Shown: positions 1-26,878 of the stretch, piece after piece
Numbering within the stretch: the stretch's first letter is position 1
Layout: each line of letters starts with the position of its first letter
DNA from: a virus
Virus record (IMG/VR): IMGVR_UViG_3300042868_008767
Span: 1 to 26,878 of that record
Direction: 5' to 3' (one strand)
DNA: 26,878 nt
The notes under the pieces: model-generated
Database searches by the model: none
Told to the model about the DNA's origin: nothing
The model's input: the letters and a program-made list of their open reading frames with translations, nothing else
Translations under genes and position numbers: made by a program

Positions 1-1
1 T

Positions 2-250
2 GTCACAATGACGCTTTGGGTGGTTTTTATGCCGATATTTTTTGATGTAACATTTACACTAAATACCATTTTGTTGGCCAGTGGGTTGATATTCTCAACC
101 CACTGGCCAACAGATAAGATAACGAGCAACATCACAAAGTATTTTTACTCTAAGGGTAATGAGAAAATGTTTTTTACCACGATTGGTTTTGACCAAGTGT
201 TGCATTTTCTACAAATATTCTGGGTTTTTGAACACATAATTTTAAAATAA
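2..250 (+). CDS. DUF3307-like membrane protein, 5' end outside the window
   Basis: The open frame is entered from the left edge and stops at 248-250. The visible part is rich in Phe, Trp, Leu and Ile, consistent with membrane helices. The section around THWPTDKITSN followed by FYSKGNEKMFF and IGFDQVLHFLQIF resembles the C-terminal part of DUF3307 inner-membrane proteins, where a His/Asp-containing helix is followed by a DQ-LH motif. DUF3307 proteins occur in tailed phages and have no firmly known function. The ATG at 8 could be an internal Met, because the frame is open to position 2 and the protein would otherwise be short for the family. The next gene starts two bases after the stop. Family assignment is from remembered motifs only. 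Confidence 0.5.
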   Translation, partial: VTMTLWVVFMPIFFDVTFTLNTILLASGLIFSTHWPTDKITSNITKYFYSKGNEKMFFTTIGFDQVLHFLQIFWVFEHIILK

Positions 251-251
251 T

Positions 252-839
252 ATGAACAAACAAGAAATTTTTGTTAAGCTGGATGAAATGCTTAATGACA
301 ATAAAAAAAGAAACTTTTTAAATCATTTGGTACGCTCTTACGTTCCAGTTAGCAAAGTTGAAAAAGTGTTTGATACACCTAAGGGTCCATTCAAATGCGT
401 GTTGACAGATGTCAAATTGTTTTCCATTCAAGATATTTTTGAAGGAACACAAAGCGAAGAATTCAAAAAAGATTTATTGGATAGTCTTAAGTTGGCTTTA
501 GACAATGAAGCCCCATCAATCACACCAATGAAAAAATTGGTTGGTGACAGAGTTTTGGGTGTGACTGGTGAGAAAACAACCACTTTTATGTCTATCGAAG
601 GTTACAGAGAGTTTTTTGATTGGGTTATCACTAAATCATTAAGCGGTAACAAACACATCAATTGGTTATTGGGTGACATAAGACGTGAATCTTTTTTAGA
701 AAGAGCAAAACAAATTGGAGATGAAAATATCCAAAAAAAAGTTAAAAAATTAGAACCAAAACAACACAGAGCGACTTATTCACTTGGCTCGGCCAGTGAC
801 GCTTTGTCTAAATTAAAAGAACAATTAGAAAAAAAATGA
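252..839 (+). CDS. Hypothetical protein, 195 aa
   Basis: This is a complete soluble-looking protein with no recognised family. It is rich in Lys and Glu, has no signal peptide or membrane segment, and ends in a charged, probably helical or coiled-coil tail (DALSKLKEQLEKK). The ATG at 252 lies one base after the preceding stop. The stop overlaps the start of the metallophosphoesterase gene in an ATGA arrangement at 836-839, implying translational coupling. The central part contains Trp-rich segments (FFDWVITKSL and INWLLGDI) that could form a folded core. No catalytic motif is visible. It is likely a conserved phage protein of unknown role. The coding call is secure from length, packing and coupling; the function is unknown. 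Confidence 0.85.
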   Translation: MNKQEIFVKLDEMLNDNKKRNFLNHLVRSYVPVSKVEKVFDTPKGPFKCVLTDVKLFSIQDIFEGTQSEEFKKDLLDSLKLALDNEAPSITPMKKLVGDRVLGVTGEKTTTFMSIEGYREFFDWVITKSLSGNKHINWLLGDIRRESFLERAKQIGDENIQKKVKKLEPKQHRATYSLGSASDALSKLKEQLEKK

Positions 840-1426
840 GACTAAAAATAGATAACCAAAATATTTGGTTTGCATCTGATTATCATTTTTGTCATGCTAA
901 TATTATCAAATACGATAACCGACCATTTGCCAATGTGCAAGAAATGGACCATACTCTTATAGAGAACTGGAATGAATTGGTTGGTGTTAATGATACCGTA
1001 ATCTATATGGGGGATTTATGTTTTGACCGTTCAGGTACTGTAGCAAAATCAATTGTAGACCAATTAAACGGTAAAATACATTTCGTGTTGGGTAACCATG
1101 ACAATGATAAAGATATCAGAAAATTGGGTAGGTTTGAAACAGTAAGTGATTACATAAATCTATCTGTAGCTGACCTAGATAATCCTAGAAAACAACAAGG
1201 GATTATGATAATGCACTATCCTATATTATCATGGGATAAATCACATCACGGTGAATGGCACTTACATGGACACTGTCATCAGAGTCTAGTACCTAACAAT
1301 CCAGAATATTACAAAAGAAAAGTTTTGGATATGGGATGTAACGGATGGGATTATAAACCAGTTAGTTACGCTAAAATAAAAGAGGTAATGAAAAACAGAG
1401 AAATTGAATCGGTAGACCACCATTAA
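836..1426 (+). CDS. Calcineurin-like metallophosphoesterase, 196 aa
   Basis: This is a predicted dimetal phosphoesterase. The family's metal-binding series is present in order: D15-x-H17 (ASDYHFCH), GD at 59-60 (YMGDLCF), GNHD at 86-89, H127 in the MHYPI segment, and HGHCH at 144-148. The length suits the small YfcE/MJ0936-like phage and bacterial phosphoesterases, which hydrolyse phosphodiesters or phosphomonoesters; the substrate cannot be deduced. The start overlaps the upstream stop by four bases (ATGA), so translation is probably coupled. A second, unrelated and much larger metallophosphoesterase lies at 15254-16843. The enzyme class is confident, the physiological role is not. Confidence 0.93.
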   Translation: MRLKIDNQNIWFASDYHFCHANIIKYDNRPFANVQEMDHTLIENWNELVGVNDTVIYMGDLCFDRSGTVAKSIVDQLNGKIHFVLGNHDNDKDIRKLGRFETVSDYINLSVADLDNPRKQQGIMIMHYPILSWDKSHHGEWHLHGHCHQSLVPNNPEYYKRKVLDMGCNGWDYKPVSYAKIKEVMKNREIESVDHH

Positions 1427-1436
1427 AAATAAAAAT

Positions 1437-2756
1437 ATGTCAGAAAGAATTATACATAAACAATTATCAACGGAAAATTTATTAGACGTTATTAAAGGAA
1501 CAAATAAAAAAAACAAAAATATGCAAGAACTAGAAATTAAGTATGTAGACCCAGAAAACACACAAATTGACCTTGATGAAGATGAATTTGATGACTATAC
1601 CAGTAATGATTTTACTGAAGACGTTTCATTTGTTGAGTTTTCTATCATAAATTCGTATTTTCACGATTTATATGTAAAAAAAGAAACCAAAGATATAAGT
1701 GTTAGGATGTACGGTGATACCGACAATATTGGTCGAATCAGTATTGGTGGTTCTTTTAATAACATCGATTCTTTTTGGTTTAACTGTACGTTCGCTGGAG
1801 ACGATAACGATTGGTTTATTCAAACCAAAATGTTTACAGATGGTAGAGGTGATTTGGTTAATCAAGTCCACATCACAAGCAAAAAAGGTTTAAAATACAA
1901 AGAATTTGAGGAAACATTTAAAAAAGTGAAATCACTTGCGTTTAATAATTCCGAATACAAAGGCAAGTGTATTAAAATTTCTTTGGTTGAAGGTCGTTTT
2001 AAAGGTATCTCGGTAATAGATATCAAAGAAGCTTCTAACGAATTAATTATGACTGAAGTACAACGTAGATACATCGACCATTTTATTTCTCGTGTTTCTA
2101 GAGGTGGTAGTGCTAGGTATTTGTTGAATGGCGAGCCTGGGACGGGTAAAACTGAAAGTATTCGTGAAATCTGTCGTCGTCTAATTCCAAACGTAACATT
2201 CGTTATTCCAGATTTTACAACAACTGGTGATTTAAATTCAATCATGGAAGCATGTGAGATATTTGAGAGTGCTGTAATCATCATGGATGATATTGATTTA
2301 TACTTGGGTTCACGTGATAATGGTTCTTATACTAGAATGTTAGGGCAATTTTTATCATTCTTTGATGGTGTTAAAAAACGTAAAATTAGTTTATTGGCTT
2401 CAACCAACGACAAAGGACTTGTTGACAAAGCGGCCGAAAGACCAGGTAGATTTAATTTCACTCTCGACTATACATTCTTGGACCAAGAACAAATCATAAA
2501 AGTTTGTGATATCCACTTACCAGAAAAATGGAGAATCAAAGAAGTTTATGACGCTCTTACTGAAAACATTAACGGTAAAAAACCAAATATCACTGGTGCT
2601 TTTATTGCCAATTTAGCTGAAAATATTGTTGAAATGTCTGAAGAAGATGAGAACTGGACTGTTGATGATACAATAAGTCTTATCAAAGAATCTTACAAAG
2701 GATTCTATATGAGTCAAGTAGAGAAAGAAAAATCCAAAATGGGTTTTGTTAACTAA
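1437..2756 (+). CDS. AAA+ ATPase, 439 aa
   Basis: This is an AAA+ ATPase of the CDC48/FtsH-like type. The N-terminal 200 residues hold an acidic stretch (about 45-63) and an unrecognised domain. The ATPase core follows: Walker A GEPGTGKT at 232-239, Walker B VIIMDD at about 280-285, sensor-1 Asn in ASTND (about 324), and an arginine-finger segment ERPGRF at 334-339. The second acidic residue of Walker B is Asp rather than the usual Glu; hydrolysis may still occur but is worth noting. A second AAA+ protein with a similar core is split by an intron at 18533-20970. An intrinsic terminator follows 8 bases after the stop, so this gene ends a transcription unit. Role could be remodelling of a phage or host complex; the substrate is unknown. 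Confidence 0.92.
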   Translation: MSERIIHKQLSTENLLDVIKGTNKKNKNMQELEIKYVDPENTQIDLDEDEFDDYTSNDFTEDVSFVEFSIINSYFHDLYVKKETKDISVRMYGDTDNIGRISIGGSFNNIDSFWFNCTFAGDDNDWFIQTKMFTDGRGDLVNQVHITSKKGLKYKEFEETFKKVKSLAFNNSEYKGKCIKISLVEGRFKGISVIDIKEASNELIMTEVQRRYIDHFISRVSRGGSARYLLNGEPGTGKTESIREICRRLIPNVTFVIPDFTTTGDLNSIMEACEIFESAVIIMDDIDLYLGSRDNGSYTRMLGQFLSFFDGVKKRKISLLASTNDKGLVDKAAERPGRFNFTLDYTFLDQEQIIKVCDIHLPEKWRIKEVYDALTENINGKKPNITGAFIANLAENIVEMSEEDENWTVDDTISLIKESYKGFYMSQVEKEKSKMGFVN

Positions 2757-2764
2757 AAAAAACG

Positions 2765-2793
2765 CCCAATAAATTTTTTTATTGGGTTTTTTT
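2765..2793 (+). terminator. Intrinsic terminator after the AAA+ gene
   Basis: A 9-bp perfect inverted repeat, CCCAATAAA (2765-2773) and TTTATTGGG (2778-2786), has a 4-nt loop and is followed by seven T (2787-2793). It lies just after the stop at 2756. The next promoter's -7 box begins only four bases after the T run, forming a terminator-promoter junction. Confidence 0.85.
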
Positions 2794-2796
2794 ATG

Positions 2797-2804
2797 TATA
2801 TTTG
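2797..2804 (+). promoter_or_regulatory. Bacteroidota-type promoter -7 box for the NAD gene run
   Basis: TATATTTG at 2797-2804 matches the Bacteroidota sigma consensus TAnnTTTG. The expected -33 TTG twenty bases upstream is TTT here (2774-2776), inside the terminator loop, so this is the weakest -33 among the eight similar sites. The start codon at 2827 is 22 nt downstream. Confidence 0.6.
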
Positions 2805-2826
2805 CATTGTAAAAAAAATATTAATA

Positions 2827-3807
2827 ATGGAAGACGTTAAAAAAACTGAAGTGGGTGTTATGATTGGGAGATTTCAAACACCATATTTACATGAAGGTCA
2901 TGTGGGTGTTTTGGAAAAAATCTCTGAAATGCATTCAAATGTGGTTATATTTTTGGGAATACCTAGAATACAAAACACAAAAAGAAACCCATTAGACTTT
3001 GCTACTCGTAGAAAGCTAATACAAGAGATATGTCCAGAAGCAATCGTAATGGCGTTACCAGACAATAGAAGTGATGAAAAATGGTCTGAGAATGTTGATA
3101 ACACATTATCAACAATATTCCCTGAAAAAGAAGCTATATTGTATGGTAGTCGTGATTCTTTTATTCCTCATTATCACGGTAAACATAAAACTCAAATGTT
3201 AGAAGCGATTGAATCTCATAATGCGACTGAAATAAGAGCAAATGCTGCTAGTGAAGTGTTGGATTCTGATGACTTTAGAGCTGGTGTTATCTATGGTATC
3301 ACCAAGCAACGACCAGTAACTTACCCAACAGTTGATATTGTAGTTGCAAACTATGATGGTCAAATACTATTGGCTAGAAAACCAGCTGAAGACAAATTTA
3401 GATTTGTAGGTGGTTTTGTGGATAGAACTGATGATTGTTATGAAACAGCCGCTCGTAGAGAATTATACGAGGAAACCAAACTTTCTGGTTTAAAACCCAC
3501 GTATATTGCTAGTCAACAAATTAAAGACTGGCGTTATGAAAGGGAAGATTCTGGTATCATGACCACTTTGTTCTTATTCTATGAATGGGACCAAATGGGT
3601 AGAGCTGAAGCCTCAGATGACATTGCAGAGGTTAAATGGTTTGATTTATCGGAATTGTTTACCCACACACAAGAACCAAGTCTTGGCGATGGCCACGTTC
3701 CACCAATCAAATATAATTGGACACTTGAAGATAAGATTGTTCCAGAACACATTGAGTTGATGCAAACTTTTTTGAAAAAAGTAGTAACCGACAAGTTAAT
3801 AAAATAA
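2827..3807 (+). CDS. Bifunctional NMN adenylyltransferase / Nudix hydrolase (NadM-Nudix type)
   Basis: The N-terminal half is a nucleotidyltransferase: GRFQTPYLHEGH (14-25) carries the family's GRFQP-x-H-x-GH signature, with Pro replaced by Thr, and joins NMN and ATP to give NAD+. The C-terminal half (about 166-326) is a Nudix domain: GGFV at 195-198 and REL-x-EET around 211-217, with E212, E215 and E216 as likely metal ligands. The spacing upstream of RE deviates slightly from the canonical box, and a Glu is replaced by Asp. In known NadM-Nudix proteins this domain hydrolyses ADP-ribose to AMP and ribose-5-phosphate. The same domain order occurs in Synechocystis slr0787 and the KVP40 phage protein. 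I choose ATG 2827 because the frame upstream crosses the terminator and promoter. NAMPT follows two genes later, supporting an NAD+ salvage role. Confidence 0.93.
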   Translation: MEDVKKTEVGVMIGRFQTPYLHEGHVGVLEKISEMHSNVVIFLGIPRIQNTKRNPLDFATRRKLIQEICPEAIVMALPDNRSDEKWSENVDNTLSTIFPEKEAILYGSRDSFIPHYHGKHKTQMLEAIESHNATEIRANAASEVLDSDDFRAGVIYGITKQRPVTYPTVDIVVANYDGQILLARKPAEDKFRFVGGFVDRTDDCYETAARRELYEETKLSGLKPTYIASQQIKDWRYEREDSGIMTTLFLFYEWDQMGRAEASDDIAEVKWFDLSELFTHTQEPSLGDGHVPPIKYNWTLEDKIVPEHIELMQTFLKKVVTDKLIK

Positions 3808-3808
3808 A

Positions 3809-4432
3809 ATGAAACTAAAAGAACTTTTAAATATAGACCTAGATACCAACCCAAGAGTGACATTTGCTTCATATTTTGGTAGCGGTAAATCAACATTGTT
3901 AACAATACTTTCAGCTGAATGTTATTCGGATGGTAAAAAGATATTGTTTTTGACTGAAACCAAAGCAATGCATATCCTTAAAAGGTTTAATAGATGTTTA
4001 GGTACAAAGGAGTTTAATGGAAAACTAACAGTTTTGTCAGTTGGTTTGAATGAAACTGATTTAGAACCTTATTTCAAAAAGAATTATGATTTAATTGTGA
4101 TTGATTATCCAGTTAAACCAAATCAATTTGAAAAAATATCTGAATTGTCTAAATATTATGGGATTGCTGTTATTACTAGCGTTCAATTAAACCGATTTAA
4201 ACCACAAGACAAGCTTTTTGAAACGAACACGGTTCCGTTACATTCTTCTGATATATTTGCAATTGTTACGAGAAAAGAACCAACTGAAAAAACATTTTTT
4301 GTTAGATTGTTGAATAAACTTATGTTTTGGAAAAAAGAACCAAACGTTTATATCAAGGTTGCTAAAAACAGATACGGAAAAGAATTTACTACTGATTTAC
4401 ATATTGATTTTGAAAATGTAAAAATAAATTAA
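3809..4432 (+). CDS. P-loop ATPase, RecA/DnaB-like, 207 aa
   Basis: A single P-loop ATPase domain is visible. Walker A is FGSGKST at 23-29 (the first Gly of GxxxxGKS is Ser), and Walker B is YDLIVIDY at 93-100. Late residues VAKNRYGKEFTTDLHIDF resemble the closing strands of DnaB/KaiC-type ATPases, where a K-N-R-x-G segment precedes the last beta strand. The protein is too short to be a whole replicative helicase and lacks an N-terminal primase-interaction domain. It could be a small RecA-like accessory ATPase in replication or packaging. It starts one base after the NadM-Nudix stop and is followed two bases later by the glutamate-synthase-like gene. ATPase fold is fairly sure, function unknown. 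Confidence 0.75.
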   Translation: MKLKELLNIDLDTNPRVTFASYFGSGKSTLLTILSAECYSDGKKILFLTETKAMHILKRFNRCLGTKEFNGKLTVLSVGLNETDLEPYFKKNYDLIVIDYPVKPNQFEKISELSKYYGIAVITSVQLNRFKPQDKLFETNTVPLHSSDIFAIVTRKEPTEKTFFVRLLNKLMFWKKEPNVYIKVAKNRYGKEFTTDLHIDFENVKIN

Positions 4433-4434
4433 TC

Positions 4435-5937
4435 ATGAGCAATCTTACTAGAGATAAAATACTGACATTTTTTATCGCATGGGTGCTTATTTTAGGATTT
4501 GCGTCTTATTACTTCCAAAGTCCAATATTGTGGGTTCTGGCGACAATTTTTGCTGTTGGTCTTGTTGTTATAATACACGACATCATACAAACAAAACATG
4601 CGTTGTTGCGAAACTACCCATTGTTGGGTAGGATTAGATGGGTTTTTGAACATGAGCGTTCAAAAATACAACAATACTTTATCGAACACGACACCAACGG
4701 AACTCCTTATAACAGAGAAAAACGCTCTGACGTATATCAGAAATCAAAAGGTGAAGTTAACACAACACCATTTGGAACACAATTAGACGTTTATAAAGAA
4801 GGTTACGAGTTCTTAGGTCACTCTATGTACCCTAAAGACATTTCAGAGGTCCTAGAACCTCGTGTAACCATTGGTGGTTCAGATTGTCGTAAACCTTACT
4901 CAGCAAGTATCTTTAACATTAGTGCTATGAGCTACGGAGCCCTATCGGATGCTGCTGTTCGTGCATTGAATGGTGGTGCAAAGTTAGGTGGTTTTTATCA
5001 CAATACTGGCGAAGGTGGTGTTAGTCCTTATCATTTACAAGGTGGTGATTTATGTTTCCAAATCGGAACTGGTTACTTTGGTGCTGGTAAAACGATTGAT
5101 GGTAAGCGTATATTTGATGAAGCCACATTTATTAAAACCATTAAGGCATCTACAATTAAGATGGTAGAGGTTAAATTATCACAAGGGGCCAAACCTGGCC
5201 ATGGGGGTATACTACCAGCATCTAAGAATACTCAAGAAATTGCCGATATACGTGGTGTAGAACCACATGTAGATGTAATGAGTCCACCATACCATAGTGC
5301 ATTTAGTAACCCTAAAGAGTTATTATACTTCATAAATGACCTTAGAAATCTATCTAAAGGGTTACCTATAGGTATAAAACTATGTCTAGGTGATAAAAGT
5401 GAGTTCCATTCGTTATGTTTTCATATGAAAGCATTAAAAATATACCCAGATTTCATCACAATTGATGGTGGAGAGGGTGGAACTGGTGCGGCACCTATCG
5501 TTTTTACCAATAATGTTGGTATGCCACTAGTAGATGCGTTGATTTTTGTCAACCAAACATTAATAAGATACGACTTAAGAGATAAAATCACTATAATTGC
5601 ATCTGGAAAAGCAAGCAACTCTTTCGATATTGTAAAATTATTGGCTCTTGGTGCTGATGTTGTGAACGCTGCTAGAGCGTTTATGTTAAGTCTTGGTTGT
5701 ATTCAAGCGAGAGAGTGCAATATGAATACATGTCCAGTAGGAATTGCCACACAAAACAAGACCCTTATTGGTGCGTTAAACCCAGCTGAAAAGAAAGTTA
5801 GGGTGTATAACTACCACAAAGCGGTTATCCGTGAAGTACGAGAATTATTGGGGGCTATGGGGTTAACCAACATCGACCAATTAACTTCCGAGCATATTAT
5901 GCACAGAGATGAAAATAGCAAGCTAAAAAATTATTAA
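4435..5937 (+). CDS. FMN-binding glutamate-synthase-like protein, 500 aa
   Basis: This matches the FMN/iron-sulfur domain of glutamate synthase as found in stand-alone bacterial proteins such as B. subtilis YerD. Two hydrophobic segments (about 9-27 and 29-49) anchor it in the membrane. The TIM-barrel follows, with SAMSYGALS, the glycine-rich GGEGGTGAAP and ASGKASNSFDIVKLLALGAD. Cysteines 422, 428 and 433 form the C-x5-C-x4-C pattern of the 3Fe-4S cluster in GltB. The class II glutamine amidotransferase domain of true GltB is absent, so glutamine-dependent activity is not expected without a partner. The gene appears intact and lies between NadM-Nudix and NAMPT. I know of no common phage occurrence; it is probably an acquired host-type metabolic gene. 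Reaction and electron donor are unknown. Confidence 0.9.
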   Translation: MSNLTRDKILTFFIAWVLILGFASYYFQSPILWVLATIFAVGLVVIIHDIIQTKHALLRNYPLLGRIRWVFEHERSKIQQYFIEHDTNGTPYNREKRSDVYQKSKGEVNTTPFGTQLDVYKEGYEFLGHSMYPKDISEVLEPRVTIGGSDCRKPYSASIFNISAMSYGALSDAAVRALNGGAKLGGFYHNTGEGGVSPYHLQGGDLCFQIGTGYFGAGKTIDGKRIFDEATFIKTIKASTIKMVEVKLSQGAKPGHGGILPASKNTQEIADIRGVEPHVDVMSPPYHSAFSNPKELLYFINDLRNLSKGLPIGIKLCLGDKSEFHSLCFHMKALKIYPDFITIDGGEGGTGAAPIVFTNNVGMPLVDALIFVNQTLIRYDLRDKITIIASGKASNSFDIVKLLALGADVVNAARAFMLSLGCIQARECNMNTCPVGIATQNKTLIGALNPAEKKVRVYNYHKAVIREVRELLGAMGLTNIDQLTSEHIMHRDENSKLKNY

Positions 5938-5942
5938 AATAA

Positions 5943-5973
5943 TTGCGGATATAATAAAATAGTAGTATATTTG
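5943..5973 (+). promoter_or_regulatory. Bacteroidota-type promoter for NAMPT
   Basis: TTG at 5943-5945, a 20-nt spacer, then TATATTTG at 5966-5973 match the Bacteroidota housekeeping promoter TTG-N19-21-TAnnTTTG. The site starts right after the glutamate-synthase-like stop. The start codon at 5996 leaves a short leader of about 15-20 nt. Confidence 0.8.
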
Positions 5974-5995
5974 CACAACTAAATGTTTAAAAATT

Positions 5996-7561
5996 ATGAG
6001 CATACAAAGAAACTTAGTCAGAAGACTAGAGAGAGCGTTAGCCAACGCTGATTTGGATGATATCAAATCAATCCAAAAAGTATTGTCAAAAGTACTTGTT
6101 AAACCAGATAACCTTATCTTGTGTAGCGATGCTTACAAATATTCACACCACAGATTCTACGGTGTTGAAATGACCAAAATGATTTCATATTTGGAATCTA
6201 GAGGTGGTAAATTTAACACCACTGTATTCTACGGTCTACAAATCATCCTTAAACAATACCTTGAGGGTATTGCAATCGTAAAAGAAGAAGTTGATGAAGC
6301 ATACGAATACTTAGGTACCAAATTAGGTGTCTTTGGTCGTGATGATGTATTTGACAGAAGCAAGTTTGATTACATCGTTGACAAATACGATGGAAAATTA
6401 CCTATCAGCATCAAAGCTGTTCCAGAAGGAACTGTCGTTGAAACCAAAAACGTGTTATTCACGATTGAAAGTCTCGACCCAGAATGTGCTTGGTTAACAA
6501 ACTTCTTAGAGTCAATCTTGCTTCAAGTATGGTATCCAATCACTGTTGCTACTCTTTCTAGAGAAGTAAGAAAAATCGTTGATGTCGCATTCCAAAAATG
6601 TACGTCTTATGACACTGCGTTGCGTGAGTTCTTGGTTGACTTCGTGTTGAACGACTTCGGTTTCCGTGGAGTATCAAGCGTTCAATCAGCTAAAATTGGT
6701 GGTTCAGCACACTTGGTGAATTTCAAAGGTTCAGACACAGTAATTGCGTCTAAGATGATTAGAGATATTTACAACACCAACACGATTTATGGTTTATCTA
6801 TTCCAGCAACAGAGCACTCTATCATGACACTTAAGGGTGAAGAGGGTGAATTGGAAATGATGAGAAGAGTGTTAACAATGTTCCCAACTGGATTGGTTGC
6901 TTGTGTATCTGATTCATATAACATTTTCAGAGCATGTTCACAATATTGGGGTCAAGACCTTATTGACCTTATCTTATCACGACCAGCCGAGCCAGGTAAT
7001 CAATTGGTTATCCGTCCAGATTCTGGTCACGTAATCAATTCATTAAGAGAAATTTTCCACATATTATTCGATAAATTCGGATATACTGTAAATGATAAAG
7101 GTTACAAAGTTTTGCCACCACAAGTACGTGTTATCCAAGGTGATGGTGTTAATTTGGAATCAATCAAAGAAATCTACGAAATGTTAGAAGAAGAAAAAAT
7201 ATCTCCAGAGAACTTAGCGTTGGGTATGGGTGGTAAATTGCTTCAAGCTGATATCAACCGTGACACTCAAAACTTCGCAACCAAAGCATGTTTTGCTATT
7301 GTTAACGGTGAGGAGAAAAACGTTGTAAAATCACCAACTGAAATGGATGCTGATGGCAACATTACCAAATCATTCAAAAAATCAAAACAAGGTAAACTTA
7401 AATTGGTTAAAAATGATGATGGTACGTACAGAACCGTTACATCTATGGATGCTGATTTCGATAGTGTAACCGATGAACTGGTTGAAGTGTTCAGAATGGG
7501 TCACATTTTAAAAGAATGGACTTTTGAAGAGATTAGAGAACGAGCTAAATTAAATGTCTAA
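5996..7561 (+). CDS. nadV: Nicotinamide phosphoribosyltransferase (NAMPT/NadV)
   Basis: This enzyme transfers the phosphoribosyl group of PRPP to nicotinamide, giving NMN. At 521 aa it is about the length of human NAMPT and phage KVP40 NadV. Recognisable blocks run in order: NLILCSDAYKYSHHRFY near the N-terminus, FRGVSSVQSAKIGGSAHLVNF, GSDTV, IPATEHSIMT (equivalent of the catalytic His region), VACVSDSYNIF, LVIRPDSGH, VIQGDGVN and ALGMGGKLLQ. The C-terminal part keeps FATKACFAIVNGEEKNVVKSPTE. The first 36 residues form a charged helical extension. It has its own promoter 23 nt upstream. With NadM-Nudix and Prs it forms a complete route from nicotinamide to NAD+; NAMPT plus NMNAT is the core of phage NAD reconstitution pathway 2 (NARP2). 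Confidence 0.97.
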   Translation: MSIQRNLVRRLERALANADLDDIKSIQKVLSKVLVKPDNLILCSDAYKYSHHRFYGVEMTKMISYLESRGGKFNTTVFYGLQIILKQYLEGIAIVKEEVDEAYEYLGTKLGVFGRDDVFDRSKFDYIVDKYDGKLPISIKAVPEGTVVETKNVLFTIESLDPECAWLTNFLESILLQVWYPITVATLSREVRKIVDVAFQKCTSYDTALREFLVDFVLNDFGFRGVSSVQSAKIGGSAHLVNFKGSDTVIASKMIRDIYNTNTIYGLSIPATEHSIMTLKGEEGELEMMRRVLTMFPTGLVACVSDSYNIFRACSQYWGQDLIDLILSRPAEPGNQLVIRPDSGHVINSLREIFHILFDKFGYTVNDKGYKVLPPQVRVIQGDGVNLESIKEIYEMLEEEKISPENLALGMGGKLLQADINRDTQNFATKACFAIVNGEEKNVVKSPTEMDADGNITKSFKKSKQGKLKLVKNDDGTYRTVTSMDADFDSVTDELVEVFRMGHILKEWTFEEIRERAKLNV

Positions 7562-7564
7562 AAC

Positions 7565-7798
7565 ATGTCAAAACCTATTGTTAAAAAAACACAATACGGT
7601 GATGATATATTCTTTAAAATGGAAAATTGTAAATTAATGGTTTTATACAAAGCAGTTTGTGACAAATATGTTCTAATTACTGAATTTGTTGAAAACAATA
7701 TTTTATCAAGACATGAGATTGATGTGCTCACTAATGGTTCCGAAGAGTTCGGACTAAGATTAATTTTTAAACCAACATTAATAAAAACAAAAAAATAA
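7565..7798 (+). CDS. Hypothetical protein, 77 aa
   Basis: This is a small protein of unknown function placed three bases after the NAMPT stop and before the NADAR gene. It has no signal peptide or membrane segment, a mixed hydrophobic and charged composition, and a basic C-terminus (PTLIKTKK). No domain is recognised. Tight spacing and an open frame with ordinary codon usage support it as real. Its position suggests co-expression with NAMPT, but no functional link can be shown from sequence. Confidence 0.7.
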   Translation: MSKPIVKKTQYGDDIFFKMENCKLMVLYKAVCDKYVLITEFVENNILSRHEIDVLTNGSEEFGLRLIFKPTLIKTKK

Positions 7799-7820
7799 TA
7801 GAATTTTTAATTTAGTAATT

Positions 7821-8303
7821 ATGAAAACAGATAAATACATATTCTTTTGGGGTGGGACGTTTTCCCAGTGGGCTCCTAGTGAGTTTGAAATTGACGGAGT
7901 AAAATATGTAACGGCTGAGCAATACATGATGGCTAAAAAAGCTTTATTGTTTGAAGACGTTGATTCTTACAACAAAATTATGAGTACCAAAGGTCCTAAA
8001 GAACAAAAAGCCCTAGGGCGTAAAGTCAAAAACTTCAACAAAGACAAATGGGAAGCTGTATGTCGTGAAGTTGTGTATGAAGCTAACTACGCTAAGTTTA
8101 GTCAAAACTCTTTGATGAAAAAAGAGTTGTTGCGAAGTGGTAAATTAGAAATAGTTGAAGCTAGTCCAGAAGATAAAATCTGGGGTATTGGTATGCACGA
8201 ATCACACCCAGACATTCAAGACAAAACAAAATGGCAAGGAACCAACTGGCTTGGTGAGGCTATTATGAAAGTTAGAGATAAATTTGACGAAGAAAGCAAA
8301 TAA
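7821..8303 (+). CDS. NADAR-domain protein (YbiA-like), 160 aa
   Basis: The whole protein is one NADAR/YbiA domain (DUF1768). The family pattern is clear: FFWGGTFSQWAPSEFEIDGVKY at the start, AEQYMMAKKALLF, GRKVKNF, EANYAKFSQN, LVEASP-like IVEASPEDKIWGIG, and TNWLGEAIMKVR at the end. YbiA proteins cleave N-glycosidic bonds of riboflavin intermediates; other NADAR proteins remove ADP-ribose from guanine and act as antitoxins to DarT-like toxins. Which activity applies here cannot be read from sequence. The context of NAMPT, NMNAT-Nudix and, after one inserted endonuclease, a macrodomain protein favours ADP-ribose handling. The start at 7821 follows a 22-nt gap with an A/T-rich leader and no Shine-Dalgarno sequence. 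Confidence 0.93.
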   Translation: MKTDKYIFFWGGTFSQWAPSEFEIDGVKYVTAEQYMMAKKALLFEDVDSYNKIMSTKGPKEQKALGRKVKNFNKDKWEAVCREVVYEANYAKFSQNSLMKKELLRSGKLEIVEASPEDKIWGIGMHESHPDIQDKTKWQGTNWLGEAIMKVRDKFDEESK

Positions 8304-8347
8304 TGTTAAAAGAACATTGTTGCAATTATTATCTTTTTTAGAAACCA

Positions 8348-8364
8348 TGATATTTATTAATAAA
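8348..8364 (+). promoter_or_regulatory. Shared 17-nt element upstream of the HNH endonuclease
   Basis: TGATATTTATTAATAAA is found here and, identically, at 13522-13538 ahead of the LAGLIDADG gene. It contains the 12-bp perfect palindrome TTTATTAATAAA (8353-8364). Shorter TATTTATA versions precede the other two endonuclease genes. It may be a promoter or operator travelling with these mobile genes; function is inferred only from recurrence. Confidence 0.5.
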
Positions 8365-8371
8365 GATAGAT

Positions 8372-8905
8372 ATGGAAACTAAAAAATGTACAAAATGTCA
8401 TGAAGAAAAATCTAAAGGTGAGTTTTTCAAATCACCTAGAAATAAAAATGGTTTTAGGTCTCAATGTAAAGTTTGTGAGAACAAAGCTAATTTAGCTAGG
8501 CAGAGCAAGTATTCTAGAACAGAGTATTATCAAAGCGATGTGTATAAAGAAGTTAAAAGAAATTATTATAAAAATAATAGTGAAAAAATTCTAATTGATA
8601 ATGCAGCTTGGAGACAAACACTAAAAGGTCGTTTATTATCATATAAAATAGCTGCTAAAAAAAGAAATATTGAATGGAGTTTGACTGATGAAGAATTTGA
8701 AAATTTTTGGCAAAAACCTTGTACTTATTGTGGTGATGAAATTAAAACAGTCGGTATTGATAGACTTGAAAATGATAAAGGATATTATCTTGAAAATTGC
8801 ACTTCATGTTGTTCAACGTGTAACACGATGAAATTGGCTATGACCAAAACAGAATTCATAGAAAAAATAAAAATAATATTAATAAATTTAAAAGAAAAAT
8901 TATGA
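8372..8905 (+). CDS. HNH homing endonuclease, free-standing
   Basis: This is a predicted site-specific DNA endonuclease acting as a mobile gene. Two Cys pairs near the N-terminus (CTKCH and CKVCEN) form a zinc-binding segment that precedes a basic linker. The C-terminal HNH/zinc module contains CTYCGDE, the active-site-like IDRLENDKGYYLENC and CSTCNTMK, which match phage HNH homing enzymes. It separates the NADAR and macrodomain genes, which otherwise would be adjacent, and its stop overlaps the macrodomain start (ATGA, 8902-8905), so the insertion keeps the downstream gene coupled. A shared 17-nt element lies 8 bases upstream of its start. No truncated copy of a flanking gene was found here, unlike at the Vsr-like insertion. 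Confidence 0.92.
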   Translation: METKKCTKCHEEKSKGEFFKSPRNKNGFRSQCKVCENKANLARQSKYSRTEYYQSDVYKEVKRNYYKNNSEKILIDNAAWRQTLKGRLLSYKIAAKKRNIEWSLTDEEFENFWQKPCTYCGDEIKTVGIDRLENDKGYYLENCTSCCSTCNTMKLAMTKTEFIEKIKIILINLKEKL

Positions 8906-9351
8906 TAAAATATATTAATGGGGATTTGATAAAATTATCAAGCAAATTTGATGTAATAGCCCACTGTGCGAATTGTTTCTGCACTATGGGTGCAGGTATA
9001 GCCCCACAGATTAAACACAAGTTTCCAGAAGCATATGCTGCTGATTGTACAACTACATCGGGGGACCAATCAAAATTGGGTACGATAACTTACACTGAAA
9101 CTACAACACCTATCGTTGTTAACTTGTATGGTCAATACGACTATAAAGGTAGACAATTTGGTAAAATGGATTTGGATTACTCTGCATTGCGTTTGGCGTT
9201 GAGGGCTATGAAAGAGAAGTTTTCAGGCAAGACATTTGGGTTACCAATGATTGGCGCTGGGTTAGCTGGGGGTGATTGGGATATCATCGAAGGTATAATC
9301 CAAGAAGAATTAAACGGTGAAGATGTGACCGTTGTAAAATATGTTCCATAA
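8902..9351 (+). CDS. Macrodomain protein, ALC1/TARG1/Poa1-like, 149 aa
   Basis: This is a stand-alone macrodomain, a fold that binds ADP-ribose and often hydrolyses ADP-ribosyl links or ADP-ribose 1''-phosphate. The N-terminal MIKYINGDLI is the usual first strand; HCANCFCTMGAGIA (21-34) and GLPMIGAGLAGGDW (113-126) are the two ligand loops. The second loop with an Asp near its end (D125) resembles the TARG1/DarG branch, whose members remove ADP-ribose from proteins or DNA, rather than the MacroD branch. It is coupled to the upstream HNH gene by an ATGA overlap. The neighbourhood of NADAR and NAD+ salvage genes supports a role in reversing ADP-ribosylation, possibly against a DarT-type host defence. 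The substrate is inferred. Confidence 0.9.
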   Translation: MIKYINGDLIKLSSKFDVIAHCANCFCTMGAGIAPQIKHKFPEAYAADCTTTSGDQSKLGTITYTETTTPIVVNLYGQYDYKGRQFGKMDLDYSALRLALRAMKEKFSGKTFGLPMIGAGLAGGDWDIIEGIIQEELNGEDVTVVKYVP

Positions 9352-9605
9352 TGAAAGTTTGTGTATGTATGGATGGCAACGGTCATTTTGACCTTGCCAA
9401 ATTAGAGAACCGAAAAGAAGTGTTAGACCTTTTAAAAGTAATTCACGATGGTGATTATTGGGAAAACACCTATGAAGATTCTTTAGAAGAAGTTGACTTA
9501 GAATTAGAATCAGATTTGTTTGAAATAGATGATGACAAATGGGTTGAATTCGTACAAACTTTTGAACAAAGGGGAACAATGGAAATAATCGTTTTAAACA
9601 TTTGA
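9351..9605 (+). CDS. Hypothetical acidic protein, 84 aa
   Basis: This is a small acidic protein with no recognised domain. The region at about 35-65 is dense in Glu and Asp (EDSLEEVDLELESDLFEIDDD), giving it a strongly negative surface. The start overlaps the macrodomain stop (TAATG), a common arrangement in this phage. Its 3' end overlaps the -33 TTG of the next promoter. High acidity in a small phage protein is sometimes linked to DNA mimicry or binding of basic host proteins, but nothing here proves that. Coding status is fairly sure from the overlap and length. Confidence 0.75.
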   Translation: MKVCVCMDGNGHFDLAKLENRKEVLDLLKVIHDGDYWENTYEDSLEEVDLELESDLFEIDDDKWVEFVQTFEQRGTMEIIVLNI

Positions 9606-9631
9606 TTTTTCAAAATAAATTCGTATCTTTG
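9602..9631 (+). promoter_or_regulatory. Bacteroidota-type promoter giving a near-leaderless transcript
   Basis: TTG at 9602-9604, a 19-nt spacer and TATCTTTG at 9624-9631 match the Bacteroidota consensus. The ATG at 9635 begins only three bases after the -7 box, so transcription should start at or next to the start codon and give a leaderless or nearly leaderless mRNA. Confidence 0.78.
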
Positions 9632-9634
9632 CAT

Positions 9635-10201
9635 ATGAAAATAATATTCTTAGACCACGATGGGGTTATATGTTTAGGTAGTGAGTTCGGTAGCCGTTTC
9701 AAAAAACAAAAAAGAAGCGTTGCTGAAACCGTGGGAATTAAAGACTTACCAATTGAAGATAGATTCGACAATTTCAACAACAAAGCAATCAAGGTATTGA
9801 ATGAAATCCTTGAAAAAACTGGTGTTGAAATTGTCGTTTCGTCTGATTGGAAAAGATGGGCGAATTTAGAAGAGTTAGGTGAGTTTTATGAGTTGCAAGG
9901 TATCATCAAAAAACCCATAGCGCTAACACCAAAACTTAGCGATTTTGATGAATATAGTGATGCTTTATTCCACTATAAAGGATGGTATGAACGTGCTAGA
10001 ATACTCGAAATCAACCATTGGTTGAAGAATAACCAAGTAGATTCTTGGGTAGCTGTTGATGACATGCAACTAGGTGAATACATAAACGTGGACGGTGCGA
10101 CAAACGGTGGTTTAAAGAACTTTGTTCACACACCTAGACTTTACGAAGGTATCAAACAGTCTGGAGTTAAAGAAAAGATAATAAGTTTTTTAAATAGTTA
10201 A
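9635..10201 (+). CDS. HAD-superfamily protein, HAD_SAK_2-like, 188 aa
   Basis: This is a HAD-type hydrolase related to the HAD domain of Swiss-Army-Knife RNA repair proteins. Motif I is FLDHDGVI with D7 and D9; the segment VVSSDWKRW resembles the SSxWR block of HAD_SAK_2; the late motif WVAVDDMQLGEY supplies the acidic metal ligands. Such domains are thought to remove phosphates from nucleic acid ends or nucleotides. The start at ATG 9635 is preferred over the in-frame TTG at 9602, because the latter lies inside the promoter and overlaps the previous stop, and family members begin with a short lead into motif I. It is one of four HAD proteins in the window. Specific substrate is unknown. Confidence 0.87.
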   Translation: MKIIFLDHDGVICLGSEFGSRFKKQKRSVAETVGIKDLPIEDRFDNFNNKAIKVLNEILEKTGVEIVVSSDWKRWANLEELGEFYELQGIIKKPIALTPKLSDFDEYSDALFHYKGWYERARILEINHWLKNNQVDSWVAVDDMQLGEYINVDGATNGGLKNFVHTPRLYEGIKQSGVKEKIISFLNS

Positions 10202-10202
10202 A

Positions 10203-10382
10203 ATGGCTGAAGAAACAGTTAAAGTTGGTGTTGCCAACAAAGGTGAAATAAACATAGCTATCAGTGTTGTTAAAAAATGGTCACCAATAAATAAATCACA
10301 GTTTGGTGATACGGTTTTTTTTAAACAAGGTGACACCTATTATTCGATGAAAGTATTAGATTATAATAAAATTTTCCAATGA
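10203..10382 (+). CDS. Small hypothetical protein, 59 aa
   Basis: The ATG lies one base after the HAD_SAK_2-like stop, and the frame ends at TGA 10380-10382, overlapping the next start in an ATGA arrangement. The 59-residue product starts MAEETVKVGV and ends with DYNKIFQ. It contains alternating hydrophobic residues that suggest a small beta-rich fold (AISVVKKW, TVFFKQGDTYYSMKVL). No family is recognised. It is accepted because it fills an otherwise empty 177-base interval exactly, with coupling at both ends. Confidence 0.75.
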   Translation: MAEETVKVGVANKGEINIAISVVKKWSPINKSQFGDTVFFKQGDTYYSMKVLDYNKIFQ

Positions 10383-10822
10383 GTGTAAAAAGAGCAATAG
10401 AAATTAATCATTTCGAATTAAAAGAAAAAAGAAATTGGGATAAAACGTTTTGGGCGTTCGATATCCACGGCACTATCCTTAAACCCAACTATCAATACGG
10501 TAACACACCTGACGAGTTTTATCCGATGGCAAAAGAAACTTTGCAATTATTGAGCACAATATCTGAAGTTGTAATGTTCTTATACACATGTTCTCACCCA
10601 CATGAAATAGTTGAGTATCAAAGATTATTTGTTGAGAACGATATTCATTTCAAATATGTAAATGAGAATCCAGAGGTTCCCACTGACCCAAATGGTTATG
10701 GGAATTACAATAAAAAACCTTATATGAATGTTTTGTTTGAAGACAAAGCTGGGTTCAACCCAGAAACAGAATGGCAAGAGGTTTATGATTTGATGTTGAA
10801 CCATTATGGTGAGAATAAATAA
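10379..10822 (+). CDS. HAD-like protein with DxH in motif I, 147 aa
   Basis: The protein shows a HAD-like layout: motif I FDIHGTIL (D28-I-H30-G-T), motif II-like LYTCSHP, and an acidic motif FEDKAGF near residue 120. In catalytic HAD phosphatases motif I is DxDGT; here the second Asp, which acts as general acid/base, is replaced by His. Either catalysis is altered or the protein binds a ligand without turnover. The remainder has a phage-typical length, with no cap domain. It is coupled to the 59-aa gene upstream by ATGA. The next gene, a lipoprotein, starts 13 nt downstream. HAD membership is likely; activity is uncertain. Confidence 0.78.
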   Translation: MSVKRAIEINHFELKEKRNWDKTFWAFDIHGTILKPNYQYGNTPDEFYPMAKETLQLLSTISEVVMFLYTCSHPHEIVEYQRLFVENDIHFKYVNENPEVPTDPNGYGNYNKKPYMNVLFEDKAGFNPETEWQEVYDLMLNHYGENK

Positions 10823-10835
10823 TAATAAAATACAA

Positions 10836-11135
10836 ATGAAAAATAGAATATTTACAATTTTGTTAGTGTTGCTGGTGGCAATATTGACTATAAGCTGTGC
10901 AGATGTTGCACATGTTACGTTTACTAACCCTAACGAACACATCTATGGTTTTTGGGGTGGGACTTGGCATGGTATGATAATGTTTCCATCATTTATTGGT
11001 AGCCTTATCTGGGATGATATTGCGATATATGCTGTACATAACAATGGTGCATGGTATGACTTTGGATTTGTTGGTGGGTTTTTCATCACATTAAGATTTT
11101 TCTTAAGCCTTTTAGGAGTTAAAAGACGAAGATAA
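10836..11135 (+). CDS. Small predicted lipoprotein, 99 aa
   Basis: The start at 10836 gives a textbook lipoprotein signal: MKNR, a hydrophobic core (IFTILLVLLVAIL) and the lipobox LTISC with Cys around residue 21. An earlier in-frame ATG at 10806 would add ten residues ahead of the basic n-region and overlap the preceding gene, so it is less likely. The mature part is rich in Gly, Phe and Trp (GFWGGTWHG) and has a further hydrophobic stretch near the C-terminus, ending in KRRR. The product would be in the periplasm or on a membrane. Phage lipoproteins often block superinfection or alter the envelope, but no family is recognised. Its stop overlaps the sirtuin start (TAATG). Confidence 0.8.
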   Translation: MKNRIFTILLVLLVAILTISCADVAHVTFTNPNEHIYGFWGGTWHGMIMFPSFIGSLIWDDIAIYAVHNNGAWYDFGFVGGFFITLRFFLSLLGVKRRR

Positions 11136-11890
11136 TGAAGAAGATAGTTATATTTACAGGTGCTGGTGTCAGCAAAGAATCTGGTATCGATACATTTAGA
11201 GATAGCAATGATGGGTTGTGGGAAAACTTTAAGATTGATGAAGTTGCCACACCAGAAGGATGGCGAAGAGATAGAAGCAAAGTGTTAGATTTTTACAACG
11301 AAAGACGTAGACAATTACCATACGTTCACCCTAACGATGCTCACAAAGCATTGGTTACGCTTGAATCGGAGTATGATGTAACATTAGTTACGCAAAATGT
11401 TGATGACTTACATGAAAGAGCTGGTTCATCAAAGATTTTGCATTTACATGGTGAGTTGACCAAAGCTAGAACTTGTTTTGGGATGAATAACCCACTACTT
11501 GTTCAATCCCAAAAGGTTTATGATATTGGTTACAATGACATTAATATGGGTGACAAGGATGAAGAATATGACGCTCAGCTAAGACCACACATTGTTTGGT
11601 TTGGTGAGTTTCCTTTTTATTTTTACAATGCGTTAGAAGCGTTTATTGAAGCTGATATAATCATTGTAATTGGTACAAGTATGAACATTGGGTATACTTA
11701 CAATTTCTTTGAGAAATGTAAACGTGATACACCGATTTACTTTGTTGACCCAGCACCAACAAAATCATTGGGTCTTGAGTACCCAGAGTTAAACATTACA
11801 TACATTGAAAAGGGTGCTGTTGAGGGTGTAACACAATTAGTTAATAATCTAATGCTACAAGCCATTGGAGATGATAAAAACGACAAATAA
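11135..11890 (+). CDS. CobB-type sirtuin, NAD+-dependent deacylase
   Basis: This Sir2-family protein has FTGAGVSKESGIDTFR at 7-22 for NAD+ binding, TQNVDDLHERAG at 86-97, the catalytic His in HLHGEL (H105), and LRPHIVWFGE. Y54 and R57 in FYNERRRQ correspond to the CobB/SIRT5 Tyr-x-x-Arg that favours succinyl or malonyl lysine. Between the catalytic His and LRPHIVWFGE only one Cys (C114) is left, so the four-Cys zinc ribbon is missing; some Bacteroidota CobB proteins show a similar replacement. It uses NAD+ and yields nicotinamide and acyl-ADP-ribose, which links it chemically to the salvage genes. It is coupled to its neighbours at both ends by TAATG overlaps. Target proteins in the cell are unknown. 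Confidence 0.94.
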   Translation: MKKIVIFTGAGVSKESGIDTFRDSNDGLWENFKIDEVATPEGWRRDRSKVLDFYNERRRQLPYVHPNDAHKALVTLESEYDVTLVTQNVDDLHERAGSSKILHLHGELTKARTCFGMNNPLLVQSQKVYDIGYNDINMGDKDEEYDAQLRPHIVWFGEFPFYFYNALEAFIEADIIIVIGTSMNIGYTYNFFEKCKRDTPIYFVDPAPTKSLGLEYPELNITYIEKGAVEGVTQLVNNLMLQAIGDDKNDK

Positions 11891-12252
11891 TGAGCGTAAT
11901 TAAATTTGAATTAAAAGAAGAACACGTAAAATTACTAAAGAACTTAAGATGGTCTGTTAACCTAGATGGTCATATTGCAGGTATTGGTCATGATGGTGTG
12001 GAATATAACGAACCTTTTGGTGAAGATGATATATATGAAGCTATAGACATAATATTAAACGGTAAACCAACTGATTTTGACCCGTTTAATGTTGAAGAAA
12101 AACCTAAGTATTCTGATGAACAAAAAGAAACTTGGGATAAATTATACCATGAACTTCCAACAGCTTTGGATGTTGTGTTGTATAACGGTAGCTACGAGTT
12201 AGGTCTTTACAAAACAAAATGGCATGATAGAGTGTGGAAGAAAATAAACTAA
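11890..12252 (+). CDS. Hypothetical protein, 120 aa
   Basis: This is a soluble acidic protein of unknown family. The N-terminal half begins MSVIKFELKEEHVKLLKNLRW and may pair a beta strand with a helix. A Pro-rich acidic linker (PTDFDPFNVEEKPKYSDEQ) leads to a C-terminal part rich in aromatic residues (WDKLYHELP, YELGLYKTKWHDRVW). The start overlaps the sirtuin stop (TAATG), so it is translated from the same mRNA, and a partnership with the sirtuin is possible but not shown. No motif gives a function. Confidence 0.8.
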   Translation: MSVIKFELKEEHVKLLKNLRWSVNLDGHIAGIGHDGVEYNEPFGEDDIYEAIDIILNGKPTDFDPFNVEEKPKYSDEQKETWDKLYHELPTALDVVLYNGSYELGLYKTKWHDRVWKKIN

Positions 12253-12262
12253 AAACAAATAT

Positions 12263-12436
12263 ATGAAACTTAAACTAATTTTATTTTTCCTAGCAGCTTT
12301 GCTAGTCATAATCATATTCAAAATGGTATTCGTTGGTGTGGTTATCTTTGTTCACCTTGTGAAATACATAGCCATAGCAGCTGCAATAGCCTATGGCGCC
12401 TACTGGATAAGCAAAAAATTAAAAAAAGATGAATAA
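12263..12436 (+). CDS. Small membrane protein, 57 aa
   Basis: The frame from ATG 12263 to TAA 12434-12436 encodes a 57-residue product that is almost wholly hydrophobic: a first helix at about 4-19 (KLILFFLAALLVIII), a second stretch at about 22-48 ending AIAYGAYWIS, and a basic tail KKLKKDE. It would sit in the inner membrane with one or two helices. It starts 10 nt after the previous stop with an A-rich leader and is directly followed by a terminator whose left arm includes its last codons. Phage small membrane proteins include holin-like and exclusion proteins, but no lysis gene is adjacent, so I give no function. Confidence 0.72.
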   Translation: MKLKLILFFLAALLVIIIFKMVFVGVVIFVHLVKYIAIAAAIAYGAYWISKKLKKDE

Positions 12437-12460
12437 CCATTTGGTTATTCATTTTTTATT
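12431..12460 (+). terminator. Intrinsic terminator overlapping the prs promoter
   Basis: The inverted repeat GAATAACCA (12431-12439) and TGGTTATTC (12442-12450) with a 2-nt loop is followed by ATTTTTTATT. It starts inside the last codons of the small membrane protein. The -33 TTG of the next promoter lies in the loop and right arm, so terminator and promoter share bases. Confidence 0.78.
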
Positions 12461-12471
12461 TTGTATCTTTG
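12441..12471 (+). promoter_or_regulatory. Bacteroidota-type promoter for PRPP synthetase
   Basis: TTG at 12441-12443, a 20-nt spacer and TATCTTTG at 12464-12471 fit the Bacteroidota consensus. The prs start at 12488 is 16 nt beyond the -7 box. The -33 element is embedded in the terminator hairpin. Confidence 0.78.
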
Positions 12472-12487
12472 CTAAAAATTACAACTT

Positions 12488-13498
12488 ATGTTAGAATCAG
12501 TACTTATAGCAATTGATGGTCGACAAGATTTGGCCCAAGCTATCCTTAACTCAATCAAACAAATAAAAACAGACCCAATTGTTATTGATACTGTTAATTC
12601 ACAGAAATTTTCCGATGGTGAATTATGTGTTGACTTTACCAATTCTATTAGAGGTAAAAGAGTTTATTTGTTAACCAGCCCAAATAACTCTGATGAAATC
12701 ATCAAGTTAAATTTAGCTATTGACGCTGCAAAGCGTGCTGCTGCTAAAGAAATTGTTGCTATTTTGCCTTATTTCCCTTATGCTCGTCAAGACAAGAAAG
12801 ACCAATCTCGTGGACCAATCGGTGCCAAGGTTATGGTTGAAATGATTGAGCATCGTGGAGCGACTGGTGTAATTACATTTGATTTGCATGCAGACCAAAT
12901 TCAAGGGTTCTTCAATATTCCAGTAACACACTTGGAAGGTAAAAATGTATTCGATAACTACATTGCTAGTATCTACAACGAAAACACAATATTGTGTGGA
13001 CCTAATGAAGAAATTGTTTTATCTTCGTGTGACGCTGGTGGTGTTAAAAGAGTTAAACGTATGGTAACCAAACTTAAAGAAAAACATTCTATGGATGTTA
13101 ATTATGTTGTTATTGATAAAACTAGGACCAAGGCTAATTCAGTTGAAAGTGTTACAATTATTGGTGATGTTAACGATAAACATGTTATTATTGTTGATGA
13201 TATGATAGATACGTTTGGTAGTGCTGACAAAGCGGTGGAAGCTTTAATAGAAGCTGGTGCAAAATCAGTGAGGATGATAGCTAGTCATGGGGTTTTATCT
13301 GGACAAGCATTGGATAGAATAGCTAAATCAAAATTAACTGAGTTAATTATTAGTAATTCATTACAATTAAACGTATTAGAAAATCACCCTGTTTTTAATA
13401 AAATCAAAGTTATTAGCCTTGAAACACAAATCGCTTATGCTATAACTTCAATCAATTCTAGAAGTAGTTTTGAAAAAATTTCGAGTAATAGTTGGTAA
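12488..13498 (+). CDS. prs: Ribose-phosphate pyrophosphokinase (PRPP synthetase)
   Basis: This enzyme makes PRPP from ribose-5-phosphate and ATP. Family blocks are plain: DGELCVDFTNSIRGKRVYLL near the N-terminus, the flexible-loop segment PYARQDKKDQSRGPIGAKV, metal-binding FDLHADQIQGFF, and the PRPP/ribose-5-phosphate loop VIIVDDMIDTFGSA. The length of 336 aa is slightly above the usual 310-320; the ending INSRSSFEKISSNSW replaces the usual tail. PRPP is the co-substrate of NAMPT, which lies 5 kb upstream, and ribose-5-phosphate is the product of the Nudix reaction on ADP-ribose. The enzyme therefore closes a loop from ADP-ribose to NAD+. It has its own promoter. A homing endonuclease gene follows 51 nt after the stop. 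Confidence 0.96.
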   Translation: MLESVLIAIDGRQDLAQAILNSIKQIKTDPIVIDTVNSQKFSDGELCVDFTNSIRGKRVYLLTSPNNSDEIIKLNLAIDAAKRAAAKEIVAILPYFPYARQDKKDQSRGPIGAKVMVEMIEHRGATGVITFDLHADQIQGFFNIPVTHLEGKNVFDNYIASIYNENTILCGPNEEIVLSSCDAGGVKRVKRMVTKLKEKHSMDVNYVVIDKTRTKANSVESVTIIGDVNDKHVIIVDDMIDTFGSADKAVEALIEAGAKSVRMIASHGVLSGQALDRIAKSKLTELIISNSLQLNVLENHPVFNKIKVISLETQIAYAITSINSRSSFEKISSNSW

Positions 13499-13521
13499 AA
13501 TACGTTTTTTTACTCTTTTTG

Positions 13522-13538
13522 TGATATTTATTAATAAA
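13522..13538 (+). promoter_or_regulatory. Shared 17-nt element upstream of the LAGLIDADG gene
   Basis: TGATATTTATTAATAAA is identical to 8348-8364 upstream of the HNH gene and carries the same palindrome (13527-13538). It is 11 nt from the start codon. The two coding regions belong to unrelated families, so the identity is unlikely to come from gene homology. Confidence 0.5.
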
Positions 13539-13549
13539 TAAAATATATT

Positions 13550-14398
13550 ATGAAAAAGACACTTACAGACGTAGAAAAAATTGATTTAGTTACACTATAT
13601 TTAGATGGTGTATCTATTAAAGAATTAAGTAAAAAATATGATAGAGCTGAATCATCAGTCAGAGATTTAATTAAACGAAGAGGTGTTAAGTTAAGACCTT
13701 TAACCGAAGTTAATAGAAAATTTGAAATTCATGAGGATTTTTTTAATGTGATTGATACCGATGAAAAAGCTTATTTTTTAGGTTTCTTATATGCTGATGG
13801 TAACGTTAAGACTAACAAAAACATGGTTGTTTTAGTGTTGAAAGAGAGTGATAGAGAAATTCTAGAACGTTTAAATAAACTAATACATGTTGATAAACCA
13901 TTATTTCTAGAAAAAAATAAAAGAGATGGTGATAGGGAAAATACAGTTGGTATTAGAATATGTAATAAAAACATAACTGAGAAGTTAATCAAACACGGTT
14001 GTCACCCAAATAAAACATTTACTTTAACATTTCCAGAATGGTTAAATGAAAGTCTTTATAGTAGTTTTATACGTGGTTATTTTGATGGTGATGGTTATAT
14101 TGGTATTATTCGTGATTCCAGAAAAGATAAGAATGGTGTGCAATATGATAAATATTATCATAAGTTTACACTTACTGGTAATGAAGTGTTTTTAAGAGAA
14201 GTCGCTAATGTGTTTAAACAATATTTAGATGTCAACACATCTTTTGAAATTAGGTATAAAGATAGGGACAATGGAATTGTTACTATGACTATTAAAGGTG
14301 GTAATCAAATAATAAAACTTTACGATTTTTTATACACTAAATCTAATTTATTTTTAAATAGAAAACATGAAATTTTTAAAAAAATAAAAAATAATTAA
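13550..14398 (+). CDS. LAGLIDADG homing endonuclease, free-standing
   Basis: This is a monomeric two-motif LAGLIDADG endonuclease. The motifs are LGFLYADG at about 77-84 and FIRGYFDGDG at 173-182, each with the terminal acidic residue that binds the catalytic metal. The first 50 residues form a helix-turn-helix (DGVSIKELSKKYDRAESSVRDLIKRRG), as in many phage versions where it helps binding or regulation. It is clearly a paralogue of the intron-encoded enzyme at 18856-19746, which has the same HTH-plus-double-motif layout and the same IDTxEKAYxLGFxYADG lead. It sits between prs and the Thg1-like gene with no visible intron core around it, so it appears intergenic. Both neighbours look intact. 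Confidence 0.93.
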   Translation: MKKTLTDVEKIDLVTLYLDGVSIKELSKKYDRAESSVRDLIKRRGVKLRPLTEVNRKFEIHEDFFNVIDTDEKAYFLGFLYADGNVKTNKNMVVLVLKESDREILERLNKLIHVDKPLFLEKNKRDGDRENTVGIRICNKNITEKLIKHGCHPNKTFTLTFPEWLNESLYSSFIRGYFDGDGYIGIIRDSRKDKNGVQYDKYYHKFTLTGNEVFLREVANVFKQYLDVNTSFEIRYKDRDNGIVTMTIKGGNQIIKLYDFLYTKSNLFLNRKHEIFKKIKNN

Positions 14399-14424
14399 CA
14401 AATATAAAGAATTAAAAACAAAAT

Positions 14425-15198
14425 ATGAAATTAAGTGATAGAATAAAAGAGTTTTATGAGAATAGAACAAAAACGTTTTTACCAAGACGTATGATAACAA
14501 TAATTAGACTTGATGGTAAAAGTTTTTCAAAATGGACAAAAAATTTAGAAAAACCTTTTGACGATGGTTTTAGTGATGATATGGATGCAACAGCGGTTTA
14601 TTTATGTGAAAACATACAAGGCGCTAAATTTGCGTATACACAATCTGACGAAATAACTGTGGTATTAACTGACTTTGATTCTTTAGATTCTCAAGCATGG
14701 TTTGATTATAATGTTCAAAAAATGACTAGCATTTCAGCTAGTCTAGCGACAGCCAAATTCAACCAATTAAGAATGTTTAGGGAAGGTTATGACTCAGAAT
14801 ATAAATTAGCGTGTTTTGATGCTAGAGTTTTTCAAGTTCCAGACATCGAAGAAATGATTAACACAATAATTTGGAGACAACAAGACTGTACTAGAAATAG
14901 TGTTAGTATGGCTGCACACGCTTTGTTAGGTCACTCAGCCACTATGAACAAGTCTAGTGATGAAAAACAAGATATGCTTTTCAAAGAAAAAGGTGTCAAC
15001 TGGAATGATTATAAAGTCAAATACAAAAGAGGTGTTGTTATAAAAAAACAAACCATTTGGGTTGATGGTCAAAACGGTGAACCAGTTCAAAGAAGCAAAT
15101 GGCTTCCAGACTACAACATACCAATTTTTACACAAGAAAAAGAATATTTGTATAATTTGATTCCAGTAATTCAAATTACTGAGGATAATATTGCATAA
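14425..15198 (+). CDS. Thg1-like tRNA-His guanylyltransferase, 257 aa
   Basis: Thg1 family enzymes add G to the 5' end of tRNA-His or, as Thg1-like proteins, repair 5' ends of tRNAs by 3'-to-5' polymerisation. Diagnostic sequences are RRMITIIRLDGKSFSKWT (about 21-38) with metal ligands D30 and the G31 backbone, and the second metal site in YTQSDEITVVL (D75, E76). The helix SISASLATAKFNQLR follows as in the family, and the later CFDARVFQVPD and WRQQDCTRNSVSMAAH blocks match. Length suits the family. The gene starts 26 nt after the LAGLIDADG gene. In a phage it may repair tRNAs damaged by anticodon or acceptor nucleases of the host, or mature phage tRNAs; none is found in this window. Confidence 0.94.
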   Translation: MKLSDRIKEFYENRTKTFLPRRMITIIRLDGKSFSKWTKNLEKPFDDGFSDDMDATAVYLCENIQGAKFAYTQSDEITVVLTDFDSLDSQAWFDYNVQKMTSISASLATAKFNQLRMFREGYDSEYKLACFDARVFQVPDIEEMINTIIWRQQDCTRNSVSMAAHALLGHSATMNKSSDEKQDMLFKEKGVNWNDYKVKYKRGVVIKKQTIWVDGQNGEPVQRSKWLPDYNIPIFTQEKEYLYNLIPVIQITEDNIA

Positions 15199-15221
15199 TT
15201 CACATTTTTTGTGTATATTTG
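15191..15221 (+). promoter_or_regulatory. Bacteroidota-type promoter for the large metallophosphoesterase
   Basis: TTG at 15191-15193, inside the last codons of the Thg1-like gene, a 20-nt spacer and TATATTTG at 15214-15221 match the consensus. The start at 15254 is 32 nt past the -7 box. Confidence 0.78.
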
Positions 15222-15253
15222 TTAAAATAACATTTTGATAATATAAAAAATTA

Positions 15254-16843
15254 ATGAAGTTTAAAGACCTTTCGGTAAAAGACAAACAACACATTTATGA
15301 TGTTTATCATAAAAAAGATGATGGCCCATGGGAAAAAAGGGCGTCAAAATTAGGTGAACATTTCGGTGTTTCTGAACGTACTATTAGGAAATGGTGTGCT
15401 GAAAAATTAGGGTTTAAAGAAAAAGTAGATTCCGAACCTGAGCAGTATATTAAAGCAAAAGAAAAACAGCATGATGCTGAAAAAAAACGTTTTATAGTTA
15501 CGTGGGCACAAAACAACACACCAGTCCATAAGAAACTGTTGAGAAACATGGAAGCTTATGCTGAATTTATTGAAGCTGAAATCTTGGTAATCGCTGGGAG
15601 ATACAAAAACCCTACGAGTATCTGGACACAGAATAATAAAAACGAAGAACATTGGAAAAAAGAGGTTGAACCTTACTTGGATGCCAACAGACATGACGTA
15701 CATAGATTTGTGTCGATTATGTCAGATATCAAAGTACAACCAACAGCTGTAAACCCTATGACTGGAATGCAAGCCCTTAGCGGAGTTAATTCATGTATCT
15801 TTGGTAGTCCGAAGGTACAACTAGAGATGATTCCCGTGTTGGAAGGAAACAAACCAAAAATCATGCTTACCACTGGTGCGCTTACAATGAAGAACTACAC
15901 TGATGCTAAAGCTGGTAAAGTTGGAGAATTTCACCATACGTTTGGTTTTGCTATTGTTGAAATAAAAGATGATGAAACATTTTTTGTTAGACAAGTAACT
16001 GCCGATGATAAGTCTGGTAATTTTACAGATTTAATCTATCGCGTTCATGATGGTAGTATTAGTCAAATAAACTCAATAGCAGCTGCTGTGTTGGGTGATA
16101 TACACTACGGTCACCATGACCAAGAAGTGTTAGACACTACACTATCATTTTTGAACAAAATAAAACCAGAACATGTTGTGTTGCACGATGTGTTTGATGG
16201 TGATTCAATTAGCCACCACCAGATGAAAGACCCTTTTATTCAATATGGTAAAGAAATGACTGGAACCAATGATTTGGAGAAAGAGGTTAACGCAATGATG
16301 GTTGGTCTTGAACCATTTGAGAAATTTAACAATGTGGTAATTGTAAGAAGTAACCACGATGATTTCTTGGATAGATGGTTGAAGAACGAGGATTGGAAGA
16401 AACAACCTACGTATAAGAATTCTAGATTGTACATGAAGTATTCTGATATTTTGTTAGAACAGTATGGTAGAGACCCTTATAGCGTTAAAGGTGTTATTCC
16501 TAGTCTTATCAATGATAAGTTTCCTAAATTCAAAACTCTTGGAAGAGCAGCTTCTTACAAGGTAAAAGGATGGGAGTTAGGACAACACGGTGATATTGGT
16601 TCAAACGGTAGTAGAGGTTCTTTGTTACAGTTTAGAAAATTGAATACAAAGATTGTAGTTGGTCATTACCACAGTCCAGGTCGTAAGGATGGTGCTGTAG
16701 CGGTTGGAACAACGACTAGACTACGAGTTGGGTACAATCAAGGACCAAGTTCTTGGTTACAATCACACGTTATTATTCATAACGATGGTAGAGCTCAGCA
16801 TTTGAACTTTATTGATGGTGAGTTTACAACGTTTAAAATTTAA
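15254..16843 (+). CDS. Large metallophosphoesterase with N-terminal HTH, possibly T5 A1-like
   Basis: The 529-residue protein begins with a helix-turn-helix (KRASKLGEHFGVSERTIRKWCAEKLG, about 27-52), followed by a charged linker. A middle domain has TTGALTMKNYTDAKAGKVGEFHHTFGFAIVEI, a pattern I associate with phage DNA-transfer proteins such as T5 A1. The C-terminal half is a calcineurin-like phosphoesterase: LGDIHYGHHD, HDVFDGD, VRSNHDD and VVGHYHSPG give the metal ligands in order. T5 A1 is needed for host DNA degradation and second-step DNA transfer, so an early host-takeover role is possible. The T5 link is from memory and not firm; the metallophosphoesterase assignment is firm. The gene is monocistronic, with a promoter ahead and a strong terminator behind. 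Confidence 0.85.
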   Translation: MKFKDLSVKDKQHIYDVYHKKDDGPWEKRASKLGEHFGVSERTIRKWCAEKLGFKEKVDSEPEQYIKAKEKQHDAEKKRFIVTWAQNNTPVHKKLLRNMEAYAEFIEAEILVIAGRYKNPTSIWTQNNKNEEHWKKEVEPYLDANRHDVHRFVSIMSDIKVQPTAVNPMTGMQALSGVNSCIFGSPKVQLEMIPVLEGNKPKIMLTTGALTMKNYTDAKAGKVGEFHHTFGFAIVEIKDDETFFVRQVTADDKSGNFTDLIYRVHDGSISQINSIAAAVLGDIHYGHHDQEVLDTTLSFLNKIKPEHVVLHDVFDGDSISHHQMKDPFIQYGKEMTGTNDLEKEVNAMMVGLEPFEKFNNVVIVRSNHDDFLDRWLKNEDWKKQPTYKNSRLYMKYSDILLEQYGRDPYSVKGVIPSLINDKFPKFKTLGRAASYKVKGWELGQHGDIGSNGSRGSLLQFRKLNTKIVVGHYHSPGRKDGAVAVGTTTRLRVGYNQGPSSWLQSHVIIHNDGRAQHLNFIDGEFTTFKI

Positions 16844-16846
16844 AAT

Positions 16847-16878
16847 AAAAAGTGGAATAAAAAGTTCCACTTTTTTTT
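16847..16878 (+). terminator. Intrinsic terminator after the large metallophosphoesterase
   Basis: A perfect 11-bp inverted repeat, AAAAAGTGGAA (16847-16857) and TTCCACTTTTT (16865-16875), with a 7-nt loop, runs into further T. It begins four bases after the stop codon. Confidence 0.88.
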
Positions 16879-16907
16879 GTTTTATTAAAATAATGTTAGT
16901 ATCTTTG
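16877..16907 (+). promoter_or_regulatory. Bacteroidota-type promoter giving a near-leaderless transcript
   Basis: TTG at 16877-16879, at the end of the terminator T tract, a 20-nt spacer and TATCTTTG at 16900-16907 match the consensus. The ATG at 16912 is only four bases beyond the -7 box, so the mRNA should have almost no leader. Confidence 0.8.
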
Positions 16908-16911
16908 TATT

Positions 16912-17322
16912 ATGAAAGAAATAATTTTGGATTTTGATGGCACGTGTACGACACACGACTTTCCATTTGTTGGTAAAGACATTGGTTCTGTACCTGTTTT
17001 AAAAAAGTTGGTTGAAAAAGGACATAAACTTATATTGTTTACAATGCGTAGCCATAGACCTTATATCCATTCAGATGGTAAGACAAGAGATTGTCTTCAA
17101 GATGCAATAGATTGGTTTGCAAATAATGATATTCCATTGTATGGGATAAATACTAACCCAACACAACATGAATGGACGGATAGTCCTAAAGCTTATGGTC
17201 AGCTTATGATTGATGATATAGCAATTGGAGTACCTTTAAAATTTGATAAGGAATTATCACCAAGACCATTTGTTGATTGGTTTTATTTAGAAATAATGTT
17301 AAACGCAAATAATTTAATATAA
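16912..17322 (+). CDS. HAD-superfamily hydrolase, 136 aa
   Basis: This is a small HAD hydrolase resembling the Bacteroides BT_0820-type proteins. Motif I is LDFDGTCT with D7 and D9; LFTMRS is the motif II Thr region; LMIDDIAIG supplies the motif IV acidic pair. The segment GKDIGSVPVLKKLVEKGHKLILFTMR is typical of family members found in Bacteroidota and their phages. All catalytic residues are present, so phosphatase activity is likely, although the substrate is unknown. The start lies directly under its promoter. The stop overlaps the next start (TAATG). Confidence 0.88.
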   Translation: MKEIILDFDGTCTTHDFPFVGKDIGSVPVLKKLVEKGHKLILFTMRSHRPYIHSDGKTRDCLQDAIDWFANNDIPLYGINTNPTQHEWTDSPKAYGQLMIDDIAIGVPLKFDKELSPRPFVDWFYLEIMLNANNLI

Positions 17323-17498
17323 TGTACAAAATACCTTTACACGTATTAGAAGGGTTGTTAAACTCTCTAGAAAAATCAAATGCAGTTTTAAAAAAACTTG
17401 CTGAACAAGACGATTCTCTTGCGATACAAGAAGCGATAAGAGAAAATGACAAACAAATACAAATTTTAAAACTTAATTTCCGTTTCAATGGTAACTAA
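17322..17498 (+). CDS. Small helical protein, 58 aa
   Basis: ATG 17322 overlaps the HAD stop (TAATG), and the frame ends at TAA 17496-17498, overlapping the next gene by 11 bases. The product is mostly helical and heptad-like: EGLLNSLEKSNAVLKKLAEQ, then DSLAIQEAIRENDKQIQILKL, so a short coiled coil is likely. No family is recognised. It is accepted because it fills the interval between two solid genes with coupling on both sides; without it 165 bases would be empty. Confidence 0.72.
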   Translation: MYKIPLHVLEGLLNSLEKSNAVLKKLAEQDDSLAIQEAIRENDKQIQILKLNFRFNGN

Positions 17499-17841
17499 AG
17501 AACAAATTGAATTTTCAGAATTCTTAGAAATAGAAAACAAATTGGATATTCGTATCGGCAAAATAAAAGCTGCTGAACGTGTACCAAAAAGCGATAAGCT
17601 TTTGAAATTGACCGTAATCTTTGGTATAACCGAAGAAGATGAAAAAACAGTAGTTACTAACATTGGCTCTAGTGTAGAACCAGATACGTTGGTTGATTTG
17701 ACAATGCCATTCATCGTAAACCTTAAACCATCAAAAATGATGGGTATTACCAGCGAAGCTATGATTGTAGTAGGTACTGACGATGCAGGTCGAATGCAAG
17801 TTGGTTTAGATTACATGGGTGTAGGAACAAAACTATTGTAA
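17488..17841 (+). CDS. Stand-alone tRNA-binding OB-fold domain, 117 aa
   Basis: The protein is a tRNA-binding domain of the MetRS C-terminal / Arc1p / CsaA type. Typical features are FLEIENKLDIRIGKIKAAERVPKSDKLLKLTV, followed by KTVVTNIGSSVEPDTLVDL and the closing NLKPSKMMGITSEAMIV. In cells this OB fold is attached to methionyl-tRNA synthetase, or acts free as a dimer that binds tRNA or as a CsaA-type chaperone. Here it is free, with no synthetase. It may bind tRNA for phage translation or processing by Thg1 at 14425, but this is inference. Start at 17488 overlaps the preceding small gene; a two-base gap separates it from the Nudix gene. Confidence 0.9.
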   Translation: MVTKEQIEFSEFLEIENKLDIRIGKIKAAERVPKSDKLLKLTVIFGITEEDEKTVVTNIGSSVEPDTLVDLTMPFIVNLKPSKMMGITSEAMIVVGTDDAGRMQVGLDYMGVGTKLL

Positions 17842-17843
17842 AC

Positions 17844-18299
17844 ATGGGTAAGACTATTGCATCGGGTTTGTTTATTGTCAAAAAAGACAATAAAGTTTTG
17901 ATTTGTCACCCGACAAACCACCCACCAAATGTTTACAGCATACCAAAGGGTAAAGTAGAAGACGATGAAATCTTCTTAGAAGCTGCGTTTAGGGAAACAT
18001 ACGAAGAAACCAACTTAGACCTTAATGGTTCAACTGACTTTACAATATACCCATTGAATTCTGTCAACTATAAGCATAAGAAAAAAATGCTTTACCCTTT
18101 CTTAGTGTACGAAAACAAGAATTCTAAGTTTGATTGGGATGGGGTTGAATTGAAATGCAATTCAAACGTACCTGAGGACAGAGGTGGGTTTCCTGAAATG
18201 GACGGTTACAAATGGGTTACGTTGGATGAAGCTTCTAAAGTTTTACATGATACACAAGTTAAGTGTTTAGACAAGATTAAAGAAATAATTGAACAATGA
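17844..18299 (+). CDS. Nudix hydrolase, 151 aa
   Basis: This is a stand-alone Nudix hydrolase with a canonical box: GKVEDDE, seven residues, then REtYEETNL within residues about 36-56 (sequence runs PKGKVEDDEIFLEAAFRE). It should cleave a nucleoside diphosphate linked to another moiety; candidates include oxidised nucleotides, NADH, ADP-ribose or capped RNA ends. The N-terminal strand ASGLFIVKKDNKVLICHPT is typical of MutT-like proteins. It is separate from the Nudix domain fused to NMNAT at 2827-3807. Its stop overlaps the Smr gene (ATGA). Substrate cannot be inferred. Confidence 0.93.
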   Translation: MGKTIASGLFIVKKDNKVLICHPTNHPPNVYSIPKGKVEDDEIFLEAAFRETYEETNLDLNGSTDFTIYPLNSVNYKHKKKMLYPFLVYENKNSKFDWDGVELKCNSNVPEDRGGFPEMDGYKWVTLDEASKVLHDTQVKCLDKIKEIIEQ

Positions 18300-18520
18300 A
18301 ACTAGATTTACACGGATTAAGACATAGCGAAGTTCCAGACGTGTTAGATTCATTTGTTTGGGATTGCATTAGACTTGGTGTCGACCAAGCAGAGATTATC
18401 ACTGGAAATTCGACAGAAATGAAAACAATAGTAAAAAACATATTGATGGATTACGGTTTAGAACCATGTAATTTCTTTAATTTAGGCGGTAGTGTTACCG
18501 TTGATTTTGTAACAATTTAA
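18296..18520 (+). CDS. Smr-domain protein, 74 aa
   Basis: This is a minimal Smr (small MutS-related) domain. It begins with the signature LDLHGLRHSEV (3-13), continues with the helix VLDSFVWDCIRLG, then the IITGNSTEMKTIVKNIL block equivalent to the family's HGKG region, where GNS replaces G-x-G. Smr domains bind or cut nucleic acids; bacterial SmrB cleaves mRNA at collided ribosomes. With RNase R, IF3 and Thg1 in this window it fits an RNA-handling theme. Only the domain core is present, so it may need a partner. The start is coupled to the Nudix stop by ATGA. Confidence 0.85.
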   Translation: MKLDLHGLRHSEVPDVLDSFVWDCIRLGVDQAEIITGNSTEMKTIVKNILMDYGLEPCNFFNLGGSVTVDFVTI

Positions 18521-18532
18521 AATTTAATATAA

Positions 18533-18805
18533 ATGGCTGAAGTAAAAAAAGTCTGGAATGCCGATGGTAACGCCTTGTATTTAGGGTATCCCTCACAAGA
18601 GTTTGAAAAACTCGAAAATGTAATTTACAAAGTATCTTTGGATATGTTCGAAAGACCTTATCTTTCAAAAGTTGCTGACAACTTTACGTTTGATTACAAA
18701 TTATATGGTTTGGAAACCGATTTTATCAATCGTGTTATCAAAACATACAACGCAACGGATAACGGAAACTTAGGTATCTTGTTAAACGGTCTTAAAGGAA
18801 CTGGT
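18533..18805 (+). CDS. AAA+ ATPase, exon 1 (residues 1-91)
   Basis: This is the 5' exon of an AAA+ ATPase broken by a group I intron. Read through without splicing it would stop two codons later, after GTGNC. The exon ends at GGT 18805, in the middle of Walker A. Joined with 19981 onward, the codons read GLKGTG-KT-VSSKQ, restoring the P-loop at residues 86-93. The total product is 420 aa. The N-terminal 80 residues precede the ATPase core and include YPSQEFEKLENVIYKVSLDMF; no domain is recognised there. It has core similarity to the AAA+ protein at 1437-2756. Function of the assembled protein is unknown. Confidence 0.9.
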
Positions 18806-18855
18806 AATTGTTAAACTTTTTATAATCTTTTAGATATTTATATGTAAAAGATATT

Positions 18856-19746
18856 ATGAATATAGTTGAACAATATGAAAGTGGTAAAAGTGCTACTAAA
18901 ATTTCAAAAGAAACTGGGATTAGTTTGCACAAAGTTCTTAAACAGTTAAAACACGAAGGTGTTAAAGTTTATAACAAACAAAATGAAATTAAATGGGATG
19001 TTAATGAATTTGTTAGTTTATATAACAAAGGGTATAGTTTAGTTGAAATTGGTAAACAATTTAATTTATCTACAGCTACAATATCTAATGCTTTAAAGAA
19101 AATAAACTTTAAGGTTGTAAATAAACAAAACATAACAAAATTTAATGAAAATGTTTTTGATGTAATAGATACTGAAGAAAAAGCTTATTGGTTAGGTTTT
19201 ATTTATGCTGACGGTTATGTTTCAAGTAGTAGAAACACTTTTGAACTTAGCTTGGCGTTAAAAGATATAAATCATTTAATTAAATTCGCTAAATTTATGT
19301 CATATGAAAAAAATGTTAAAAATGACGATTATAGATGTAGATTCTATGTTGTTAATAAACATTTTAAACAAACATTAATAAATTTAGGTGTTATCCCTAA
19401 TAAATCATTAATATTAACATTTCCTAATTCATCACAAATACCACATAATTTGGTCAACCATTTCATTAGAGGTTATTACGATGGTGATGGTACTATTCTA
19501 ACAAAAGAAACTAGCAAAGTTAAACTTAGAGTTTCTTTATTAGGTACTGAATCATTTTTAAATAGTGTTCTTAATACGATTGAAATCGATAAGAAATTAT
19601 ATCAAACAACGTCAAATGTTAAATATTTTTCGTTAGCGATAAAAGATTCTGAAAAATTTTTAAAATTTTTGTATAAAGATACTACTGTTTATTTGGACAG
19701 AAAATATGACCTATATAAAAAGTATTGCCGTTCTAGTCAGAAATGA
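18856..19746 (+). CDS. Intron-encoded LAGLIDADG homing endonuclease, 296 aa
   Basis: This is a two-motif LAGLIDADG endonuclease: WLGFIYADG at 112-120 and FIRGYYDGDG at 203-212. The first 90 residues hold two helix-turn-helix-like segments (GKSATKISKETGISLHKVLKQ and YSLVEIGKQFNLSTATISNAL), one more than in its paralogue at 13550. It presumably cleaves intronless copies of the Walker A site of this AAA+ gene, driving homing. A TATTTATA element lies at 18835-18842, 14 nt before the start. Its 3' end, around 19721-19734, seems also to carry the intron's internal guide sequence, so the coding region overlaps the ribozyme. Family and role are confident. Confidence 0.94.
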   Translation: MNIVEQYESGKSATKISKETGISLHKVLKQLKHEGVKVYNKQNEIKWDVNEFVSLYNKGYSLVEIGKQFNLSTATISNALKKINFKVVNKQNITKFNENVFDVIDTEEKAYWLGFIYADGYVSSSRNTFELSLALKDINHLIKFAKFMSYEKNVKNDDYRCRFYVVNKHFKQTLINLGVIPNKSLILTFPNSSQIPHNLVNHFIRGYYDGDGTILTKETSKVKLRVSLLGTESFLNSVLNTIEIDKKLYQTTSNVKYFSLAIKDSEKFLKFLYKDTTVYLDRKYDLYKKYCRSSQK

Positions 19747-19980
19747 TTAGAATTATGAGAGGGTAAAAACGGTGAAGGCTGTGATGCTAATACCGTGCTA
19801 AGCTAACTAATTTCGAAAGGTAGTTAGACAGTGTAACGCATAGGAGATGAATAAATATAATTCTCCCACGAGTATCCTCCATCTTAACGAATAATGTCGA
19901 AGATGAAAATGTATGCTGAGCTATAGTGAAAAAGAAGCTATAGAACTATAGGATAAAAAGCTTATAGGGTAACAAAACTG
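19721..19980 (+). ncRNA. Group I ribozyme core and possible internal guide sequence
   Basis: GCCGTTCT (19727-19734) can pair with the exon 1 end AGGAACTGGT, giving a U-G pair at the splice site if one exon C is bulged, which is the P1 arrangement. The six bases before it, AGTATT, pair with five of the first six exon 2 bases AAAACT (P10). Core segments follow up to the terminal G. If right, the LAGLIDADG gene lies in the P1 loop. The pairing was done by eye. Confidence 0.6.
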
Positions 19981-20970
19981 AAAACTGTGAGTTCAAAACA
20001 AATTGCTAATCAGCTAAATCAGCCTATTATCATTGTTGGTGAAAATAAACCACAATATCCACCATTCTTAAATGGTATTCCTCAAAATATCACGATATTT
20101 ATTGATGAGTATGAGAAGACATTTGGCAACGCGTCAAATATGCTTACAATTATGGATGGTGCATCAAATTCTGAGTATAGACGTGTGTTTTTGTTAACAA
20201 CCAACGAATTGAGAGTTGAATCTAATATGATTCAAAGACCAGGTCGTGTTCGTTACCTTAAAACATTCGACCACTTGAAACCAGCTGTTATCAAAGAAAT
20301 CGTTGATGATATTTTGGTTCACAAACAATTCACAAACGATTGTATTCAATTCATTTCAAGTCTTGAAACAATTACAGTGGATATTGTTAAGGCAGTGTTG
20401 AATGAGGTTAACATTCATGAAGAAGCACCAACAGCGTTTGAAACTATCTTTAACGTTAAAAAACTTAGAGGTAAGTACAATGTGTCTATTCGTGAGGAAG
20501 ACGGTACACTTACTGAAATCGCTTCAAATATTGGTGTTCATCCGAGACCAATGTTTAACGAAGGTAATGTTGGTTACGGGTTAGAAGTTGATAGTGTGAC
20601 AGTTGGTGAAATCGTAAGAGTTGTTAACTACAACACAGTTGAGGTTGAACCATATGAATTGGAAGACGGTTCACCAGTTGGTTTCAAAGAAAACATCATG
20701 GTTAAAATCGAAGATGCTGATTTAATAAACTACGCTTACGCTTATGATGGCTTCGGAAGTACTCAAGTTTCTAGACCTAAAAAGAAATCTTCTGATTTCC
20801 TTAAAAACATTTCCAAAGAATGGGATGATTATGAAAAAGGTCGTAGAAACGGGAATACAAAACCATCACGTGATTTTGCTAAAATCAGTCAGCCATTTTC
20901 TGACGCAGAAAATGAAGTGATGAGTGAACAATCATTTGAGATGCCAGAAAATGGTATCATGGGTGGGTAA
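19981..20970 (+). CDS. AAA+ ATPase, exon 2 (residues 92-420)
   Basis: Exon 2 begins with AAA ACT, the Lys and Thr of Walker A. It continues with Walker B ITIFIDEYEK (D133, E134 in the spliced protein), sensor-1 LLTTNE, and the arginine-finger segment QRPGRVRYL. A C-terminal region of about 150 residues contains a beta-rich section (EDGTLTEIASNIGVHPRP) and a charged tail with RPKKKSSDFLKNISKEWDDYEKGRRNG. A GTG at 19987 could start an unspliced reading frame, but that would lose the P-loop, so it is not taken as a start. The stop at 20970 is followed by a 29-nt gap to the next gene. Confidence 0.92.
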   Translation, partial: KTVSSKQIANQLNQPIIIVGENKPQYPPFLNGIPQNITIFIDEYEKTFGNASNMLTIMDGASNSEYRRVFLLTTNELRVESNMIQRPGRVRYLKTFDHLKPAVIKEIVDDILVHKQFTNDCIQFISSLETITVDIVKAVLNEVNIHEEAPTAFETIFNVKKLRGKYNVSIREEDGTLTEIASNIGVHPRPMFNEGNVGYGLEVDSVTVGEIVRVVNYNTVEVEPYELEDGSPVGFKENIMVKIEDADLINYAYAYDGFGSTQVSRPKKKSSDFLKNISKEWDDYEKGRRNGNTKPSRDFAKISQPFSDAENEVMSEQSFEMPENGIMGG

Positions 20971-20999
20971 CATAACATTTTGATAACTATGAAAAAGAA

Positions 21000-21200
21000 A
21001 TGGTTAGTAAAAAAACAATCGATTTAGGTGAATACATTGTAAATATCACCTATGATAATGAAACAGGTGCTATATCTGTTGACGTTTTAGATGAATTACA
21101 TGAATTAATCGAATCGATGAACATTACCAATATCGAAGACTCTAGGGGTGACGATGAGGATAATGATGCTGCCATAGACATAGATATCAGTTTAAATTAA
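21000..21200 (+). CDS. Small acidic protein, 66 aa
   Basis: This is a small protein with a beta-rich start (MVSKKTIDLGEYIVNITYDNETGAISVDVL) and a very acidic tail (EDSRGDDEDNDAAIDIDISLN). No domain is recognised. It begins 29 nt after the AAA+ stop and ends four bases before the original start of the deoxyribosyltransferase-like gene at 21205. An alternative ATG at 20989 is in another frame and gives only 12 residues. Spacing and composition support coding; function is unknown. Confidence 0.72.
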   Translation: MVSKKTIDLGEYIVNITYDNETGAISVDVLDELHELIESMNITNIEDSRGDDEDNDAAIDIDISLN

Positions 21201-21204
21201 TCTT

Positions 21205-21303
21205 ATGCAAAAAGCTATAGAGATTCAAGCGCCAAACCAAGTTACTATTGACCAAGAATACGTTAATGTATTCTTGGCTGGTAGTATTGAAAATATTTTT
21301 TAA
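21205..21303 (+). pseudogene. Orphaned original 5' end of the deoxyribosyltransferase-like gene
   Basis: The frame gives a 32-residue peptide, MQKAIEIQAPNQV...FLAGSIENIF, then stops. Its first 30 residues match the start of the intact protein at 22372 in 21 positions, ending at the conserved FLAGSIEN motif. After ATT GAA AAT (21286-21294) the sequence departs into the inserted endonuclease element. This is the severed native start of the gene, with native spacing to its upstream neighbour. It could still be translated into a short peptide. Homology is seen directly; the order of events is inferred. Confidence 0.92.
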
Positions 21304-22461
21304 TTTTTTGGCAATTTTGTTATATTTATAATAAAAAGATTATGAATAAAACTGCACACAATAAAATTATTTGGTCAAATGAAGAAGTTGAAATGTTAAA
21401 AGAAAAATATGAAATTTTTACTAATAAAGAGTTATCAGTAATTTTAAACAAATCAACTAGAAATGTTGCTAGAAAATTAAAAGAATTGTCTTTGTATAAA
21501 AATTTAGATAAAGTAAGAAATATAAAATCTAGAATTAACAAAGAAAACGGGACTGATTTGAGTTATGATTATGTAGCTAATATTTCTAAAAAATTCACTA
21601 CTAAAAATGAATTTTATCAATTTGAGACTAATGTGTATAACAAAGCAGTTAAAGAAGGTTGGTTGAAAGAAATAACTAATCACATGATTGTTAAAAGGGT
21701 TAGTTTACCACAATTAATTTTGAAAGATATTTTAGAATTTATTATAGATGCCGATTGTTCTTATAACGATAGAACAGTTATTAAACCATATGAAATTGAT
21801 TGTTATTTTCCAACATTTAAAATTGGTTGGGAATATAATGGTAGATATTTTCATACTGATGAAAAAGATGAATTTAAAGTAAAACTTTGTTTAGATAAGG
21901 GTATATCTCTTTTTTCAATTAATGAAAAAAGTAAAACTTTTAGAAAATACGAAAAAAACATAAAGAATCAATTAATAAAACAAATAAGTGATATTAATCA
22001 ATTAACAGGTTTAAATATAACTAAAGAAATGATTTTAAACTATAAAATCAATATTAAACCACCAAATGTTTTAAGTGATTATGAAAAAAACGAAGTTTTT
22101 GGTAAAAAATTAAGCCAAATTAGAAAAACTAATTTAAAACTTTATAATAAAATTAAAAATTTTAATATAGTTAAAGATGAAAGTTTAGGTATTATTGACG
22201 ATATTAAAACTTTTAAAAAATTTGAAAATTTCGATGAATATTTAGAGTTTATTACAGATAATAATATATCTAGTTTTAATGAGCTATGTAAAATTGAACA
22301 TCCTCATAGAAGAGTAAAAAAATGGGGTATTAATATAAAAGAACTCCATAATTTTTTAACAAATAAAAAAAATGAAAATAGCAGTTGAAGTACAGGCCCC
22401 TAATCAAGTAGTGATAGATGAAAATTATATAAATATATTTTTAGCGGGGTCAATTGAAAAT
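21295..22461 (+). mobile_element. Vsr-like endonuclease element carrying a recoded 5' gene end
   Basis: The segment between the two ATTGAAAAT copies (21286-21294 and 22453-22461) holds a 47-nt leader, a Vsr-like homing endonuclease and a 90-nt replacement for the first 30 codons of the interrupted gene. Of 21 residues shared by the old and new N-termini, 15 use different codons. The three codons at the junction are identical. The exact right boundary may lie further downstream if more of the gene was replaced. No terminal inverted repeat or integrase was seen. Confidence 0.8.
21342..22388 (+). CDS. Vsr-like (EDxHD) homing endonuclease, 348 aa
   Basis: This is a predicted DNA endonuclease of the Vsr-like PD-(D/E)xK type. 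The N-terminus has a Myb/HTH-like segment (WSNEEVEMLKEKYE...TNKELSVILNKSTRNVARKLKEL, 11-49). The catalytic stretch is EIDCYFPTFKIGWEYNGRYFHTDEK at about 151-175, with E151, D153, E164 and H171 matching the EDxHD layout, followed by GISLFSINE. Small repeated modules (NKAVKEGWLKEITNHM, and near the C-terminus ISSFNELCKIEHPHRRVKKWGI) resemble DNA-binding repeats of this family. The gene breaks the 5' end of the deoxyribosyltransferase-like gene. Its last 17 bases overlap the replacement start at 22372 in another frame, tying its own C-terminus to the rescued gene. A TATTTATA element lies at 21323-21330. Confidence 0.88.
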   Translation: MNKTAHNKIIWSNEEVEMLKEKYEIFTNKELSVILNKSTRNVARKLKELSLYKNLDKVRNIKSRINKENGTDLSYDYVANISKKFTTKNEFYQFETNVYNKAVKEGWLKEITNHMIVKRVSLPQLILKDILEFIIDADCSYNDRTVIKPYEIDCYFPTFKIGWEYNGRYFHTDEKDEFKVKLCLDKGISLFSINEKSKTFRKYEKNIKNQLIKQISDINQLTGLNITKEMILNYKINIKPPNVLSDYEKNEVFGKKLSQIRKTNLKLYNKIKNFNIVKDESLGIIDDIKTFKKFENFDEYLEFITDNNISSFNELCKIEHPHRRVKKWGINIKELHNFLTNKKNENSS

Positions 22462-22839
22462 GGAAAAGCGATAGAATGGCAAAAAGAATTTATTGCCGCG
22501 TTGTCTGATAAAAATATCAGATTTCTTAACCCAAGAAGAGATGATTGGGATTCATCATGGGGGCAAACAATCGATGACCCTAAATTTGTTGAACAAGTTC
22601 AATGGGAATTAAATTCAATGGAAATGTCACACATAATAGTTATGGTTATCGACCCAGCAACTCTTTCACCAGTTACAATGATTGAATTTGGGTTACACGC
22701 CAAAGAACAAAAACTTATGGTAGTATGTCCAGATGGATTCTGGAAAAAAGGTAACGTGGATGTAACATGTGAGTTTTATGGTATCAATCAATTTGATACT
22801 ATGGATGAATTAATCGAATTTATGAGAAAACACATATAA
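22372..22839 (+). CDS. Nucleoside 2-deoxyribosyltransferase-like protein, 155 aa
   Basis: This protein resembles the Nuc_deoxyrib_tr_2 family: IFLAGSIENGKAIEWQKEF at 23-41, FLNPRRDDWDSSW, a QVQWELNSMEMSHIIVMVIDP segment and SPVTMIEFGLHA (with the catalytic-type Glu). Members transfer deoxyribose between bases or cleave N-glycosidic bonds; in phages they may recycle or alter nucleotides. The first 30 codons come with the inserted Vsr-like element and use codons unlike the native 5' end at 21205. The start overlaps the endonuclease end by 17 bases. The gene therefore appears repaired and functional despite the insertion. IF3 follows with no gap. Confidence 0.9.
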   Translation: MKIAVEVQAPNQVVIDENYINIFLAGSIENGKAIEWQKEFIAALSDKNIRFLNPRRDDWDSSWGQTIDDPKFVEQVQWELNSMEMSHIIVMVIDPATLSPVTMIEFGLHAKEQKLMVVCPDGFWKKGNVDVTCEFYGINQFDTMDELIEFMRKHI

Positions 22840-23346
22840 ATGAACAAAAAGCAAAAACAAAAAGAAAAACAACACAAAACTAACCTTGAAATCAATCACC
22901 CAACTGTAAGGGTTGGTGAACATGGTATTTTATCGTTAAAGGAGGCTCAACAGTTGGCTGACGAACAAGAATTAGACTTGGTTCTTATCAATGAGAATGC
23001 ACAACCACCTGTTTGTAAAATAATGAATTACGAAAAATTCATTTATCAACAAAGCAAAACACCTAAACATAAATCCTTAGACATTAAAGAAATTAAATTG
23101 GGACCAAACACTTCTGAAAATGATTTGTCTTATAGAACCAAACACATTATTGAATTTTTGGAAAAGGGTCATAAGGTTAAACTTACAATGCAATTTAGAG
23201 GTCGTCAAATGGCTTTTGTTGACAAAGGACAAGAAGTGATGTTAAATTTAATTGTTAGTGTTGAAGAACATGGTTCAGCTGAATCAATCCCAAAACTTGA
23301 AGGGAAAAGACTTCAATGTACATTGAAACCTAAAGCGAAGAAATAA
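22840..23346 (+). CDS. infC: Translation initiation factor IF-3
   Basis: This is a full two-domain IF3 of 168 aa. The N-terminal domain runs from NHPTVRVGEHGILSLKEAQQLADEQELDLVLINENAQPPVCKIMNYEKFIYQQ; the Lys-rich linker follows, then the C-terminal domain with KEIKLGPNTSENDLSYRTKHIIEFLEKGHKVKLTMQFRGRQMA. The PPVCKIM and FRGR segments are diagnostic. IF3 binds the 30S subunit, prevents 50S joining and checks initiator tRNA and start codon. A phage copy may bias initiation toward phage mRNAs; several genes here are predicted leaderless or lack Shine-Dalgarno sites. It starts directly after the preceding stop. The first 16 residues are a basic extension (KKQKQKEKQHKTN). Confidence 0.96.
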   Translation: MNKKQKQKEKQHKTNLEINHPTVRVGEHGILSLKEAQQLADEQELDLVLINENAQPPVCKIMNYEKFIYQQSKTPKHKSLDIKEIKLGPNTSENDLSYRTKHIIEFLEKGHKVKLTMQFRGRQMAFVDKGQEVMLNLIVSVEEHGSAESIPKLEGKRLQCTLKPKAKK

Positions 23347-23348
23347 TC

Positions 23349-23377
23349 TTTACATTTTAGTTTTCCGTTAGTATAAT
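23349..23377 (+). promoter_or_regulatory. Possible sigma70-like promoter before the gp23-like gene
   Basis: TTTACA at 23349-23354, 17 nt, then TATAAT at 23372-23377 form an E. coli-type promoter, unlike the TAnnTTTG type seen elsewhere in this window. The ATG at 23383 is five bases later. In AT-rich DNA this can occur by chance, so confidence is low. Confidence 0.3.
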
Positions 23378-23417
23378 GGGCTATGAAAAAATACATAGTC
23401 AGTTACCTAACGGAAAA
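23361..23417 (+). promoter_or_regulatory. Nested inverted repeats around the start of the gp23-like gene
   Basis: TTTTCCGTTAG (23361-23371) pairs perfectly with CTAACGGAAAA (23407-23417). Inside, GGCTATG (23379-23385) pairs with CATAGTC (23394-23400) with one G-T wobble and an 8-nt loop. The start codon at 23383 lies in the inner stem. In RNA this would hide the start codon; in DNA it could form an operator. Confidence 0.65.
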
Positions 23418-23967
23418 TTATTATTTGGACAAAAGCGAAATTGGAAACGCTGGTATATATGCGTTTGATGACGATAGACGCTTTAAGGTTCCGTCCAACG
23501 CTAAAAAACTAATTGAAGAAATTGTAACACTGTTTGGTTATTCTTTTACTAGAACCAAATGGCTTATACATGATTGGGCTTATAAACAAAAATCAGATTA
23601 TTGTTTAAAGTTTTATTGGAAGAGTCATGAGATTGATGGTAATATCTTCATGCCAATCGCTAAACAAGTAGCGGCATCTACTATTGGTAACGATTTAGTC
23701 AGAGTTCAACCCATGGGTGGACCAACAGGGACTCTTATGTATTTAGATTATCAATACGGTGAGTTAGACCACCCAACACCTAATTATATGTTGGCAGTTG
23801 ACACAGCAAACAACGAACCACACATTTCAATACCAAAAGTTAGGAACCCAGATAGAAACGAAACCATAAGAAAATGGGTAGCCAGTGGTTTGTTAGATAA
23901 TTTTGATGGTAGTAAACAAAGTCTTGCTGCGTTGTATGAAAGTCAAGCCAGACAACTTTTGGAATAA
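23383..23967 (+). CDS. Protein with T4 gp23-like segments, 194 aa
   Basis: The first 85 residues are unrecognised. Residues 90-126 contain PIAKQVAASTIGNDLVRVQPMGGPTG, which resembles the region of T4-type major capsid proteins around GVQPMNSPTGQVFALR. The C-terminal 35 residues (TIRKWVASGLLDNFDGSKQS then LAALYESQARQLLE) resemble the start of gp23, where KWKPLLEG and SKQAIIAKIFENQ occur. The order is permuted relative to gp23, and the protein is too short to be a capsid subunit. It may be a fragment-derived paralogue, an internal capsid protein, or a decoy. The comparison rests on memory. The start codon is inside a hairpin. Coding is certain; interpretation is tentative. Confidence 0.7.
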   Translation: MKKYIVSYLTENYYLDKSEIGNAGIYAFDDDRRFKVPSNAKKLIEEIVTLFGYSFTRTKWLIHDWAYKQKSDYCLKFYWKSHEIDGNIFMPIAKQVAASTIGNDLVRVQPMGGPTGTLMYLDYQYGELDHPTPNYMLAVDTANNEPHISIPKVRNPDRNETIRKWVASGLLDNFDGSKQSLAALYESQARQLLE

Positions 23968-23988
23968 TGAAAATATTTATTAAAAGAG

Positions 23989-24019
23989 TTGTATAACTCA
24001 AAAATAAGATGTATTTTTG
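23989..24019 (+). promoter_or_regulatory. Bacteroidota-type promoter for the tail-anchored protein
   Basis: TTG at 23989-23991, a 20-nt spacer and TATTTTTG at 24012-24019 match the consensus. The start at 24033 is 13 nt past the -7 box. A TATTTATT element like those before the homing endonucleases lies just upstream at 23974-23981. Confidence 0.76.
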
Positions 24020-24032
24020 CACTGTTTAATAA

Positions 24033-24419
24033 ATGAAATTTAATATTTTAAAAACTAGAAACGGAAAATTAAGAAATAAATTAACTAATAATTTTCCAAA
24101 AAATAAACTAACTGACAAAGACATTGAAATGTTGATGACAATGGTTGAAGATTACGAGAAAGCTAATTTAGCAACTATTGACAAGTTGAAAAAAGATAAA
24201 ATGCTAGAATCTAAAAGAATAAGCGGCGCTATTAAACAAACAATACACGCACACGGACCAATAACTTCAAATTTAATTGGCTCGGCAACAAAAAGAATAT
24301 ACGGCTCATTGTTAAACGATGAAAATAATGAAAGTAAATTTATAAAAATTGACAAAGGTACTTTCACTTTATTATGTGTCGCTGTTTTTGTTTCTATTGC
24401 AATTTGTTTCATTTTTTAA
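24033..24419 (+). CDS. Predicted tail-anchored membrane protein, 128 aa
   Basis: The N-terminal about 105 residues are soluble, basic and helical (MKFNILKTRNGKLRNKLTNN; IEMLMTMVEDYEKANLATIDKLKKDKM). A single hydrophobic helix, FTLLCVAVFVSIAICFIF, ends the protein, so it should sit in the membrane by its C-terminus with the bulk in the cytoplasm. The middle part AIKQTIHAHGPITSNLIGSATKRIYG is rich in small residues and could contact membranes or nucleic acid. No family is recognised. It is first in a new transcription unit that also holds the ABC-like membrane protein, and the two may act together. Confidence 0.82.
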   Translation: MKFNILKTRNGKLRNKLTNNFPKNKLTDKDIEMLMTMVEDYEKANLATIDKLKKDKMLESKRISGAIKQTIHAHGPITSNLIGSATKRIYGSLLNDENNESKFIKIDKGTFTLLCVAVFVSIAICFIF

Positions 24420-24440
24420 TCACTAACCTTCAAAATAATA

Positions 24441-25283
24441 ATGCTAAAATTAAAAACTATTTTTAAAGAAAATTGGAAATCAATTTTATTTTCATATTTC
24501 CTTTTTTCAATGCAAGCCATCTTTATGTTAATATACCCAAAAGTGTTGGGTGAATCTATTGACCATTTAATTGCTAAAGATTATTCCTTCATTTTTTACT
24601 TGTTGTTAACCTTTTTAGGTATGATGGTTTTTAGTTATATAAGTAGAGTTTATGACACCATCATTTTCTCTAAAATATACAGAAGGTTTGCTTCTATTGA
24701 AACTTGCAACCAATTTGACAACAATGTTGAAACAACAAAAATAAATGGAAGGTTAACTTTGATGAGTAGTGTTGTTAGATTTTTTGAAGCTGATATGATT
24801 AACATATTAAACGCTGCTTTTGGTTTGTTAGGTTCAATATATTTCATATCGTTAGTAGATATTACATTGGTACCATATTTAATTTTTAGCGCTATATTAA
24901 CTTTAATGGTAAGTTACTATTTCTCACCTAAAATTGCAGCTATTACCAAAGATTCAAATGACATATCTGAAGAACAAACTGAAATAATCAACCATAGAAA
25001 GATTTCGTTGGTTAACAATTTATTAAAAAGGAAACAATTACTATCAATAAAGTTATCCAACTTAGATGCTAAATTTTTCTTTTTGATTCAGTTAATAGCT
25101 TATGGAACTGTAACAGCTTTGTTAACTTATTATGTTGTATTCAACACTGTTAGTGTTGGTAGCGTATTCTCAACATATAGATATCTATTTGATTTTGTGG
25201 TTTCGGTTTCAATATTACCACATATCGTTATATCATTTATCAACATTAAAGACGTTATAAAACGTTTAGAAACAGAAAATTAA
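24441..25283 (+). CDS. Orphan ABC-transporter six-helix membrane domain, 280 aa
   Basis: This protein resembles the type 1 exporter transmembrane domain (ABC_membrane family) without its ATPase half. Hydrophobic helices are seen at about 14-34, 49-70, 117-137, 140-158, 213-233 and 240-262. YPKVLGESIDHLIAKDYSFIFYLLLTFLGM matches the usual TM1-TM2 loop of ABC exporters, and the cytoplasmic extension with RFASIETCNQFDNNVETTKINGRLTLMSSVVRFFEADMINIL matches the coupling-helix region. There is no Walker A or signature motif, and no ABC ATPase gene lies nearby. It could act alone, pair with a host ATPase, or block a host transporter. Start at 24441 follows a 21-nt gap. Confidence 0.82.
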   Translation: MLKLKTIFKENWKSILFSYFLFSMQAIFMLIYPKVLGESIDHLIAKDYSFIFYLLLTFLGMMVFSYISRVYDTIIFSKIYRRFASIETCNQFDNNVETTKINGRLTLMSSVVRFFEADMINILNAAFGLLGSIYFISLVDITLVPYLIFSAILTLMVSYYFSPKIAAITKDSNDISEEQTEIINHRKISLVNNLLKRKQLLSIKLSNLDAKFFFLIQLIAYGTVTALLTYYVVFNTVSVGSVFSTYRYLFDFVVSVSILPHIVISFINIKDVIKRLETEN

Positions 25284-25284
25284 T

Positions 25285-25518
25285 ATGTTAGGATATTATA
25301 AAGATTTAGAGTTAGGGAAAACATATACCATTAGTTATCGTTTACATAACGGACACAATGTTACAACCACTGGTTTTAGGTTTATCCAAGTAACACCAAA
25401 AGGTTTTAACTTTTTAGACGTTAACAATCATAGGTGTATATTTAAAGGACATTTTTACAGGTCCAAAAAAAATAACAAGTTTTTCATAGTTAAAAACTTA
25501 ACAATTATAAAAGAATAA
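25285..25518 (+). CDS. Hypothetical basic protein, 77 aa
   Basis: This small protein starts one base after the preceding stop. It appears beta-rich (GKTYTISYRLHNGHNVTTTGFRFIQVTPKGFNFLDV), with a Lys/Arg-rich C-terminal half (FKGHFYRSKKNNKFFIVKNL), so it may bind nucleic acid as a small SH3/OB-like barrel. No family is recognised. It is tightly packed between the ABC-like gene and the HAD gene, supporting co-transcription. Confidence 0.75.
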   Translation: MLGYYKDLELGKTYTISYRLHNGHNVTTTGFRFIQVTPKGFNFLDVNNHRCIFKGHFYRSKKNNKFFIVKNLTIIKE

Positions 25519-25519
25519 A

Positions 25520-26041
25520 ATGAAAAAATTTACAAAATTGACTATCTGGGATTTTGATGGAACTTTAATATCAACCCCACTACCAGATGAAGGTAGAAAA
25601 TTATACAAACAAAAAACTGGTAAAGATTGGCCACATGCTGGATGGTGGGGTCAACCATTGAGTCTTGATATGCAAGTGTTTGATATGAAACCAATTCCAA
25701 ATGTTATTAGAGATTACAAGAAAGAAACCAGTAACCCAGATACTATGGTTGTTATGGTTACTGGAAGAATGGTCAAACTAGCTGACATGGTTAAAAACAT
25801 ACTCAGCACTCATGGGCTTAAATTCCACGAATATCATTTCAATAGAGGTGGTAGCACAGATGTGGCTAAGAAAAAAACGTTTGACCAGATTCTAGAACAA
25901 AACCCATCTATCAAAGAAGTAGAGGTCTGGGATGACCGAGAAGAACACATACCTATATTCCAAGCTTGGGGTGATGAACAAGTTGAGTCTGGTAGACTTA
26001 ACAAATTTAACATAAATGTTGTGCCTTCTACAAGGCACTGA
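25520..26041 (+). CDS. HAD_SAK_1-like RNA-repair-type HAD protein, 173 aa
   Basis: This matches the HAD domain of Swiss-Army-Knife RNA repair proteins (HAD_SAK_1). Motif I is IWDFDGTLISTPLPDEGR with D11 and D13; a Trp-rich segment WPHAGWWGQPLSL follows, as in the family; VMVTGRM is motif II; VEVWDDREEHIPIF is the acidic motif. All catalytic residues are present. Family members are predicted to remove phosphates at RNA ends, often alongside ligases and kinases, none of which is in this window. The gene is last in its transcription unit, with a strong terminator after it. RNA repair role is inference from the family. Confidence 0.88.
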   Translation: MKKFTKLTIWDFDGTLISTPLPDEGRKLYKQKTGKDWPHAGWWGQPLSLDMQVFDMKPIPNVIRDYKKETSNPDTMVVMVTGRMVKLADMVKNILSTHGLKFHEYHFNRGGSTDVAKKKTFDQILEQNPSIKEVEVWDDREEHIPIFQAWGDEQVESGRLNKFNINVVPSTRH

Positions 26042-26046
26042 TAAAC

Positions 26047-26075
26047 AACCCACTAAAAAAATAGTGGGTTTTTTA
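26047..26075 (+). terminator. Intrinsic terminator before the RNase R gene
   Basis: A 9-bp perfect inverted repeat, AACCCACTA (26047-26055) and TAGTGGGTT (26062-26070), with a six-A loop, is followed by a short T run. It begins six bases after the HAD stop. The -33 TTG of the next promoter follows immediately. Confidence 0.87.
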
Positions 26076-26106
26076 TTGCTATTAACAAAAAAATTAAGTA
26101 TTTTTG
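26076..26106 (+). promoter_or_regulatory. Bacteroidota-type promoter giving a near-leaderless RNase R mRNA
   Basis: TTG at 26076-26078, a 20-nt spacer and TATTTTTG at 26099-26106 match the consensus. The ATG at 26111 is four bases beyond the -7 box, so the mRNA should be leaderless or nearly so. Confidence 0.78.
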
Positions 26107-26110
26107 CAAC

Positions 26111-26878
26111 ATGATTAATATAAACGATACATTAGAAGGTAGACTAAGCGTTAACGCTAGTGGTTCAGCATATTTGACGGACCCAAACCTACCAAAAGAC
26201 ATATACATTCACAAGTCTAACACCAACCATGCATTACATTTGGATAAAGTAAAAATCCGTGTAAAAGACGGTGTTGGTCGTTCAATTGAAGGTGAAGTAA
26301 TTGAAATCGTTGAACGATTCAGAACAGAATTTGTCGGTACGCTTCAAATAAGCCCAAAATTTGCATTTTTTGTGCCAGACAGTAACAAACTACCAATTGA
26401 CTTTTTTATTCCGTTGAGCACGCTTAATGGTGGCTTAGATGGGCAAAAGGTTGTGGTTAGACTTACTGAATGGAAAGATGATGCAAAGAACCCTAACGGA
26501 GAAGTTATTCGAGTATTGGGTGATGCTGGTGAACATGAAACTGAGATACACAGTATCCTTGAAGAATATGGTTTACCATACGACTTCGATGAAGATGTAT
26601 TGGCAGAGGCCAGAGCTATCCCAATAGAGATAACTCAAACGGAGATTGACAAACGTAGAGATATGCGTGACGTACTTACGTTCACCATTGACCCAGCGGA
26701 TGCCAAAGACTTTGACGATGCGTTGAGCGTTGAATGGGTTGACGGTGAGTTGTTTGTTGGTATTCACATTGCTGACGTATCACACTATTTGCGACCAGAC
26801 ACAGAGTTAGATAAAGAAGCGTTTGCCAGAGGTACCAGTGTATATCTAGTGGATAGATGTGTTCCGATGCTTCCTGAG
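26111..26878 (+). CDS. rnr: RNase R-like 3'-5' exoribonuclease, 3' end outside the window
   Basis: The 256 visible residues hold the cold-shock-like domains and the start of the RNB catalytic domain. GRLSVNASGSAYLTDPNLPKDIYIHK (10-35) is the first CSD; IDPADAKDFDDALS (193-206) gives the catalytic aspartates of RNB enzymes; VGIHIADVSHYLRPDTELDKEA follows as in RNase R. Such enzymes degrade structured RNA from the 3' end. Compared with bacterial RNase R, the N-terminal helical domain before the CSD is missing: the protein starts directly at the CSD. The start at 26111 is set by the promoter just upstream. The frame is open to the last base. A phage copy may speed RNA turnover in the infected cell. 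Confidence 0.94.
   Translation, partial: MININDTLEGRLSVNASGSAYLTDPNLPKDIYIHKSNTNHALHLDKVKIRVKDGVGRSIEGEVIEIVERFRTEFVGTLQISPKFAFFVPDSNKLPIDFFIPLSTLNGGLDGQKVVVRLTEWKDDAKNPNGEVIRVLGDAGEHETEIHSILEEYGLPYDFDEDVLAEARAIPIEITQTEIDKRRDMRDVLTFTIDPADAKDFDDALSVEWVDGELFVGIHIADVSHYLRPDTELDKEAFARGTSVYLVDRCVPMLPE

Follow-up and report, generated by a model that had tools for sequence, protein, structure and literature searches.

Gene hybrids with mobile endonuclease open reading frames (ORFs) have been described in atp6 of Allomyces macrogynus and in atp6, atp9, cox2 and nad3 of Glomus, and in Glomus atp6 the native piece shows 91% and the inserted piece 64% nucleotide identity, with the protein nearly unchanged (PMC3630166). 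In Tremella fuciformis, endonuclease-bearing introns bring along a foreign sequence homologous to a portion of the host gene, and replacement of the native part by this homologue has been proposed (PMC7315562). Among phages, nrdA of Aeromonas phage Aeh1 is split by mobE and the topoisomerase gene of T4 by mobA, and retention of function after the mobE split has been shown for nrdA (PMC2988022). HomeR is an engineered, CRISPR-based home-and-rescue gene drive that was deliberately recoded (PMC7968924). Here we describe a phage locus in which a homing endonuclease gene interrupts a deoxyribosyltransferase-like gene, and in which a second, foreign start of the same gene is joined in frame to the native body.

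Organization of the interrupted gene

The locus lies in one metagenomic virus record of 26,878 bases, analysed at its full length and hereafter called the window; its features are listed in Table 1. The severed start (21205–21294) reads MQKAIEIQAPNQVTIDQEYVNVFLAGSIEN; between it and the stop lie two foreign codons, ATT TTT. The second start reads MKIAVEVQAPNQVVIDENYINIFLAGSIEN and continues in frame through the gene body, giving an ORF of 155 aa (22372–22839) that is nucleoside 2-deoxyribosyltransferase-like (PF15891, E = 2.8e-32), spans the full length of the gene in related phages and presumably still encodes a working enzyme. This second start (22372–22461) overlaps the endonuclease ORF by 17 bases, at the 3′ end of the latter. 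A structure model of the chimeric enzyme was set aside at a pLDDT of 45.5 (shallow alignment), and a promoter scan of the spacer gave no signal above chance.

Table 1. Coordinates of the features at the interrupted locus (window positions).
Feature	Position	Strand	Evidence
Native 5′ end of deoxyribosyltransferase-like gene, codons 1–29 plus one base	21205–21292	+	Nucleotide identity to relatives
Orphan of 32 codons left from the native start, stop at TAA 21301–21303		+	Sequence
44-bp inverted repeat in native start	21243–21286	+	Predicted hairpin, −20 kcal/mol
Left junction and AT-rich spacer (~11% GC) of insert	21293–21341	+	Composition; without counterpart in relatives
Hef/Vsr-like (EDxHD) homing endonuclease gene, 348 aa	21342–22388	+	Profiles, fold, catalytic residues
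Foreign 5′ end replacing the native one, codons 1 to ~33	22372–22472	+	Nucleotide identity; breakpoint scan
Native gene body, in frame with replacement start	22473–22839	+	40-bp identical run with L002

The two starts have 21 of 30 residues in common, of which 15 are encoded by different codons, and six codons are identical. A tblastn search of the window with the gene as query recovered the first start at E = 5.7e-10, so its likeness to the second is not a matter of chance. Nucleotide identity between the starts is 58/90, and the longest identical run, at the end of both, is the 9-bp ATTGAAAAT, which makes easy recombinational loss of the insert unlikely.

Native and foreign portions of the gene

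A search of viral contigs yielded five relatives of the gene (L001–L005, four of them distinct) with 80–87% protein identity, each carrying one uninterrupted gene copy in the same gene order. The severed start shows 81–82% nucleotide identity to the relatives and is indistinguishable in this respect from the gene body in the comparisons with L001–L003 (Fisher P = 0.23–0.29). The joined start shows 62–69% identity, significantly below the 86–87% of the body (L001–L003, Fisher P = 1.6e-4 to 6.7e-7). The upstream flank together with the native start aligns with L002 and L003 at 86–87%, and the alignment stops at 21291/21292. Both copies in the window have AAT as codon 30, whereas all five relatives have ATG, which places the end of native sequence at 21291/21292 and implies that this lineage already had AAT or that two bases match by chance.

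A two-rate scan placed a single breakpoint at gene nucleotides (nt) 100–102 (support 80–112), that is, near window position 22472, with a strength reached by 15, 0 and 0 of 2000 codon permutations for L001, L002 and L003, respectively; no comparable break appeared when the native start was placed before the body for analysis. The foreign stretch thus extends slightly beyond codon 30, to about codon 33, and from gene nt 102 onwards 40 bases are identical with L002. On these nucleotide comparisons, 21205–21292 is confirmed as the phage's own gene start and the start at 22372 as foreign, and because the joined start is diverged from the relatives, the body is native-like and a single breakpoint separates them, the gene is, as judged from sequence, a mosaic of foreign codons 1 to ~33 and a native body.

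The preliminary description had placed the endonuclease inside a gene whose second start restores a full-length frame, and had proposed alignment with insertion-free relatives, location of the point at which native sequence resumes and comparison of start with rest as checks. Its coordinates and counts for both starts, the ORF and the overlap were all reproduced, the three comparisons above agree with an insertion, the restored frame is complete relative to the uninterrupted copies, so that the rescue part of its reading has good support, and its suggestion that low identity between the starts hinders loss by recombination is supported by the 9-bp run.

The endonuclease gene

The 348-aa gene appears to be an intact Vsr/EDxHD (Hef-like) homing endonuclease with all catalytic residues present, in line with the Vsr-like assignment made at first reading. 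It matched the phage homing-endonuclease family phrog_3339 (E = 4.4e-12), the profile of which matched the catalytic domain of I-Bth0305I (3r3p, E = 2.3e-9), and 3r3p was also the top Foldseek match of the predicted fold (probability 1.00, E = 8.6e-3, TM 0.68 over target; core pLDDT mostly 77–93). The protein has HTH-like helices at the N-terminus and a nuclease core at about residues 122–195, in which E151, D153, E164, H171 and K179 are invariant among 19 sequences including the window's copy, and are also present in the wider Hef set.

The same N-terminal plus nuclease architecture occurs in a subfamily of about 27 loci (L211–L236, L035). These closest relatives are free-standing and mostly lie beside a gene that, on a reading of the neighbouring ORFs, is PhoH-like, and none of them carries a duplicated host-gene piece. 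The Hef-like genes of L211–L236 recur beside the PhoH-like gene in different phage contigs, which suggests a conserved target near it. A free-standing phage Hef gene in Shigella phage vB_SdyM_006 overlaps the next gene by 14 bp, compared with 17 bp here.

At least four endonuclease genes lie in the 27 kb of the window. An AAA ATPase gene (18533–20970) is interrupted at its P-loop, between GTG and KT, by a LAGLIDADG endonuclease gene (18856–19746), and the region after the latter resembles crAss-like phage sequence (77–89%); the interruption, at 18807–19983, is probably a group I intron missed by Rfam. Two further free-standing genes, LAGLIDADG and HNH/endonuclease VII-like, lie at 13550–14398 and 8372–8905, respectively.

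A hairpin in the severed start

The right edge of the inverted repeat in the native start lies 5–6 bp before the left junction. Its core motif is kept in all five relatives (for example, L001 5039–5064, L002 5048–5073 and L003 4603–4628), and the replacement start is devoid of the 44-bp hairpin. Protein-preserving shuffles folded as well in 0/500 cases for the window, L002 and L003 and in 4/500 for L001, and, one overlapping stretch apart, only 2 of 5736 equally long coding stretches folded better. The hairpin could mark a spot prone to template switching or breakage, act in regulation at the mRNA level, or belong to the region bound by the endonuclease; the prototype of the EDxHD family dimerises on about 60 bp (PMC3943268). 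That the repeat by itself would suffice as the cut site of the endonuclease is disfavoured, since it survives whole in the carrier.

Codon differences between the two starts

Differing codons at same-residue positions were compared with independent draws from the codon usage of the phage. The replacement differed from the native start at 15/20 codons (10.2 expected, P = 0.02), from L001 at 13/21 (11.4 expected, P = 0.31), from L002 at 16/20 (10.7 expected, P = 0.01) and from L003 at 12/17 (9.1 expected, P = 0.11), the four comparisons not being mutually independent. Synonymous sites therefore appear saturated, perhaps slightly beyond. Since the synonymous difference equals or marginally exceeds saturation, selection for new codons is not needed, and on a plain reading of the sequences a long-diverged donor allele would explain the change. 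The recoding of the replacement start put forward in the preliminary description is thus not upheld as stated. The pattern next to the junction is suggestive: codons 23–27 are the same in the native start, L001 and L003 and nearly so in L002, and all of them differ in the replacement.

Searches for donors and other carriers

Searches of viral, phage, plasmid and genome collections revealed no donor-type phage, in which an endonuclease gene would immediately precede a patch-like gene, and near the other gene copies fetched there was no endonuclease of such families, one unrelated LAGLIDADG gene excepted. Neither its peptides nor the motif GWEYNG retrieved close homologues of the endonuclease from viral contigs, and plasmids yielded no relatives of it. 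IENGKA-type homologues of the deoxyribosyltransferase-like gene show that distant copies often have N as their codon 30 residue, but none has a patch-like start. Bacterial homologues were rejected as donor (about 41–53% identical, with unrelated starts). In Lak-B phages, a Hef-like gene lies 3 kb from the deoxyribosyltransferase gene, which is regarded as coincidence because other genes, including smpB, lie between them and the deoxyribosyltransferase gene is whole.

A screen for host-gene pieces beside about 230 endonuclease loci (~160 Hef-like, 81 LAGLIDADG), covering 1500–2500 bases per side by protein similarity, a range in which very short or diverged pieces would escape, revealed no second carrier. 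Apparent carriers proved to be tandem or repeated endonuclease modules (L033, L043, L078, L083, L100, L108, L109, L265), non-coding repeats (L098, L079) or paralogous genes (L276). In L033, L043, L078, L083 and L109, Hef-like genes stand back to back, some with near-identical N-terminal starts, and the Hef-like gene regions of L265 carry in-frame TAG codons, which suggests that this phage reads TAG as a residue.

Proposed origin of the locus

We consider it rather likely that the locus arose by repair, driven by the endonuclease, from a diverged phage with an endonuclease gene just upstream of the same gene. This reading is favoured because the relatives have one uninterrupted gene, because the native start groups with them and the joined start does not, and because there is a single breakpoint and the codon differences are near saturation, not clearly beyond it. 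The donor layout that it requires is one in which free-standing phage Hef genes do occur, placed between other genes and slightly overlapping the following one, and the closest relatives of the endonuclease are likewise free-standing and carry no host-gene piece. Against it stands the failure of the collections searched to yield a donor-type phage.

The Hef-like EDxHD endonuclease would have cut the intact deoxyribosyltransferase gene just after codon 29. The cut site would fall between gene nt ~88 and ~112, since native sequence extends to nt 88 on the left and is back by ~112 on the right. The break would then have been mended on a co-infecting diverged relative in which the endonuclease gene immediately preceded the corresponding gene copy. 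On the right side, homologous repair would have copied the donor start and first ~33 codons, with the exchange resolved in the conserved stretch at gene nt ~102–141; on the left, the copied segment would have been attached to what remained of the native start with no homology or no more than a few bases of it. An upstream-endonuclease donor with homologous joining on the right and non-homologous joining on the left would yield exactly the structure observed, and double-strand-break homing is known to leave co-conversion of sequence beyond the insertion point (PMC2988022). The product would be an endonuclease gene plus a foreign start that runs in frame into the native body, leaving the native start as a dead fragment and keeping a full-length enzyme, presumably translated from the start inside the 3′ end of the endonuclease gene. 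Provided that the endonuclease cuts the native site and that the new start resists it, the segment could, in theory, invade relatives with an intact gene and repair the damage that it causes, and may act as a home-and-rescue element whatever its origin.

Alternative explanations

The endonuclease and patch may instead form a dedicated mobile unit, the patch being kept diverged and thereby escaping both cleavage and recombination with the broken start, a possible explanation that we find doubtful. Such a unit would have the present structure as well, and it would account for the FLAGS stretch, where codons 22–27 all differ from relatives that are almost invariant (bar ATA in L001), and for synonymous change above saturation relative to the native start and L002; elements in Glomus and Allomyces bear the same signature, and mobility of the endonuclease was shown there (PMC3630166). 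However, the excess was not significant relative to L001 and L003, and such a unit predicts more carriers, which did not appear among the Hef-like and LAGLIDADG loci screened. We regard as unlikely a phage home-and-rescue drive in which the patch was selected away from the target, including loss of the hairpin next to the cut region; if true, such a drive unit would cut rivals, restore the broken gene, resist its own nuclease and be undeletable by recombination.

An assembly chimera of two related phages is very unlikely. The window is a metagenomic contig, the 16–40 bp identical to relatives that abut the right breakpoint are long enough for a false join, and a near-identical contig from another sample (L131, IMGVR 3300042154_003049), which is the same phage species (99.6% identical to window 14856–20810), ends ~480 bp before the left junction. 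Against this, no more than 9 bp at the left junction recur elsewhere in the locus, too short for an assembler join, and both flanks show a coherent reading frame and gene order.

A tandem pair of paralogues, one of them (the first) cut short when the endonuclease inserted, would agree with two starts in the same orientation, but is highly improbable: the relatives, free of the endonuclease, are single-copy without tandem N-terminal versions, and the second gene combines a native body with a foreign start, which would require an extra recombination. Restoration of the original gene by splicing, through a group I intron or an intein, is hardly credible, although 1.3 kb upstream another gene is interrupted by a group I-like intron that contains a LAGLIDADG gene. 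An intein is ruled out by the stop after two codons, and splicing is unnecessary given the complete second start, which a codon 29 to codon 31 splice would discard. No Rfam match at E ≤ 0.5 was obtained in 18400–22600, which is weak evidence because the upstream intron is missed as well.

Comparison with known systems

If the gene was indeed repaired from a diverged phage, the locus would offer a route for swapping gene starts between phage lineages, and a warning that phage gene trees can be mosaic beside endonuclease genes. The window's endonuclease gene has its nuclease core, catalytic residues and phage location in common with Hef of phage U5 and with I-Bth0305I. Hef of phage U5 is free-standing and I-Bth0305I is intron-encoded, and we know of no target-gene piece carried by either.

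As in Aeh1 nrdA and the T4 topoisomerase gene, a phage gene is interrupted by a homing endonuclease gene with no splicing element; there, however, both halves are needed and assemble as separate polypeptides, whereas here the second frame is complete. The piece carried by the Tremella introns is similar to the exon that lies downstream (3′ side) of the insert, despite the name "N-terminal duplication", and the introns are mitochondrial (PMC7315562). The logic of HomeR is similar, in that a gene is cut, an insertion made and the gene restored with sequence that no longer matches the target; HomeR was deliberately recoded, whereas the divergence here may be ordinary, and the locus may be a phage-based counterpart to such engineered drives.

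The closest likeness is to Allomyces and Glomus, in which an endonuclease likewise lies inside a gene and a foreign copy of the severed end is fused in frame to the native rest. The preliminary description called this precedent distant; the likeness stands and the distance does not, since Glomus atp6 has the same pattern, though at the 3′ end (PMC3630166). In the fungal cases the 3′ (C-terminal) end is replaced, in mitochondria, with LAGLIDADG or GIY-YIG enzymes, unlike the 5′ end with a new start codon, the phage setting and the EDxHD enzyme seen here. In the open-access literature we found no description of a replaced 5′ end, nor of any such element in a phage. An endonuclease gene that brings a replacement for the severed end can reside in a protein-coding gene and needs neither intron nor intein to do so; replacement of a 3′ end requires only an open frame, and that of a 5′ end also a new start, which is supplied here from inside the endonuclease gene. 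By analogy, the locus may be viewed as the 5′ mirror image, in a phage, of the 3′-end replacement of fungal mitochondria.
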